64,000 bases of DNA from positions 62,001-126,000 of the forward strand of contig NZ_FNZK01000012.1 of the NCBI RefSeq assembly GCF_900109225.1, written 5' to 3'. Below, one piece after another: positions 1 through 64,000 of this stretch. This DNA is from Propionispira arboris. GTDB taxonomy: Bacteria; Bacillota; Negativicutes; Selenomonadales; Selenomonadaceae. The position numbers and the translations under genes are program-made. Each line of letters opens with the position of its first letter. Position 1 is the first letter of the stretch. The notes beneath the pieces were generated by a model that was given only the letters and a program-made list of their open reading frames with translations, was not told where the DNA came from and did no database searches.

Positions 1-642
1 TTCTTTACGCTTGCCTGTGCCTGGCAGGGGAATTCGGATGAATTATTGGCAGTAATAATGTTTGCTACCTTGCTCATTTTAAGTAAAGCTGTTTTATACC
101 ATGACAAATTTACGATACAGGAAGCTTGTATTTCCATTGCTGGAATTTGTTATGTTGCTTTATCTTTTTCACACTTAATCTTATTGCGTTTTACGGGTTC
201 GGAAGTTTTCGTACATAGTACATTAGGGAATGTATCATTAGGTTGCTCTTTCATATGGTTGGCATTTATTGGCACGTGGGCAAGTGATACGTTTGCTTTT
301 TTTGCGGGGTCACTTTTTGGAAAAACAAAATTGTGTCCGCAGATCAGCCCTGGAAAAACTGTGGAAGGCTTTATTGGGGGTGTTTTAGGGACATCTTTAT
401 CATTAATGGGGCTTGGCATGTTGTTTAATTTTTCACTTATTCATATGGCGATCTTAGGTGTTTTGATTGCATTGGTTGCTACAGTTGGCGACCTGGTAGA
501 ATCGTCTTTTAAACGGTTCACTGGTATTAAAGATTCTGGACAAATATTACCAGGGCATGGTGGCGTATTAGATCGGTTTGATAGTATAATGTTTACAGTT
601 CCATTTGTTTATTATTATGTACAAATCTTTAAGATTTTTTAA
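1..642 (+). CDS. cdsA: Phosphatidate cytidylyltransferase, 5'-truncated by window edge
   Basis: Makes CDP-diacylglycerol from phosphatidic acid and CTP at the inner membrane, the branch point for phospholipid synthesis. The frame is open from base 1 with no start, so the gene begins outside the window. The 213 residues seen compare with about 260 for the family. Several hydrophobic segments are followed near positions 505-590 by the family signature, including KDSGQILPGHGGVLDRFDS. An internal TTG at 46 is in frame but is not needed as a start. It lies 12 bases before dxr, in the usual cdsA-dxr-rseP-ispG-proS order. Confidence 0.93.
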   Translation, partial: FFTLACAWQGNSDELLAVIMFATLLILSKAVLYHDKFTIQEACISIAGICYVALSFSHLILLRFTGSEVFVHSTLGNVSLGCSFIWLAFIGTWASDTFAFFAGSLFGKTKLCPQISPGKTVEGFIGGVLGTSLSLMGLGMLFNFSLIHMAILGVLIALVATVGDLVESSFKRFTGIKDSGQILPGHGGVLDRFDSIMFTVPFVYYYVQIFKIF

Positions 643-654
643 GGGGCATCCGTA

Positions 655-1803
655 ATGAAAAAAATAGCAATATTAGGGTCAACAGGATCTATTGGTACAC
701 AAACGCTTGCTGTGGTTGCAGCTAACCGTGACAAGTTTCAAATTATGACATTAGCGGCAAATACGAATGATCAACTACTTGAACAGCAAATTAAAGAATT
801 TGAACCGGAACTTGCAGTGCTGGTTGATCTGGCAGCAGCAAAACGCTTGCAAAAACGTTTTGTCGGAAAAACAAAAATTTTGGCTGGGCAGGAGGGTCTG
901 CTACGGGCAGCAACCTATGAAGCCGTGGAGACTGTCGTTACATCAATGGTCGGTTTTGCTGGTTTAGAACCAACGATTGCAGCTATTGAAGCTGGAAAAG
1001 ATATTGCTCTAGCCAATAAGGAAACGCTGGTTGTTGCTGGTGAACTGGTAATGAAACTTGCTAAAGAAAAGAACGTATCCATCTTACCAGTCGACAGTGA
1101 GCACTGTGCAATATTTCAATGCTTGCAAGGTGAGGATAGATGTCAGGTTCATAAAATCCTGCTGACAGCATCAGGAGGACCGTTTCGTGGCAAAACACGC
1201 AAGGAGTTAGCGGCAGTTTCAATAAAAGACTGTCTTAACCATCCCACGTGGTCTATGGGGAAGAAAATCAGTATTGATTCAGCATCCCTTGTCAATAAGG
1301 GACTTGAAGTGATTGAGGCAAAATGGCTTTATGGTGTTGACTATAATCAAATCCAAGTTCTTGTTCATCCGCAGAGTATTGTTCATTCAATGGTTGAATA
1401 CATCGATGGTACTGTGATGGCACAACTCGGATCAACCGATATGAGACTTCCTATTCAGTATGCTTTGACATATCCGCAGCGAATTGACGCAAACTTCCCT
1501 AAACTCGATTTTTGGAACTGTAAAGACTTAACTTTTTCAAAACCGGATATGGATACATTTTTGGGATTGAAAATGGCTTATGAAGCTGGTCGGATTGGTG
1601 GAACGATGCCGTGTGCATTTAACGCCGCTAATGAAATTGCTGTCGAGGCATTTTTAAAGGAATCAATATCTTTTCTGCAGATTTATGATATAATTGAAAA
1701 AACAATGACGGCGCATCATGTGAAAATGAATCCGACATTACAAGACTTGTATGAAAATGATAGCTGGGCTCGATCCTATGCAGCTAATTTATTTAGTAAG
1801 TAA
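655..1803 (+). CDS. dxr: 1-deoxy-D-xylulose 5-phosphate reductoisomerase
   Basis: Second step of the MEP isoprenoid pathway: NADPH-dependent rearrangement and reduction of DXP to MEP in the cytosol. 382 residues, normal length. The N-terminal dinucleotide motif GSTGSIG is at residues 8-14. The metal site VDSEH has D147 and E149. The block SLVNKGLEVIEA carries the conserved Asn, Lys and Glu. The ATG follows an AAGGGG-like ribosome site. It lies between cdsA and rseP, and ispG of the same pathway is two genes downstream, so these are probably cotranscribed. Confidence 0.97.
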   Translation: MKKIAILGSTGSIGTQTLAVVAANRDKFQIMTLAANTNDQLLEQQIKEFEPELAVLVDLAAAKRLQKRFVGKTKILAGQEGLLRAATYEAVETVVTSMVGFAGLEPTIAAIEAGKDIALANKETLVVAGELVMKLAKEKNVSILPVDSEHCAIFQCLQGEDRCQVHKILLTASGGPFRGKTRKELAAVSIKDCLNHPTWSMGKKISIDSASLVNKGLEVIEAKWLYGVDYNQIQVLVHPQSIVHSMVEYIDGTVMAQLGSTDMRLPIQYALTYPQRIDANFPKLDFWNCKDLTFSKPDMDTFLGLKMAYEAGRIGGTMPCAFNAANEIAVEAFLKESISFLQIYDIIEKTMTAHHVKMNPTLQDLYENDSWARSYAANLFSK

Positions 1804-1829
1804 AAAATACAAAGTATGGAGGTGAGCAG

Positions 1830-2849
1830 ATGCTGCTTACAATTGTTTCAGCAGTTTTCGTTTTTGGATTGTTGGTTTTATTTCATGAATTAGGTCATTT
1901 TATTACAGCAAAAATGACTGGTATGCGTGTAGATGAATTTGCAATTGGGTTTGGTCCGAAATTAGTTGGCATAAAATATGGTGAAACAAGTTATTCGATT
2001 AGAGTTTTTCCTTTAGGCGGATTTAATAAAATTGCTGGTATGGACCCGGAAGACGAGCCTGATGAACGTTCTTATTCGAGTAAACCTGTTTGGGCTAGAA
2101 TGATTGTAATATTGGCTGGATCTGTAATGAATTTCATATTGCCAATTCTTTTGTTTTTGGGCATATATTTTTTTTCTGGAATTCATACACCATCCGTTGA
2201 TCCAACATTAGGTGAAGTGATGGCACATAAACCAGCAGCAGAAGCTGGACTTAAGCAGGGTGATCGTATTTTAAAAATTGATGATCAGGCTATAGATTCA
2301 TGGCAGCAATTTGTTGAGATCGTACAAGTAAGTGATGGAAAAGTTTTAAAGATAGATTTTAAGCGTGATGGAAATCAATTGGCAACAAGTTTGATTCCTG
2401 AATATGATGATACTGCAAAAAGGGCTATGATCGGTGTTGTTTCTTCAGTTACGACATATCAGCCAGGATTTTTTGAAGCAGGTGTATTAGCCGTTAAGAA
2501 TACTGGATTTGTGACTTACAAAATGATTGAAACACTTGGTTCGATCATTATGGGAAAGACGGCGGCTGATTTAGCAGGACCACTTGGCGTTGCACAAATG
2601 GCAGGTGAAGTTGCACAAATTGGTTTTGTTCCACTTTTGCAATTTGCAGCCTTTTTAAGTATAAATTTGGGGATTATTAATCTTTTTCCAATTCCAGCTC
2701 TTGATGGTGGTCATTTTATTACGTTACTGATAGAGGCCGTACGTGGTAAACCCTTGCAGCCGAAAGCTATCCAGTATGCCCAAATCATTGGTTTTGCCTT
2801 ATTAATGGCTTTGATGATTTTTGCAACGTTGAATGATATTACTCGATAG
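1830..2849 (+). CDS. rseP: Site-2 intramembrane zinc metalloprotease RseP
   Basis: Intramembrane protease that cleaves transmembrane substrates such as anti-sigma factors and signal peptides. 339 residues. The first membrane segment contains the zinc motif HELGH (H19, E20, H23). A PDZ domain spans about residues 115-190 (GEVMAHKPAAEAGLKQGD). The third zinc ligand is in NLFPIPALDGGHF near residue 290. The start is preceded by TGGAGGTGA. It sits between dxr and ispG, the usual placement in Firmicutes; the substrate here is unknown. Confidence 0.95.
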   Translation: MLLTIVSAVFVFGLLVLFHELGHFITAKMTGMRVDEFAIGFGPKLVGIKYGETSYSIRVFPLGGFNKIAGMDPEDEPDERSYSSKPVWARMIVILAGSVMNFILPILLFLGIYFFSGIHTPSVDPTLGEVMAHKPAAEAGLKQGDRILKIDDQAIDSWQQFVEIVQVSDGKVLKIDFKRDGNQLATSLIPEYDDTAKRAMIGVVSSVTTYQPGFFEAGVLAVKNTGFVTYKMIETLGSIIMGKTAADLAGPLGVAQMAGEVAQIGFVPLLQFAAFLSINLGIINLFPIPALDGGHFITLLIEAVRGKPLQPKAIQYAQIIGFALLMALMIFATLNDITR

Positions 2850-2888
2850 GGATAGGGAAATTTGCATTTGATTGTGGGGAATAAATAG

Positions 2889-3956
2889 ATGGAACGAAAA
2901 AAAACACGGGCAATTAAGATTGGTTCCGTACAGATTGGTGCGGGTGCACCAATCGCTGTGCAGTCGATGACGAATACAAAGACGACGGACACCTTGGCGA
3001 CCGTAGCCCAGATCCAAAGTTTGCAAGCTGCTGGCTGTGATATTGTTCGGCTGGCAGTTCCTGATATGGATGCAGCTAAAAATTTGGCAAATATTAAAAA
3101 CGCGGTAAATATACCACTTGTGGCAGATATTCATTTTGATTATCGGTTAGCAATGGAATCTATAGAGCAAGGAATCGATGGGTTACGGTTAAATCCTGGG
3201 AACATCGGTGATGAAACGAAGGTTAAGATTGTTGTACAAGCAGCAAAGCAGCATCATATTCCAATCCGTATTGGGGTCAATGCAGGATCGCTTGACAAGG
3301 TTTTATTAGCAAAATATGGGCATGCTACGCCAGAGGCAATGGTGGAAAGCGCGATGCAGCATGTACATATATTGGAAAAACTTGATTTTTATGATATGAA
3401 GATTTCTTTAAAAGCGCATGATGTACCACTTACGATTGCAGCCTATCAATTAATGTCACAAACGGTGGATTATCCTTTGCATTTGGGCATTACGGAGGCA
3501 GGAACAGTAAAGAGCGGCGTCATTAAATCAGCTGTAGGAATTGGTTCGCTTTTAACACAAGGCATAGGAGATACTTTCCGTATTTCACTTACGGGGGACC
3601 CTGTTGTTGAAGTTAAGGTTGCGAATGAAATATTGAAATCACTGGGGCTGAAAGAATATGGTCCAACGCTGATTTCGTGTCCGACTTGTGGTCGCTGCAA
3701 CATTAATTTAGCTGAAATTGCGAATCAGGTTGAAAAAAAACTCAGTGATGTCAAGCGTCCTATTCAGGTGGCTGTTATGGGCTGTGTGGTCAATGGCCCT
3801 GGTGAAGCTCGTGATGCTGATGTTGGCATTGCTGGAGGCAAAGGCGAAGGGCTTGTTTTCAGAAAAGGGCAGATTCTTCGTAAGGTACCAGAAGCTATTT
3901 TGGTCGAAGAATTATTTAAAGAGATTGATGACATTTTAGGGGAGGACAAGAATTAA
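2889..3956 (+). CDS. ispG: 4-hydroxy-3-methylbut-2-en-1-yl diphosphate synthase
   Basis: Penultimate MEP-pathway enzyme; converts MEcPP to HMBPP using a [4Fe-4S] cluster. 355 residues, the short bacterial form. Cluster ligands are seen in CPTCGRC near residues 263-269 and in [11 protein letters not shown] near residue 298. The TIM-barrel start [10 protein letters not shown] is near the N terminus. The TAA stop overlaps the ATG of proS by one base, which suggests translational coupling. Confidence 0.97.
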
Positions 3957-5665
3957 TGCGTACAACACAACTTTATGCGCCAACGCTGCGCGAAACGCCG
4001 GCTGAAGCGGAAGTAATGAGTCATCAGCTATTGCTCAGGGCGGGTATGATTCGAAAAGCAGCTGGTGGTGTATATACTTACTTGCCGCTTGCTTGGCGAG
4101 TGCTTAGAAAAATTGAAACGATTATCAGAGAAGAAATGGATGTTGCTGGTGGACAGGAATTGTCGATGCCCATAATTCAACCAGCTGAATTATGGCATGA
4201 AACAGGGCGTTGGGATATTTTTGGTGAAGAAATGTTCCGTTTGAAAGATCGGCATGATCGCAGTTTTTGTCTTGGACCAACACATGAAGAAATGATTACC
4301 TCTTTGATTCGAAATGAAGTGCGTTCTTATCGTCAATTGCCACTTTTGCTCTATCAAATTCAAAATAAATATCGTGATGAAATCCGGCCTCGTTTTGGAC
4401 TTATGCGTGGGCGCGAATTTATTATGAAAGACTTATATTCTTTTGATAAAGATGAAGCAGGGTTAGATGTTTCTTATAAAAAAATGTATGACGCCTATAC
4501 TAATATCTTTACGCGTTGTGGGTTGGTTTTTCGACCAGTCGAAGCAGATGGCGGGTCCATCGGTGGTGGATTTACCCACGAATTTACAGTACTTGCAGAT
4601 TCAGGTGAATCTGAAATTGTTTATTGCTCGAAATGTGATTATGCGGCGAACGTGGAAAAAGCGGAATTAAAAGCTAGTGTGCAGGAAAATATCGCAGAAG
4701 AGCTTCCTTTGAAATTGGTTGATACGCCAGACATGAAAACGATTGAAGCTGTGACAGACTTTATGGGTATGGACAGCACGCAAAGCATCAAGGCCGTGGC
4801 ATTTCAAAATGAAAAAGATGAAGTGATTTTGGCTTTTGTACGTGGCGATCATGATGTTAATGATGTTAAGCTTCAAAATGCAGTGGGAGCCGTGACTCTT
4901 CGCATGGCCGATGAAGCAGCAATTAAGGCTGTAGGTGGCGTTCCTGGTTTTATGAGCCCGATCGGTCTTACAAAAGATGCGAAAGTTGTTGTTGATTTAT
5001 CTGTTATGGAAATGACGAATGCCATTGGCGGGGCCAATCAAATTGATAAACATTATTGTAATATGAATCCAAAACGTGATTTTACAGACTATTTGGTCAC
5101 TGACCTTCGTTTGATGTGCGAAGGCGACCCATGTCCACATTGTGGTGCACCTGTTAAAATGACTCGTGGCATAGAAGCCGGGCAGGTTTTTAAACTCGGT
5201 ACGAAGTATAGTGAATCATTAAAAGCTACCTTCCTTGATGAAAATGGTCGCGAAAAACCCCTCGTTATGGGCTGTTATGGTATCGGCGTAAGTCGTACTA
5301 TGGCTGCAGCGATCGAACAGAACAATGATGAGTATGGTATTGTATGGCCAGCTGCGATTGCCCCATATCAAGTAGTCGTTATACCTGTTAATGCAAAAAA
5401 TACGGAACAATTTAGTATTGCCGAAACTTTGTATCAGGAACTTCAGGCGGCAAAAGTGGAAGTTGTTTTGGATGATCGCAAAGAACGTGCTGGCGTAAAG
5501 TTTAAAGATGCGGATCTTATTGGCTATCCAATTCGCATTACAGTTGGACCAAAATCCGTTGAAGAAGATTCGATTGAGATAAAAATAAGGCGTTCTGGTG
5601 AAGTCTTTACATATGGGAAAGTGGATTATCTCGAAAATGTTTTGAGCATGTTGAGAAATCTATAA
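3956..5665 (+). CDS. proS: Prolyl-tRNA synthetase (bacterial type with editing domain)
   Basis: Charges tRNA-Pro with proline. 569 residues, the length of the bacterial form carrying the INS editing domain inserted between class II motifs 2 and 3 (about residues 230-380). Motif 2 is around [13 protein letters not shown] and motif 3 is [14 protein letters not shown] near residue 440; the C-terminal anticodon-binding domain follows. It is the last gene of the block and is followed at once by a strong bidirectional terminator. Confidence 0.97.
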
Positions 5666-5708
5666 AAAAGTACGGCTGGGAGATTTAAGTCTCCCAGCCG
5701 TATTTTTT
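5664..5708. terminator. Bidirectional intrinsic terminator
   Basis: A perfect 13-bp stem (5671-5683 with 5690-5702) is flanked by an A-run on the left and a T-run on the right. It can therefore end both proS on the plus strand and the convergent DUF1858 gene on the minus strand. Confidence 0.9.
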
Positions 5709-5712
5709 GATT

Positions 5713-5910
5713 TTATTTTGCAGCAACTTTGTTTAATTCTGCAATTAAGCTGTCGATGTCGATACCATGTGCCCCCGCACCTTGTTCAATATTTTCAAAA
5801 CGAGCTGCAGCACAACCTAAACAACCCATACCGGCATTCATAAAAACGTCAACGGTGTCGGGATATTTTTGGACAACATCCATAATTCCCATTTCTTTTG
5901 TAATATTCAT
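5713..5910 (-). CDS. DUF1858 small redox-disulfide domain protein
   Basis: 65 residues matching the DUF1858 family (hybrid-cluster-protein-associated redox disulfide domain). The single CxxC motif is in GMGCLGCAAA near residues 29-35, preceded by the typical MDVVQKYPDTVDVF. A good GGAGG ribosome site lies upstream of the ATG. It stands alone, convergent with proS. The family is linked to anaerobic redox and iron-sulfur metabolism; the exact role is unknown. Confidence 0.88.
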   Translation of the reverse strand: MNITKEMGIMDVVQKYPDTVDVFMNAGMGCLGCAAARFENIEQGAGAHGIDIDSLIAELNKVAAK

Positions 5911-5952
5911 GGTAAATAATCCTCCTGTGTTTATAATACTTTGACAAAAAGA

Positions 5953-5981
5953 ATTATATCATAAATAAAATTCTTTTAACA
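5953..5981 (-). promoter_or_regulatory. Candidate sigma-A promoter of the DUF1858 gene
   Basis: On the minus strand a TATAAT box is preceded by TGA, giving an extended -10 (TGATATAAT). A poor -35 hexamer lies 17 bases further upstream. Placement 40-70 bases before the start codon is sensible. Confidence 0.45.
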
Positions 5982-6066
5982 CTTATTCTTAAAAGAAACT
6001 AGTATTTTTATATGAATCAAGGTACAATATTAGACGTGTATTATTTTTATATAGGGGAGATTACAA

Positions 6067-6894
6067 ATGGGCATCGTTGCATTTTCAATTGGTGATGTAA
6101 ATGTATATTGGTATGGAATTATCATTACGATTGCAATTCTTATTGGCATGATAATTACTTGGATTAATGTATATTTGCGTGGACAAGAATTTTCAAGAGT
6201 GGTTGATATTTTGCTTTTTGGTATACCCGTAGGTTTTTTATTTGGCAGACTGGGTCAGGTTATTTTACACTGGGACAACTATCAGAATAATTGGAGTGAA
6301 ATCCTCCAATGTGCGCATGGCGGCATTTCAATTTATGGCGCTTTTTTGGGGTTTATATTAGTTGTTTTTCTTTATACTTCAGCGAAAAGACTATCTTTTT
6401 GGTTTTGGCTGGATATTTTAGTACCCGCAATTGTCTTTGCACTCATGCTGGATCAATTGGGCCATTTTGTCTTGCAGGTTACGGTTGGAACTCCATTGCC
6501 GCTTAATATTCCGAATGATCATAGTTTGGTTCAATATATTGAATATGATTTTAGACCTTCTGGTTTTGAAGGGTATGAATATTTTAGACCGGTTGCTTTA
6601 TACCAAGCTATTGCACAGTTTGTGGTTTTTGTTGCTTCTATTATCTTATCTTTTTTGCAAATTCGACGCAATAATATTAAGCAGGGCACCATCTTTTTAA
6701 TCAGCATTTTTTTTGTGGCACTAATCCGTTTCTTTTGTGGATTTCTTTATTTGGGAGCACCGGCGAATGATACATTACACTTTGGTCAGATAACCTGTCT
6801 TTTAGGGTCAATGCTTTGCCTTTGTATATGGTGCTTGCGTAAATATCAGAGACAAAATTTTTTTTTTGGAACTCTATTTAAATTTTTAAAGTGA
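6067..6894 (+). CDS. Divergent Lgt-like membrane protein (catalytic motif degenerate)
   Basis: 275 residues with about seven membrane segments and the layout of prolipoprotein diacylglyceryl transferase. It has an N-terminal YWYGIIITIAILIG segment, the HGGISIYGAFLG block (E. coli His103 region), and RPVALYQAI near residues 178-186. The Lgt signature GRxGNFxNxExxG is replaced by DQLGHFVLQVTVG. The equivalents of Arg143, Asn146 and Glu151 are thus lost, and the RxxxE pair near the end reads RFFCG. Known Lgt mutants show these residues matter, so this is likely a paralogue with a different or lost activity. A GGGGAG ribosome site precedes the ATG. Confidence 0.7.
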   Translation: MGIVAFSIGDVNVYWYGIIITIAILIGMIITWINVYLRGQEFSRVVDILLFGIPVGFLFGRLGQVILHWDNYQNNWSEILQCAHGGISIYGAFLGFILVVFLYTSAKRLSFWFWLDILVPAIVFALMLDQLGHFVLQVTVGTPLPLNIPNDHSLVQYIEYDFRPSGFEGYEYFRPVALYQAIAQFVVFVASIILSFLQIRRNNIKQGTIFLISIFFVALIRFFCGFLYLGAPANDTLHFGQITCLLGSMLCLCIWCLRKYQRQNFFFGTLFKFLK

Positions 6895-6919
6895 TTTCGG
6901 GGAAAGAGGAGCTTGATTC

Positions 6920-7732
6920 ATGAAATTTTCTTATTTATATAAAAAAATAATTTTAGTGATGTTACTTGTTTTAATTCCGTTGCTTTTACCTGGTCCTAAA
7001 ATTTTAGATCAAAAACTTGTTGCCGAGAGTGCCAGTGATACAAGTGTTGTAATTTTGAACTATCATAAAGTAGATGATATGAAGATTTCTTTATCGGTCG
7101 CGCCAGTTGATTTCGAAAAACAAATGGCTTATTTAAAAGAGCAGGGGTATACGACAATTACAGCAGATCAGCTGCTGGATAATTTGGAAAATGGAACAGA
7201 GTTACCAGAAAAACCAATTCTTATAACATTTGATGATGGATATGAAGATAATTATAAAAATGCCTATCCTGTGCTTAAAAAGTATGGATTTAAGGCGACC
7301 ATTTTTGTGATTACCGATTTTTTAGATCGATATCCGAATTATATAACCTGGGCGCAGGCTCAAGAGTTACAGCAAAATGGCATCAGTATTGAATCACATA
7401 CGGTTCAGCATAAATCTTTGACTGAATTAAATGATGAGGAAGTTCGTTCAGAACTTATAAATTCGAAAAAAGCTATTGATGAACACTTAGGTAAAGATAC
7501 CCGCTACATTGCTTATCCAACTGGTACCTATAATCTTCATATTGCACAAATGGTAAAAGATGCTGGATATCGTGCTGCTTTCACAGTTAAATATGGGAAT
7601 GTTGATAAAGCGAGTAATATATATGCCTTAGAGAGAGTACCAATTTTTCATACGGAAAATACGTTTAAGTCCTTTTATGAGCGTTTACACTATATTCCGA
7701 TCTTTGAACACTTAGGGTGGATTAAAAGCTAG
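6920..7732 (+). CDS. Membrane-anchored or secreted polysaccharide deacetylase (CE4)
   Basis: 270 residues. A hydrophobic N terminus (about residues 9-26) acts as signal or anchor and is followed by a NodB/CE4 domain. Motif 1 is TFDDGYEDN with the catalytic and metal Asp pair. Motif 2 is SHTVQH with the two metal His. A later block is AYPTGTYN. Removes N-acetyl groups from an extracytoplasmic glycan, either peptidoglycan or a poly-N-acetylglucosamine polymer; the sequence does not decide which. It follows the Lgt-like gene by 25 bases and ends at a terminator. Confidence 0.88.
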   Translation: MKFSYLYKKIILVMLLVLIPLLLPGPKILDQKLVAESASDTSVVILNYHKVDDMKISLSVAPVDFEKQMAYLKEQGYTTITADQLLDNLENGTELPEKPILITFDDGYEDNYKNAYPVLKKYGFKATIFVITDFLDRYPNYITWAQAQELQQNGISIESHTVQHKSLTELNDEEVRSELINSKKAIDEHLGKDTRYIAYPTGTYNLHIAQMVKDAGYRAAFTVKYGNVDKASNIYALERVPIFHTENTFKSFYERLHYIPIFEHLGWIKS

Positions 7733-7762
7733 GACAAAATGTTCAAATATAGCATAATATTC

Positions 7763-7798
7763 AAAAAACCTTCTAAAAAAGAAGGTTTTTTTTTTTTT
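7763..7798 (+). terminator. Intrinsic terminator after the polysaccharide deacetylase
   Basis: Stem AAAACCTTCT / AGAAGGTTTT with a five-base A loop, followed by a run of more than ten T. It separates this unit from the dcw cluster. Confidence 0.9.
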
Positions 7799-7816
7799 AC
7801 AAAGAATAGAAAATAA

Positions 7817-7870
7817 GTGATTGAAAGTGGAGAAATGTGGAGAAAAGTGGTTGATTTTACGATAAGGTGG
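7817..7870 (+). promoter_or_regulatory. MraZ operator: GTGG repeats at 10-bp spacing
   Basis: GTGG occurs at 7827-7830, 7837-7840 and 7847-7850, exactly one helical turn apart. A GTGA at 7817-7820 is in the same register and a further GTGG is at 7867-7870. MraZ binds tandem GTGG/TGGG-type repeats spaced 10 bp apart upstream of its own gene, so this is its autoregulatory site for the dcw cluster. No clear -35/-10 pair was found beside it. Confidence 0.85.
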
Positions 7871-7879
7871 TGATGAACG

Positions 7880-8311
7880 GTGCTGATGGGGGAATATTTA
7901 CATAGTGTTGATGTAAAAGGACGAATTATATTGCCCGCCGATTTTCGTGAAGAACTCGGAACAACGTTTATTATCACGAAAGGTTTAGATCGTTGTCTTT
8001 TTGTTTATCACCAAAGTGAATGGAAAATTTTATCGGAAAAATTAAAACAGCTGCCGCTTTCAAAACCAGAAGCTCGTGCTTTTGTTCGTTTTTTCTTTTC
8101 AGGAGCAAGACAATTGGAATGTGATAAACAAAGCCGGTTTCTTGTGCCAGGAAATTTAAGAGATTATGCAATGTTAGAAAAAGATGTGGTTTTAATTGGA
8201 GTATCAAATCGTATTGAAATTTGGAATAAGGTTCAATGGGAAGCATATAATGATGAAATTAATCCGATGGTGACGACAATTGCGGAAACATTAACGGATT
8301 TGGGTATATGA
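7880..8311 (+). CDS. mraZ: Transcriptional regulator MraZ
   Basis: 143-residue DNA-binding protein made of two AbrB-like (SpoVT/AbrB fold) repeats, with MGEYLHSVDVKGRIILPADFR at the start of the first. It controls its own cluster through the GTGG repeats just upstream. The start is GTG at 7880 with GGTGG 9 bases before; ATG at 7886 is an alternative and gives the more usual MGEY start. It is the first gene of the dcw cluster and is followed by rsmH after 13 bases. Confidence 0.95.
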   Translation: MLMGEYLHSVDVKGRIILPADFREELGTTFIITKGLDRCLFVYHQSEWKILSEKLKQLPLSKPEARAFVRFFFSGARQLECDKQSRFLVPGNLRDYAMLEKDVVLIGVSNRIEIWNKVQWEAYNDEINPMVTTIAETLTDLGI

Positions 8312-8324
8312 GAGGATGTTTGCT

Positions 8325-9266
8325 GTGGAATTTCACCATATAAGTGTATTAATGGAAGAAACTATAAATAATCTGGTAACAAACCCGGATGGTATTTACG
8401 TAGATTGCACGTTAGGCGGTTGTGGACATTCAAAACGTATTATTAAACAGCTAAGTTCAAAAGGGCGATTGATTGGCATTGATCAAGATCCAACGGCGAT
8501 TGCTGTAGCAAAAGAGCGTTTGGCAGGTGCTGCTTGTAAGATTGATATCGTCAATGACAATTTTAAAAATTTGTCCGCTGTTTTACAAAATCTGTCCGTG
8601 AAAAAAGTAGATGGGATTTTATTTGATTTAGGTGTTTCGTCATATCAGCTTGATACAGCAGAACGGGGATTTTCCTACATGCAAGATGCACCACTGGATA
8701 TGAGGATGAATCCAGAGGAAGGATTATCGGCGTATGATGTTGTCAATAAATATGAAGAAGAAAACATTGAAAAGTTATTAAAAGTTTATGGAGAAGAGCG
8801 CTGGGCAAAACGCATAGCACAGTTTATTGGAGAAGCGCGCCGGGAAAAACCGATTGAAACGACAGGGGAACTGGTTGAGCTGATAAAGAAAGCAATTCCT
8901 TCGGCTGTGCGAAAAAATGCAGGAGGGCATCCAGCCAAAAGGACCTTTCAAGCGATTCGTATTGAAGTGAATAATGAGTTGGGAATTTTAGAAACTGCAT
9001 TTCGCTCAGCCGTAAATCATTTAAATGTCGGTGGTCGAATTTGCATTATTACCTTTCATTCGTTAGAAGATCGAATTGCGAAGCAGACGTTACAAGAACT
9101 GGCAAAGGGCTGCATCTGTCCGCCAAGATTGCCAATCTGTGTTTGCAATCATAAACCGGAGATTAAAATCATTGGAAAACCTATTGTTGCAACGCTTGAG
9201 GAGCTGGATCAAAATTCTCGCGCCAAGAGTGCTAAGTTAAGAACTGCTGAAAAAAAAGATATATGA
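8325..9266 (+). CDS. rsmH: 16S rRNA (cytosine1402-N4)-methyltransferase
   Basis: SAM-dependent methyltransferase for C1402 in the 16S rRNA decoding centre. It has the SAM motif VDCTLGGCGHS, the motif DLGVSSYQLD, and ITFHSLEDR near the C terminus. GTG at 8325 is chosen because AGAGG (8311-8315) sits 9 bases before it and the protein then starts VEFHHISVL like its relatives. The in-frame ATG at 8316 has no room for a ribosome site. 313 residues. A Cys-rich loop (CICPPRLPICVC) near the end is normal for the family. Confidence 0.95.
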   Translation: MEFHHISVLMEETINNLVTNPDGIYVDCTLGGCGHSKRIIKQLSSKGRLIGIDQDPTAIAVAKERLAGAACKIDIVNDNFKNLSAVLQNLSVKKVDGILFDLGVSSYQLDTAERGFSYMQDAPLDMRMNPEEGLSAYDVVNKYEEENIEKLLKVYGEERWAKRIAQFIGEARREKPIETTGELVELIKKAIPSAVRKNAGGHPAKRTFQAIRIEVNNELGILETAFRSAVNHLNVGGRICIITFHSLEDRIAKQTLQELAKGCICPPRLPICVCNHKPEIKIIGKPIVATLEELDQNSRAKSAKLRTAEKKDI

Positions 9267-9291
9267 GAGCATTTAATGGGAGGAAGGGCAC

Positions 9292-9648
9292 ATGTTAGCA
9301 AAGCGAAAAGAAGAATTTGAGCTTTACCAGGAAGTACCTGCTGTTAAATCGGTCGAGATACCGCAGCCTAAATTAAATACAACCCTTCGCGCGAAATGTT
9401 TTATTTTGGTAGTTTTACTTTCAATTATGGCTATGTTTACGATCATTCGCAGTGCGGAAAATGTGAGTAGAGGTTACGAATTAGTATCAATAAAGGCACA
9501 GGCCGATAAACTGGAACGTTCCAATGAGCAGCTTAAACTTGATATAGCCTATATGAAATCACCGCAGCGGATTAAACAGATTGCCACGCAGGATTTGGGG
9601 ATGGTGGTTCCCAAGGAAGTGTATTTTGCTTCACAAAAGACACAATAA
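9292..9648 (+). CDS. ftsL: FtsL-type division protein
   Basis: 118 residues. A short cytoplasmic N terminus, one membrane segment at about residues 34-54, and then a coiled-coil region (ELVSIKAQADKLERSNEQLKLD) form the FtsL/DivIC pattern. FtsL joins FtsB/DivIC and FtsQ/DivIB to activate septal peptidoglycan synthesis. It follows rsmH as usual, but the expected ftsI/spoVD transpeptidase is absent. A strong hairpin follows instead. The assignment rests on position and topology rather than a specific motif. Confidence 0.8.
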   Translation: MLAKRKEEFELYQEVPAVKSVEIPQPKLNTTLRAKCFILVVLLSIMAMFTIIRSAENVSRGYELVSIKAQADKLERSNEQLKLDIAYMKSPQRIKQIATQDLGMVVPKEVYFASQKTQ

Positions 9649-9686
9649 AGCTTGCGCCTTTATCAAATCTATTCTTAGACTAATGA

Positions 9687-9738
9687 AAAACCTCAATACA
9701 GCAGCCGATTTTGGCTGCTGTATTGAGGTTTATTGAAA
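9687..9738 (+). terminator. Strong hairpin between ftsL and murE
   Basis: An 18-bp perfect stem (9689-9706 with 9713-9730) has a six-base loop. The T-tract behind it is short (TTTATT), so it may be a terminator or an attenuating/processing hairpin. It divides mraZ-rsmH-ftsL from the mur genes. Confidence 0.75.
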
Positions 9739-9891
9739 TTTTTCATAGCTAACAGGCTGTTTTTAATAAAATAAATTAGATTTTTGAATTTTGACTATAA
9801 AAAAATGTCTATACGGTTTATAATATAATACGGTTTCATATTATATATATCAAATTATTCTACTTCAATAGAGATTAGAGGAGAATTTTAG

Positions 9892-11379
9892 ATGAGTAAA
9901 ACAATAAAAGAATTGGCAGCATTATTGACAGAGGTTAGCGTCGTTGGCGACGAAAATACAAGGATTCAATCCATAGCGCATGATTCGCGTAAGGTGACAC
10001 AAGATACTTTGTTTGTTTGTATATCAGGAGCCACTGTTGATGGTCATAAATTTATCGCACAGGCAATAGAAAATGGCGCAGTTGCAGTCTTGGTTGAAAA
10101 AGATGTTATTGTGCCAAAACATATTACAGTGGTGCGCGTACCAGATGTCAAAGCAGCTATGCACCTTGTGGTACCTTATTTTTATGATTACCCAGCTCGC
10201 AAAATGAGATTGGTTGGTATTACAGGAACGAATGGTAAAACAACGACCAGTTATGTATTGCGGGCCATTTTACGTGAAGCTGGCTATAAAGTTGGTTTGA
10301 TTGGAACCATTCAGATTATGATTGAAGATGAAATTCAGCCAATTCATAACACGACTCCAGATGTCATTGATTTGCAGTGCATTTTAGCCGATATGGCAAA
10401 GGCAAAAATGGATTATGTAGTGATGGAGGTTTCATCACATGCATTAGCGCAGGATCGTGTGATTGGCTGTGAGTTTGATACGGCAGTTTTTACAAATTTA
10501 ACGCAAGATCATCTTGATTATCATAAGACTTTGGAAAATTATGCCAAAGCTAAAGCGAGACTTTTTGATCTTGTTAGTGCTGCTGGACAGACAAAGGGAA
10601 ATAAGTCGGCAGTTATTAATATTGATGATGCGGCAAGTCTTGTTATGCTTGAACATACTACCTGCCAATGCTTGACCTATGCCATTCATAAAGAAAGTGA
10701 TTTGAGAGCAAGTGCTATTAATGTTTTGGCAAAAGGGGCTAATTTTACAATTTCAGGTGCCTTTGGTACAATGGATTTAAAATTAAAAATTACTGGAATT
10801 TTTAATGTGTATAATGTATTGTCAGCAGTTGGTGCAGCTTTAGCGGAAAAAATAGCACCGCAAATTATTCAGGCGACTTTGGAAAAGTTTACAAGTGTTC
10901 CTGGACGTTTTGAGCTAGTCGATGAGGGACAGGATTTTAGTGTGATTGTTGATTATGCACATACGCCAGATGGTTTGGAAAATATTTTGCATACAGCCCG
11001 TCAAATTGCTAAAAAACGGATTATTACAGTTTTTGGCTGTGGTGGTGACCGTGATCGTACAAAACGACCAATTATGGGGCGAATTGCGGCCAAGTTATCG
11101 GATGTTGTGATTGCAACCTCTGATAATCCACGAACGGAAGATCCGGAATTTATTTTATCGCAAGTGGAAGCGGGCGTTCAAGAAGAATTAGCGGGTAAAC
11201 CGCATGAAAAAATTATTGATCGAAAAACAGCGATTTTTCGAGCGATAGAAATTGCTCAAGTTGATGATATTGTTATTATTGCGGGTAAAGGACATGAAAA
11301 TTATCAAATTCTTAAGGACCAAACGATTCATTTTGATGATAAAGAAGTGGCTCGTGCAGCAATTAGGGGGAAACAATAA
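9892..11379 (+). CDS. murE: UDP-MurNAc-L-Ala-D-Glu: meso-diaminopimelate ligase
   Basis: Adds meso-diaminopimelate to the peptidoglycan precursor. 495 residues. The Mur-ligase ATP loop GITGTNGKTTT is at about residues 108-118. The DNPR motif near residue 410, characteristic of enzymes using meso-DAP rather than lysine, predicts a DAP-type wall. AGAGGAG precedes the ATG. The stop overlaps the murF start by one base. Transcription must begin again in the 160 bases after the preceding hairpin; an AT-rich stretch with TATAAT at 9819-9824 is present. Confidence 0.97.
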   Translation: MSKTIKELAALLTEVSVVGDENTRIQSIAHDSRKVTQDTLFVCISGATVDGHKFIAQAIENGAVAVLVEKDVIVPKHITVVRVPDVKAAMHLVVPYFYDYPARKMRLVGITGTNGKTTTSYVLRAILREAGYKVGLIGTIQIMIEDEIQPIHNTTPDVIDLQCILADMAKAKMDYVVMEVSSHALAQDRVIGCEFDTAVFTNLTQDHLDYHKTLENYAKAKARLFDLVSAAGQTKGNKSAVINIDDAASLVMLEHTTCQCLTYAIHKESDLRASAINVLAKGANFTISGAFGTMDLKLKITGIFNVYNVLSAVGAALAEKIAPQIIQATLEKFTSVPGRFELVDEGQDFSVIVDYAHTPDGLENILHTARQIAKKRIITVFGCGGDRDRTKRPIMGRIAAKLSDVVIATSDNPRTEDPEFILSQVEAGVQEELAGKPHEKIIDRKTAIFRAIEIAQVDDIVIIAGKGHENYQILKDQTIHFDDKEVARAAIRGKQ

Positions 11380-12746
11380 TGGCAAGCTTTACCCTTTCTG
11401 AAGTTCAGGCAGCTTTTTCGGCAGTTGTACTTCAAACAAAGCAAAACAAATTTTGTGATATTGTTACAGATACCCGATTCGTGAAGAAGGGTGTACTTTT
11501 TGTTGCATTGATTGGAGAAAAATTCGATGGACATGATTTTTTGCAAGCAGCTATTGAACAAGGTGCAGCCGGGGTTCTTGTCAGTCGTACATATTCAGAG
11601 GATCAACTGCATGATTTACCAGTTACGGTCATATATGCGGATGATACTTTAAAAGCATATCAGCTTTTGGCGAAAGCCTATCGGCGACGTTTTTCGATTC
11701 CGGTCATTGCGATTACTGGATCAAATGGAAAAACAACGACGAAAGATTTTACAGCAGCGGTACTTTCGGCTAAATTCAAGGTGCTGAAAACAGAAGCAAA
11801 TTTTAATAATGAAATCGGTTTGCCTAAAACACTGCTGCAATTACAGGCAACGCACCAAGTCGCCGTTGTGGAAATGGGAATGCGCGGATTTGGGCAAATT
11901 GCGAAACTAGCTGAGATTGCACGACCGACCATTGGAATTGTGACAAATGTTGGTGAGACTCACATGGAAATTTTGGGATCACTTGCTAATATTGCAAAAG
12001 CAAAAGCGGAACTTGTTGAACATTTGGATGAAGCTTCTGTGGCCATTTTAAATGCTGATAATTCTTTTGTAGCAGCCATGCAGAGCAAGGTGAAAGGTAA
12101 ATGTGTTACATTTGGGATAGAAAAGCCAAGTGACCTACGGGCTGGACATATAAAAACCGTGCATAAAAATTGTACGGAGTTTGACTGTACGTTTAAAGGA
12201 AAAACGTATTCGTTTGTTTTGCCAATAGTAGGCCGTCATAATGTTTATAATGTACTGGCAGCACTTGCTGTAGGGTTTACACTGGGGCTTTCTGCAATTG
12301 AAATGCAAAAAGGTTTGGCTGGTTTTACCCTGACGAAGATGCGTTTTGAAATCCAGCAGGTCGGTTTGTATCAGGTAATTAATGATGCTTATAACGCAAG
12401 TCCAATGTCGATGAAAGCTGCACTTGAAACCCTGGCTGAAGTTGCCTCAGCCCGTAAAATTGCTGTGTTGGGTGATATGCTCGAACTTGGCAGCGTCTCA
12501 GTGGAGGCTCATAAAAATATAGGAAAATTGGTTGCTGACCAGAAAATTGATGCATTGATAACATTTGGTGATATGGCAGCTCATATTGCGCAGGAAGCAC
12601 GAACAGCTGGGGTTAAATTGGTATATACTTGTAACTCTCATGCTGAAGCAGGCAAGGTTTTAAACGAAATCTTACAGCCGGATGATACGATCTTATTTAA
12701 GGGGTCGCGGGGCATGCAGATGGAAAAAATCATTGATTTGATTTAA
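11379..12746 (+). CDS. murF: UDP-MurNAc-tripeptide: D-Ala-D-Ala ligase
   Basis: Attaches D-Ala-D-Ala to give the UDP-MurNAc pentapeptide. 455 residues. Mur-ligase ATP loop ITGSNGKTTTKDF lies near residue 113, followed by the central ENxxN region (TEANFNNEIG) and the C-terminal domain. It overlaps murE by one base (TAATG), so the two are translationally coupled. Confidence 0.96.
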   Translation: MASFTLSEVQAAFSAVVLQTKQNKFCDIVTDTRFVKKGVLFVALIGEKFDGHDFLQAAIEQGAAGVLVSRTYSEDQLHDLPVTVIYADDTLKAYQLLAKAYRRRFSIPVIAITGSNGKTTTKDFTAAVLSAKFKVLKTEANFNNEIGLPKTLLQLQATHQVAVVEMGMRGFGQIAKLAEIARPTIGIVTNVGETHMEILGSLANIAKAKAELVEHLDEASVAILNADNSFVAAMQSKVKGKCVTFGIEKPSDLRAGHIKTVHKNCTEFDCTFKGKTYSFVLPIVGRHNVYNVLAALAVGFTLGLSAIEMQKGLAGFTLTKMRFEIQQVGLYQVINDAYNASPMSMKAALETLAEVASARKIAVLGDMLELGSVSVEAHKNIGKLVADQKIDALITFGDMAAHIAQEARTAGVKLVYTCNSHAEAGKVLNEILQPDDTILFKGSRGMQMEKIIDLI

Positions 12747-12770
12747 TATTTGGGAGGAATCAGTTTTATT

Positions 12771-13730
12771 ATGTCAGTTTTATTTTATCCGACACTGGTG
12801 GCACTATTGATTGTTTTAATCAGCGGTCCTGTGCTTATTCCAATATTACATAAAATGAAATTTGGTCAGAGTATTCGTCAAGAAGGACCAAAGAGTCATC
12901 AAGCGAAAACAGGAACACCAACAATGGGCGGACTTATGATTATGATTGCTATTGTAATTTCAACGTGTTTCTTTGCTAAACTAAATATGGAGGTTTGTTT
13001 AGCCCTTTTTGTTATGTTAGGTCATTGCTTTATTGGATTTTTAGATGATTATATAAAAGTTGTTTTAAAACGAAATTTAGGTTTAAAGGCAAAACAGAAA
13101 CTTTTTGGGCAGATTGTTATGGCGTTGATTGTTACGTACGTTGGGGTAAATTATATGGGGATGAAAACAGATCTATGGATTCCGTTTAGCGGTATAACGT
13201 TTGATTTGGGCATCTTGTATTATTTTTTAGTGTTTTTTGTCCTCGTGGGGACAACAAATGCGGTCAATTTGACCGATGGGCTGGATGGTCTGGCAGCTGG
13301 AACAATGACCATTGCTATTTTGGCTTATGCACTTATTTGTTTACGTTTTGGGAAAACCGATCTTGCTATTTTTTGTTTGGCTGTAGCGGGGGCAACGATA
13401 GGCTTTTTGTGGTTTAATGTGCATCCGGCAAAAGTTTTCATGGGAGACACCGGTTCATTGGCACTTGGAGGTGCGTTAGCTGCGGTCGCAATTTTGACTA
13501 AGACCGAAATTTTATTAGCGATTGTTGGTTTTGTTTTTGTCATTGAAGCGTTGTCCGTTATCATACAGGTTATTTCTTTTAAAACAAGAGGCAAACGTGT
13601 TTTTTTAATGAGTCCAATTCATCATCATTTTGAATTGAAAGGCTGGTCTGAAACAAAGGTTGTCGGAGTTTTTTGGCTGGTTGGTTTGATTTGCAGCGTG
13701 GCAGCTTTACTGATATTGAAGGTAAGTTAA
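12771..13730 (+). CDS. mraY: Phospho-N-acetylmuramoyl-pentapeptide transferase
   Basis: Integral membrane enzyme moving phospho-MurNAc-pentapeptide to undecaprenyl phosphate to form lipid I. About ten membrane segments. Diagnostic motifs are FLDDYIKV, NAVNLTDGLDGLAAG and the HHHFE block near the C terminus. The start is the ATG at 12771: GGGAGG at 12751-12756 is its ribosome site, and it falls inside the longer open frame that begins at a TTG at 12750. 319 residues. Confidence 0.97.
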   Translation: MSVLFYPTLVALLIVLISGPVLIPILHKMKFGQSIRQEGPKSHQAKTGTPTMGGLMIMIAIVISTCFFAKLNMEVCLALFVMLGHCFIGFLDDYIKVVLKRNLGLKAKQKLFGQIVMALIVTYVGVNYMGMKTDLWIPFSGITFDLGILYYFLVFFVLVGTTNAVNLTDGLDGLAAGTMTIAILAYALICLRFGKTDLAIFCLAVAGATIGFLWFNVHPAKVFMGDTGSLALGGALAAVAILTKTEILLAIVGFVFVIEALSVIIQVISFKTRGKRVFLMSPIHHHFELKGWSETKVVGVFWLVGLICSVAALLILKVS

Positions 13731-13748
13731 TCTGGAGGAATAGAAAAG

Positions 13749-15113
13749 ATGGATTTTGTAGACAAACAAGTTGTTGTTTTAGGTGCTGGAATCAGCGGCT
13801 TTGCCGTTGCAAAACTGGCTTGTAAATTGGGAGCCCGTGTTATTTTAAGTGATACAAAAACAGAAGATAAGATTAAGCTTGATTTACATGAGTTGCGCGC
13901 TTGTGGCGTTACGGTTGTGCTTGGACCGCAGCAAGATAGTTTGCTGGCTGGTCTTGATTATTTGATTCTTTCGCCGGGGGTTCCTATGGCGATTCCACTT
14001 GTGGCAAAGGCGAAGCTGCTTGGCATTGAAATTATGAGTGAAGTTGAAGTTGCTTATCGTTTAGCACAGGTACCAATTTATGCGATTACGGGAACGAATG
14101 GAAAAACGACCACGACCACACTTTTGGGTGAACTTTTGAAGACGTTGCAACAAAATGTGGGTATCGGTGGCAATATTGGTGAACCACTTTGTGACGAAGT
14201 GATGCGTGTAGGCTCAACAGGTTGTGTTGCGGCTGAAATATCAAGTTATCAACTCGAAGGTGTTCGTGAATTTAAACCGCATATTGCTGCTGTTTTAAAT
14301 GTGACACCGGATCATATTGCGCGGCATGGATCGGTGGATGCTTATCAAAAAATGAAGGAACGGATTTTTCAGAAGCAAACCAAAGAGGATTATCTTGTAC
14401 TTAATTATGATGATGCCAGGACACGTTCAATGGCAGCACGTGCTAGCGGAAAAGTGCTGTTTTTTAGTCGTCTGGAGACATTAAAAGAAGGTGCTTTTAT
14501 CCAAGATGATTCTTTTGTGATTCTTTGGGACAAACAAATATATCGTATTTGTGCCGTCAAAGATATGCAGATCAAAGGCGGGCATAATGTTGAAAATGCA
14601 TTGGCAGCAATTTCCATCGCATTTTTGGCTGGGGTTGATACGCTTGAAATGGTGGCAGTTTTAAAAAAATTTGCCGGCGTTGAACATAGAATTGAACCAG
14701 TACGGACGATCGGGAAAGTACCCTATTATAATGATTCGAAGGCGACCAATCCGGAATCAGCAATCAAGGCACTCGAAACGTTTGACGGACATATAATTTT
14801 GGTTGCTGGCGGGCATGATAAAAACACAGATTTGACAGATTTTATGAAACTGGTTTGTGAAAAAGTGGATCAGCTTATTTTAATCGGTGCGGCAGCAGCT
14901 CGGTTTAAAGAGGCTGCCATTAAAAATGGATTTTCAGCAGCGAATATTCATGAAGCGGGCTATTCGATGGAAGCTGCTATACGTTTAGCATATCAGATGG
15001 CACAGTATCCTCAAGTTGTTTTATTGTCCCCAGCGTGTGCAAGCTTTGACATGTTTGATGGATATGAAGAACGTGGTCGTGCCTTTAAAAAGTTAATACA
15101 ACAGTTGAAATAG
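13749..15113 (+). CDS. murD: UDP-MurNAc-L-Ala: D-glutamate ligase
   Basis: Adds D-glutamate to UDP-MurNAc-L-alanine. 454 residues. The N-terminal Rossmann-like motif is VLGAGISGFAVAKL, the ATP loop is ITGTNGKTTTTTL near residue 115, and the C-terminal PACASFDMFDGYEERG block matches MurD. The GGAGG site is good. In most Firmicutes ftsW or spoVE follows; here murG comes directly, 34 bases on. Confidence 0.97.
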   Translation: MDFVDKQVVVLGAGISGFAVAKLACKLGARVILSDTKTEDKIKLDLHELRACGVTVVLGPQQDSLLAGLDYLILSPGVPMAIPLVAKAKLLGIEIMSEVEVAYRLAQVPIYAITGTNGKTTTTTLLGELLKTLQQNVGIGGNIGEPLCDEVMRVGSTGCVAAEISSYQLEGVREFKPHIAAVLNVTPDHIARHGSVDAYQKMKERIFQKQTKEDYLVLNYDDARTRSMAARASGKVLFFSRLETLKEGAFIQDDSFVILWDKQIYRICAVKDMQIKGGHNVENALAAISIAFLAGVDTLEMVAVLKKFAGVEHRIEPVRTIGKVPYYNDSKATNPESAIKALETFDGHIILVAGGHDKNTDLTDFMKLVCEKVDQLILIGAAAARFKEAAIKNGFSAANIHEAGYSMEAAIRLAYQMAQYPQVVLLSPACASFDMFDGYEERGRAFKKLIQQLK

Positions 15114-15147
15114 AATTTTGTAGTTTATAAGCAAGGAGCGCTTGATT

Positions 15148-16287
15148 GTGAAAATCATTATATCAGGTGGAGGGACGGGTGGACATATTTACCCGGCTAT
15201 CACATTGATCAGGACCATCCAAAACCAAGTGAAAAATCTAGAAATTCTTTATGTTGGTACAAAAATTGGTTTGGAAGCAGATATCATTCCAAAAGAAGGA
15301 TTACCATTTCAAACGGTTGATATCCGTGGGTTGGAACGGAAGCTATCGCTTAAAATGACGAAAACAATTGGTAAAGCGATTCATGGTGTTTGGCAGGCTA
15401 GACGAATTGTAAAACAATTTAAACCAGATGTTGTAATCGGCACCGGCGGTTTCGTCTGCGGACCTATTTTACTGGCGGCAAGTTTAATGGGGATTCCTAC
15501 TTTAATTCAAGAACAAAATGTAATTCCGGGGATCACGAATAAGCTTTTGGCAAAATTTGTTACGAAAATTGCCGTGGGCTATCAGGACGCGGTGCAGTAT
15601 TTCCCAAAAGAAAAAGTTGTGTTTACTGGTAATCCAATTCGAGCAGAAGTTTTATCAATGAATCGTCAGGCTGGTTTAGCAGAGTTTGGTTTTGATACGA
15701 ATAAAAAGACAATATTAATTTCGGGCGGCAGTCGTGGGGCACGCAGTATGAACCGAGCCATGATTGATGTGCATAAACATTTTGCCTGTAGTCAAAACAT
15801 ACAATTATTGCATGTTACGGGGAAAAATGAGTATAATGATATAGTTGCCAGCGTGCAGGAACAGGGTCTTGATTTACAACAAAGCAGGAATATCCTGATT
15901 AAGCCATATTTATATGATATGCCCAAGGCACTGGCACTTGCTGATTTAGCAATATTTCGAGCTGGTGCAACAGGTATTGCTGAATTAACGGCGAAAGGCA
16001 TACCATCTATTTTGATTCCATATCCATATGCAGCGGAAAATCATCAAGAATTTAATGCTTTAGCATTGGTAAAACGTGGTGCGGCAGTTATGATTCGCGA
16101 TAAAGATCTTACATCGGCCGGATTGATTGAAGCGATAGAATCAATCATAAGTGAGCCGGTTAAACTTTTAAAAATGGCAACAGCGAGTCGGGAAATGGGT
16201 CGACCAGAAGCAGCCGAAGAAATTGCGAAAATCGTAATTTTGCTGGCTGATCAGGGACTAAAAAAATTATGCAATGATGACATATAA
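15148..16287 (+). CDS. murG: Lipid II synthase, GlcNAc transferase MurG
   Basis: Transfers GlcNAc to lipid I on the cytoplasmic face of the membrane to make lipid II. GTG at 15148 is chosen because AAGGAG (15133-15138) lies 9 bases before it, and the protein then starts MKIIISGGGTGGH as usual; a TTG at 15142 is too close. 379 residues. Motifs: the glycine-rich GGGTGGHIYPA loop, GSRGARSMN, and PYPYAAENHQEFNA in the UDP-sugar site. Confidence 0.97.
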   Translation: MKIIISGGGTGGHIYPAITLIRTIQNQVKNLEILYVGTKIGLEADIIPKEGLPFQTVDIRGLERKLSLKMTKTIGKAIHGVWQARRIVKQFKPDVVIGTGGFVCGPILLAASLMGIPTLIQEQNVIPGITNKLLAKFVTKIAVGYQDAVQYFPKEKVVFTGNPIRAEVLSMNRQAGLAEFGFDTNKKTILISGGSRGARSMNRAMIDVHKHFACSQNIQLLHVTGKNEYNDIVASVQEQGLDLQQSRNILIKPYLYDMPKALALADLAIFRAGATGIAELTAKGIPSILIPYPYAAENHQEFNALALVKRGAAVMIRDKDLTSAGLIEAIESIISEPVKLLKMATASREMGRPEAAEEIAKIVILLADQGLKKLCNDDI

Positions 16288-16306
16288 ATAAAGGGGGAGA
16301 GTATCG

Positions 16307-17683
16307 TTGCTAAAACATATGAATAAAATTCACTTTGTTGGCATTGGCGGTGCCGGGATGAGTGCAATAGCAAAAATTTTAGTGGAAAAAGGTTATAGTG
16401 TTTCCGGGTCCGATTTACATGGATCAGAATTGGTTGAAAAATTAAAAGCGCAAGGGGCAAAAATAGTTCAAGGCCATAATAAAGAGAATGTTATTGGCGT
16501 TGATGCGATCGTTGTTTCAACGGCTATTGCCAATGATAATCCAGAAGTTGTGGCAGCAAGAGAAAATAATATTACGATATTTCATCGTTCTGATATTGTG
16601 GCAATGCTGATGAATCAGGAAAAAGGGATTGCTGTAGCAGGTGCTCACGGGAAAACAACGACAACATCTATGCTGGGTGTGACTCTTGATCATGCAGGGA
16701 TTCAGCCGACAATTATAATTGGCGGTGAAGTTGATTATTTAGGCAGTAATGCTAAGCTTGGCAATGGTGCGTATCTAGTGGCTGAAGCGGATGAAAGTGA
16801 TGGCTCTTTCTTGAAACTCTTACCACATATTGCTGTAGTTACCAATATTGAAGATGATCATATGGATTATTATGGTTCAATGGAAAATATATTAAAGACG
16901 TTTAAACAATTTATTTGCAATTTGTCCCAAAAAGATGGCTTGGCAGTGCTGTGCTTTGAAAATGAGAATATAAGAAATATAGCTCCAACGCTTGACCGCC
17001 ATTATTTGTCGTATGCTATTGATTATAAAGCCGATTATCAGGCGGCAAATATTCATATTGATGGTGCGGGAACGTCCTTTGATGTTATGCACAATGGTGT
17101 GAATTTAGGCAGGATTGCTTTACGTGTACCTGGGCGGCATAATGTACTTAATGCACTCGCGGCAACGGTTGTAGGTATTCAGCTTGGTTTGAGCGTTGAA
17201 CAAATGGCAGCTGGATTTGTCCATTTTAATGGGGCGAAACGTCGTTTTCAAACCAAAGGACGTTTTGATGGTATTTGGATTGTCGATGATTATGCACATC
17301 ACCCTACAGAAATTCGCACGACACTTATTGCAGCGAAACAGACCAAACCAAATCGTGTGATCTGTGCATTTCAACCGCATCGGTATACCAGAACAAAGCT
17401 TCTACTCAATGACTATGGATCGTGCTTTAAAGAAGCCGATATTTTAGTTTTAACGGATATTTATTCTGCGGGTGAAGCACCGATTGCTGGTATTAATGGA
17501 GAAACCATAAAAAACGAAGTAGAAAAGCAAACTGGTAAAGAGGTAATTTACATTCCTAAGCGTAGAGATATAGCTTTTTATCTGCGAAGCATTGCCAAAT
17601 CTGGCGACCTTATACTTAGTATGGGCGCTGGCGATATTTACCGTACGGGCGAAGAATTAGTAGACCTTTTAAACGAAAAATAA
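16307..17683 (+). CDS. murC: UDP-N-acetylmuramate: L-alanine ligase
   Basis: First ligase of the pentapeptide pathway, adding L-alanine to UDP-MurNAc. 458 residues. N-terminal GIGGAGMSAIA, ATP loop GAHGKTTTTSML near residue 114, and VDDYAHHPTEI in the C-terminal part. TTG at 16307 has GGGGGAG seven bases before it; ATG at 16319 is a possible alternative. murB, often the next gene, is missing here, and a long-palindrome repeat lies between this gene and ddl. Confidence 0.96.
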   Translation: MLKHMNKIHFVGIGGAGMSAIAKILVEKGYSVSGSDLHGSELVEKLKAQGAKIVQGHNKENVIGVDAIVVSTAIANDNPEVVAARENNITIFHRSDIVAMLMNQEKGIAVAGAHGKTTTTSMLGVTLDHAGIQPTIIIGGEVDYLGSNAKLGNGAYLVAEADESDGSFLKLLPHIAVVTNIEDDHMDYYGSMENILKTFKQFICNLSQKDGLAVLCFENENIRNIAPTLDRHYLSYAIDYKADYQAANIHIDGAGTSFDVMHNGVNLGRIALRVPGRHNVLNALAATVVGIQLGLSVEQMAAGFVHFNGAKRRFQTKGRFDGIWIVDDYAHHPTEIRTTLIAAKQTKPNRVICAFQPHRYTRTKLLLNDYGSCFKEADILVLTDIYSAGEAPIAGINGETIKNEVEKQTGKEVIYIPKRRDIAFYLRSIAKSGDLILSMGAGDIYRTGEELVDLLNEK

Positions 17684-17688
17684 TTGTG

Positions 17689-17832
17689 ATATATATGGCA
17701 TTAAAAATTTTACATGGTAATCGTCGGGAACGGGGGTATAGGGCTCCGTGGCGTGCGTAGGAAGCAAGCGATGCCCCCACCCCTCTGACAAAGTGATAAA
17801 CTGGATGTAATTTTTTTAATGCGTTCTATATA
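17689..17832. repeat. Long-palindrome dispersed element, copy 1 (full length)
   Basis: About 144 bp lying 26 bases before ddl. The ends are TATA-rich. The left arm GCATTAAAAATTTTACAT pairs with the right arm ATGTAATTTTTTTAATGC apart from two T-T mismatches. An inner GC-rich stem pairs GGGGGTAT with ATGCCCCC. The left half shares ATGGTAATCGTCGGGAAC with copy 3 (16 of 18 bases), and the right half shares CTGACA...TTTAATGC with copy 2. It could be a MITE-like element or a structured RNA leader. No transposase is present. Confidence 0.7.
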
Positions 17833-17857
17833 GACCGTAAACAGGGGGATTTTTAAC

Positions 17858-18793
17858 GTGAAGGATAAGAAGATTGTTGTCTTGATGGGTGGACCTTCAG
17901 CCGAAGCAGAAGTTTCATTAAATACAGGCAAGGCAATTTTAGCAGCACTCAAAGAAAAAGGGTATAATGCTGAGGGGTTGGAACTTGACCCGCATCATCT
18001 GGTTGAACAATTGCGGGAACGTCATTGTGATATTGTATTTAATGCGGTGCATGGTAAATTTGGTGAAGATGGTGTGCTCCAGGGTGTACTGGACATGATC
18101 GGGATACCCTATACGGGGTCGGGTGTTTTAGCCTCTGCGGTAACGATGGATAAAGTTGTTTCAAAAAATATTTTTATGGCACGGGGTATCTCAACACCTC
18201 GTTCAAAGTCATATCTCAAAGAAGACCAGCAGCGTGACCTGGTTAAGGAAATCATGCAAGAGTTTTCGCTGCCGGTTGTTGTGAAATCAGCGGCTCAAGG
18301 GTCCAGTATTGGCGTTAGCATTGTTGAAAAACAAGCAAACTTGCAACAAGCGCTAGTTACAGCTTTTGAATACAGTCATGACGTTCTAATTGAAGAATTT
18401 ATTAAAGGTCGTGAACTGACTGTAGCTGTATGGGGAAATTCTGCCGATAAAACAGCCTTGCCGATTATTGAAATCGTACCACATTCGGGTACCTATGATT
18501 ATCAGTCAAAATATACGAAAGGCGCAACCGAATATATAGTGCCAGCAAACCTTGATGCAGCGATTACAAAATCCGTTCAGGAGCTGGCTGTCCGCACATT
18601 TACGGCGGCAGGGTGTTCAGGTATCGCTCGCGTTGATTTGATGCTTGATAAAGACAACATACCCTATGTGCTGGAGGTAAACTCAGTTCCAGGAATGACT
18701 GCTACCTCGTTGGTGCCTAAAGCCGCGCAAGCTTTGGGGATTGAATTCCCTGCTTTGTGTGAAAAACTCCTTGCTATGGTAAATTTGGATTAG
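17858..18793 (+). CDS. ddl: D-alanine: D-alanine ligase
   Basis: ATP-grasp enzyme making the D-Ala-D-Ala used by MurF. 311 residues. Motifs: AAQGSSIGVS (ATP-grasp small loop), EEFIKGRELTV, and the metal-binding end EVNSVPGMTATSL. The start is GTG at 17858 with AGGGGG upstream. It sits between murC and ftsQ and is followed by its own terminator. The palindromic repeat just upstream probably lies in its leader. Confidence 0.96.
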   Translation: MKDKKIVVLMGGPSAEAEVSLNTGKAILAALKEKGYNAEGLELDPHHLVEQLRERHCDIVFNAVHGKFGEDGVLQGVLDMIGIPYTGSGVLASAVTMDKVVSKNIFMARGISTPRSKSYLKEDQQRDLVKEIMQEFSLPVVVKSAAQGSSIGVSIVEKQANLQQALVTAFEYSHDVLIEEFIKGRELTVAVWGNSADKTALPIIEIVPHSGTYDYQSKYTKGATEYIVPANLDAAITKSVQELAVRTFTAAGCSGIARVDLMLDKDNIPYVLEVNSVPGMTATSLVPKAAQALGIEFPALCEKLLAMVNLD

Positions 18794-18800
18794 AAAAAAA

Positions 18801-18842
18801 AATAAAAATCAGGCGGTAAGAGTACTGCCTGGTTTTTATTTT
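18801..18842 (+). terminator. Intrinsic terminator after ddl
   Basis: AAAAATCAGGC pairs with GCCTGGTTTTT around an 11-base loop, followed by T-rich sequence. Confidence 0.85.
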
Positions 18843-18954
18843 TAATATACGGGACAAAAGTCGCTTTCTTATTGGTATTCATATGATATATAATAAATCT
18901 ATTCACTTTAATATATTATGTGGGAGTGTTGTCGTTAAAATGAGGTGGAATTAA

Positions 18955-19701
18955 ATGGATGAGATGGATCATGAAGTGAGAAAAAAAACAATTTCAAAAC
19001 AATTCTTCCTGCTCGTATTTATTTTGCTTATTTTTTTTATTGGCATGATCAGTTTGCTTTGTTCACCAGTTTTTAGTGTCAGTCGTGTACAAGTAAGTGG
19101 AAACACATATATGTCGCAAGATGAAGTGATACGGATTGCTGGACTGCCGGATCGAGTTAATATTTTTCGTCTGACAACCAGGGAAATTCAAACGAAACTT
19201 TGCAAGGATTTGCGTATTGAACAAGCAGTCGTTCAAAGAAGTTTTCCTAGTACAATTAAAATTCAAATTATAGAGCGCAAACCAATTGCATCTGTGGCCT
19301 GTGAATATGGTTTTCTCGAAATTGATAAAAAGGGTATGGTCCTTGCTGTTCATAAAACCATAACAGATATGCAGGTTCCGATTATAACAGGCGTTGTGCT
19401 GCACAATTTATATATTGGTGACAGTGTACTGGATGCGACGTGTCTGAAAGTACTAGAGTATTTAGCACAGCTTGATGAAACTTCAGTAAATCAAATATCA
19501 GAAGTTCATATAGCAGCACCAGACCAGATTGCGGCCTATACAAGGAATTCAGTCCAAATTCGTCTGGGCAGTACAGATCGATTATCAGAAAAGGCAAAAG
19601 CAACGCAGGATTTTATTCAAAACATGCAAACCATGAAACAGTCTATTGAATATATTGATTTTAATTTTACAGCACCTTTTATTAAATTTAAAAATAGATA
19701 G
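18955..19701 (+). CDS. ftsQ: Cell division protein FtsQ/DivIB
   Basis: 248 residues. A charged cytoplasmic N terminus, one membrane segment at about residues 18-40, and a POTRA domain (VSRVQVSGNTYMSQDEVIRI) are followed by the FtsQ beta domain. It recruits FtsL/FtsB and controls septal synthesis outside the inner membrane. The gene begins after a terminator, so it needs its own promoter; TATAAT at 18889-18894 with a weak -35 is the best candidate. The DUF881 gene follows by 15 bases. Confidence 0.9.
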   Translation: MDEMDHEVRKKTISKQFFLLVFILLIFFIGMISLLCSPVFSVSRVQVSGNTYMSQDEVIRIAGLPDRVNIFRLTTREIQTKLCKDLRIEQAVVQRSFPSTIKIQIIERKPIASVACEYGFLEIDKKGMVLAVHKTITDMQVPIITGVVLHNLYIGDSVLDATCLKVLEYLAQLDETSVNQISEVHIAAPDQIAAYTRNSVQIRLGSTDRLSEKAKATQDFIQNMQTMKQSIEYIDFNFTAPFIKFKNR

Positions 19702-19716
19702 GAAGAGGGTCTACGA

Positions 19717-20415
19717 ATGTTATCAATCAGACAAGGCCAAGTGTCCATTGCACTTGTCTGCATGGTATTGGGGTTTATGCTGGCGGTACAGTTTCGCACA
19801 ACACAAGACAGCAAATCTTCGGTTTCTTATCAGCGTGTTGAGGAATTGTCGCAGCGCCTGCTGCAGACTGAAAAAGAAAGAGATGGTCTGCTGGATGAGG
19901 TGAATCGTTTAAAAACGACTTCAGGTCAGGAGGCCCAATCGCAAGAACTTGCTGATTTAAAAATGGGAGCCGGTGTGGTTCCGGTAGAAGGACAGGGTAT
20001 TACTATTACAATTGATGATAGTAAAACAAAGTCCAAAGCAGGCGAAAATCCAAATTTATATTTGATTCATGATGATGATTTATTAAAGGTTATCAATGAA
20101 CTCAAGGCCGCGGGTGCGGAAGCAATTTCGATTAATGAACAGCGTCTTATCGCGACATCTGAAATTCGTTGTGCTGGTCCGACGCTTTCCGTGAATAATA
20201 TACGGTCTGCTCCACCTTATGAAATTAAAGCCATTGGCGATGCAAAAAATTTGGAAAATGCATTAAAAATGCGAGGTGGTGTAGTGGAAACACTACAAGT
20301 TTGGGGTATACAGATTAATGTAAAACCAGATGCAAATGTTCATGTACCAGCCTATAAAAGTACCTTTCATTTTCAGTTTATGAAAGCGGCTGCAGAGGAT
20401 GGTGAAAAACAATGA
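19717..20415 (+). CDS. DUF881 family envelope protein
   Basis: 232 residues. An N-terminal membrane segment (about 8-25), a coiled-coil stretch (SQRLLQTEKERDGLLDEVNRL) and then the DUF881 domain with the block EAISINEQRLIATSEIRCAGP. The family (B. subtilis YlxW/YlxX group) is found beside ftsQ and sbp in Firmicutes and is thought to act in division or sporulation; the biochemical role is unknown. It overlaps sbp by four bases. Confidence 0.88.
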   Translation: MLSIRQGQVSIALVCMVLGFMLAVQFRTTQDSKSSVSYQRVEELSQRLLQTEKERDGLLDEVNRLKTTSGQEAQSQELADLKMGAGVVPVEGQGITITIDDSKTKSKAGENPNLYLIHDDDLLKVINELKAAGAEAISINEQRLIATSEIRCAGPTLSVNNIRSAPPYEIKAIGDAKNLENALKMRGGVVETLQVWGIQINVKPDANVHVPAYKSTFHFQFMKAAAEDGEKQ

Positions 20416-20741
20416 TTTTACCTATAGCAGCGCTTATCGTTGGAATATTGATCGGTACATTTTCTCCAATTAGTATTCCCCAAGAGTATGCGAAATTATT
20501 TTCTGTTGCATTACTCGCATCCCTTGATTCTGTCTTTGGCGGGCTTAGGGCAGCAGCGGAAGAAAAATTTGATAATACAGTTTTTATTTCCGGATTTTTT
20601 ACGAATGCACTCTTAGCAGCAGTTTTGGTTTACATTGGTGATCGATTGGGTATTGATTTATACTATGTCGCATTATTAGCATTTGGTCTTAGGATCTTTC
20701 AGAATCTTGCGATCATCAGACGATATTTTTTGACGAAATAA
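20412..20741 (+). CDS. sbp: Small basic protein (DUF1290)
   Basis: 109 residues, three to four membrane segments, matching the small basic protein family usually found between ftsQ and ftsZ. Its ATG overlaps the stop of the DUF881 gene (ATGA), so the two are coupled. Function is unknown; a link to division or membrane organisation rests on context. ftsA, common before ftsZ, is absent. Confidence 0.88.
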   Translation: MILPIAALIVGILIGTFSPISIPQEYAKLFSVALLASLDSVFGGLRAAAEEKFDNTVFISGFFTNALLAAVLVYIGDRLGIDLYYVALLAFGLRIFQNLAIIRRYFLTK

Positions 20742-20948
20742 TCCTTAATTTCATACTGTTTGCTAAATATAGCTGATATCTATAAAAATATTTCAGAAAA
20801 AAATGTACAGCAGTGGTTTTGATATGATATTATAAATGGTAGATTATTTTAACTGTGAAAAAAATATGTGTGAAACCAATAAAAGGATTTTTTGGGGAAA
20901 ATTAAAATATTGAATTTAGAATGAAGAATGTCATGGAGGTTGCGTATA

Positions 20949-22022
20949 GTGCTTGAATTAGATATGGATCTTGATCAGTTTGCGAAAATAAAAGTTATTG
21001 GTGTTGGCGGCGGAGGCAACAACGCGGTTAATCGAATGATTTCATCTGGCCTGCAAGGCGTGGAATTTATTTCGGTTAATACAGATGCCCAAGCCTTGAT
21101 TCATGCAATGGCGCCGAAACGAATCCAAATCGGAGAAAAATTAACGCGAGGGTTAGGCGCAGGTGCTAAACCAGAAATTGGTGAACAGGCAGCACAGGAA
21201 AGTCGTGAAGAAATTTTGGAAGCATTAAAAGGTGCTGATATGATTTTTGTCACGGCAGGAATGGGCGGCGGCACGGGAACTGGCGCGGCTCCAGTTGTTG
21301 CTGAATGTGCACGGGAAATTGGTGCACTTACAGTGGGGGTTGTAACGAAACCATTTACATTTGAAGGGAAAAAACGCCTAAAGCAAGCCGAATTGGGTAT
21401 TGCTAAATTGAAAGAAAAAGTTGATACGCTTATAACGATACCAAATGATCGTTTACTGCAAGTCGTTGACAAAAAAACTTCAGTAATGGACGCGTTTCGC
21501 ATCGCGGATGATGTGCTTCGCCAAGGGGTACAGGGAATTTCAGATTTAATTGCTGTTCCGGGGCTTATTAATTTGGATTTTGCGGATGTTAAATCAATTA
21601 TGAGCGATACCGGTTCTGCTCTTATGGGAATTGGTATTGGTACTGGTGATAATGCAGCGGTAACGGCAGCTCAGGCTGCGATTAATAGCCCACTTCTAGA
21701 AACTTCGATTCAAGGAGCACGTGGTGTTTTACTTAACATTACGGGTGGTGCAAACCTCAGCTTATTTGAAGTCAATGAAGCTTCAGAGATTATTTCTGCA
21801 GCTGCTGATGAAGATGCGAATATAATTTTTGGATCCGTTATTGATGAAACGTTGCAGGATGAAGTACGTGTTACGGTTATTGCAACTGGTTTTGATGATC
21901 ATACTGTAACAGTTGATGTTGCGGGTAAAAAGGTAGACGTAAATACAGATACGCATAAAATTGATGTCTTTAAAGTAAATAATATAGATATTCCAACATG
22001 GATGAGAAAAAGCAATAATTAA
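20949..22022 (+). CDS. ftsZ: Cell division GTPase FtsZ
   Basis: Tubulin-like GTPase that forms the division ring. It has N-terminal [15 protein letters not shown], the tubulin signature [10 protein letters not shown] near residue 107, and a conserved C-terminal peptide DIPTWMRKS for partner binding. The linker before that peptide is short. The start is GTG at 20949 because TGGAGG (20934-20939) is 9 bases upstream; the longer frame from ATG at 20928 would bury this site. 357 residues. About 200 AT-rich bases precede it. Confidence 0.98.
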
Positions 22023-22039
22023 GTGTAATAGAGAAGTAC

Positions 22040-22087
22040 AGTACAGGTGACCGTTTATTCTTTAAGCGGTTATCTGTACTTTTTTTG
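22040..22087 (+). terminator. Intrinsic terminator after ftsZ
   Basis: A stem of about 13 bp (AGTACAGGTGACCG with CGGTTATCTGTACT) around a 13-base loop, followed by seven or more T. It ends the division cluster. Confidence 0.88.
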
Positions 22088-22095
22088 AATAAAGG

Positions 22096-22124
22096 TTGTT
22101 AAAAAGGCAAATAATGATTATAAT
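22096..22124 (+). promoter_or_regulatory. Sigma-A promoter of the solute-binding protein gene
   Basis: TTGTTA (22096-22101), a 17-base spacer and a perfect TATAAT (22119-22124), about 75 bases before the start codon at 22200 and just after the ftsZ terminator. Confidence 0.65.
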
Positions 22125-22199
22125 AATAATATGTGGCGAATTAAACAAAAAAAAATAGAATGACTTTTTGTTTTTTTTATTTTTATGTGGAGGTTTGCA

Positions 22200-23234
22200 A
22201 TGCAACGGTATACGCCTTTGTTTTTAATAGCATTTGTATTTTCACTTGTGTTGCTGGCTGGCAATACGTATTTGACCGGATATGCTGACCAGACAGGAGC
22301 TAAGACAAATAAGAGCATCACAGTTTATACAACTTTACCAGTCGAACATGTAGCAATTTTGGCAGAAGCCTATGAAAAATCCCATCATGTCAAAGTTAAT
22401 TTTGTTCCACTAACGAAAGAAGATTTATTGTCGCGTATAAAAACGGAATCAACTGTTCCAACTGGTAAGACAGATTTGGTTTTGGCAGATAAAGAAACTT
22501 TACTGCAAAGTGCAGCAACTCATGTGTTTAGTCCATATGAATCAGAACAGACCGATATTATTTCTGATAAATTTAAAGATCAAAATGGAGATTGGGTTGG
22601 AGTTTGGTATGATCCAATCATTTTTTGTGCGAATAAAGATTATTTGCTGACATTACCAGTTATACCGAATACTTGGGATGCTTTAGTAGCTTTGCCGAAT
22701 GTTCGTATTGGTATTACCGATTTTTTTGCCGCAGATGCATCAGCTAACTTATTGTTTACGTTAATTGCGGAATATGATGAAAATAAAGTATTTACATTTT
22801 TAAATAAACTGCATCCGAAAGTGGTACAGTATTCAAAATATCTATCGACACCAGTTCGTATGGCTGGCATGGGCGAGGTAGATATATCGATTGCAGTACA
22901 GAGTGAAACGATTCGTTATATGAACGAAGGTTTTCCTCTTACTATTATTTACCCAACGGATGGAACGGCTTATAAGCTTACGGGCGTAGGTATCTTGAAA
23001 AATGCACCACAAAAGGCAGCAGCTGAGCAATTTATGAAGTGGCTCACCGAAGATGATGTACAATTTGTTTTGCAACAAAATAAATTCTTTTTTGTACCAA
23101 CGAATCAGTCGACGGTCGCTTATAAATTATTTAACGGTAAAAATTTGACTTTATTTGATAATTATTCAGATCTGACCCTGCAACAAAAACAAGCTGTAAT
23201 GGATCGCTGGGTAAAGAATATACGCTTAAAGTAA
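22200..23234 (+). CDS. Extracellular solute-binding protein, family 1 (Fe3+-type ABC)
   Basis: 344 residues from the ATG at 22200, which has TGGAGG 8 bases before it; the longer frame from 22185 would contain the ribosome site. The N terminus carries a signal or membrane anchor (about residues 7-25), followed by a periplasmic-binding-protein fold starting SITVYTTLPVEHVA, like iron(III)-binding proteins of the AfuA/FbpA group. No permease or ATPase gene is nearby, so the substrate and partners are unknown. A 7-bp stem-loop (GTTCAGA/TCTGAAC) lies between it and rimO. Confidence 0.8.
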   Translation: MQRYTPLFLIAFVFSLVLLAGNTYLTGYADQTGAKTNKSITVYTTLPVEHVAILAEAYEKSHHVKVNFVPLTKEDLLSRIKTESTVPTGKTDLVLADKETLLQSAATHVFSPYESEQTDIISDKFKDQNGDWVGVWYDPIIFCANKDYLLTLPVIPNTWDALVALPNVRIGITDFFAADASANLLFTLIAEYDENKVFTFLNKLHPKVVQYSKYLSTPVRMAGMGEVDISIAVQSETIRYMNEGFPLTIIYPTDGTAYKLTGVGILKNAPQKAAAEQFMKWLTEDDVQFVLQQNKFFFVPTNQSTVAYKLFNGKNLTLFDNYSDLTLQQKQAVMDRWVKNIRLK

Positions 23235-23302
23235 ACAGTAAATGTAGTTCAGAGTAAGATGATTTTTATCTGAACGTGATTGTTTATATTTGGAGGAATT
23301 AA

Positions 23303-24637
23303 ATGTTAAAAGCAGGGTTTATTAGTTTGGGTTGTGCCAAAAATTTAGTAGATACAGAAGTTATGCTGGGGATTTTAGCAGAAAATGCTATAGAATTGAC
23401 TACAGATCCCAGTACAGCTGACATTTTGATTGTTAATACCTGTAGTTTTATTAAATCGGCCAAAGAAGAATCTATTACGACAATTTTAAATATGGCTGAA
23501 TATAAAACTGCAGGACAATGTAAGACACTTATTATTGCCGGATGTCTTGGTCAGCGTTATAAACAAGAACTTTTAGATGAAATGCCAGAAGCTGACGCGA
23601 TTATTGGTACAGGGGCATGGCATCGGATTATGGAAGCGGTGAATGAAACGCTGAAAGGCAATCGTGTCGTAATTGCTGGGAAAGCGGATACCATTTATGA
23701 TGATAAAATGCCACGAATTCGGACAACTCCCGATTATAGTGCTTATATCAAGATAGCTGAAGGGTGCGATAATCGTTGTACGTATTGCGTGATTCCTATG
23801 GTCCGGGGCAATTACCGCAGCCGGACGATTGAAGATATTACAGCAGAAGTGAAGCGCTTGGCGGCACGAGGTGTCAAAGAAGTAAATCTTATTGCGCAGG
23901 ATACAACAAACTATGGTCACGATATTTATGGAAAATCAAGACTTACTGATCTTTTGCGAGAATTGGTTAAAATTGAGGAATTGAAATGGGTTCGTATTTT
24001 ATATTGTTATCCCAAATACTTTACCGATGAACTTATTGAACTTATGGCTAATGAGCCTAAAATCTGTAAGTATGTAGACTTGCCACTCCAACATGCGGAT
24101 AATGAAGTTTTACGGCGCATGAACCGTCGTGACACAAAAGAAAGTGTTGAGGAACTTTTGCAAAAAATCCATGCACGCATTCCAAATGTTACCGTACGGT
24201 CTTCTTTTATCGTTGGGTTCCCGGGAGAAACGCAAGAACAGTATCAGAATTTGCGTGATTTTGTTGAAGCACAGCGCTTTGACAAAGTCGGGGTATTTAC
24301 GTATTCAAGAGAAGAAGATACGCCGGCATTTTCTATGGAAAATCAAGTTACCGAAGAAGTTATGCAGGAACGCTATCACGATTTAATGAGTTTGCAATGT
24401 AAAATTTCCGAAGAAGTCAATTTACAATTGGAAGGCAGTACTTTTGAAGTTTTAATTGAAGGCCGTGATTTAGAGCAAAAATCTGTTTCTTATGGTCGTT
24501 CTTATCGTGAAGCACCTGAAGTTGATGGACAGATTTATGTTGAAAATGATCTGGATAGTCAGCCAGGGGATTTTATTAAAGTTAAGATTGTCCAAGGGTT
24601 TACGTATGATGTGTTAGGTGAAAAAATACAGAACTAA
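23303..24637 (+). CDS. rimO: Ribosomal protein S12 (Asp) methylthiotransferase
   Basis: Radical-SAM enzyme adding a methylthio group to the conserved aspartate of ribosomal protein S12. 444 residues. The UPF0004 domain starts with SLGCAKNLVDTE. The radical-SAM cluster motif is CDNRCTYCVIP near residue 153, and a C-terminal TRAM domain is present. The SLGCAKN start and YRSR pattern separate it from MiaB, which is also in this window at 56068. GGAGG precedes the ATG. Confidence 0.96.
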   Translation: MLKAGFISLGCAKNLVDTEVMLGILAENAIELTTDPSTADILIVNTCSFIKSAKEESITTILNMAEYKTAGQCKTLIIAGCLGQRYKQELLDEMPEADAIIGTGAWHRIMEAVNETLKGNRVVIAGKADTIYDDKMPRIRTTPDYSAYIKIAEGCDNRCTYCVIPMVRGNYRSRTIEDITAEVKRLAARGVKEVNLIAQDTTNYGHDIYGKSRLTDLLRELVKIEELKWVRILYCYPKYFTDELIELMANEPKICKYVDLPLQHADNEVLRRMNRRDTKESVEELLQKIHARIPNVTVRSSFIVGFPGETQEQYQNLRDFVEAQRFDKVGVFTYSREEDTPAFSMENQVTEEVMQERYHDLMSLQCKISEEVNLQLEGSTFEVLIEGRDLEQKSVSYGRSYREAPEVDGQIYVENDLDSQPGDFIKVKIVQGFTYDVLGEKIQN

Positions 24638-24724
24638 GTATATTTTATAAAAACCCATTCACAGACGGTTTCTTAGCTGAATTTAGTCGTGAAGTTAAGG
24701 TTTTAGCAAAGGGGTCACGGGAGT

Positions 24725-25966
24725 ATGATTGTTGAAATTGTAACAACAGGCACTGAACTTTTATTAGGGCAAATTATCAATACGAATTCAGCTTATATGG
24801 CTGAGGGTTTAAATAATATTGGTTTTGATGTTTTATACCAGTCGACGGTTGGAGATAACCGTGTGCGAATGGAAAATGTATTGGCACACGCACTTACGCG
24901 TGCTGATATTGTCATTACGTCAGGTGGCTTGGGACCGACACAGGGAGATATTACCAAAGAGGTTACGGCAAAACTCTTTAACCGCGAATTGAAACTGCAT
25001 GAAGAGAGTCTTGATCGGATTAAATCTCATTTTAAAAAGATTGATCGGACAATGACGGATAATAATATTCGTCAGGCAATGATTCCCGTTGGTGCGGAGG
25101 CTATTACAAATTATGCGGGAACTGCACCAGGGGTCATGCTTGAAAATGAAGGTAAAATAATCATTAATTTACCAGGGCCGCCATCGGAAATGAAAGACAT
25201 GTTTGATCGTAGTATTAAACCATTTTTGAAAGAAAAATATGGTTATAAATCAGTTATTATTTCACGCATATTGAATACATTTGGCATTGGTGAATCCTCC
25301 TTGGAAGAACAGATTAAGGATTTGATTTTAGCTCAGAAAAATCCTACACTGGCACTGCTTGTTAGACCAAGTGGTGTGATTATCCGCATCACCGCTAAAG
25401 CTGAGAAGGCTGAAAACGCACGCAATTTGATTGCTGGGATGGAAACGGAAATTCGTCGTAGGATTGGTCAATATATTTATGCGGTTGACGATGAAAATAT
25501 GGAAGATACCGTTGGAGCAATTTTAAAACAAAAACAGCTTACGATTGGTTGTGCTGAATCTTGCACAGGCGGTTTGCTTACGAGCCGTCTGACGGATGTA
25601 GCGGGTAGCTCTGCTTATGTAAAAGGATCTATTATATCATATACAAACGAAGTCAAAAGCGATGAACTTGGCGTGCTGAGGGAGCTTTTGCAGACGAAAG
25701 GTGCCGTATGTGAAGATGTGGCGAAAGCCATGGCAGAAGGTATAGCACTAAAAATGCACACAGACATCGGTGTCGGTATTACCGGCATCGCGGGCCCTGA
25801 TGGCGGTACAGATGAAAAACCGGTGGGACTTGTTTATATAGCTGTTGCCGGTAAAAATGGCACAACAATAGCAAAGAACGTGTTTAGCGGAAAACGTAAA
25901 GCCATCAAATATCGAACGACACAAACTGCGCTCGATATGATAAGACATTATATAGAAGAAATGTAA
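24725..25966 (+). CDS. cinA: CinA family nicotinamide-nucleotide amidase / ADP-ribose pyrophosphatase
   Basis: 413 residues. The N-terminal molybdopterin-binding-like (COG1058) domain starts with IVTTGTELLLGQI and carries SGGLGPTQGD. The C-terminal PncC-type deamidase domain starts near residue 275 with GCAESCTGGLL. It recycles NMN and related pyridine nucleotides. It lies before the helicase and recA; cinA-recA linkage is widespread. pgsA, often between rimO and cinA, is not here. Confidence 0.94.
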   Translation: MIVEIVTTGTELLLGQIINTNSAYMAEGLNNIGFDVLYQSTVGDNRVRMENVLAHALTRADIVITSGGLGPTQGDITKEVTAKLFNRELKLHEESLDRIKSHFKKIDRTMTDNNIRQAMIPVGAEAITNYAGTAPGVMLENEGKIIINLPGPPSEMKDMFDRSIKPFLKEKYGYKSVIISRILNTFGIGESSLEEQIKDLILAQKNPTLALLVRPSGVIIRITAKAEKAENARNLIAGMETEIRRRIGQYIYAVDDENMEDTVGAILKQKQLTIGCAESCTGGLLTSRLTDVAGSSAYVKGSIISYTNEVKSDELGVLRELLQTKGAVCEDVAKAMAEGIALKMHTDIGVGITGIAGPDGGTDEKPVGLVYIAVAGKNGTTIAKNVFSGKRKAIKYRTTQTALDMIRHYIEEM

Positions 25967-25989
25967 CAAAAATCAGGAGGAAATATAAT

Positions 25990-27618
25990 TTGAAAAAAGA
26001 AATGACATCATTCGGGGACATCCAATTAAGTAAAAAACTGCTTTTAGCAGTTAGTGATATGGGGTTTGAAGAACCATCACCAATCCAAAGCCAGACGATA
26101 CCTTTGGTACTCGAAGGTAAAGATGTAATTGGCCAGGCACAGACAGGTACAGGGAAAACAGCTGCATTTGGTATTCCAACGATTGAAAAAATAATTGATG
26201 GCAGCCGTCATATACAAGCGCTTGTACTTACACCAACTCGTGAACTTGCAATTCAGATTGCAGAAGAATTCAACAAAATTGGTAAATACAAACGCGTAAA
26301 AACTTTGCCAATTTATGGTGGACAGTCGATTGACCGCCAGATTCGCGCTCTTCATGCTGGTGTACAGATTGTTGTTGGAACACCAGGTCGCTTGCTTGAT
26401 CATCTTCGCCGCAATACGATGAAATTAAGTGAAGTAAGAATTCTTATTCTTGATGAAGCAGATGAAATGCTTGATATGGGTTTTGTTGAAGATATTGAAA
26501 CAATTATGAAAAATATTACCCACGAAGATCGTCAAACATTACTGTTTTCAGCAACAATGCCAGCACCTATTGCTAAGCTTGCTGGTAAATACATGCGTGA
26601 TCCACAGAAAATCTCAATTAGCCGTGAAAATCTGACCGTACCATTAATTGATCAGGTCTATTATGAAACAAGAGAAAAATTTGAAGGTTTATGTCGTGTT
26701 CTCGATATTGAAGAAACAGGTAAGCTGATTATTTTCTGTCGTACTAAAAAAGGCGTAGATGATCTTGTTGCATCCATGCAGGCTCGTGCTTACATGGCGG
26801 GTGGGCTGCATGGTGACTTAAGTCAGGCACAGCGTGATCGTGTTATGAAGAAGTTTAAAGATGGTAAGTTAGAAATCCTTGTAGCGACGGATGTTGCTGC
26901 GCGTGGGATTGATATTGATGATATTACACATGTAGTCAATTATGATATTCCGCAGGATCATGAATCCTACGTACATCGTATTGGTCGTACTGGTCGTGCT
27001 GGTAAAAAAGGTGTAGCTGTTACATTTATTGAACCACGTGAATATCGCCAACTTAAATTAATTGAACGTTTGGCAAAAACTAAAATTGTTCGCAGAGATT
27101 TGCCATCTTCGGCGGATATTTTGGAACGTCAACGTGAAATCATTAAAGAACGTTTGATTAAGACCTTGTCAAATAATAAATTTGCTGATTACCATACGAT
27201 TGTTTCGGATGTAGCAGCAGATGGCAGCTATGATATTGTTGATGTGGCAGCCGCCGCACTCAAATTGTCGGTTGAAGGTTTTAAGGAAAAAGAAGAAGTC
27301 GAAAATATCTCAAATACAAATAGCAGTAATAATGTTTCTTCGGCAGCTCGACTTGAAAATACGGGCGGCTCAGCTGGCATGGTTCGTTTGTTTATCAACA
27401 TTGGACGCAGTCAGAAAATTCGCCCGGAAGATATTGTTCGTGCTTTCGCAACCGAAGCGGATATCCCGGGTAATGTCATCGGTGTTATTAATATTTATGA
27501 TCGTTTTACCTTTGTTGAAGTACCGGAAGATGTAGCAGAACGCGTACTTGCGGTAATGCATAAAAATACGGTAAAAGGCTATAAAATCAACGTGGAACCA
27601 GCTAAAAAAGGTCGTTAA
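25990..27618 (+). CDS. DEAD-box ATP-dependent RNA helicase with DbpA-type RNA-binding domain
   Basis: 542 residues with all core motifs: AQTGTGKT, PTRELA, DEAD, SAT, and HRIGRTGR. A C-terminal DbpA-like RNA-binding fold covers about the last 85 residues (MVRLFINIGRSQKIRPEDI). This arrangement resembles DeaD/CsdA and B. subtilis YxiN/DbpA, which act in ribosome assembly and cold adaptation. The start is TTG at 25990 with AGGAGG 8 bases before. It follows cinA by 23 bases and ends at its own terminator. Confidence 0.93.
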   Translation: MKKEMTSFGDIQLSKKLLLAVSDMGFEEPSPIQSQTIPLVLEGKDVIGQAQTGTGKTAAFGIPTIEKIIDGSRHIQALVLTPTRELAIQIAEEFNKIGKYKRVKTLPIYGGQSIDRQIRALHAGVQIVVGTPGRLLDHLRRNTMKLSEVRILILDEADEMLDMGFVEDIETIMKNITHEDRQTLLFSATMPAPIAKLAGKYMRDPQKISISRENLTVPLIDQVYYETREKFEGLCRVLDIEETGKLIIFCRTKKGVDDLVASMQARAYMAGGLHGDLSQAQRDRVMKKFKDGKLEILVATDVAARGIDIDDITHVVNYDIPQDHESYVHRIGRTGRAGKKGVAVTFIEPREYRQLKLIERLAKTKIVRRDLPSSADILERQREIIKERLIKTLSNNKFADYHTIVSDVAADGSYDIVDVAAAALKLSVEGFKEKEEVENISNTNSSNNVSSAARLENTGGSAGMVRLFINIGRSQKIRPEDIVRAFATEADIPGNVIGVINIYDRFTFVEVPEDVAERVLAVMHKNTVKGYKINVEPAKKGR

Positions 27619-27647
27619 GATCAATAATTTACTATAAGCTGAAACTT

Positions 27648-27679
27648 AGAGACTGTGTCAAGATGAACAGTCTCTTTTT
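27648..27679 (+). terminator. Intrinsic terminator after the DEAD-box helicase
   Basis: AGAGACTG pairs with CAGTCTCT around a 12-base loop, followed by a T5 run. Confidence 0.85.
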
Positions 27680-27696
27680 GCGATAAAAAATTAGAG

Positions 27697-27740
27697 TTCC
27701 TGACGATTGCCATATAAAATATTTAATGCAACTTATATAT
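27697..27740 (-). repeat. Long-palindrome dispersed element, copy 3 (half element)
   Basis: Read on the minus strand, its 36-bp outer part matches the left end of copy 2 at 35 of 36 positions (TATATAAGTTGCATTAAA...TATGGCAATCG). It continues into TCAGGAAC as in copy 1. The second half of the palindrome is missing; a terminator hairpin of the upstream gene takes its place. It lies directly before the recA promoter. Confidence 0.7.
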
Positions 27741-27755
27741 AATATTTTTTTGGTA

Positions 27756-27785
27756 TTGACTTTTCGAACAAATGTTTTATATAAT
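27756..27785 (+). promoter_or_regulatory. recA promoter with embedded LexA (SOS) box
   Basis: TTGACT (27756-27761) and TATAAT (27780-27785) are separated by 18 bases. Between them CGAACAAATGTTTT (27765-27778) matches the Gram-positive LexA/DinR box CGAACNNNNGTTCG apart from its last two bases. Bound repressor would cover the spacer, so recA is predicted to be SOS-induced. Confidence 0.85.
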
Positions 27786-27819
27786 TTAGTTAGATACAGA
27801 AGGGAGCGGGAACGCACAT

Positions 27820-28863
27820 ATGGATAAAAAACAGGCTCTGGAAAATGCATTAAAGCAGATTGAAAAAGATTTCGGTAAAGGTTCAATTATGAAACTAGGT
27901 GAAGCATCAGCTCATATGAATATAGACGTCATTCCAACGGGGAATTTGCCGTTGGATATTGCTTTGGGAGTTGGTGGTATGCCCAGGGGGCGTATCGTTG
28001 AAATATATGGGCCGGAATCTTCAGGGAAAACGACCATTGCTCTGCATGTTATTGCCGAAGCACAAAAACTTGGCGGGATTGCAGCTTTTATAGATGCGGA
28101 ACACGCTTTAGATCCGGTTTATGCAAAAAAACTGGGTGTTGATATTGACAATTTACTCATTTCGCAGCCAGATAATGGTGAACAGGCACTTGATATTGCC
28201 GATGCACTCGTTCGTAGTAATGCGATTGACATTGTGGTTGTCGACTCTGTGGCGGCACTTGTACCAAAAGCAGAAATCGAAGGCGAAATGGGTGATTCTC
28301 ACGTTGGCTTGCAAGCTCGTCTGATGTCACAGGCAATGCGTAAGCTCACCGGTGTTATCAGCAAGTCCCATACGACGGCTATTTTTATCAATCAGATTCG
28401 TGAAAAAATTGGGGTTATGTTTGGTAGCCCGGAAACGACAACGGGTGGCAGAGCCTTGAAGTTTTATTCGACGGTTCGGCTGGATGTGCGCAAAATCGAT
28501 ACACTCAAACAGGGAAATGAAATTGTCGGAAATCGTACCCGTATTAAAGTGGTAAAAAATAAAATTGCGCCACCGTTTAAACAAGCAGAATTTGATATTA
28601 TGTACGGTGAAGGTGTTTCTAAAGAAGGTTGTATTGTTGATATTGGCACAGATCTTGAAATTATTGAAAAAAGTGGAGCTTGGTATTCTTATGCGGGGAC
28701 AAGACTTGGACAAGGCCGCGAAAATGTAAAAGATTTTTTAAAACAAAATATGCCATTACGCGATGAAATCGAAGTGAAAATCCGCGAAAAATTAATTTTG
28801 AAGGCAGCGCCGGAAGAAGTCGAAAATGCAGATGAACCAGACATTAAATCAGAAAAAAAATAA
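27820..28863 (+). CDS. recA: Recombinase RecA
   Basis: Forms filaments on single-stranded DNA for homologous recombination and triggers LexA autocleavage. 347 residues. Walker A is GPESSGKTT near residue 66. The block [30 protein letters not shown] covers the L1/L2 region and is near invariant. It is preceded by GGGAGCGGG. recX overlaps its last 38 bases. Confidence 0.98.
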
Positions 28864-29323
28864 AAAAACAGCGTTAGTCCAAGCGGTGGATTTACTTTCC
28901 AAGCGGGCGCATAGTAAAAAAAATCTAGAGGATAAACTTAAAATTCGCGGTTATGAGAAAACAGAAATTACGTTGGCCATTGCCCGGCTTACGGAACTAG
29001 GCTATTTAAATGATGAAGAACTTTGTCAAAGGCAGTTTCAGCGGTATTTAGACGAAAGTAAATACAGTACGAAATATATTTGCTGTAAGCTCTTGCAAAA
29101 AGGTTTTTCAAATTCACTTGTGAATTCTTGTAAATCTTTTTCATCCGACGAGCGCGAAGCAGCAGCTGCACTCAAGAATCTCGAACTCAAGTTTAAGAAA
29201 ACAGTGATGCCGGAGCCGTTTAAATTTATGAAGTACTTATATACAAAAGGTTTTGAAGAAAAAGCGATTCAGCACGCTGTAACCGCTTTTCAAATGATTT
29301 GTAAAGAAGATGATGTTGAATAA
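28826..29323 (+). CDS. recX: RecA regulator RecX
   Basis: 165 residues made of three-helix RecX repeats ([20 protein letters not shown] and [20 protein letters not shown] are typical). It modulates RecA filament growth. The first ATG (28826, or 28832) lies inside the end of recA, so the gene overlaps it by about 38 bases and is translationally coupled. A terminator follows 40 bases after the stop. Confidence 0.9.
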
Positions 29324-29361
29324 AAAGGAATATCCAGCGGGTAATGGCATCAAAAATAGAT

Positions 29362-29398
29362 TTGTGACTTATGTTTATAATAAGTCACATTTTTTTTT
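29362..29398 (+). terminator. Intrinsic terminator after recX
   Basis: TGTGACTTAT pairs with ATAAGTCACA around a short loop, followed by nine T. Confidence 0.9.
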
Positions 29399-29467
29399 CT
29401 GCGCTAAAGGGTTTTTGCTTTTTATGTCGGTGAAGTACAATTGCCGAAGGTCTAGGATTTTCTTAGC

Positions 29468-29496
29468 TTGACACCACTTTCAAAAACCTTTAAAAT
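29468..29496 (+). promoter_or_regulatory. Sigma-A promoter of rny
   Basis: A perfect TTGACA (29468-29473), a 17-base spacer and TAAAAT (29491-29496). The predicted start near 29503 gives an 85-base leader before the rny ATG. Confidence 0.75.
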
Positions 29497-29587
29497 AAAA
29501 AATATACAGTTATACCACAATTTTATTATTGTAATTAAACGCTTAAACAGCACATGAGATATTTGTTAAAGGGAGCAATATCTCGAG

Positions 29588-31192
29588 ATGATTCAAGTTA
29601 TGGGGTTCGCACCCTATTTTGTTGGTACTAACTTAATACAAAAGGGGGTGAAGATTATCGTTGAGATATTATTAGCAGTGATACTTGCGGTAATAATTGG
29701 GGCCGGTAGTGGTTATTGGATGCGAAAGAGAACGGCAGAAGCTCAGATCGGATCAGCGGAAGAACAAGCAAAAAAAATCCTGATTGATGCGGAAGAAAAA
29801 GGCGAGACCAAAAAGAAAGAAGCTTTAATCGAAGCCAAAGAAGACATCCATAGATTACGACAGGAACTAGATAGAGATACAAAAGAACGACGCAATGAAT
29901 TACAGCGTCAAGAACGAAGACTCGTACAAAAGGAAGAAAATTTAGATCGTAAGACGGATTCCCTTGAAAAGAAAGAAGAAGTTTTAGGTCAAAAAGAAGA
30001 AAAACTTGATGCGAGTCAGGTAGAAATTGCTGAACTTCATGAAAAACAGTTGTCTGAACTTGAACGAATTTCCAGTTTAACTTCAGAAGATGCTCGTACA
30101 ATGTTACTCGCAAATGCGAAGGAAGAAATTAAGCATGAAACGGCAATTATGATCAAAGATTGTGAACAGCAGGCAAAAGAAGAAGCAGATAAGAGAGCTC
30201 GTAATATTATTTCTCTTGCCATTCAGCGTTGCGCGGCGGATCATGTTGCGGAAACAACGGTATCCGTAGTTGCTTTGCCAAATGATGAAATGAAGGGCAG
30301 AATTATTGGTCGTGAAGGCCGTAATATTCGAACGTTAGAAACACTTACTGGTATTGATTTGATTATTGATGATACACCAGAAGCTGTAATCTTATCTGGG
30401 TTTGATCCAGTACGCCGTGAAGTGGCAAGAATTGCTTTAGAAAAACTGATTACTGATGGACGTATTCATCCGGCACGTATTGAAGAAATGGTAGAAAAAG
30501 CAAAACGTGAAGTCGAACAACGGATTAAAGAAGCTGGTGAACAGGCTTCTTTTGATACAGGAGTTCATGGATTGCATCCAGAAATTATTAAACTATTGGG
30601 TCGTCTTAAATATAGAACCAGCTATGGTCAAAATGTACTCAAACATTCCATTGAAGTTTGTCATTTAGCTGGTGTCATGGCTGCTGAACTTGGCGTTGAT
30701 GTCATGTTGGCTAAACGTGGGGGATTACTCCATGATATTGGTAAGGCTGTTGACCATGAAGTAGAAGGCCCTCATGTAACGATTGGTGCCGATTTGGCAA
30801 GAAAATACCATGAGTCACCAGAAGTTATCAATGCAATCGCTGCTCATCATGGTGATGAAGAAGCGACGACAGTACAATCCGTACTGGTTGCAGCAGCAGA
30901 TGCTGTATCAGCGGCGCGTCCTGGTGCTCGTCGTGAAAGTCTGGAATCTTATTTGAAACGTTTGACTCGTTTAGAAGAAATAGCAGAATCATTTGAAGGT
31001 GTAGATCGTTCCTTTGCTATTCAAGCTGGTCGTGAAATTCGTATTATGGTAAAACCAGATAAAATCGATGATATTACTTCGGTAGGATTAGTACATGATA
31101 TTGTGAAGAGAATCGAAAGTGAATTGGAATATCCTGGACAGATTAAAGTAACAGTAATTCGTGAAACACGTGCTGTTGACTATGCAAAATAA
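29588..31192 (+). CDS. rny: Ribonuclease Y
   Basis: Membrane-anchored endoribonuclease starting bulk mRNA decay in Firmicutes. 534 residues. One membrane segment (about 26-44) is followed by a long charged coiled coil (45-200), a KH domain ([15 protein letters not shown] near 233-250), and an HD domain with [17 protein letters not shown] lies 12 bases before the ATG. About 20 residues precede the usual N terminus; a GTG at 29649 beside AAAGGGG would give the standard length, so the start is not certain. Confidence 0.95.
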
Positions 31193-31200
31193 TTGAATAT

Positions 31201-31231
31201 AAACGACCTTGTATATACAAGGTCGTTTTTT
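31201..31231 (+). terminator. Intrinsic terminator after rny
   Basis: AACGACCTTG pairs perfectly with CAAGGTCGTT, followed by a T-run. Confidence 0.9.
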
Positions 31232-31300
31232 GATAATTAGAAGTAAACGCTAGAGGAGAATCATTTTCTTTTAGCGAATAGAATCAATAGGGAAAGAAAT

Positions 31301-31322
31301 AAGAAATCAAAATTGATTTCTT
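31301..31322. promoter_or_regulatory. Perfect 10-bp-arm palindrome upstream of the hypothetical gene at 31345
   Basis: AAGAAATCAA, two A, then TTGATTTCTT. It ends 23 bases before the start codon, so it could be an operator or a leader hairpin. No protein is known to bind it here. Confidence 0.4.
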
Positions 31323-31344
31323 TGGTATTGGATGGTGAAGTTTT

Positions 31345-31866
31345 ATGGTAAAGAAATTTGAGCAAGAAAAAAAACCTAATATGGATGGCGTAAATTTGCT
31401 CGTATCAATTCTTGTTTGTTATCCGGAAATTGGGACAATAAGTATTGAACCGAAAGATGATTCATTAAAGATGACATTTGTACTTGGTAAGGTTCCTGAA
31501 ACAGGTGAGTTTGAGGCAACTAAAGAGTTTATTTTAAATAGTATTTTAACCTATCACACATTAGAAGGCTTTGAAAATGCAGAAATTCAGATTTCACTTA
31601 ATCAACAAGATAGTGTAGCCTTTATTAACATTCTTCGAGACATGAATACTATATCAAAAGGTGAAATTGCTCTTATCAGTACACTGATGAAAGAGCATTT
31701 TGGCACAATTTTGGTAAGTGATGCCAGTGAGGAAGATGCCGAGGAGGCAGATATGATTCAAGATGAATTTATTGATCATATGATAGGCAGCATGAAGATA
31801 AACCACGCCAGTGAAAAGTTGGTTGGTATTCGTGAAGATGGCAGAGTGATGGTATTTAATAAATAG
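31345..31866 (+). CDS. Conserved-looking hypothetical protein between rny and ymdB
   Basis: 173 residues, acidic, no signal peptide or membrane segment. I do not recognise a named domain. The N-terminal half alternates strands and helices (LLVSILVCYPEIGTISIEP). The C-terminal part has a run of acidic residues (DASEEDAEEADM) before a final basic segment. It lies alone between RNase Y and YmdB, two proteins linked to RNA turnover and adaptation, with 22 bases to ymdB. The start is ATG at 31345 with a poor GGTGAAG ribosome site. Confidence 0.7.
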   Translation: MVKKFEQEKKPNMDGVNLLVSILVCYPEIGTISIEPKDDSLKMTFVLGKVPETGEFEATKEFILNSILTYHTLEGFENAEIQISLNQQDSVAFINILRDMNTISKGEIALISTLMKEHFGTILVSDASEEDAEEADMIQDEFIDHMIGSMKINHASEKLVGIREDGRVMVFNK

Positions 31867-31888
31867 TAATTTTTTTGGGGGCTTAGAA

Positions 31889-32677
31889 TTGAATATTTTA
31901 ATCGTTGGTGATATTTGTGGTAATCCAGGAAGAAAAGCTGCAAAAAAATATATTCCACAAATGAAAAAAAAATATGCGGTTGATCTAACCATTGTCAATG
32001 GTGAAAATTCCGCCGGAGGTAATGGGATTACACAAAATTCACTCGATGAGCTTTACCAGGCCGGTGCTGATGTTATTACGTCTGGTAATCATATTTGGGA
32101 TAAAAAAGATGTATTACAGTTTATTGACCGTGAACCTTTTTTAATTCGTCCAGCAAACTATCCCGAAGGTGCACCTGGAAAAGGGTATTGTATCTATCCG
32201 CTTAAAGCGAAAAATATTGGTGTAATTAATTTATCGGGTCGTGCTTTTATGCCGCCACTTGATTGTCCTTTTCAAAAAATTGATGAGATTCTCAGAGAAC
32301 TTAAAGGTAAATGTGATACCATTATTTTGGACATGCATGCAGAAACAACATCGGAAAAAATGGCAATGGGTTGGTATTTAGATGGTAAGGTTACCTGTGT
32401 AGTGGGCACGCATACCCATATTCAAACGGCAGATGAGCGCATTCTGCCACAAGGAACAGCCTATATTACGGATTTGGGGATGGTTGGACCTTGGAATTCC
32501 GTGCTTGGGGTAGAGGCAGAACGTATTTTGTATAAATTTCAAACGGGAATGCCCGTGCGTTTTGAATTAGCAGATGGACCCAATGTTTTTTCTGCAGTAC
32601 TGCTTACTGTATCGGATGAAAACGGCAATGCGGAAAAGATTGAGCGAATCATGATTCAGGAAAGTGAAACTTTATAA
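31889..32677 (+). CDS. ymdB: YmdB-family metallophosphoesterase (TIGR00282)
   Basis: 262 residues. Metallophosphoesterase motifs are GDICGNPGR at the N terminus, NGENSAGGNG, SGNHIWDKKD, and VGTHTHIQTAD toward the C terminus. B. subtilis YmdB is a cyclic-nucleotide phosphodiesterase affecting biofilm and motility decisions and interacts with RNase Y; the nearby rny fits this. The start is TTG at 31889 with GGGGG upstream. Confidence 0.92.
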   Translation: MNILIVGDICGNPGRKAAKKYIPQMKKKYAVDLTIVNGENSAGGNGITQNSLDELYQAGADVITSGNHIWDKKDVLQFIDREPFLIRPANYPEGAPGKGYCIYPLKAKNIGVINLSGRAFMPPLDCPFQKIDEILRELKGKCDTIILDMHAETTSEKMAMGWYLDGKVTCVVGTHTHIQTADERILPQGTAYITDLGMVGPWNSVLGVEAERILYKFQTGMPVRFELADGPNVFSAVLLTVSDENGNAEKIERIMIQESETL

Positions 32678-32710
32678 TATAGTAAAAATATGCGAGATTG
32701 CAGAAATAGA

Positions 32711-32737
32711 GCAGGATTTTATTTGTTTGACCAGAAT
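32711..32737 (+). promoter_or_regulatory. Candidate sigma-H promoter of spoVS
   Basis: GCAGGATTT (32711-32719) and CCAGAAT (32731-32737) are separated by 11 bases, close to the sigma-H pattern RnAGGAwWW - 11/12 - RnnGAAT. One base of the -10 departs from it. B. subtilis spoVS is sigma-H controlled, so this is expected biologically, but the match was made by eye. Confidence 0.4.
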
Positions 32738-32820
32738 ACCATTACAATAAGATGATAAGCTTTTTTCGCTTCGTTAAAAGTTGGTCTTTTTCAATTATTG
32801 AAGGAGGGTGCTAATTAATC

Positions 32821-33081
32821 ATGGGTGTTTTAAAAGTATCAGCAAAGTCAAATCCAAATTCAGTGGCAGGCGCTTTGGCGGGGGTGCTGCGTGAGGCAGG
32901 TACTGCGGAACTGCAAGCTGTTGGCGCAGGTGCACTGAATCAAGCTGTGAAGGCTGTAGCGATAGCAAGAGGCTTTGTCGCACCGCATGGTATTGACTTG
33001 ATATGCATTCCAGCTTTTACCGACATTTTAATTGAAGGAGAAGAGCGAACTGCGATTAAACTTATTGTAGAACCGAGATAA
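32821..33081 (+). CDS. spoVS: Stage V sporulation protein S
   Basis: 86 residues, an almost canonical SpoVS (Alba-like fold): MGVLKVSAKSNPNSVAGAL at the start and VAIARGFVAPHGIDL in the centre. In B. subtilis it is needed for spore coat and septation steps. It also occurs in some non-sporulating Firmicutes, so it only suggests sporulation. AAGGAGGG lies 12 bases before the ATG. A terminator follows. Confidence 0.95.
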   Translation: MGVLKVSAKSNPNSVAGALAGVLREAGTAELQAVGAGALNQAVKAVAIARGFVAPHGIDLICIPAFTDILIEGEERTAIKLIVEPR

Positions 33082-33096
33082 AGTAGACTTTGAAAT

Positions 33097-33138
33097 AAAC
33101 AATAAACCCTGTTCATTTTGAGCAGGGTTTATTGTTTG
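33097..33138 (+). terminator. Hairpin terminator after spoVS
   Basis: A 15-bp stem (AAACAATAAACCCTG with CAGGGTTTATTGTTT) around a 10-base loop. The T content lies inside the descending arm; there is no long T-run after it. Confidence 0.75.
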
Positions 33139-33187
33139 GGCAGCGAATATCATTTTCTGTTTATAGAAATGTATGATATTATAGAAC

Positions 33188-33287
33188 TATATAAGTTGCA
33201 TTAAATATTCTATATGGCAATCGATGCCCTATATCTCATTCCTGACAGACTAATGGGCTATGTAATTTCTTTAATGCATTGTATATG
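33188..33287. repeat. Long-palindrome dispersed element, copy 2 (short form)
   Basis: About 100 bp lying 21 bases before pepA. The left arm TATATAAGTTGCATTAAA and the right arm TTTAATGCATTGTATATG pair imperfectly; the inner TTCCTGACA matches the complement of TCAGGAA in copy 3. It lacks the GC-rich centre of copy 1. Like copy 1 it has TATA-rich ends and lies immediately upstream of a ribosome site. Confidence 0.7.
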
Positions 33288-33308
33288 TACGCTTTGAGGT
33301 GAAGCTAT

Positions 33309-34802
33309 ATGAAATTGACTTTAGTATCTGGTTTAGTAGATAGTGTGATAGCCGATATACTTTTTATTACCATTTTTGATGGTTCTTTATCAATAAAAGA
33401 AAATAAGGCAATTTTGTGTTTAAACCCATTAATACAGCAGCAAATTTTAAATTTTAGGCAAGTGTATCCTCAGTGCGTAAATTATGGTGAATATAATTTG
33501 ATTCACCTGTTTGGGGAATTTAATGTAAAGGCAGTATTCTTGATTGGGGCTGGTAAATCCGCAGATTGTACACGTGATAGGTTAGGGTCTTTATTTGGCA
33601 GTGCTGTAAGGGCTGTGCATAAGTTTATGGTTAAAACAATTTTACTATATGCAAATTTATCGTATACTTTTAATGAAATAACAGCAGCGCAGACTATTGT
33701 AGAAGGCATGGTGCTGGGCAGCTATAAGTTTGATATCTATAAAAGTAAAAAAAATGAAAAAATATATCAGATTTTTTTGGCGGGAGTCAAAGCAGAAACC
33801 ATTGAGGCTATGGAAACAGCCTTGCATCAGACGCAAATCTTAACAGATAGTGTAAATTTGTGCCGCGATTTAATCAATCATCCGGCTTGTTATATAACGC
33901 CCGCTTTTATGGCAGAACGAGCACAGAATTTTCGGAAATACAAAAAGTTTGCTGTAGATATTTTTGAAGAAACAGCAATTCAGGAACTTGGGATGAATGC
34001 GTTTTTGGCAGTTGCAAAAGGCAGTGATCAATCGCCGCGATTGATTACGATTCATTATCAGGGTAACCCTGATAGTAAAGATCTGTTAGCCTATGTTGGC
34101 AAAGGAATTACGTTTGATAGTGGCGGTATCTCTTTAAAATCAAGTATTAATATGAGCGATATGAAAATGGACATGGCTGGTGGTGCTGCTGTTTTGTATG
34201 CGATGCGTGCTATTGGTAAATTGCAGCCGAAAATCAATATCATTGCTGTACTACCATGTTGTGAAAATATGCCATCAGGACATGCAGTGAGACCAAGTGA
34301 CGTTGTTAAAAGTCTGGATGGTACAACAATTGAAATTGATAATACGGATGCTGAAGGCAGACTCGTTTTAGCGGATGCCATAAGTTATGCAATTCAATTC
34401 GGTGCAACTAAAATTATTGATATTGCAACGCTTACCGGTGCCTGTGTCATTGCCTTAGGGAATACGGCAGCTGGTATAGTTAGTAATAATGATATACTTT
34501 GCCAACAAGTCTTATCTGCGGCTAGTGAAACGGGTGAAAAAATGTGGCGAATGCCTATATATGAAGAATATAAAGAGAGTCTGCACAGTGATATTGCTGA
34601 TATAAAAAATACTGGAGGCCGAGCGGCTGGAATGATGAAAGCAGGGAGTTTTATTCAGCATTTTGTGAAAGAGCTGCCTTGGGTTCATTTAGATATTGCT
34701 GGCGTAGCCTATCTTAAGCAAATACGTGGGATCAACCCGAAAGGTGCCACTGGGTTTGGTGTTAAAACACTCGTCCAGCTGGCAATGGTAGAACAAATAT
34801 GA
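33309..34802 (+). CDS. pepA: Leucyl aminopeptidase (M17)
   Basis: Cytosolic dinuclear-metal aminopeptidase. 497 residues. The M17 signature NTDAEGRLVLADA is near residue 346, the metal and catalytic block GKGITFDSGGISLK is near 258, and TLTGACVIALG follows. The N-terminal macro-like domain is present, so the length is normal. GAGGTGAAG precedes the ATG. The stop overlaps the next start (ATGA). The palindromic element is directly upstream. Confidence 0.95.
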   Translation: MKLTLVSGLVDSVIADILFITIFDGSLSIKENKAILCLNPLIQQQILNFRQVYPQCVNYGEYNLIHLFGEFNVKAVFLIGAGKSADCTRDRLGSLFGSAVRAVHKFMVKTILLYANLSYTFNEITAAQTIVEGMVLGSYKFDIYKSKKNEKIYQIFLAGVKAETIEAMETALHQTQILTDSVNLCRDLINHPACYITPAFMAERAQNFRKYKKFAVDIFEETAIQELGMNAFLAVAKGSDQSPRLITIHYQGNPDSKDLLAYVGKGITFDSGGISLKSSINMSDMKMDMAGGAAVLYAMRAIGKLQPKINIIAVLPCCENMPSGHAVRPSDVVKSLDGTTIEIDNTDAEGRLVLADAISYAIQFGATKIIDIATLTGACVIALGNTAAGIVSNNDILCQQVLSAASETGEKMWRMPIYEEYKESLHSDIADIKNTGGRAAGMMKAGSFIQHFVKELPWVHLDIAGVAYLKQIRGINPKGATGFGVKTLVQLAMVEQI

Positions 34803-35635
34803 GTAGCGATTTACATATGCATACAACCTTTTCCGATGGTGGATTAACGCCAGAAAAGCTTGTTTTGGCAGCAAAACAAGCAGGGCTTCATTATATGGCG
34901 ATTACAGATCATGATACGGTTAGTGGTATTCGCAATTTGTATGAAAATGGTTTGTATCCTGCTAAAGGAATTGAACTTATACCTGGTATCGAATTTAGTG
35001 TACAGGACCCGGAACATGAAGTGCATATTTTAGGCTATAATATAGATATCTTTAACTTGCAGTTACAAGAAAAATTAGATGAAGTGGTTGAACATCGTTG
35101 GATTCGATTCTCGCAAATTATTGAAAAATTACAAGATTTGGGATATCCGATTTCTGAAACAGATGTACTGACTATTGCTGGTGCAACAAAATCAATTGGG
35201 CGAGCCCATATTGCACGTGCTCTGGTAAAAAAAGGCTGTTTTAAAACGATGGGGGATGCTTTTGAAAAAGTCTTATATAAAAATGGACCGGTACATGTAC
35301 CTCATTATAGATTGTCCTCAATTGATGTAATTCAGTTAATCCATGATGCCGGTGGTCTGGTTGTTTTAGCACATCCGAAGCTTATTCATGATGATGCCGT
35401 GATTGAACGGCTTATTAAAGAAGGTATAGATGGTCTTGAAGTATTTTATCCACAGCATAATGCCATTGAAACGCAGCTGTATAAAAATTTAGCGGAAAAA
35501 TATCATTTATTTATGACTGGCGGATCGGATTTTCATGCAATTGAAACCAGATACCCACAAAAAATAGGTCAGTTTACCATAGAAGATTCTTATGCAGAAG
35601 AATTATATGCGAGAAAAAAGGAAGAAGTTTTGTAA
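34799..35635 (+). CDS. PHP-domain phosphoesterase (RNase AM / nucleoside 3',5'-bisphosphate phosphatase type)
   Basis: 278 residues. The N-terminal PHP metal motif DLHMHTTFSDGGLTPE is followed by ITDHDT, GIEFSV, LAHPKLIHD and a final GGSDFHA, all metal-ligand blocks of the TrpH/YciV group. Members remove phosphate from 3',5'-bisphosphate nucleotides or trim 5' RNA ends. The start overlaps the pepA stop by four bases, indicating coupling. Confidence 0.9.
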   Translation: MSSDLHMHTTFSDGGLTPEKLVLAAKQAGLHYMAITDHDTVSGIRNLYENGLYPAKGIELIPGIEFSVQDPEHEVHILGYNIDIFNLQLQEKLDEVVEHRWIRFSQIIEKLQDLGYPISETDVLTIAGATKSIGRAHIARALVKKGCFKTMGDAFEKVLYKNGPVHVPHYRLSSIDVIQLIHDAGGLVVLAHPKLIHDDAVIERLIKEGIDGLEVFYPQHNAIETQLYKNLAEKYHLFMTGGSDFHAIETRYPQKIGQFTIEDSYAEELYARKKEEVL

Positions 35636-35720
35636 TAAAGAATGACCCTGGAAAAGCGATTTACAAACAGCAGTTTCGTCAATCGAAAGAAGCAAGAAAA
35701 AAGTATTGGAGAGATTAAAA

Positions 35721-36557
35721 GTGGATGTTATTGCGCTCGTAGGGCCAAGTGGCACGGGAAAAAGCCATCGTGCATTAATTGTAGCACACGAACATAAGGC
35801 AGATGCTATCATTGATGATGGTTTATTGATTAAAGATGGGAAAATTATGGCGGGTCATTCGGCAAAAAGAGAAAGTAGTAAGATAATGGCCGTTCGTCGG
35901 GCTATTTTTTCTCTACCAGGTCATGCCGAGGAAGTTAGGAATGTTATTCAGGAAGTACGACCGCAGCGAATTCTTATTTTGGGGACTTCAGAAAATATGA
36001 TCCATAAAATTGCTGAAATTTTAAAATTGCCATCAATTAGCACGATTATTCATATTGAAGATATTGCAACGAAGGAAGATATGGAAAAAGCTTATACTTG
36101 CCGGATCAAAGAAGGTAAACATATTATACCAGTACCGACGATTGAACTAAAACCACATTTTTCTGGTTACTTAATTGATCCGTTGCAGTCTTTCTTTAAA
36201 AAATCGCGAAGAAATCGTCGTCGTCTCGGTGAGAAATCGATCGTTCGTCCGGTGTTTAGTTATTATGGAAAACTTATTATCGATGATTCGGCTATTGCGG
36301 CTATCGTAAATCAGGTTGCTGTGGCCGATGAGAAAGCAATTACAAAAACATCAAAAATAAAAGTGAAGCATATTTTGCACGATGACGAAGATCAGGGTAT
36401 TGAAATTTCTTGTGAAGTGTCTGTGAAATATGGACAAGAAATTCCCGCATTGATTCGAATGGTGCAAAATAAAATTAAAGAAGCAATTGAATTTATGACT
36501 GGTATGATTGTCCATAAAGTCAATATAACGGTACAAACCTTGAGAGTTGGAATATAA
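35721..36557 (+). CDS. P-loop NTPase fused to an Asp23/Gls24 domain
   Basis: 278 residues from GTG at 35721, with TTGGAGAG seven bases before it; a TTG at 35706 would overlap that site. The N terminus is a P-loop: VIALVGPSGTGKSHRA at about residues 3-18. The middle has a basic stretch (KKSRRNRRR near residue 160). The C-terminal 70 residues look like an Asp23/Gls24 (DUF322) envelope-stress domain (VKYGQEIPALIRMVQNKIKE). A nucleotide-binding protein joined to Asp23 is unusual; the function is unknown. A terminator follows at once. Confidence 0.75.
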   Translation: MDVIALVGPSGTGKSHRALIVAHEHKADAIIDDGLLIKDGKIMAGHSAKRESSKIMAVRRAIFSLPGHAEEVRNVIQEVRPQRILILGTSENMIHKIAEILKLPSISTIIHIEDIATKEDMEKAYTCRIKEGKHIIPVPTIELKPHFSGYLIDPLQSFFKKSRRNRRRLGEKSIVRPVFSYYGKLIIDDSAIAAIVNQVAVADEKAITKTSKIKVKHILHDDEDQGIEISCEVSVKYGQEIPALIRMVQNKIKEAIEFMTGMIVHKVNITVQTLRVGI

Positions 36558-36584
36558 AAGCAGCCCGGCGGGGCTGCTTTTTTT
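36556..36584 (+). terminator. Intrinsic terminator after the P-loop/Asp23 gene
   Basis: AAAGCAGCCC pairs with GGGCTGCTTT around a short GC loop, followed by T7. Confidence 0.9.
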
Positions 36585-36618
36585 GAAATAAATAATCATA
36601 TTCAGAGATCTTGAATCA

Positions 36619-36627
36619 TGATATAAT
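36619..36627 (+). promoter_or_regulatory. Extended -10 promoter before the TVP38 gene
   Basis: TGATATAAT forms an extended -10 without a good -35. It lies 35 bases before the start codon and just after a terminator. Confidence 0.45.
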
Positions 36628-36661
36628 TTGTAAAATGATAAAAAATGAGGTTGAGTGAAGA

Positions 36662-37336
36662 ATGCATCAATCAAAATATAAAATGATCATGTTTGTTCTT
36701 TTTTTAGCAGTTAGTTTATTGATTGGCTGGCTGAATCAAAAAACTTTATCGATGTTGTTACAATTTCTTTTACAAGGGGATATCGAAGCTATCCTTAGCT
36801 ATATCCGTTCTTTTGGACAATATGCAGCAGTCATATGTTTTTTTATTATTGTTGCAATTAACGTGGTGGCCGTTTTACCAAATATTTTTGTTTTAGCAGC
36901 TGCCGGCATTATTTTTGGCATTTGGGAGGGTACACTGATTGCCTGGATAGCTGAATCCGTTGGCGTCATTATCAGTTTTGTCTTGATGCGTTATTTTTTT
37001 CGTGATTATGCCCATGTGGTAATTGAAAAAAGCAATGCTTTGCAAAAAGTAAATGATTTTAGTGGTAAAAATGGTTTTACAATCATGTTGATTGCTCGTA
37101 GTATTCCATTTGTCCCCTCTGGACTTATAACAGCGTTGGGAGCAATCAGTGATATTCGTTTAAAAGATTATATATTAGCTACTTTTATTGGTAAGTTTCC
37201 ATCGGCATTGATTGAAGTGACGATGGGACATGATCTTGCATCGTATCGGGAAAATGAAACAAGATTGATTTTACTGATTGTCCTTTCAGCGGCAGCTTAT
37301 TTTGGATATGTATGGTATAAAAAACGTACAGCTTAA
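36662..37336 (+). CDS. TVP38/TMEM64 (SNARE-associated, DedA-like) membrane protein
   Basis: 224 residues, five or more membrane segments. Family features are the glycine-rich FVLAAAGIIFGIWEGTLIAW block and the arginine-containing IARSIPFVPSGLITALGA block. Such proteins belong to the DedA superfamily, which has members implicated in lipid flipping and envelope homeostasis. It stands as a single gene with its own promoter region. Confidence 0.88.
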   Translation: MHQSKYKMIMFVLFLAVSLLIGWLNQKTLSMLLQFLLQGDIEAILSYIRSFGQYAAVICFFIIVAINVVAVLPNIFVLAAAGIIFGIWEGTLIAWIAESVGVIISFVLMRYFFRDYAHVVIEKSNALQKVNDFSGKNGFTIMLIARSIPFVPSGLITALGAISDIRLKDYILATFIGKFPSALIEVTMGHDLASYRENETRLILLIVLSAAAYFGYVWYKKRTA

Positions 37337-37380
37337 ATGTTGTTGTATAATTGGATTGATTAAGAGACCACTGTAGTTTG

Positions 37381-37408
37381 TTGATACTTTAAAAATGAGC
37401 TTTATAAT
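37381..37408 (+). promoter_or_regulatory. Sigma-A promoter of the 2-hydroxyacid dehydrogenase gene
   Basis: TTGATA (37381-37386), a 16-base spacer and TATAAT (37403-37408); the start codon is 26 bases downstream. Confidence 0.65.
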
Positions 37409-37433
37409 TATTAAATGATGGGAGATTGAAATT

Positions 37434-38381
37434 ATGCAGATTAAGACGATTCTTGTATTATTGCCAATCAAAGAAGAACAAAAACATTTACTGGAACAGG
37501 AAGCACTGGCAGCTCACTATGTCTATACTGGAGCAGACGCTTTGGATGTAGAAACTTTGCAAACGGCAGATATAATAATAGGGAACCCGCCGCCTGAAAT
37601 GCTTCGTGATGCACCAAAACTCAAATGGATACAGCTGAACTCTGCTGGTAGTGATGTCTATATGAAAAATGGAGTACTAAAAGATGATGTATTGCTGACA
37701 AATGCTACGGGGGCATATGGTTTGGCTATTTCGGAGCATATGGTAGGCATGCTGTTGCAACTCCTTAAAAAACTTCATATTTATAGAAACAATCAAAAGC
37801 ATCATCTTTGGCAAGATGAAGGTGAAGTCAAATCAATTTATCATTCTAAAGTTTTAATTATTGGGCTTGGTAATATTGGGGGTGAATTTGCCAAAAGACT
37901 CAAAGCGTTTGGTGCCTATACAATTGGTGTAAAGCGAACCCTTACAGCAAAACCTGATTTTATTGATGAATTATATGTACAGGATAAAATCGATGAACTC
38001 TTGCCTCTGGCAGATATTGTAGCCATTACAATCCCTAGTACAAAAGAGACCTATAAGATGTTTTCGCTGGAACGATTAAATCGGATGAAAAGGGGTGCAG
38101 TGCTTCTTAATGTAGGGCGAGGTAATGTAGTCGATACGGAGGCTTTGTGTGATGCAGTTGAAAGTGGGTACCTATCCGGTGCCGGATTGGATGTTACAGA
38201 CCCAGAACCGTTGCCTGCCAATCATAGATTGTGGGATATAGAAAATATAATTCTTACACCGCATATCTCAGGGGGTTATCATATTCCAGAAACACTGGAA
38301 GCTATTATCGATATTAGTGCGGGAAATTTAAAACGTTTTATGGCAGGTGAAAAATTAGTCAATTTGGTTAATTTTAAATAG
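37434..38381 (+). CDS. D-2-hydroxyacid dehydrogenase (NAD-dependent)
   Basis: 315 residues. The NAD-binding motif GLGNIGGEFAKRL is near residues 143-155. The catalytic trio is visible: Arg in NVGRGNVVD, Glu in DPEPLP, and His in LTPHISGGYH. The closest type is the phosphoglycerate-dehydrogenase-like group (glyoxylate/hydroxypyruvate reductase style); substrate unknown. It has its own promoter and ends at a large hairpin, so it is probably not part of the PTS operon behind it. Confidence 0.88.
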   Translation: MQIKTILVLLPIKEEQKHLLEQEALAAHYVYTGADALDVETLQTADIIIGNPPPEMLRDAPKLKWIQLNSAGSDVYMKNGVLKDDVLLTNATGAYGLAISEHMVGMLLQLLKKLHIYRNNQKHHLWQDEGEVKSIYHSKVLIIGLGNIGGEFAKRLKAFGAYTIGVKRTLTAKPDFIDELYVQDKIDELLPLADIVAITIPSTKETYKMFSLERLNRMKRGAVLLNVGRGNVVDTEALCDAVESGYLSGAGLDVTDPEPLPANHRLWDIENIILTPHISGGYHIPETLEAIIDISAGNLKRFMAGEKLVNLVNFK

Positions 38382-38411
38382 AGTGGAATAGTATAGTTTA
38401 GTCATTATGAA

Positions 38412-38476
38412 AGAAAAGGATCGATAGCGGATATTCCTTTCCGGGGGATATAATGCATTGATCCTTTTCTTTTATT
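38412..38476 (+). terminator. Large two-part hairpin terminator after the dehydrogenase
   Basis: Outer stem GAAAAGGATC / GATCCTTTTC, inner stem ATATTCC / GGGGGATAT, then a T-rich tract. The sequence and design resemble the hairpin at 45821-45878 that ends the PTS operon. Confidence 0.75.
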
Positions 38477-38659
38477 TGTTCGATAAATTTATGGTAAACC
38501 GTACCGAAGCTGAAAGCATAGAAGGCATTTAAAGGGTTTTAGCGTATTTATATAACTATAATATCTCCATTCTGAAATTAGAATTATTACCCAATTCATT
38601 TAGACAGGGAGATGTCTGCTTATTCTTATAAAGAATAATAATTCAAAATATTTAGACTG

Positions 38660-38676
38660 CATATTGTACGAATATG
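38660..38676. promoter_or_regulatory. Palindrome, possible operator upstream of the activator
   Basis: CATATT, five bases, AATATG, about 95 bases before the start codon of the LevR-type gene. This is a dyad only; the binding protein is unknown. Confidence 0.3.
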
Positions 38677-38770
38677 TGTTTTTTGTGTTAAGTGAGTGCA
38701 ATATGTATTGTCCAATAAAGTTGGTAGAGAGAATTATAAAAATTTTTTATTTTTTGATTGGGGTGTGTAA

Positions 38771-41725
38771 ATGATACGAATTTTAAGAAAAATGATTGAT
38801 ACAGAAGATAAAAAGAATCCTTTTACGGATGAAAAATTAGCTCAAATGATGTCTTTGTCCAGAGTAAAGGTAGTTCATTTAAGGTTAATGGCGGGTATTC
38901 CTAATTCACGGGAAAGAAGGAAGAATATAATTCTGTCAGAATGTGCAAAGATAATTTTATCAAATGATAAGTCTAAAATTTCTGACAGGCAATTTACTGG
39001 TCTTTTGAATCAGCATGGATATAATATTTCACGTTATACAGCAGTGGAATTAAGAAAGCAAATTGAGTTAGAGGTTGCTCAAGGAAAATGGAAAGAAATG
39101 GTGCCTATGAATTCTGAATTAGATCCAATTGAGAGTATAGAATCTAAACAAGTTAGTAAGCAAGCGGTGGCTAAAGATATTGCATTTAGTAATATTATTG
39201 GCTATAAAAAAGGCATAAAAACACAGATTAATCAAGCCAAAGCTGCAATTTTATATCCACCGCATGGGTTAAATACTTTATTAACGGGTCCGTCAGGGGT
39301 AGGAAAATCATATTTAGCTGAAAATATGTATAGATTTGCTATTAAAGAGGGGATATTAGAAGATAAGGCACCGTTTGTTGTATTTAATTGTGCCGATTAT
39401 GCAGATAATCCACAGCTTCTTTTGGCGCAATTATTTGGTTATGTTAAAGGAGCGTTTAGTGGAGCGGTTACATCAAAAACAGGGTTAGTAGAAAAAGCAA
39501 ATCAAGGGATTTTGTTTTTGGATGAAGTACATAGATTACCGAGTGAAGGGCAAGAAATTTTATTTTCAATTTTAGATAAGGGTGAATTTAGACGCTTGGG
39601 TGAGACTTGTGCTACTAAAATTACAATCAGAATTATCGCGGCCACAACAGAAAATCTAGAATCAACACTTTTACTTACCTTTCGTCGGCGTATACCGATG
39701 GTGATAGATATTCCTTCATTATCAGAACGTCCAATAAGTGAGCGGTTTTCTATTATAAAAAAATTTTTCAAACAAGAAGCTTTGCAAATACAACGTACGA
39801 TAAAAGTTGATTCTGCGGTTATGAAATTTTTACTGATATACGAATGTAGGGGTAATATAGGTCAGCTGCTTAGTGATATACGTGTTGCTTGTGCAAATGG
39901 CTTTTTAAGTTGTATATCTGCTGGTACAGATGGAATTCTGATTTCTCCCGATACTTTATTAAATTATCATAGAGTGGATTTATTACAAAAGAATAGAACA
40001 TATGGAGAACTTACCCAATATGCAAGCAGCGATATTGTGTTTGATATGAATCCATTAAATGAAACAATAGAAGAAAATATGGAAATTTCATTCGAAAAAA
40101 TTTATACCATTATTGAGAAGAGTTTTTTAGAGTTACGAAACAGTAAAATTGCAGAAAAAGAGGTAAATAGGATTGTTCAAAATCGTCTCAATTTAGAAAT
40201 AAAAAAATATTTAGAGGGTAAAGAAAATTTAAATACAGCTATGTTAGAGCTGGAATCAATTATAGATTCGCATATGATTCAAGCTGTCAAGCAAGCTGTA
40301 TGTATTGCAAAGCGTTATATTCCGCTGCTAGAAGATCGTATTTACTATTTTGTGTCGATTCATTTAAGTACACTTTGTGATCATATTAAAAGTGGTATTT
40401 ATAAAACGGCGGCAGTGGATCTTATTAATATTAAAGAAAATTATAAAAAGGAGTACGCTGTTGCTAAATTAATGATGCTTGAAATTGAAAATGAATTAAA
40501 ATTGACATTTCCTAAAGAAGAAGTTGCAATGCTGACGATGTATTTAAAAACATTTTCACAAGGAAATATAGACTCGACGGGAAAAGTAAAAGTTTTAGTT
40601 TTAACGCATGGACGCGTGGCAAGTGGAATGGCAGAGGTGGTAAATCATCTTTTAAATGTAAATGATGTTGTTGGTATAGAAATGGGGTTGGATGAACATC
40701 CAGATAATGTGTTAGAAAGAACTATAAAAATTATTAAAGAAATTGATGAGGGGAAAGGCTGTCTTTTATTAGTGGATATGGGGTCTTTGACAAAGTTTGG
40801 GGAGGTTATTACAAAGCAGACAGGTATACAAACCTGTAGCATTGGGCGGGTAGACACTGTAATGGTATTAGAGGCTGTGAGAAGAGCTGCATTGATGGAT
40901 ATGAAATTAGAAACTATCGTTGAAGCTTTATCACTTGATCCATATTATATAAATAAAATAGGTAGTGCTGGCAGTATTGATAAGACCAAACAGAAGGCAA
41001 TTATTTTATCGTGCATTACCGGTGAAGGTAATGCAAAAAAAATGAAAGATTATATACAAGATGCGGTTGCTGGCATTGAAGAAACTGTAGAACTTTTTAC
41101 AGTTGGGGTTTTGCAGGCAGAAAAAATGGCGGAAAGTATAGAAGCAATTATGCAGCAGTATCATGTCATTGCTGTTGTTGGAACGATGAATCCATTCATT
41201 AAAGCGGTACCATTTATTTCTGTAGAAAAAGTTTTGAGTGGTGAGGGAATTTATCAAATAAAATCAGCGATTGGAAGAAACGCACAGCAACGAGTAGTTT
41301 TTACCGATGTAATTCATGAGGAATTGATAGTTTGTAAATTGGACTTAGCAGATAAGATACAAGTCATAGATTATATGTCGCAGATGCTTGAAAATTATGG
41401 AGCTGTAATGAAGGAGTTCGTTTTAAGTGCCTATAAAAGAGAAAGTATTGGAGCCACCTATCTTAATGGTGGGATTGGTATCCCGCATGGTGATGGTTCT
41501 TATGTTACAAAATCTGCCATGGCTGTGGCTAGTCTAGTTCAGCCAATTACTTGGGAAAATGATTTTATGGTAGATTTAGTTTTTTTATTTGCATTGACAG
41601 AAAATGATCAACAGTATATAAATTATTTTTATCAAATTATATCGAATAAAGAAGCCGTTTTAGGCTTAAAATCAGCAAAATCCATTCAGGGAATGCAGCA
41701 GATATTGAGTGGAAAACAATTTTAA
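38771..41725 (+). CDS. LevR-type sigma-54 activator with PTS regulatory domains
   Basis: 984 residues. The N-terminal region (1-100) is DNA-binding; ISDRQFTGLLNQHGYNISR resembles the RpoN-box helix-turn-helix. A sigma-54 AAA+ domain follows, with Walker A GPSGVGKSYLA (about 172-182), the sigma-54 contact loop GAFSGA (about 227-232) and FLDEVHRLP. Then come a PRD-like helical region (about 430-570), an EIIA-Man-like domain with LTHGRVASGM (His near 613), an EIIB-like part, and a C-terminal EIIA-Fru/Mtl-type domain with GIGIPHGD (His near 906). Such proteins switch on PTS operons according to phosphorylation. A sigma-54 promoter lies 9 bases after its stop. Confidence 0.92.
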   Translation: MIRILRKMIDTEDKKNPFTDEKLAQMMSLSRVKVVHLRLMAGIPNSRERRKNIILSECAKIILSNDKSKISDRQFTGLLNQHGYNISRYTAVELRKQIELEVAQGKWKEMVPMNSELDPIESIESKQVSKQAVAKDIAFSNIIGYKKGIKTQINQAKAAILYPPHGLNTLLTGPSGVGKSYLAENMYRFAIKEGILEDKAPFVVFNCADYADNPQLLLAQLFGYVKGAFSGAVTSKTGLVEKANQGILFLDEVHRLPSEGQEILFSILDKGEFRRLGETCATKITIRIIAATTENLESTLLLTFRRRIPMVIDIPSLSERPISERFSIIKKFFKQEALQIQRTIKVDSAVMKFLLIYECRGNIGQLLSDIRVACANGFLSCISAGTDGILISPDTLLNYHRVDLLQKNRTYGELTQYASSDIVFDMNPLNETIEENMEISFEKIYTIIEKSFLELRNSKIAEKEVNRIVQNRLNLEIKKYLEGKENLNTAMLELESIIDSHMIQAVKQAVCIAKRYIPLLEDRIYYFVSIHLSTLCDHIKSGIYKTAAVDLINIKENYKKEYAVAKLMMLEIENELKLTFPKEEVAMLTMYLKTFSQGNIDSTGKVKVLVLTHGRVASGMAEVVNHLLNVNDVVGIEMGLDEHPDNVLERTIKIIKEIDEGKGCLLLVDMGSLTKFGEVITKQTGIQTCSIGRVDTVMVLEAVRRAALMDMKLETIVEALSLDPYYINKIGSAGSIDKTKQKAIILSCITGEGNAKKMKDYIQDAVAGIEETVELFTVGVLQAEKMAESIEAIMQQYHVIAVVGTMNPFIKAVPFISVEKVLSGEGIYQIKSAIGRNAQQRVVFTDVIHEELIVCKLDLADKIQVIDYMSQMLENYGAVMKEFVLSAYKRESIGATYLNGGIGIPHGDGSYVTKSAMAVASLVQPITWENDFMVDLVFLFALTENDQQYINYFYQIISNKEAVLGLKSAKSIQGMQQILSGKQF

Positions 41726-41733
41726 CCATTTAT

Positions 41734-41749
41734 TGGCATGTGGCTTGCA
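41734..41749 (+). promoter_or_regulatory. Sigma-54 (-24/-12) promoter of the PTS sugar-acid operon
   Basis: TGGCATG (41734-41740), four bases, TTGCA (41745-41749); the GG and GC dinucleotides are 12 bp apart, as sigma-54 requires. It lies between the activator gene and the aldolase. Transcription would start near 41760. Confidence 0.88.
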
Positions 41750-41757
41750 TAATAGAT

Positions 41758-41794
41758 AAGTATGAATCAAAAGACGATTCGTACTTATTTTTTT
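41758..41794 (+). terminator. Terminator-like hairpin at the very 5' end of the operon transcript
   Basis: AAGTATGAATC pairs over 11 bp with GATTCGTACTT around a 7-base loop, followed by A and eight T. It lies after the sigma-54 promoter and just before the GGAGG of the aldolase gene. It could end the activator transcript, attenuate the operon or protect the mRNA 5' end. Confidence 0.75.
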
Positions 41795-41806
41795 GGAGGT
41801 CATCAG

Positions 41807-42436
41807 ATGAAAAAAAAACTAGCAGAATTTTCTCCTGTAACGGCTATTCTTAGAGGTTATGATTATGAGCAAGTGAAAACGGTAGTGGAAGTTTTGCTGG
41901 ATAGTCAGGTTCGTGCCGTGGAAATCACGCTGAATCGAGAAGATTCAATGCAGATTATTCGTAAAATTGTTGAAGCATATGGAGATTCTATTGCTGTTGG
42001 GGCGGGAACTGTTCTAAAGAAACAAGATCTTGAACAGGTAATTGAGATTGGTGCTGATTTTGTTTTATCACCGATTATGTTTTCTCCGGCAATGCTGGAT
42101 TTATGTAAGCAGCATGCGGTAATAAGTATTCCAGGAGCATATTCACCTACCGAGATCTATCAATCATTTCACGATGGGGCGGATATTGTGAAAGTTTTTC
42201 CGGCAAGGGGATTAGGGACAAAATATTTTCAAGATATTGCAGCGCCGTTTGGTGAACTACCACTCATGGCAGTGGGAGGCGTTAATGCAGAGAATGTTGC
42301 ACAATATAGAAAGGCTGGAGCAAAATATGTCGGGATTGCATCTGGGATTTTTCAGCCACAAGATATTAAAAGACAAGATAAAGTTGGTCTGAAAAAATCA
42401 TTATCATATTTTGAAAGTCGTGTCAAAGGGGATTGA
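41807..42436 (+). CDS. KDPG/KDPGal aldolase family enzyme
   Basis: 209 residues from the ATG at 41807, which has TTGGAGG before it; an upstream in-frame ATG at 41762 lies at the predicted transcript start and is not used. Class I aldolase that splits a 2-keto-3-deoxy-6-phospho sugar acid into pyruvate and glyceraldehyde 3-phosphate. Schiff-base Lys129 is in DIVKVFPARG and Glu39 in VEITLNRED. It is the first gene of the sigma-54 operon. With a DgoD-like enzyme present, the DgoA reaction (KDPGal) is the likeliest. Confidence 0.9.
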   Translation: MKKKLAEFSPVTAILRGYDYEQVKTVVEVLLDSQVRAVEITLNREDSMQIIRKIVEAYGDSIAVGAGTVLKKQDLEQVIEIGADFVLSPIMFSPAMLDLCKQHAVISIPGAYSPTEIYQSFHDGADIVKVFPARGLGTKYFQDIAAPFGELPLMAVGGVNAENVAQYRKAGAKYVGIASGIFQPQDIKRQDKVGLKKSLSYFESRVKGD

Positions 42437-42439
42437 AAA

Positions 42440-42919
42440 ATGGATGATGGGTTATGTTTTAATGAAAAATTAATTTTCAAATTATCAGATGAAATTGATT
42501 CTAAGGAAATTGCTTTGAGCTTTTTGGCAGAGCAATTATATGCCAAACAATATGTAACGGAAGGTTATAAAAAAGGTATATTAGAGCGAGAAAAAATATA
42601 TCCGACAGGATTGTTTACGGGTGGTATTAATATTGCCGTGCCACATACAGATTGTATCCATGTTCGATGCGATGCATTTGCTATGGGGGTTTTATCGAAA
42701 CCGCTTACCTTTTACGCGATGGACGATCCGGAACGAGAAATTGATGTAAACATAATTTTTATGCTTGCCTTAAGTCAGCCACATGGACAAATTGCAATGC
42801 TGCAGAAGGTTTTAGCTTTGGTCAAGGAACAAGAACAATTGAAGAAAATGATCAATTGTAAAGATGTAAAAACTATTTATGATATCTGTTTAAAATATTT
42901 AATTAGAGGAGACGAGTAA
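42440..42919 (+). CDS. PTS EIIA component, fructose/galactitol type
   Basis: 159 residues. PTS_EIIA_2 domain; phospho-accepting His69 is in INIAVPHTDCIHV. It passes phosphate from HPr to the EIIB encoded next. It starts three bases after the aldolase stop and ends one base before the EIIB start, so it is clearly operonic. Similar in class to GatA. Confidence 0.9.
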   Translation: MDDGLCFNEKLIFKLSDEIDSKEIALSFLAEQLYAKQYVTEGYKKGILEREKIYPTGLFTGGINIAVPHTDCIHVRCDAFAMGVLSKPLTFYAMDDPEREIDVNIIFMLALSQPHGQIAMLQKVLALVKEQEQLKKMINCKDVKTIYDICLKYLIRGDE

Positions 42920-42920
42920 T

Positions 42921-43199
42921 ATGAAAAGAGTTTTAGTTGCGTGTGGAAATGGAATTGCTACATCAACAGTAGTGGCACAAAAGGTTCGCGAAGCTTGTGA
43001 AGAGAAAGGGCTTTCTATTTTAGTAAGTCAGTGTAAACTTTTGGAACTTAGTGGGAAAGCAAATGATTTTGATTTGGTTATAACGACTGGGAAATTTACT
43101 GGAGATGGTGTCACTGTTCCTATAATAGGTGCAATTTCATTATTAACTGGTGTTGGTGAAGACGAAACCATTGAAAAAATAATTCAGATACTGCAATAG
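42921..43199 (+). CDS. PTS EIIB component, galactitol type
   Basis: 92 residues. The N-terminal P-loop-like phosphocysteine motif VLVACGNGIATST carries Cys8, typical of GatB-like EIIB. It receives phosphate from EIIA and phosphorylates the sugar as EIIC transports it. Confidence 0.92.
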   Translation: MKRVLVACGNGIATSTVVAQKVREACEEKGLSILVSQCKLLELSGKANDFDLVITTGKFTGDGVTVPIIGAISLLTGVGEDETIEKIIQILQ

Positions 43200-43210
43200 G
43201 AGGTAGGAAA

Positions 43211-44572
43211 ATGGATTTAGTTTATAGTGCATTTAATACATTATTATTAGCCGGTCCGATTGTACTTTTACCAATAATCATTACTGTTGTGGGGCTTTTG
43301 TTTAGAGTAAAGGTACTCAAGGCATTTCGATCAGGTTTAATTATTGCCATTGGTTTTGCGGGAATTAAATTAGTTGTTAATTTACTTTCGGATAATTTAG
43401 GTCCTGCTGCGAAGGCGATGGTAACTAATTTTGGTATCAAATTGGATATTTTGGACGTTGGTTGGGGCGCAATTGCGGCGGTTACCTGGTCATCCCCAAT
43501 TATTCCATTGCTGATTTTTGGTATTTTGTTGACGAATGTTTTGATGCTTGTGTTGAAGCTGACGGACACGTTAGATGTTGATATCTGGAATTATCATCAT
43601 ATGGCTATTGTTGGAATTATGGCGTATTTTGCTACGAATAATGTATTTATCGGGTTAGGGGCATCTGTTGTTATGGCGATTATTTCTTTTAAATTAGCCG
43701 ACTGGACAGCCCCGGCAGTTGAAAAGTATTTTGGTATTCCCGGAGTTTCATTGCCGACTATGTCCGCCTTATCATCTGTTATTATAGCGGCGCCACTAAA
43801 TAAAATTATTGATCAAATTCCTGTAATTAATAAAATTGATTTTTCGGCAAAAGATGCGCAAAAATATTTAGGCTTTTTTGGAGAACCAATTTTTATGGGG
43901 TTGATTTTAGGATGTGGTATTGGGGTGTTAGCCGAATATAAGATCACGGCAATCTTTGCGTTGGGAGTTAATATGGCAGCTGTAATGATTTTGATTCCTA
44001 AAATGACAGCATTATTTATGGAAGGGTTAATTCCAATTTCTGAAGCTGCTAAAAAATTAACCAAAGAAAAATTTAAGGGGAGAAAATTCTTAATTGGTCT
44101 TGATGCAGCGGTGGTTGTAGGGGATTCAACGGTTATTACAGCAGGGTTAATCATTATTCCATTAACGATTTTGATGGCAACGATTATTCCAGGTAATCGA
44201 GTTTTGCCATTTGCTGATTTAGCGGTTATACCTTTTAGGATAGCGTTGATTGTGGCATTGTGTAATGGAAATTTATTTAGAAGTATTTTAATTGGACTGG
44301 TTTGTATGGTGTTGATTTTATTGGCGGGGACGGCTACTTCCCCAGTGCTAACTGGATTAGCAACTTCTGTGGGGATTGATATTTCAGCAAGTGGCGGGAT
44401 TTCATCGTTTGCTGCAACGAGTTTAACTGTCAGTTATTTGGTATTTACAGCATTTACAAGTAATTTAATGTTGAGCCTGCCATTATTAGGTGCTGGCATT
44501 ATTGGTACATGGATATATATTGATAAATTTAAAGGTAATAAAACGAGTGAAGAAAAAATTGAAGATCTATAA
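43211..44572 (+). CDS. PTS EIIC component, galactitol (GatC) family
   Basis: 453-residue membrane permease, about ten to twelve segments, with GatC-family features (LDVGWGAIAAVTWSSPIIPLL region and the NNVFIGLGASVVMAI block). It carries the substrate across the inner membrane with phosphorylation by the EIIB. AGGAGG precedes the ATG. The substrate cannot be read from sequence; the flanking aldolase and dehydratase suggest an aldonate rather than galactitol. Confidence 0.92.
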   Translation: MDLVYSAFNTLLLAGPIVLLPIIITVVGLLFRVKVLKAFRSGLIIAIGFAGIKLVVNLLSDNLGPAAKAMVTNFGIKLDILDVGWGAIAAVTWSSPIIPLLIFGILLTNVLMLVLKLTDTLDVDIWNYHHMAIVGIMAYFATNNVFIGLGASVVMAIISFKLADWTAPAVEKYFGIPGVSLPTMSALSSVIIAAPLNKIIDQIPVINKIDFSAKDAQKYLGFFGEPIFMGLILGCGIGVLAEYKITAIFALGVNMAAVMILIPKMTALFMEGLIPISEAAKKLTKEKFKGRKFLIGLDAAVVVGDSTVITAGLIIIPLTILMATIIPGNRVLPFADLAVIPFRIALIVALCNGNLFRSILIGLVCMVLILLAGTATSPVLTGLATSVGIDISASGGISSFAATSLTVSYLVFTAFTSNLMLSLPLLGAGIIGTWIYIDKFKGNKTSEEKIEDL

Positions 44573-44624
44573 AAATGTAAATTTTATCGAAATACGCTAG
44601 GGTAAGAAAAGGAGTGTAAAATTT

Positions 44625-45770
44625 TTGAAAATTTCAGCAATTAAAATATATAGGGTTAAGCCAAGATGGATTTTTATTAAAATTACCACAGACGAAGGGA
44701 TCGAAGGCTGGGGAGAAATGATTTCTGGAACCAAAACAGAAACTGTGGTGGCTGGTGCAACTGAAATGGGCGAGTATCTTATCGGGCGTAATCCTTTCGA
44801 TATTGAATCATTATGGCAGGAGCTTTATAAATCATTTTTTCGTGGTGGTCCAATCAATTCTACGATTGTATCTGGCATTGAAACTGCATTATGGGATATT
44901 AAAGGAAAGTTTTGTAATTTGCCAATTTATGAACTTTTGGGCGGCAAAGCGCGTGATAAGATTATGGTCTATTCATGGATTGGTGGTGACAGACCGGATG
45001 ATGTAGTCAAAGAAGCGATAGATCGTAAAAACAGAGGCTTTAAGGCAGTGAAAATGAATGCAACAGAAGAACTGCATTATATTGATTCTTATGAAAAAGT
45101 ACAAGCGGTTGTCGATCGAGTTGCTTCGATTCGAGATACTATGGGTATTGATTTTGGTATTGCAGTCGATTTTCATGGGCGAGTACATAAACCTATGGCA
45201 AAAGTTTTGGCAAGAGCCTTAGATCCTTATAAACTGATGTTTATGGAAGAAGTGGTTTTGCCGGAAAATGAAGAAGCATTTAAAGAGATTGCTAAATATA
45301 CAGCCACACCTTTGGCTACCGGTGAGAGATTGTGTACGAGATGGGAATATAAAAATTTATTTAAAGAGGGGATTATTGATATTATTCAGCCCGATGTTGC
45401 CTTGGCAGGCGGTATTTTAGAAACGAGAAAAATTATTGCTATGGCAGAAGCTTTCGATATGGCAGCAGCACCGCATGCTCCGTATGGACCGATTGCGTTG
45501 GCGGCAACCTTACAAATTGATGCATGTTCACCAAATGTATTTATCCAAGAACAAAGTTTGGGGATTCATTATAATAAAGGTTTTGATTTATTGGATTTCA
45601 TAGAAAATAAAGAAATTTTTCAGTATAAAAATGGATTTGTTAATTTACCAAATAAACCTGGTTTGGGTTTAGAAATCAATGAAGATTTGGTTCAGAAAGT
45701 TTCAGAAGAAGGTCTGGTTTGGACGAATCCAAAATGGAAAAATTATGATGGAACGCATGCGGAATGGTAA
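44625..45770 (+). CDS. DgoD-like galactonate dehydratase (enolase superfamily)
   Basis: 381 residues, matching E. coli DgoD in length and motifs. The N-terminal capping domain is followed by a barrel with metal ligands in AVDFHGR (Asp, and the catalytic His two on), FMEEVV and ATGERL, and the second His in AAPHAPYGP. DgoD dehydrates D-galactonate to 2-keto-3-deoxygalactonate. Here a PTS would deliver a phosphorylated substrate, so the true substrate may be the 6-phosphate. The start is TTG at 44625 with AAGGAG 10 bases before. Last gene of the operon. Confidence 0.87.
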   Translation: MKISAIKIYRVKPRWIFIKITTDEGIEGWGEMISGTKTETVVAGATEMGEYLIGRNPFDIESLWQELYKSFFRGGPINSTIVSGIETALWDIKGKFCNLPIYELLGGKARDKIMVYSWIGGDRPDDVVKEAIDRKNRGFKAVKMNATEELHYIDSYEKVQAVVDRVASIRDTMGIDFGIAVDFHGRVHKPMAKVLARALDPYKLMFMEEVVLPENEEAFKEIAKYTATPLATGERLCTRWEYKNLFKEGIIDIIQPDVALAGGILETRKIIAMAEAFDMAAAPHAPYGPIALAATLQIDACSPNVFIQEQSLGIHYNKGFDLLDFIENKEIFQYKNGFVNLPNKPGLGLEINEDLVQKVSEEGLVWTNPKWKNYDGTHAEW

Positions 45771-45820
45771 GTTTTCAATAATTTAAAGAGGAATATTTAA
45801 AACGTTTTAGGGCAGACGCA

Positions 45821-45878
45821 TAAAAGGATCGATATATAATATCCCGTTCACGGGCATAGTTTATATCGGTCCTTTTTG
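45821..45878 (+). terminator. Large hairpin terminator of the PTS sugar-acid operon
   Basis: A 15-bp outer stem AAAAGGATCGATATA / TATATCGGTCCTTTT with G-T pairs, an inner CCCG-TTCA-CGGG hairpin, then T5. It is related in sequence to the hairpin at 38412. Confidence 0.85.
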
Positions 45879-46089
45879 ATTTCTTAAAATAAAGAAATCA
45901 TATAATGGTTATCCTGTCTGGAGAAACAGCTAAAGAAAATTTTTGTGCGAATATTCTTATAAATAACAAGAAATTATAGTATTTTTCGTGAAAAGAAAGT
46001 AAAATAGCAAAATCTCAAAGATAGATGAAGTTTATTATCGCTATAATGAGTACAAGAAGCCACTAATATACCTATAATATTATCTTTAT

Positions 46090-46135
46090 AATGATTAATC
46101 ATATCAAAATATATTCTTGATATGATCATTATGTA
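46090..46135. promoter_or_regulatory. Long interrupted palindrome upstream of the phytase genes
   Basis: ATAATGAT-TAAT-CATATCAA on the left pairs with TTGATATGATCATTAT on the right, with a four-base bulge and an AT-rich centre. It lies 230 bases before the first phytase start. Operator, cruciform or leader structure are all possible. Confidence 0.4.
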
Positions 46136-46364
46136 CTGGTGATGCGGATTGGTAATAGATAGGGTACTTTTCTAAGGATTTAAATAAAAATAATTATATT
46201 GTAATCTGAACCCCTTTGCAGTGAATCGTAATCGTGTTGTTATGTGAGTAACGAAATTATTTGATCACGATGTATGACTCATATCAATTATGTGAGAGTC
46301 TCGTTATGATCTCTTGGGTGTTCAGGTTTTAAAATATAAAAATAAAAGCAAAGGAGTTAAAAAA

Positions 46365-47303
46365 ATGTATAAATGGAAGCAAAAGACAGTCTTGTTTACC
46401 ATGATTTTGAGTTTTATAACCAGCTGTAGTATTGTTTTTGCCGCTGAACCGCCGGTAGGTGTTTCAATCTTAAAATATGACCGACCAGCAGGCACGAATG
46501 ATTTACCTCGGAATTTTCGAACAGCTCAAAGTGAATTTAAAAAGACGAGTAAGGATCAAACCATGCCTTCGCGCGAAGGGTTAGAAAATTTGCGGCTTTC
46601 TGGTAGCAGCTATTTTTCTAAAAACGAATTTCGAGAAATGTTAAAGCAACTGCCGAAACATGATTTGGTGATTTTGGATTTGCGAGCGGAATCACATGGC
46701 TATATTAATGACAATGGTGTGAGTTGGTACACTGCTTATAAAGCCGCCAATCGTGATATGAGTGCTAAGCAGATTGATGCAGTAGAAATGGAAGCACTGA
46801 ATGCAGTATTACATAAAGTCGTTCCAGTTGCCGTCCTCAGTAAGGATAAATCGATTGATTCGGAGGATGCTTTATATGTAGAACAGGTCATGACAGAAAA
46901 AGAATTTGTTGAATCGCAAGGTGTGAGATATTATCGCATCCCTGTTGCTGACTATGATGCACCTAGTGATGCAAATATTGATCAGTTTTTAAAGTTTTAT
47001 AAGAAACTGGCTGGCAATACATGGATACACACACATTGTGAAGCTGGTGAAGGGAGAACCACTACCTTTATGAGTATGATTGACATGCTGCATAATGCTG
47101 AAAACCTTAGCTATGATGAAATTATGACCCGTCAAGTGCTGCTGGGAGGTCAGGACCTTCGGTCAGCAACATCAAAAGATTCGGTAAAAAAGGAAGGTTA
47201 TCTTAGACGAGCGTTGTTCACCAAGCATTTTTATGATTATGTAAAAGTGAATCCGGATTTGGGAAAACACTGGAGTCAATGGGCTAAAGAACAGGGATAC
47301 TGA
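46365..47303 (+). CDS. PTP-like phytase (myo-inositol hexakisphosphate phosphatase), single domain
   Basis: 312 residues from the ATG at 46365, which has AAAGGAG eight bases before it. A Sec signal peptide (about residues 1-26, ending SIVFAAE) exports it. The cysteine-phosphatase loop HCEAGEGRTT has Cys225 and Arg231, the hallmark of PTP-like inositol polyphosphatases such as Selenomonas PhyA. The N-terminal LPRNFRTAQSEF and the GLENLRLSGS block are shared with both domains of the next protein. It should remove phosphate from phytate outside the inner membrane. Confidence 0.92.
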   Translation: MYKWKQKTVLFTMILSFITSCSIVFAAEPPVGVSILKYDRPAGTNDLPRNFRTAQSEFKKTSKDQTMPSREGLENLRLSGSSYFSKNEFREMLKQLPKHDLVILDLRAESHGYINDNGVSWYTAYKAANRDMSAKQIDAVEMEALNAVLHKVVPVAVLSKDKSIDSEDALYVEQVMTEKEFVESQGVRYYRIPVADYDAPSDANIDQFLKFYKKLAGNTWIHTHCEAGEGRTTTFMSMIDMLHNAENLSYDEIMTRQVLLGGQDLRSATSKDSVKKEGYLRRALFTKHFYDYVKVNPDLGKHWSQWAKEQGY

Positions 47304-47441
47304 TCTATCAGCGGATAAACAAAAATACAAAACCAATGAATGAAGACGTTCTTTTGCAATAAAAAATAATTATTAAAATAAAAATTCATTTGTGACAACA
47401 GTATTTTGAATAAAAAATCAATTTTTGAGGGAGTGGTATGG

Positions 47442-49340
47442 GTGTATACGAAGACTAGTAAAAAAGGAATCTTGTCAATTCTACTGGCTTTTATTCTCTT
47501 GTTGCAGATGACAGCAGCAGTTTTAGCCAAAGATGGTAGTAATAGTGCTGAAAAAACGCCTAAATTGGCAGTTAAAATTGATCGGAATGATATAGATCAA
47601 TTGCCGAGGAATTTCAGAATGTCTACGGATGAATTCAAAAGTTATCCTAAAAATGGAGTAATGCCATCGAGAAAGGGTCTTGATACATTAGGAAACTCAG
47701 CAAGCAGTGCTTTTTCAGAAACTGAGTTTGTTAATGTTTTAAAACAATTACCGACAGTGCCTGATAAGGTCTATGTAATTGATCTGCGTGGCGAGTCTCA
47801 TGGCTATTTAAATGGTACCTGCGTGAGCTGGTTCGCTCCACCGAGTAATTGGGGTAATGATGGTCGGACACTTGAACAAGTAAAAGCTATAGAGCAGGAA
47901 CAATTGCAGAAGCTGTTTAAAGCTTCTCCAGTAAAAGTCTATAATTTTGATGACAATAAAAATGTTTTACTGGATCAGATTGAATTTTCCATAAATCGCG
48001 TGCGAACAGAAGAAGAAATGGTCAAAGAACATGGTGCCCATTACTTTAGGTTAGCGTTATCTGATCATTTTCGTCCCGATGATAGTGATGTGGATACATT
48101 CCTTGCTTTCTATAAAACATTACCGAAAGATGCCTGGCTTCATTATCATTGCTTTGCAGGAATGGGAAGAACGACAATATTCGCTGTCATGGCAGACATA
48201 TTGAAAAATGCTCATGATGTAAGTTTTAAAGCTATTGTGGATCGTCAAGGCATTTTAGGCAATACAAACTTAAGCAATATCCCTGACAATAAGAAGAACT
48301 GGGGGCGCAAAGGGTATATTGAACGTTATCAGTTCGTGAAACATTTCTATGACTATGTAAAAGACAGCCCGCGTGATTTGCCGAAAACTTGGAGTCAGTG
48401 GGCAAAAGAACATGACTATGAAACTTATACGCCAGACTATGAAGGTTATGTATGGCGTGTTGATACGAAGAACGTTGACCAATTACCGCGGAATTATCGA
48501 AGCTCAAATGATGTTTTTAAAGTACCAAAAAAAGTCAATAAAGAAGCTGATTTAACCTATATTCCGTCACGGAAGGGATTGGATTCCTTGTATATTTCTG
48601 GCAGTGCCCAGTGTTCACAGCTAGAATTTAATCAGCTGATGACGAACCTTAAGACAATGGCTAAGGGACCAATCTACATCGTCGATTTGAGACAAGAATC
48701 ACATGGATTACTCAATGGTAATGGTGTTAGCTGGTATGGCGATCGTGATTGGAGCAATATAAATAAGACGTATGACCAGATAATTGCCGATGAAAAAATA
48801 CGATTGAAAGCTACGTTAAATAAAAAGACTGTTTTGTCGGTACTTGATGATGATAAAAAAGCAGCAGATCCACAGTTGGAAAAAATCACAAGTGCATTGA
48901 CGGAAGAAGAAATGGTTAGAAATGGCGGAGCAAATTATTTTAGGATTACAGCAACAGATCATATTTGGCCGAGTCCGGAAAATATTGACCGCTTTATGAA
49001 TTTTGTGAAGACTTTGCCGCAAAATTCATGGCTGCATTTTCATTGTCAGGCCGGTGAGGGGCGTACAACCGCATATATGGTTATGTATGATATGATGAAA
49101 AACCCAGATGCAAGCTTGAAAGATATTGTATATCGTCAATATTTGCTTGGTGGTCAATATACGATGTTCACTGGAAGTGGCAAAAATAGTTGGAAAAATG
49201 ATTATTATGCTGAAAAAGCCAGAATCATTCCACGATTTTATCAGTATGTGCAAGAAAATGCGGCTAATGGTTTTAAGATTCTATGGTCGCAATGGATAAA
49301 AGAAAATAAACCTGCTAATACGGAGTCTGCTATACAGTAA
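47442..49340 (+). CDS. Tandem double-domain PTP-like phytase
   Basis: 632 residues from GTG at 47442, with GAGGGA nine bases before; an open frame begins earlier at a TTG (47406). The signal peptide spans about residues 1-28. Two complete phosphatase repeats follow. The first has HCFAGMGRTT (Cys237) and the second HCQAGEGRTT (Cys535); each starts with a DQLPRNxR motif and a PSRKGLD block. This resembles the tandem phytase of Mitsuokella. In domain 1 the loop position usually Glu is Phe, so its specificity may differ. It lies between the single-domain phytase and a porin, probably one operon. Confidence 0.92.
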   Translation: MYTKTSKKGILSILLAFILLLQMTAAVLAKDGSNSAEKTPKLAVKIDRNDIDQLPRNFRMSTDEFKSYPKNGVMPSRKGLDTLGNSASSAFSETEFVNVLKQLPTVPDKVYVIDLRGESHGYLNGTCVSWFAPPSNWGNDGRTLEQVKAIEQEQLQKLFKASPVKVYNFDDNKNVLLDQIEFSINRVRTEEEMVKEHGAHYFRLALSDHFRPDDSDVDTFLAFYKTLPKDAWLHYHCFAGMGRTTIFAVMADILKNAHDVSFKAIVDRQGILGNTNLSNIPDNKKNWGRKGYIERYQFVKHFYDYVKDSPRDLPKTWSQWAKEHDYETYTPDYEGYVWRVDTKNVDQLPRNYRSSNDVFKVPKKVNKEADLTYIPSRKGLDSLYISGSAQCSQLEFNQLMTNLKTMAKGPIYIVDLRQESHGLLNGNGVSWYGDRDWSNINKTYDQIIADEKIRLKATLNKKTVLSVLDDDKKAADPQLEKITSALTEEEMVRNGGANYFRITATDHIWPSPENIDRFMNFVKTLPQNSWLHFHCQAGEGRTTAYMVMYDMMKNPDASLKDIVYRQYLLGGQYTMFTGSGKNSWKNDYYAEKARIIPRFYQYVQENAANGFKILWSQWIKENKPANTESAIQ

Positions 49341-49392
49341 TGCTTGGCAGCAGCTATATCAAAAAATTTTAGCAAAAATGGGGCGTGTGAAA

Positions 49393-50487
49393 ATGAACAG
49401 AAAATTATTGACAACATTGGTGCTGGGAGCACTTATTTTGACGAACGGAGTGACTACAACTTATGCTGCAGGGTTACAGCTGCCTGGTGATGGAAAGCTT
49501 GGAAAATTGGGCGATGAGGTTACGGATGTTGATGGAGGCAAAACGAAGGCTAAACAGGAGCTGAAAAAAGAAAAAGATGTGTCTGTTAAAATAGCAACAA
49601 AGACAGAAGTGAAGAACGATGCGGCTTCATCTACCAAAATCAAGCATGAGGGGAAATTATATGTAGACGGTAAAATTGATGATATGTGGACTGCAGAAGT
49701 CGGGCTGAATATTGAAACGAAGACTGATAATGGAAAACAAAGTGAAACGGAAAAGTGGGAAATGGAAAATGTCTGGTTGGAATATCAAAAGTCACCAGAA
49801 TTTTCTTTTAAGTTTGGACGTCAAACCTATCATTTGGCGAAAGGGCTATATATGGATCAGGATGGCGTCTTTGGCGGCAAGGCAATTTATAAGCTTGATA
49901 AAAATAATACAGCAGAAGTTTTTCTTGGTCGGGATGATCAGGATAGAGATGGAGTTGGCATCAAATTAAAAAATGGTAAGGTTACGGCTACGCCGGCAAG
50001 CAATACTACATTGTTAGAGGTGTTAAATTTTGCTCATAAACTCAAGCATGGCTCAATTGGTACATATATAGCAAAACAGGATCGACAGGATCAATATGGT
50101 GGTGGTACAGATAAGTTCTTAGGGCTATATGGTAATTATCGTGTAGTGCCAAATACGGATTTCAATTTTGAATATCTGAAAAACAATGAGACCGACACAA
50201 ACGGGTATGTTGCTGAATTGAAGTTTGGAAAGTTGAAAAAGGTCGGGGATTATACGTTTGCCGTAGACTATATGGACGTCGATAAAGAGCTGATGAATAC
50301 GAATAATTATACAGACTATGATAGTCAGATCAGCGACCCGGCATTGGGCTTCAAAGGACCAGGAGTTACTGTAGTAAATAAATTGTCCAAACATTCGCAG
50401 CTACAATTGCAGAGATGGTGGGGTCGCGATAAAGCAGATCAGACATCCATTCCGGTTACAAAATTGATATTGTATGTGAAGTTTTAA
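49393..50487 (+). CDS. Outer-membrane porin-like beta-barrel protein
   Basis: 364 residues from ATG at 49393; in-frame starts at 49378 and 49387 are alternatives. The signal peptide ends TTYAA. A polar Lys/Asp-rich linker (about 30-70) is followed by alternating beta strands (VWLEYQKSPEFSFKFGRQTY, and others) and a C-terminal VKF. Ending in Phe is the outer-membrane-protein insertion signal. It fits a diderm Negativicute. Placed after two phytases, it may take up phosphate or inositol phosphates; that is inference from position. Confidence 0.8.
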   Translation: MNRKLLTTLVLGALILTNGVTTTYAAGLQLPGDGKLGKLGDEVTDVDGGKTKAKQELKKEKDVSVKIATKTEVKNDAASSTKIKHEGKLYVDGKIDDMWTAEVGLNIETKTDNGKQSETEKWEMENVWLEYQKSPEFSFKFGRQTYHLAKGLYMDQDGVFGGKAIYKLDKNNTAEVFLGRDDQDRDGVGIKLKNGKVTATPASNTTLLEVLNFAHKLKHGSIGTYIAKQDRQDQYGGGTDKFLGLYGNYRVVPNTDFNFEYLKNNETDTNGYVAELKFGKLKKVGDYTFAVDYMDVDKELMNTNNYTDYDSQISDPALGFKGPGVTVVNKLSKHSQLQLQRWWGRDKADQTSIPVTKLILYVKF

Positions 50488-50605
50488 AAATGTCTAAGTG
50501 TAGAACTGCGTGCGGAAATCATTTGATGAGAAACATAGCATGATCGTCAGTACTATATTTTATAGGCATATGAAATAGCTTACATAAAAAGTAAGTTGAA
50601 TAAGA

Positions 50606-50645
50606 TGGCTGTATAGGAAATTGATAGATTTTCTGTACAGCCATT
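50606..50645 (+). terminator. Stem-loop after the porin gene
   Basis: A 14-bp stem GGCTGTATAGGAAA / TTTTCTGTACAGCC with G-T pairs and a short loop; only ATTT follows, so termination strength is uncertain. Confidence 0.6.
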
Positions 50646-50695
50646 TAGCCTTGTGCGGGAAAATAACATAGTTTTTTCAAGGGGGAAGTAATATT

Positions 50696-52693
50696 ATGGC
50701 AGGCAATTTAAGGTTAAGAACAAAACTGCTCGTGCTGCTGCTCATTCCAATAATCTTTATTTTAGGTAGTGTGAGCATGTATTCATACTATGGTGCACGG
50801 AATTTATTAAATGATCAGATTAGACAGACGGCGCTTTATATTGTAAACAGCAATAGTGTAAAAATGTATTCATATTTAAAGGAAAAAGAAGCTTTGGTAT
50901 CTATGACAGCTGATTTTTTAGGAGGTAAAGAGATAAGTAAAGCGGATGAAATTGATTTTTTAAAGCATGTAAAGACTTCTTGTCCGGGGATACAGTCTGC
51001 ATATACTGGTTATGCAAACTTAACAGCGGCAGATTCTCAAGGGGTTACCGAGCAAGAAAAACCTGTTGGCTATGATCCGCGAACTCGTGACTGGTATAAA
51101 AGTGCAGTGGCGTCGGATACTGCTGCTTATACGCCGATTTATGAGGCTTCAGATAAAAGCCTTTCTGCCGGAGTCGTGAAGAAAATTATGCGAAATGGCC
51201 AAGTAGCTGGAGTTGCCGGAATTACTTTGGATATAAATCCTATTCGTAAGTTAGCACAAGAATTTAAACTGGCGGAAACAGGTTATGCAGCGATACTTGA
51301 CGCGAAGGGGAATTTTGTATATCATCCTGAATTTCGTCTTACCGATAATATAGACGAAGTTGAAGACGGTGTTCTGGCAAAATATAGCCAGACTTTTATG
51401 AATGGTGAAAATTCTGTACAAACGGCGAATATAAATGGCAAGGAAATTATGATGGCAGCTTCTCCAATCGGAAGCACGGGCTGGACTTTTATGACATTTG
51501 TACCGCAGGAAGAAATGTTAGAAAAGGTAACAGTGTTGGGCAAGAATTTTTTGGTGGCTGGCATTGCAGGACTTTTTTTATTAACTGGAATAATTATAGG
51601 CATTACCATGAAAATTACAGCCAGAATTAAGATGGTAGAAATTATGGCTGAACAAGTAGCAAATGGAGATTTGTCTATCGGACAGGTTAGGACCAATATA
51701 CGATTTGGTGACGAGATTGATAATTTAATCAGTAATTTTGTTAGGATGAAACGAAATTTGGGTGAACTTATTCAGCGAGTATATCATTCAGCTGAGCAGG
51801 TAGTGGAATCTAGTGAACAGGTCAAGCTTAATTCGAGCCAATCGGCGGCGGCTTCTGCGAATGTTGCTGAATCGATAACATTAATTAGCCAAGGTTTAGA
51901 AAATCAGGCAAGTTCATTAAATAACATTGTTGCTGTTGTGAGTGGTATCGCAAAAAATATTGAAGGCACTGCTGCTAATGCTTTGGACATTAGGAATGTT
52001 GCAGAAAAAGCAACAAAGACAAGCAATACGGGACAAAGGTTAATTGATCAAGCTGTTGAGCAGATGGATAATATGGTTCAGACAGCCAGGCTCGCACAAG
52101 AAACTTCTGGTAAACTGGAACAAAGTTCTATGGAGATTGTACAAATTGTAGAATTGATTTCCAATATTGCTGGTCAGACCAATCTTTTGGCACTTAATGC
52201 GGCAATTGAAGCTGCCCGAGCAGGTGAGCAAGGACGTGGCTTTTCTGTTGTTGCTGATGAGGTGAGAAAGCTTGCGGAACAATCTGATTTGGCGGCAAAA
52301 AAAATTGCTATATTGATTCAAGAACATAATCAGGGAATAAACAATGTTGTTAGTTCTATTGAATTGTCGATTGATAATGTTGATCAAGGGGTTCAAATTG
52401 TGAATTTGGCAGGCGCTGAATTTAAAAGAATTACATCCTTAATAACAGTTGTAAGCGAACAGGTGAGAAGTATTTCTAGTCTGATGCAGCCTTTATCAGC
52501 TGGAAGTAAAGCAATTGTTGTTTCGATAGGTGAGGCCAATCAACAGAGTCATAATTCGATGGGAGCTGTACAAACTGTATCGGCAGCCGCAGAACAGCAA
52601 TCGGCTGCTTTGGAAGAAATTTCGAAAACTTGCATGAATTTAGCAGATCTGTCTGAAGAACTTAAGGAACAAGTGAGGAAATTCAAAATTTAA
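50696..52693 (+). CDS. Methyl-accepting chemotaxis protein with dCache sensor
   Basis: 665 residues. Membrane segment 1 (about 9-31), an extracytoplasmic dCache domain (about 35-280), membrane segment 2 (about 282-303), HAMP (about 305-360), then the signalling domain with its hairpin tip [16 protein letters not shown]. The sensor has [17 protein letters not shown] and a later TLDI, which resemble amino-acid-binding dCache proteins; ligand prediction is tentative. No other chemotaxis gene is in the window. AAGGGGGAAG precedes the ATG. Confidence 0.93.
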
Positions 52694-52738
52694 AATTATT
52701 TATTGATAAATAGGATCTTTATAATGATGGGCAATAGA

Positions 52739-52877
52739 TATAATTAAAATATGATAAAACTAAACATTAGACTATATTAATAAAGTACGGGGAAAATTGT
52801 TTTTTACGACAGTGAAGAATAATACAGAAAATACGAATGGAAAAACCGTATATCTCGCGACATATGGGTGTCAGATG
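52739..52877 (+). repeat. Left copy of a 139-bp direct repeat (miaB 5' region)
   Basis: Matches 56001-56139 over 139 bases with no gaps and about ten substitutions (about 93% identity, counted by eye). It covers 67 bases of miaB upstream sequence and the first 24 codons. The intervening 3.1 kb holds the stress-gene island. Confidence 0.92.
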
Positions 52878-52901
52878 TTTACGGTGTTAAGAACGTATTA
52901 A
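52806..52901 (+). pseudogene. Truncated miaB 5' fragment
   Basis: Reads as the MiaB N terminus including YLATYGCQM, but the start codon is ACG instead of ATG. After codon 24 the sequence leaves the miaB match, and the frame stops at 52899. It lacks both iron-sulfur sites. The intact gene is at 56068. Confidence 0.88.
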
Positions 52902-52934
52902 TGAAAAAATAAGCTCATTTTAGTCAATTTGCTG

Positions 52935-53042
52935 TCAGCTTGATTTTGCAATTTCTTTAATTTGTGGTGCATTATCTGTCCATGAACCAGCCTGCCAAAA
53001 TCCCGTTGCACAACCATCATCAATTATAATGAATGCCTTTCT
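52935..53042 (-). pseudogene. Possible C-terminal gene remnant
   Basis: An open stretch of 35 codons without a start, ending in TGA, reads ...FIIIDDGCATGFWQAGSW... and looks protein-like in composition. I do not recognise the family. It sits just inside the left end of the island and may be debris from the insertion event. Confidence 0.3.
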
Positions 53043-53055
53043 TTAATAATCATTA

Positions 53056-53089
53056 ATAAATTAGTTATACTATTATATAACTAATTTAT
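53056..53089. promoter_or_regulatory. Perfect 14-bp-arm palindrome
   Basis: ATAAATTAGTTATA, six bases, TATAACTAATTTAT. It lies 19 bases upstream of the promoter at 53108, so it could be an operator; it could also act as a hairpin. No regulator gene is nearby. Confidence 0.4.
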
Positions 53090-53107
53090 TATAAGTCAAA
53101 TGATTAT

Positions 53108-53136
53108 TTGACAATGATTCTTCTTTGCGGTACAAT
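53108..53136 (+). promoter_or_regulatory. Strong sigma-A promoter in the stress island
   Basis: A perfect TTGACA (53108-53113), a 17-base spacer and TACAAT (53131-53136). The start would be near 53143, followed by about 105 bases up to a terminator-like hairpin. Confidence 0.75.
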
Positions 53137-53142
53137 AGATAT

Positions 53143-53248
53143 ATAAAATTTTATCATGCATCGGACCATTTACAGCAAAATACTGAATCCCTACGAATAT
53201 GGGCGGTAGATCTTTTACAGACACGCTTCATAAACGTAGGGTTTTTTT
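53143..53248 (+). ncRNA. Candidate small RNA or leader RNA
   Basis: Bounded by the promoter at 53108-53136 and by a hairpin CCCTACG (53189-53195) / CGTAGGG (53235-53241) followed by T7. No ORF of useful size lies inside. It may be an sRNA of about 105 nt, or an attenuated leader of the gene at 53405. It matches no riboswitch that I can recognise. Confidence 0.4.
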
Positions 53249-53404
53249 CTTATCCTAATCAAAAATAAAATAATATGTCTTGGTCTGTAGCCCTGCTTAT
53301 CCTATTTAATAGTATGTGTATTACCAATCAGTTCATTCGTACAGAGCCAATACATTGAAAATAAAAGGACGGAAAAGGAGACGAAATAAAAATGAAATCA
53401 GGCC

Positions 53405-54211
53405 GTGCCTGCTAATTTAACTACAGAACAATTTTCTGGACACAGTTTCACTTTTCTAAATTTACCTGCTGATCAACAAAGTGTCGGCTATAAAATTTTC
53501 ACACCAGCACAGGCAGAACAAGGAGATCAATCTTCGCCAATTAATTTTTCTGAACATTTTGCCAAAGAAGCTACTGTGAGTAAAGTGATCCCAGACCCGG
53601 CTACAAAAGAATATTTAGTATATCTAACAGTAAATGATACGGGGGAAGAATTGGCGGAACACACCAGACACGGCCAGTTAAGCAGCCTGGTATTAACATC
53701 TGATTTAATAAATGCCAAAGAACAGTTCATGGGTAAAACAATTTATCCTAAAACGCGAAATTTGTCAGGCAGCGATGATGTAACAACACCTATTTTAATC
53801 GGTAGTGCTGTTACTGTAGTTGATGTAGTGGCTAGTTCACAAGCACGAAAACCAATTTCATTGGTTGTCTCTGTAAATGGGAAAAACGCTATTCTACCGA
53901 TAGCTTATAGCTGGACTAACATACCATCAACTGACTGGTCAAGTGCACCAGCTTGGCAAGAAGATTTATTTCTTCAAGACCCAAGAACTACATTAGGATG
54001 GTCATCAGACACATGGGAAAATATTGAAAAGGCCAGCGTGGTCGAAAATATGACAAAAGATCAGGTACTGCTCAGTTGGGGGAAACCAAATCGGACTGAA
54101 AGTAATTCAACTGCTTGGATTTACGGTTCCAAAAAGTTAAATTTCTCTGGCAGTGTAGTATCATCTATTGAAACGATCACCGAAACAGCTCCGATTGAAA
54201 CAATCAACTAA
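53405..54211 (+). CDS. Unrecognised protein, probably missing its N terminus
   Basis: 268 residues from GTG at 53405. I do not recognise the family. The last 60 residues (VVENMTKDQVLLSWGKPNR) resemble the SmpA/BamE-like motif of some envelope proteins. A good AAGGAG site and ATG at 53392 sit in another frame and encode only seven codons. The main frame has a stop at 53393 and no ribosome site of its own. A deletion or frameshift that removed a signal peptide would explain this, so the gene may be broken. Confidence 0.55.
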   Translation: MPANLTTEQFSGHSFTFLNLPADQQSVGYKIFTPAQAEQGDQSSPINFSEHFAKEATVSKVIPDPATKEYLVYLTVNDTGEELAEHTRHGQLSSLVLTSDLINAKEQFMGKTIYPKTRNLSGSDDVTTPILIGSAVTVVDVVASSQARKPISLVVSVNGKNAILPIAYSWTNIPSTDWSSAPAWQEDLFLQDPRTTLGWSSDTWENIEKASVVENMTKDQVLLSWGKPNRTESNSTAWIYGSKKLNFSGSVVSSIETITETAPIETIN

Positions 54212-54263
54212 ATTTTGTTGGCTGTTTCTCACTATCCCAAATTGTCTAATAAAAAAATAAAAT

Positions 54264-54311
54264 GAGGCTGTTGCAAAGCTTTTTTCAATGCTGACGGCAA
54301 CCTTGTTTTTT
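54264..54311 (+). terminator. Weak terminator after the gene at 53405
   Basis: GTTGC pairs with GCAAC, extended by AGG/CTT across a bulge, followed by T6. The GGCTGTTGCAAAG stretch also resembles some insertion-sequence ends. Confidence 0.4.
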
Positions 54312-54397
54312 GATTAATTTTATAGTACACACACGTTACAACATAGGAAAAACAGGGAGAGAATAACGGTCTTCGTCGAAAAAAAGGAGGAAGAACA

Positions 54398-55222
54398 ATG
54401 AGTACAATTATGATGAAAGATGGCACACAGATTTATTATAAGGACTGGGGTACAGGTCAACCTTTGGTGTTTAGCCATGGGTGGCCCCTTAATTCAGATA
54501 GCTGGGAGGCTCAGATGGTGTTTTTTGCTTCAAAAGGCTATCGTTGTATTGCCCATGACCGCCGTGGACATGGACGTTCAAGCCAGCCTTGGGATGGCAA
54601 TGAAATGAACACGTATGCCGATGACTTATCGGCACTAATCGAAAATCTCGACCTAAACAACGTTATTCTAATTGGCTTCTCCGCGGGCGGTGGCGAAATT
54701 GCTCGTTATATAGGTCGTCAAGGTACCAAGCGAGTGGAGAAGGTGGCTCTTATTTCCGCTGTTCCCCCATTAATGCTGAAAACAGCGAAAAACCCCGGTG
54801 GTTTGCCGATTGATGCGTTCGACGAGATTCGCCAGGGATCTATTGCGGATCGTTCGCAGTTTTATAAAGATCTTGCGGCTGGACCCTTTTTCGGAGCCAA
54901 TAGACCCGGTGCCAAAGTCTCACAGGGAATGATGGACTCATTTTGGCTCCAGGGGATGCAAGCCGGTCACAAGAATACTTTAGACTGTATCAAGGCTTTT
55001 TCTGAGACGGATTTTACCGAAGATCTTAAGGAATTCGATATTCCAACGCTGATTGTTCATGGTAATGACGACCAAATCGTACCAATCGGCGCGGCAGCTC
55101 TTCACTCATCGCAGTTGATTAAAAATGCAACCTTGAAAATCTATGAAGGTGCACCCCACGGTATCGTATACACCCATAAAGACCAGCTCAACGCTGATTT
55201 GCTGGAATTTATTAAAAAATGA
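54398..55222 (+). CDS. Alpha/beta hydrolase, non-heme chloroperoxidase-like
   Basis: 274 residues, complete alpha/beta-hydrolase fold. Oxyanion region [11 protein letters not shown], nucleophile elbow GFSAGGGE (Ser), acid Asp in HGNDDQIVP, and His in APHGIVYTH. This is the cofactor-free haloperoxidase/esterase group, often carried in stress or mobile gene sets. Cytosolic, no signal peptide. Base composition looks more GC-rich than its neighbours, suggesting transfer. AAGGAGG precedes the ATG. Confidence 0.9.
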
Positions 55223-55353
55223 GGACAACTTTTATTGATGTGTATGATTTTTTGTCAGGTTATTTGCCTTTAGTACCTGGCCTCTACAGGTAAAATGGCA
55301 GCATAATCTGTTTTTCCCTATTGTTTTTTTTATAAAAAAGAGGAGTGATGAAC

Positions 55354-55566
55354 ATGAATGAAGATATTCTAAAAGGAAAATGGATGGAAATTAAGGGGAG
55401 TGTAAAAGAACAGTGGGGCAAGCTTACTGACGATGATCTTGTTGAGGTGGAAGGAATAAAAGAAAAACTAGAAGGTCTATTGCAGGTTAAATATGGTTAT
55501 TCTAAAGACAAAGCGCAACAGGAATGTAGTAAGTTTATCAATAATTATAAAAAGAATAATCCCTGA
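55354..55566 (+). CDS. CsbD-family stress protein
   Basis: 70 residues from ATG at 55354, with AAGAGGAG before it; two in-frame starts lie 6 and 9 bases upstream. The typical family pattern is LKGKWMEIKGSVKEQWGKLTDDDL. CsbD proteins accumulate under general stress (sigma-B dependent in B. subtilis); the molecular role is unknown. It lies between the hydrolase and a small membrane peptide. Confidence 0.92.
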   Translation: MNEDILKGKWMEIKGSVKEQWGKLTDDDLVEVEGIKEKLEGLLQVKYGYSKDKAQQECSKFINNYKKNNP

Positions 55567-55651
55567 ATTAGAAAATAAGAATCTAATGAAAATGGATACG
55601 ACAGTGTGGAAATATTCTGCACTGTAAATACAAATACGAAGGGAGAAAATT

Positions 55652-55801
55652 ATGTTAAATACAATCCTCCTTATCTTAGTCGTGATGTGGCTGTTCGGTA
55701 TGGTTACTTCATATACAATGGGTGGTCTAATCCATATTTTACTTGTAATTGCCATCGTGGTGTTTCTGGTTAACTTCATTACAGGAAGACGCTCATTATA
55801 A
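55652..55801 (+). CDS. lmo0937-like small membrane protein
   Basis: 49 residues: MLNTILLILVVMWLFGMV, a short glycine-containing turn (TMGG), then a second membrane segment ending FITGRRSL. This is the pattern of the lmo0937 family of two-segment stress-linked membrane peptides, often found beside CsbD genes. GGGAGA precedes the ATG. Function unknown. Confidence 0.85.
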   Translation: MLNTILLILVVMWLFGMVTSYTMGGLIHILLVIAIVVFLVNFITGRRSL

Positions 55802-55913
55802 GATAAGTGCTTTAAGCTCGAAATTCAAAAACAAACAAGTATATTTTATAGATGAAGTTTTTCTTTTTTAGGAGAACAGGTCTTAAACAATCGAAAAATG
55901 ATTCTATAATACA

Positions 55914-55962
55914 TGTTGGGGTAAGCAAAAAAACAAATTGCTTATTCTAACATATTTTTTTG
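55914..55962 (+). terminator. Intrinsic terminator closing the stress island
   Basis: A 12-bp stem GTTGGGGTAAGC / GCTTATTCTAAC with G-T pairs, followed by ATATTTTTTT. Confidence 0.8.
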
Positions 55963-56000
55963 CATAAAAATGATAATAATATTTTTCTTAAAGATGTTTT

Positions 56001-56139
56001 TACAATTAAAATATGATAAAATTAAATATTAGACTATATCAATAAAGTACGGGGGAAATTGTTTTTTATGACAGTGAACAATAATACAGAAAATACGAAT
56101 AAAAAAACCGTATATCTCGCGACATACGGGTGTCAGATG
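56001..56139 (+). repeat. Right copy of the 139-bp direct repeat (intact miaB 5' region)
   Basis: Ungapped match to 52739-52877. This copy keeps the ATG start and runs into the full-length gene. Confidence 0.92.
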
Positions 56140-57417
56140 AATACCAGTGATTCTGAACGTATGGAAGGCCAATTGAAGACGATGGGTTATAGCAAAACCG
56201 ACAATATGGAAATAGCAGATTTGATTATACTTAATACATGCTGCGTGCGAGAGAGCGCTGAAAATAAAATTCATGGAAAAATCGGTGAGATTAAACGTCT
56301 TAAGCTGGAAAATCCTAATTTAATTTTTGGTATTACCGGTTGTATGGCGCAAAAAGACGGGGATGCTTTATTTATTAAAGCACCGCATATTGATTTTGTT
56401 TTAGGAACGAATAAGGTGCATGAACTTCTTAATGTAATTAAAGAAGTCCATGCATCGAATGGACATGTCGTGGAATTATCGACAGGAGATTCAGATATAC
56501 CACGGAATATACCAACGCAGCGGAACGGATCAATTTCTGCTTGGGTGCCGATTATGTATGGCTGCAATAATTTTTGTACATACTGTATTGTTCCATATGT
56601 TCGTGGACGGGAACGTAGTCGTGCTTTAGATGATGTTGTAGGCGAAGTAAAAGACGTTATAGCAAAAGGTTTCAAAGAAGTGACTTTGCTTGGACAAAAT
56701 GTTAATTCGTATGGTAAAGATCAGAAGGGGCCGGATTTTGCCGATCTATTGAAGGCAGTCGATGAAGTAAAAGGGATTGAACGGGTTCGTTATATGACTT
56801 CACATCCTCGTGATTTAAGTGATAAAGCGATTGCCGTAATAAAAAATAGTACACATATCTGTGAACAATTCCATTTGCCAATTCAATATGGCAGCAATAA
56901 ACTCTTAAAAGCGATGAATCGTGGTTATACGATTGAATATTATCGTGATCTTGTGAAGAAAATTCGTGATGCTGTGCCTCTGGCAAGTATTACGACGGAT
57001 CTGATTGTTGGTTTTCCGGGTGAAACGGAAGAAGATTTTCAACAGATGCTCGATTTCTTAAAAGAAATTCGCTATGATATGGCCTATACGTTCCTTTATT
57101 CGAAACGATCTGGAACGCCAGCAGCGACGATGGAAAATCAAGTACCACAGGATGTCAAAAAGAAACGCCTGCAAATGCTAATGGATGTGCAAAACCAAAT
57201 TAGTCTCGAGATCAATCAACAGCTAGATGGTAAGATCCTTGAAGTTATGGTTGAAGGTCCAAGTCGTACGGAAGAAAATGTTCTATCGGGTAGGACGCGA
57301 ACGAATAAAATTGTGCTTTGGAATAAGCAAGGTACGGAAAATATAGGAGATTTTGTGCGAGTGAAAGTGACCCATGCACAAACCTGGATTTTGAAAGGGG
57401 AACTCATAGCTGATTAG
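56068..57417 (+). CDS. miaB: tRNA-2-methylthio-N6-dimethylallyladenosine synthase
   Basis: Radical-SAM methylthiotransferase modifying A37 of tRNAs reading UNN codons. 449 residues from the ATG at 56068; a TTG at 56059 in frame lies too close to GGGGG to be preferred. UPF0004 domain with TYGCQMNTSDSE, radical-SAM motif CNNFCTYCIVP near residue 168, C-terminal TRAM. It is followed by mutS, the standard order. Confidence 0.97.
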   Translation: MTVNNNTENTNKKTVYLATYGCQMNTSDSERMEGQLKTMGYSKTDNMEIADLIILNTCCVRESAENKIHGKIGEIKRLKLENPNLIFGITGCMAQKDGDALFIKAPHIDFVLGTNKVHELLNVIKEVHASNGHVVELSTGDSDIPRNIPTQRNGSISAWVPIMYGCNNFCTYCIVPYVRGRERSRALDDVVGEVKDVIAKGFKEVTLLGQNVNSYGKDQKGPDFADLLKAVDEVKGIERVRYMTSHPRDLSDKAIAVIKNSTHICEQFHLPIQYGSNKLLKAMNRGYTIEYYRDLVKKIRDAVPLASITTDLIVGFPGETEEDFQQMLDFLKEIRYDMAYTFLYSKRSGTPAATMENQVPQDVKKKRLQMLMDVQNQISLEINQQLDGKILEVMVEGPSRTEENVLSGRTRTNKIVLWNKQGTENIGDFVRVKVTHAQTWILKGELIAD

Positions 57418-57497
57418 GTATGAGTTTAGTATAGATAACGTTAGGCTGAGGCTGTTTACAGAAAAATTGTCCTCAGAACTTAAACAGGAGGCATTTT

Positions 57498-59948
57498 ATG
57501 GCGACTTTAACACCAATGATGCAGCAGTATCGCGAAACAAAAAGTCGTCACCCTAATGAAATTTTATTTTTTAGGTTAGGCGATTTTTATGAAATGTTTT
57601 TTGAAGATGCGAAACTTGCATCACGAGAATTAGAGATAACATTAACTGGCCGTGATGCCGGGATGGCAGAACGCATTCCAATGTGCGGAATTCCGTATCA
57701 TGCGGCTGAAACGTATATTACAAAGCTGATTAACAAGGGTTATAAAGTGGCTATCTGTGAACAGATTGGTGATCCAAAAGCCAAAGGCCTTGTTAAACGG
57801 GATGTAGTTAAAATTATTACACCAGGAACCGTTTTGTCCGAATCTGTGCTTACCGATTCGAAAAATAATTATATTGCATTGCTTTATGAAAAAGAGGAAC
57901 AGATTGCCCTAGCTGGGGCGGATATATCAACTGGTGAATGTTTTTATGGGCTTTATCAAGGTCCTGACCGTAAACAAATGCTCTTTGATGAACTTTATCG
58001 TTTGATGATGCCAGAAATTATTATTGTTGGGGCATTTTCGTATCAGGCTGAATTGAAAGAATTTGTTGATTTGCGGCTTACCAGTTGTACATTTACGATA
58101 CTTGATCAAGCAACCAAAGCTGTGGAAGATCTCATTGTACAGCATTTCGACAGCCATAATCGACCAATCATCGATATAGCAAAAGCAGCGGTAGCAACCT
58201 TGCTTGCTTATTTGCATGATACGGTGAAAACAGATTTGACGCATTTAAACAAATTAAGTTATTTAGATGCCTCAGAAAATTTGGTAGTGGATACCTATAC
58301 GCTGCGTAATCTGGAAATTACCCGTAATCTGCGCGATGGCGGAAAGAAAGATACACTGCTGGCTGTCCTTGATTTTACCCAGACGGCTATGGGCAGTCGT
58401 CTGCTAAAAAAATGGCTGGAATACCCATTGCTTAATATTGTAAAAATAAATGATCGACTTGATGCTGTGACCGAATTGCTCGAAGGCTTTGCGATGCGGA
58501 ATACACTGACGGAGCGCCTGCGTGATATTTATGACTTTGAGCGTTTGCTTACCAGAATTGAAGTCGGAACAGCAAATGCCAGGGATTTGATTTCGCTAAA
58601 GGTTTCGCTGGCATCTTTGCCAGGAATTAAAAATGAACTGGAAACTGCCAAGTCAAAACTGCTAAATGCTTGTTATAATTCGATTGAGTTATATGATGAA
58701 GTTGTGGATTTGCTGACACGGGCAATTGTTGATGAACCAGGGATTTCTCTACGTGATGGCGGTCTGATTAAGGATGGCTATAATGCAGAACTCGATGAAT
58801 ACCGATTGATTTCGCGGGATAGTAAAAAACTTTTACAGGATATGGAAGAACGTGAAAAAGAAACGACAGGAATCAAATCCCTAAAAATCGGTTACAATAA
58901 GGTTTTTGGTTACTATATCGAAGTTCGTCATAGTGGCACGGATTCGGTACCAGCGCATTTTATTCGCAAACAGACGTTAGCAAATGCAGAGCGTTATATT
59001 ACACCGGAGCTGAAAGAGTTTGAAACAAAAATTTTAGGTGCTCAGGAAAAAATCGTGAATATTGAATATCAACTCTTCACGGTTGTTCGTGAACAGATCA
59101 AAGCAAAACTCAGCAGTATTCAACAAACGGCACATCGAATTGCTATTGTTGATACGCTAGTAAGCCTTGCTGAGGCTGCCAGCCAATATAATTATACGCG
59201 CCCGAATTTGACGAACAATGGAGAAATTGTTATTAAAGATGGTCGTCATCCCTTGGTAGAGCGTATTTTGACACGGGATTTATTTGTGCCAAATGATACA
59301 AATTTGAATCATCATGATAGCGAAATTATCGTGATTACTGGACCGAATATGGCTGGTAAATCAACGTATATGCGTCAAACAGCACTCTTAACGCTTATGG
59401 CACAAATGGGAAGCTTCCTGCCAGCGCGGGAGGCCTATATTTCACCAGTGGATCGTATCTTTACGCGGATCGGGGCCAGTGATGATCTCGTAAGCGGCCA
59501 GAGTACATTTATGGTTGAAATGAATGAGGTAGCACAAATATTAAAATATGCGACAAAAAACAGCCTGGTGATTCTCGATGAAATTGGTCGCGGTACGAGT
59601 ACATTTGATGGTATGAGCATTGCCCGGGCTGTGATTGAACATATGCGTGATAAGATTGGGGCAAAAACATTATTTGCGACACATTATCATGAACTTACTG
59701 ATTTAGAAGAATCAGATAATCGCATTAAAAATTACTGTGTTGCTGTGAAAGAACGTGGCAGCCAAGTTGTATTTTTGCGTCGTATTGTGGCAGGCAGTGC
59801 CGATAAGTCTTATGGTATCCATGTGGCAAAACTCGCGGGACTACCGAAAAATGTAACGGAGGGGCGAAAAAGATTCTTGAAGAATTGGAATCGCAGCATA
59901 CAGCAGAGCAGTTACAGATCAAACCATTGCAAGATGATGCTATCGTAA
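57498..59948 (+). CDS. mutS: DNA mismatch repair protein MutS, C terminus frameshifted
   Basis: Recognises mismatches and starts repair with MutL. Mismatch-binding domain with [11 protein letters not shown] at about residues 24-34, Walker [13 protein letters not shown] near 615, Walker B region [11 protein letters not shown]. The frame runs normally to NVTE (59861) and then continues in a foreign frame to a stop at 59948, giving 816 residues. The true tail is in the +1 frame to 60112. One missing base at 59862-59863 explains it; a whole protein would be 871 residues. The ATPase core is intact; the C-terminal dimer/tetramer and clamp-contact region is lost. Confidence 0.93.
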
Positions 59949-60112
59949 CAGAGCAGGCTTTGACTAATGAAGGTCCAATGGATTCACTTTTTTCTTCATC
60001 GCTTAGTGCCGATATATTAGCCCTGGATATTATGACAATGACACCTTTGGAGGCAATGAATGAGCTATATAAATTGCAAAAACAGGCAAAAGGTGAGGCT
60101 GGTAAAAAATGA
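59864..60112 (+). pseudogene. mutS: Detached 3' end of mutS after a one-base frameshift
   Basis: The frame reads [18 protein letters not shown] and then to a final GEAGKK, the normal MutS tail. It joins the upstream frame if one base is restored in the GAGGGGCG at 59859-59866 (expected Arg-Ala codons). Its stop overlaps the mutL ATG by four bases, as in intact mutS-mutL pairs, which supports the reconstruction. Confidence 0.88.
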
Positions 60113-61980
60113 GTATCATACATGTTTTAGATGAAAGCACCATTAATAAAATTGCTGCAGGGGAAGTTGTCGAGCGCCCGGCATCGGTTGTTAAGGAATT
60201 AGTCGAAAACTCGATTGATGCCGGCAGCAATAAAGTGGAAGTTGAAATTATGGCTGGTGGTACAAGCTTTATGCGCGTTACGGATAATGGGCGCGGTATG
60301 AGTACGGAAGATGCCAAGTTAGCTATTTTACGTCATGCAACAAGCAAAATTCAGGAAGTAAGTGATTTGAACACCATTAATACACTGGGGTTTCGCGGTG
60401 AAGCCTTGCCGACCATTGCATCCGTTTCGCGCTTTTCGTTAATGACACGGCAACGGGACAGTGAATTTGGCACATTGGTGGAAATCAAGGGTGGTAAAGT
60501 AGAGGACTTGCGTGAAGCTGGCTGCAATATTGGAACCACCATTAAAGTAGAAGATTTATTTTTTAATACACCTGCTCGCAAAAAATTCATGAAGACGCCA
60601 GTGACAGAAGGCTCAAAAATTAATGATTTCATCATAAAACTGGCATTGTCTAATCCAGAAATTTCCTTTAAATTTATTAATAATAATAAATTGGTTTTGT
60701 CTACACCGGGTAATGGGTCACAATATGATGTGATTCAAAGTATTTACGGCGCTAAAGTCAGCGAGGAACTTTTGGGTGTGGAATTTGAAGATATAGATAT
60801 TAAAATTACTGGCTTTTTGACAAAACCGTCGATGATTCGCAGCAGCCGGACTTGGCAGACCTTTATTGTTAATGGGCGTATCATATCTAGTCGATCCATT
60901 GGAAAAGCAATTGACAATGCATATCATTCACTTTTGCCGAAATCAGGTTATCCTTTAGCCGTACTTAAAATTGAAGTGCCGCAAAATACGATTGATGTCA
61001 ACGTGCATCCGCAGAAAAGTGAAATGAAATTTGAAGATGAAGGACGTATCTTTAAAGCAGTTTACAAGTCTGTACTTGATGCGATCCGTCCGGCTGGACA
61101 GTCTTTAGACTTTGTTGCTGCACCTGTGGCGAACCCCGAACGGCACTATACGATAGAACCTATGCATTTTGCTGTTCCACATCAAACGGCTGTTACAGCC
61201 TATAATCCTCTGGTACCGCCATCGCCAATCGTACGAGAAAATACGGTGAGTTTTTCGCAGGCGCAAGCAATTTTAAATGCATCGCTGCCTAAGTCAGAAG
61301 ACTTGTCACAGGATAATCGGCAAGGTGAGTCTTTGTCGGTTTCTGCAAAAATGCCAGAAATAATGGAAAGTGCAGGACATGCGGCAACGGATTTACCGCA
61401 AATCATTTATGAAGGAACCCTTACGCCCATGGGGCAGGTGGATAACTGCTATATTGTAGCGCAAGATCCGAAGGGTCTCTATATTGTTGACCAGCATGCA
61501 GCACATGAACGCATTCTTTATGATCGTTTTGCCGCACTGGCGGATAAGATTCCATCACAGCAATTATTAGTTCATCTTTTACTTGATTTTGATGACAAAG
61601 AATGTACATTGATTTTGGATAACCAAGAGCTCTTTCAAAGTTTAGGGTTTGATATGGATGCGAGTGGACCTGAGCAGATGCGTTTAAAAGAAATTCCTTC
61701 TGATATACCAGTTGGTGAGGCGGAGGCCATCATTCGTGAAATTTTAGAATCACTGCAAAATATGCATAACCTGACAGCACAGGAAATTCGCCATGCTTGT
61801 CTGGCTACAACAGCTTGTCGGGCGGCTATTAAAGCCGGTGATACACTAAATATAAGGCAAATGCAAATTATATTGGATGAACTTACCAATACAACCCTTC
61901 CCTATACGTGTCCACATGGCAGACCGACGATTATTAAGTTTGGTGCTGCTGAACTTGCCAAAATGTTTAAAAGGACATAG
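60109..61980 (+). CDS. mutL: DNA mismatch repair protein MutL
   Basis: 623 residues. The GHKL ATPase domain has NSIDAG, DNGRGM and GFRGEAL near the N terminus. The C-terminal endonuclease domain has DQHAAHERILYD (the last acidic position is Asp rather than Glu), ACRAAIKAGD and CPHGRP. It therefore looks like a nicking-competent MutL as in most bacteria without MutH. It overlaps the mutS tail by four bases. Confidence 0.96.
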   Translation: MSIIHVLDESTINKIAAGEVVERPASVVKELVENSIDAGSNKVEVEIMAGGTSFMRVTDNGRGMSTEDAKLAILRHATSKIQEVSDLNTINTLGFRGEALPTIASVSRFSLMTRQRDSEFGTLVEIKGGKVEDLREAGCNIGTTIKVEDLFFNTPARKKFMKTPVTEGSKINDFIIKLALSNPEISFKFINNNKLVLSTPGNGSQYDVIQSIYGAKVSEELLGVEFEDIDIKITGFLTKPSMIRSSRTWQTFIVNGRIISSRSIGKAIDNAYHSLLPKSGYPLAVLKIEVPQNTIDVNVHPQKSEMKFEDEGRIFKAVYKSVLDAIRPAGQSLDFVAAPVANPERHYTIEPMHFAVPHQTAVTAYNPLVPPSPIVRENTVSFSQAQAILNASLPKSEDLSQDNRQGESLSVSAKMPEIMESAGHAATDLPQIIYEGTLTPMGQVDNCYIVAQDPKGLYIVDQHAAHERILYDRFAALADKIPSQQLLVHLLLDFDDKECTLILDNQELFQSLGFDMDASGPEQMRLKEIPSDIPVGEAEAIIREILESLQNMHNLTAQEIRHACLATTACRAAIKAGDTLNIRQMQIILDELTNTTLPYTCPHGRPTIIKFGAAELAKMFKRT

Positions 61981-61983
61981 TCG

Positions 61984-62787
61984 ATGCAGTCGATACAATG
62001 TATTGTGACGACAGGTCACAAATATAATGCAATGGTAGTGCAAACTGCAAAACAAAAAGCAGCCGAATTGAATCTTTTATTTATTGCCCGGGAAAATTTA
62101 TCAATTGAGAGTATTCAAACGACTTACCAGACCCCGTTTGTTTTAGTTGTTAAGAAAACAGGGCTTGTTTTAGCTACGCCGGAAGGTGACTTTTTTTTCC
62201 ATCCGAATATGGCCCAGCTTCGATTGAAAAATTTGCTCAAGGGGCAGAAGGATAATATGATTGAGGCTATGCAGTTGAAAGCCGGAATGGAAGTTCTTGA
62301 CTGCACATTGGGGATGGCTTCCGATGCAATTATCGCAAGCTTTGTTGTTGGAGTAAGGGGGCGAGTTGTTGGTCTTGAAGCCAAGGTACTTATGGCGGCA
62401 GTTGTTCAGGATGGTCTGAAAAATTTTTCAACGCTAGAACCACTCGGTTTACAGGCGGCTATGAAACGGATTGAGGTCATCCAGCAAGAATATGGAAACT
62501 ATTTAAAATTGCTGCCAGATAAAAGTTTTGATGTTGTTTACTTTGATCCGATGTTTCGTCATCCCCTTAAAGAAAGTTTGCATCTATTGCCTTTACGTGC
62601 CCTTGCTGATCATCGTGCTGTTACGATAGAGGCAATCAACGAAGCCAGGCGAGTGGCAAGACAATGTGTGGTCGTGAAAGAAAATAGTCGAAGTCTTGAA
62701 TTTGTGCGTTTGGGCGCAAACAGGGTTGTTGGCGGGAAATACAGCCATGTTCATTATGGTATCATTGACATAAAACCAAATTCGTAA
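61984..62787 (+). CDS. Class I SAM-dependent methyltransferase, RsmJ-like
   Basis: 267 residues. An N-terminal PUA-like or extension region (about 1-80) is followed by a Rossmann methyltransferase domain: motif I LDCTLGMASDAII and the catalytic DPMFRHP, which resembles DPMFPH of the 16S rRNA methyltransferase RsmJ. The start is ATG at 61984, three bases after mutL, so it is in the same operon. Substrate is probably RNA, but this is inferred only from the motif. Confidence 0.82.
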   Translation: MQSIQCIVTTGHKYNAMVVQTAKQKAAELNLLFIARENLSIESIQTTYQTPFVLVVKKTGLVLATPEGDFFFHPNMAQLRLKNLLKGQKDNMIEAMQLKAGMEVLDCTLGMASDAIIASFVVGVRGRVVGLEAKVLMAAVVQDGLKNFSTLEPLGLQAAMKRIEVIQQEYGNYLKLLPDKSFDVVYFDPMFRHPLKESLHLLPLRALADHRAVTIEAINEARRVARQCVVVKENSRSLEFVRLGANRVVGGKYSHVHYGIIDIKPNS

Positions 62788-62799
62788 TTTGGAAAACTA

Positions 62800-62845
62800 A
62801 AAAACGGACGAAACAAGCATTTCAGGCTTGTTTCGTCCGTTTTTA
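62800..62845 (+). terminator. Intrinsic terminator after the mutSL-methyltransferase operon
   Basis: A perfect 15-bp stem ACGGACGAAACAAGC / GCTTGTTTCGTCCGT with a seven-base loop. It is flanked by A and T runs, so it can work in both directions. Confidence 0.92.
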
Positions 62846-62860
62846 TGTATGTTTTATAAT

Positions 62861-62926
62861 AAAAAGCCTGCACTGGTGGCAGCCAATGCAGGTAAGGATT
62901 GAGAAATATTTATTACATATATTATA
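62861..62926 (-). ncRNA. Candidate small RNA on the minus strand
   Basis: On the minus strand an extended -10 (TGGTATAAT; box at 62926-62921) is followed about 30 bases after the expected start by the hairpin CCTGCA...TGCAGG (62892-62867) and a T5 tract. The predicted transcript is roughly 55 nt with no ORF. The -35 (TTGCGT) is weak. Confidence 0.3.
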
Positions 62927-62984
62927 CCATGTGTATGTGAGGGGACGCAATGGGAATTTTTCGTTCCTGTTATAAAATTTTAAA

Positions 62985-63021
62985 CAAAAAAAGATCGTAT
63001 AGAAAGGCATCTATACGATCA
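62985..63021 (-). terminator. Intrinsic terminator of the hydrogenase-like gene
   Basis: A perfect 11-bp stem GATCGTATAGA / TCTATACGATC with an A8 run on its left, which is a T-run on the minus strand. Confidence 0.88.
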
Positions 63022-63148
63022 AGAGTGTAGAAACAATCAATTAGTCAACTGCACGATGACTTAATTCATATTATAACTCAATTATATGGAAAAAAGAAGA
63101 AGAATTAAAAAATAATCAGTGTATAAGTTCTTTACACGCAAATTATAT

Positions 63149-64000
63149 TTAAAATTTGCGTGTAAAGAATTCATTATCACTCATGAGGCTTTCGAGTGTT
63201 GTAAAATTGAGGCGGTATAACAACTCTAATACATAAGGATTATCCAGAGGTGTTTCATAGATAGCTTTATCTCCATATTGATTTACTTTGTCGCGTGCTT
63301 TATCTGGCTCAAGTAATGATTTTGGTCCCCCCACACAACCGCCTATGCAGCCCATACCTTCAAAAAAGTTTGCTTGTGTTTTTCCTTCAATTAAATCCGT
63401 AATCATTTTCTTACAATCTGGGACACCGTCAGCTTGCTGGGAACGTATTGCAATATGGCGGTTTGGACTAAGCCGAGCTAATGTTGATTTTACGGCTTCA
63501 CTAACACCGCCAGTTCGAGCATAAATTCGACCAGCTTTTGAAGAAAACTCTTTTACATTATCTTCCATTTGCGTGAGATTTACATGTAAGAGTTTAAATA
63601 ACTCTTTTGTTTCTTGAAATGTTAATACATAATCAACAGCCCCGGCAATATCTTTTTCTCGTGCTTCCGCTTTTTTTGCCATACACGGACCGACAAAAAC
63701 AGTAAGTGCATCTGGATGCAGTATCTTGACGGTTCGCCCGGCTGCAATCATGGGAGATACAGTTGCTGGCACATGCGGCATTAAATCGGTATATAATTTT
63801 TTGATCATAGCAATCCACATAGGGCAGCAGCAGCTTGTCAACTGATAATCATTGTTTGAATGGATATTATGGTCAAATTCCAAGGCTTCGCGTAGTGTAA
63901 GAATATCAGCAAAAACAGCAACTTCGAGCAGTCCGTTGAAGCCGATTTTCTTAAAAGCGGTACGGATCATTCCAGGTGATACCTGGTCACTAAATTGTCC
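63149..64000 (-). CDS. [FeFe]-hydrogenase large-subunit domain protein, 5'-truncated by window edge
   Basis: 284 codons seen; the frame is open to base 64000, so the start lies outside. It contains the three H-cluster motifs in modified form: TSCCCPMWI (L1), FVGPCMAKKAE (L2) and GMGCIGGCVGGPK (L3). Catalytic HydA enzymes usually have MPCxxKxxE and ACPGGC, so this looks like a sensory or accessory type (HydS/HfsB-like) rather than the standard bifurcating hydrogenase. The protein ends about 65 residues after L3, with no extra C-terminal domain. N-terminal ferredoxin-like domains, if any, are outside the window. Confidence 0.85.
   Translation of the reverse strand, partial: GQFSDQVSPGMIRTAFKKIGFNGLLEVAVFADILTLREALEFDHNIHSNNDYQLTSCCCPMWIAMIKKLYTDLMPHVPATVSPMIAAGRTVKILHPDALTVFVGPCMAKKAEAREKDIAGAVDYVLTFQETKELFKLLHVNLTQMEDNVKEFSSKAGRIYARTGGVSEAVKSTLARLSPNRHIAIRSQQADGVPDCKKMITDLIEGKTQANFFEGMGCIGGCVGGPKSLLEPDKARDKVNQYGDKAIYETPLDNPYVLELLYRLNFTTLESLMSDNEFFTRKF

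Follow-up and report, generated by a model that had tools for sequence, protein, structure and literature searches.

The window, a 64,000-nucleotide stretch of a Propionispira arboris contig, contains three plus-strand open reading frames within 46365–50487. They encode a PTP-like phytase (P1), a tandem phytase (P2) and a porin; phytases are enzymes that free phosphate from phytate, a storage compound of plants. The locus is laid out as follows.

45821–45878, plus strand: terminator-like hairpin (-27.4 kcal/mol, z -5.78, with a T-rich tail after it), upstream boundary between the gat PTS/galactonate dehydratase operon and the phytase operon
46365–47303, plus strand: P1, exported single-domain PTP-like phytase (ATG start; PF14566; P1 clade in the tree; loop HCEAGEGRTT at 47034–47063; general-acid loop VADYDAP)
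47441–49340, plus strand: P2, exported tandem-domain PTP-like phytase, homologue of PhyAmm (PF14566, match to 3f41; start at GTG 47441 or, for the open frame, TTG 47406, the former with the better Shine-Dalgarno)
47550–48416, plus strand: P2 domain D1 (loop HCFAGMGRTT at 48147–48176; general acid SDHFRP)
48426–49310, plus strand: P2 domain D2 (loop HCQAGEGRTT at 49041–49070; general acid ATDHIWP)
49393–50487, plus strand: phytase-linked porin (signal peptide, 16/17-strand barrel, C-terminal Phe; ATG 49393 is a more likely start than ATG 49378 of the open frame)
50603–50646, plus strand: 20-pair hairpin 3' of the porin (-28.1 kcal/mol, z -5.93), terminator-like, without a long T run, between the porin and chemoreceptor transcripts
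50696–52693, plus strand: methyl-accepting chemotaxis protein (MCP) with a dCache_1 sensor, of a phytase-linked subfamily

The MCP gene adjoining the operon had not been mentioned in the original prediction. RNA folding placed strong hairpins outside the trio of P1, P2 and porin, with no terminator between the genes. Because the hairpins bracket them, the three genes probably form one operon, read from the sequence as a single transcription unit. Separate regulation of the porin, named beforehand as a finding that would count against a joint system, was not seen. Simple scans for promoters and terminators gave no information on the locus (19 promoter-like sites against 20 expected).

The three HCX5R loops are not chance motifs, since all lie inside PF14566 domains far over the curated cut-off of 27 bits (98.5 bits for P1; 192.9 bits together for the two stretches of P2). 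The original prediction of three HCxAGxGRTT-type loops in two exported proteins was thus borne out. A general-acid Asp is found about 30 residues ahead of each loop, in VADY of P1, LSDH of D1 and ATDH of D2, the last aligning with ATDH of PhyAsr. The predicted internal duplication of P2 was also recovered, D1 and D2 being 43% identical. It is real but old, because D1 and D2 separate into different clades in the phylogeny that had been proposed as a check: D1 falls in a 13-row clade with PhyAmm D1 (SH-aLRT 100) and D2 in the D2/PhyAsr clade (SH-aLRT 98). P1 likewise has a clade of its own, and the P1 and D1 clades are nearly confined to these phytase clusters. The first loop of P2 does have the Phe that had been remarked on as replacing a usual Glu; it is nevertheless no oddity, HC[F/Y]AGMGRTT being the D1-clade signature, with Tyr in PhyAmm D1.

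P2 matches PhyAmm of Mitsuokella multacida (PDB 3f41, 4wu3) end to end (residues 49–633, 803 bits, E 9e-241). Both carry two PTP-like domains in one exported chain, with loops HC[Y/F]AGMGRTT in D1 and HCQAG.GRTT in D2, and the PhyAmm domains are 65% (D1) and 56% (D2) identical to those of P2. The D2 loops differ, HCQAGAGR in PhyAmm becoming HCQAGEGR in the window (Glu for Ala). A linked porin or receptor is not described for PhyAmm in the literature covered. PhyAsr of Selenomonas ruminantium (PDB 1u24) shares the PTP-like phytase fold and motifs and is 50% identical to P2 D2. Unlike P2 it is single-domain, and the near-identical locus in genome G138 has a 127-aa porin remnant and a 4HB-sensor receptor. 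In the sister genome, Propionispira raffinosivorans, P2 is 95% identical. Judged by sequence, P1 and P2 are enzymes of a known kind.

The C-terminal-Phe porin predicted downstream of the phytases was confirmed: the open reading frame runs to 50487 and ends in ...YVKF, Phe369 is invariant in the 19 rows of the family alignment, and the AlphaFold model is a barrel. OmpM proteins bear an SLH attachment domain, as does an OmpM-like neighbour in locus L049. The window porin gave no Pfam, NCBIfam or PDB-sequence match, SLH included; its barrel starts about 40 residues after the signal peptide, and its N-terminus is short and disordered. Its best structural match was OmpM1 of Veillonella parvula (8bys, Z 27.6), another Negativicute porin with the barrel fold; the window porin is a 16-strand-type barrel with a C-terminal aromatic residue, and differs from OmpM1 in its pore-facing basic residues. 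A conserved Lys stripe, to which K75, K87, K89 and K368 belong, lies on strands 1–3 and 16–17. The net charge of the inferred pore-facing residues was not raised relative to 18 generic control porins of the class (mean 2.5 for linked porins against 1.1, p 0.44). Anion selectivity is thus not indicated by net charge, and a positive overall pore charge as its sign was rejected, although a version with three controls had looked stronger. The phosphate and polyphosphate porins OprP and OprO of Pseudomonas share the general barrel fold (Z about 20) and may resemble the window porin in role. They are no closer to it in fold than OmpF-type porins, and it is without excess inward positive charge.

The linkage of porin and phytase was surveyed by a homologue search of 300 Negativicutes genomes, a contig scan with P2 having given only two loci. 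A phytase adjoined 18 of the 19 strong porin homologues, spread over four families with rearranged gene orders. The lone unlinked one is a broken copy in a genome (G104) that has no phytase. The random-placement probability of this linkage is about 1e-28 under a generous model that ignores shared ancestry; collapsed to 10 of 11 genera it is about 7e-16, with shared ancestry likewise left out of account. The loci vary in gene order and strand, so the linkage is not just frozen synteny, which was rejected as its sole cause. Some close relatives (G173, G205, G215 and G273:C137) retain the tandem phytase but lack the porin, which is therefore not essential.

The MCP belongs to a phytase-linked subfamily. 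All six members sampled above 400 bits lie beside phytases, the next best receptor scored 278 bits, and none of those lower-scoring receptors lies beside one. With genomes G001 and G016 added, the count becomes eight of eight. In another genus a different receptor, with a 4HB sensor, adjoins phytase and porin. The linked MCPs share the dCache fold of dCache_1AA receptors; they differ in having invariant Lys62 and Lys122 and a three-residue insert before the motif.

Further genes recur around the phytases. A beta-propeller phytase, from a family unrelated to the PTP-like phytases, was found in three of the 300 genomes and each time inside these clusters. An organophosphate-type MFS transporter and a metallophosphatase also recur beside phytases. 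A phytase is present in 22 of the 25 genomes with the metallophosphatase (base rate 130/300), and the two genes are adjacent in 13. The metallophosphatase is without a signal peptide. In the window genome the transporter/metallophosphatase pair sits on another contig (C28) by inositol-catabolism (iol) genes, with iolC/D/E/G near the pair; in Pelosinus, iolG/iolE adjoin the phytase cluster. The transporter (G000:C28:47452) best matched the PgtP, UhpC and GlpT models at 205–245 bits, under their curated cut-offs.

The favored reading, with a probability of roughly 80%, is that the locus serves phytate (InsP6) utilisation through a porin, periplasmic phytases, inositol (phosphate) uptake, iol and a dedicated chemoreceptor. 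The periplasmic or surface harvesting of inositol phosphates in a diderm Firmicute that had been suggested at the outset gains support from the Negativicute host, the porin linkage, the second phytase family and the iol context. As proposed from gene content and sequence, the porin would pass inositol polyphosphates or their products across the outer membrane. P2 D2, of PhyAsr/PhyAmm-D2 type, would start on InsP6, while D1 and P1, each of a different clade, would finish lower inositol phosphates. The end products would be phosphate and inositol or inositol monophosphate. Inositol could then be burnt via the iol pathway encoded elsewhere in the genome; the OPA-type (GlpT/UhpT-like) transporter may import inositol monophosphate, with the signal-less metallophosphatase as the candidate for its dephosphorylation. 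The adjacent chemoreceptor would guide cells to the substrate or one of its products. The fuller proposal, that the linked dCache receptors sense inositol phosphates (or an immediate breakdown product of phytate), that the linked porins are selective for them, and that with the phytases, transporter, phosphatase and iol they make a complete sense–import–degrade system, is tentative, at a little short of even odds.

The receptor might instead be unrelated to phytate and sense amino acids or another common nutrient. Its sensor domain, residues 30–287, most resembles in fold the dCache sensors for amino acids and amines, and Y126, R131, W133, Y134 and Y149 are kept in all eight linked receptors, corresponding to Y121, R126, W128, Y129 and Y144 of PctA. 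A hairpin also parts the MCP gene from the operon, and these genomes carry many MCP genes. The final Asp, however, is conserved in both amino-acid and amine dCache motifs (D235 in PctD; PMC10104139), and this position, T177 in the window receptor, is Thr or Gly in 8/8 linked receptors where 18/18 unlinked ones have Asp, Glu or Asn. With the subfamily found only beside phytases and the 4HB receptor of another genus similarly placed, a general nutrient sensor seems somewhat unlikely. Broad organic-phosphate scavenging, in which unspecific phosphatases and a generic porin of the phosphate-stress response would have nothing in particular to do with phytate or inositol, is fairly unlikely. PTP-like phytases do vary in substrate range, D1-type enzymes reportedly showing low activity and broad specificity (PMC3981807), the metallophosphatase has a general fold and the net pore charge is ordinary; two unrelated phytase families in one cluster and the flanking iol genes nevertheless point to inositol phosphates, as does the near confinement of the P1 and D1 clades.

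That a generic Negativicute porin lies beside the phytases by inherited synteny, with no functional tie, is improbable. The OmpM1-like fold, the distant generic relatives and the several tandem-phytase loci without a porin would fit it. It is opposed by the linkage itself, kept through changes of order and strand with a broken copy as the one exception, and by a conserved set of pore-facing lysines unlike that of generic porins. It is exceedingly improbable that P1 and P2 are effector-like or signalling phosphatases akin to XopH. XopH is their best NCBIfam model, but the scores of 158 and 400 bits are under its cut-off of 500, and this identity was rejected. Their Sec-like signal peptides, the porin in the same operon, the iol context and the close relatedness to PhyAmm and PhyAsr over the whole length also argue against it.

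For phytate utilisation the nearest physiological parallel compared was phytate fermentation by Mitsuokella jalaludinii, where a periplasmic phytase feeds inositol catabolism and growth on phytate is accompanied by transient accumulation of Ins(2)P and inositol (PMC7618129). A search of that paper's main text turned up no porin, chemotaxis or tandem enzyme. Searches for phytase with porin (including Selenomonas), phytase with chemotaxis, inositol phosphate with chemoreceptor and phytate, and PTP-like phytase operon returned no such system in the titles and abstracts of open-licence literature. A dedicated system for finding and eating phytate is apparently previously undescribed. The new element is the genomic company of the enzymes: in many related bacteria the porin and receptor genes accompany phytases, suggesting a system dedicated to phytate.

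Phytate is a main phosphorus store in plant food and feed and is degraded by Mitsuokella-type gut bacteria. How so large a hexa-anion crosses the outer membrane of diderm Firmicutes, and whether these bacteria seek phytate out, have seemingly not been described. The linkage names specific candidates, namely the porin, the receptor, the transporter and the cytosolic phosphatase, and does so for Mitsuokella too, a genus with established growth on phytate. Where the tandem phytase is nearly identical to the M. multacida enzyme, the genomes have the porin gene beside it.

The original prediction of two phytases and a porin at 46365-50487 was borne out: three + strand genes are present, and a chemoreceptor gene comes next.

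46365-47303, +: P1, single-domain PTP-like phytase; one PF14566 domain, far over cut-off
47406 or 47441-49340, +: P2, tandem PTP-like phytase; two PF14566 domains (D1, D2), far over cut-off
49378 or 49393-50487, +: porin, a barrel in its AlphaFold model
50696-52693: methyl-accepting chemotaxis protein (MCP) with a dCache_1 domain, next gene after the porin

P1 and P2 are enzymes of a known kind. In a sequence search, P2 matched the tandem phytase PhyAmm of Mitsuokella multacida (3f41) over its full length (803 bits), with 65% identity for D1 and 56% for D2; D2 is 50% identical to the single-domain PhyAsr of Selenomonas ruminantium. The Cys-Arg loop and a general-acid Asp upstream of it occur in P1, D1 and D2 alike. 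On inspection, P1, P2 and the porin all open with a signal-peptide-like stretch. In that of P1 (46365-46450), ITSC (VVSC in a sister genome) matches a lipobox, and a cleavage site of AxA type is present too; P1 may be anchored as a lipoprotein.

The phylogeny proposed for the three domains placed them in separate clades. The D1 clade (support 99) takes in unfused single-domain forms that occur in Pelosinus and in further relatives beyond the family. Across 88 domains compared, HC[F/Y]AGMGRTT with DHFRP marks almost every member of it. The Phe singled out earlier in the first P2 loop is therefore present but is a clade trait, shared as F/Y with PhyAmm D1, whose residue is Tyr. D2 grouped with PhyAsr (98), and P1 fell in a different clade (100), in which DY replaces DH in the general-acid loop. 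By sequence, P2 is thus a fusion of members from two old clades and P1 a third phytase type. A further single-domain phytase of this genome (L055:7927-9003, contig G000:C18), with neither porin nor MCP, has the loop HCMAGEGRTT and a long branch.

Among Negativicutes there is good support for a tie of phytases to two gene subfamilies, one of porins and one of chemoreceptors; the tie is apparently undescribed in the literature searched. In 300 Negativicutes genomes, 130 with PF14566, the linked-porin profile found 19 porin loci at >=70 bits, and a phytase adjoins 18. These lie in the window's family (window genome G000, G011, G228, G023, G084, two each in G025 and G278, G273, G285, G124, G303, G279) and in others (G059 and G070, f6; G140, f31; G099, f27). 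Gene order and strand differ among them. A random-placement model, which ignores shared ancestry, put the chance of such linkage at about 1e-28, and at about 7e-16 when it is counted by genus. Linked porins of a prior search went into the profile, so hypothesis and sample are not wholly independent; the loci new in the profile search (G228, G084, G278, G273, G285, G124, G303, G070, G140, G099, G279) were also linked. The converse fails: such a porin is missing beside most phytases, including the second one of the window genome (G000:C18), and from some tandem-phytase loci.

The 19th locus (G104:C147, L102:712-1688) is a linked-type porin that now consists of two ORFs, and its genome has no PTP phytase; either the porin decayed after phytase loss or the order was the reverse. 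An in-frame TAG near the porin N-terminus is common to L053:4786-6030 (G025:C5) and G278:C17:4065-5303, in related genomes; these genes are either decayed or the TAG is read otherwise.

The receptor showed the same association. Among the 300 genomes, its sensor-region profile gave six matches >400 bits, in G000, G059, G070, G077, G140 and G303, all adjoining a phytase; the next-best receptor scored 278 bits, and no match weaker than the six adjoins one. G001 and G016 bring the linked receptors to eight. Outside the window's genus, linked sensor domains share 47-61% identity with that of the window. All eight retain five residues of the amino-acid motif: Y126, R131, W133, Y134 and Y149. The final Asp, the conserved end of the amino-acid and amine motifs alike (PMC10104139), is replaced by Thr or Gly in 8/8 linked receptors, whereas 18/18 unlinked ones have D, E or N. 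Lys62 and Lys122 are confined to the linked set. As the eight make up one subfamily, this pattern may reflect a single event. The most economical guess for the putative ligand is an inositol phosphate or a breakdown product.

An unrelated receptor type with a 4HB_MCP_1 sensor directly adjoins phytase and porin in genus g25 (L093:6402-8120, L094:4433-6151). A 4HB-type MCP also lies directly downstream of a phytase nearly identical to PhyAsr (L104:4964-8358, G138:C1), where the porin upstream is reduced to a 127-aa remnant.

No sequence-family match to the porin was found in Pfam, NCBIfam or PDB sequences. Its AlphaFold model has 16 or 17 strands (mean pLDDT 74, barrel largely above 80). The best solved-structure match was Veillonella OmpM1 (Z 27.6), compared with Z about 20 for OprB, OprO, OprP and OmpF. 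Inward residues were deduced from model strands and side-chain alternation. The linked porins have in common inward lysines at 75, 87, 89, 113, 341, 364 and 368. At these positions most of the 18 generic porins compared lack a basic residue; the generic porins conserve arginines of their own at other sites. The window porin retains K75, K87, K89 and K368 and has E113, Q341 and I364 at the others. Net inward charge did not differ between linked and generic porins (p 0.44). The modelled pore wall is thus remodelled rather than more positive. The functions assigned to porin and receptor are inferred.

Separate regulation of the porin was not seen. Folding placed strong hairpins upstream of P1 (z -5.8) and downstream of the porin (z -5.9), and none in the P1-P2 gap; 37 bases separate P2 from the porin. 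The three genes probably form one transcription unit, with the MCP in another. The upstream operon (38771-45770; sigma-54/PRD activator, aldolase, gat-type PTS, galactonate dehydratase, strong terminal hairpin) is of sugar-acid or galactitol type and distinct. A 268-aa protein (53405-54211), conserved in the sister genome (L056:5605-6363), had no Pfam or NCBIfam match.

In Pelosinus fermentans JBW45 (L048/L089), the cluster runs, in this order, iolG, an OPA-like MFS transporter, a PHP protein, a 972-aa metallophosphatase, two PTP phytases, porin, PTP phytase, beta-propeller phytase, MCP and a sugar ABC ATPase. Beta-propeller phytase occurs in 3/300 genomes, each time within such clusters. Of the 25 genomes that have the metallophosphatase, 22 also have PTP phytase, and in 13 the two are neighbours. 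The window genome carries a pair made up of the MFS (733 bits) and the metallophosphatase (49% identical) at G000:C28:47452-51840, near iolC, iolD, iolE and iolG; its proposed phytate system is therefore split over two loci. No signal peptide was seen in metallophosphatases on inspection, which suggests a cytosolic step. The OPA-like transporter may import Ins(2)P for cytosolic cleavage, which would fit the transient build-up of Ins(2)P and inositol by M. jalaludinii on phytate (PMC7618129).

Also recurring next to phytases is a protein of 382-394 aa whose sole family match is a Tat signal (L049:4454-5602, L051:5088-6272, L108:6760-7929). The metallophosphatase has a recurrent neighbour as well, a PHP-domain protein that lacks a signal peptide (L048:1811-2521, L099:15115-15822, L108:2775-3485) and is possibly another inositol phosphate phosphatase.
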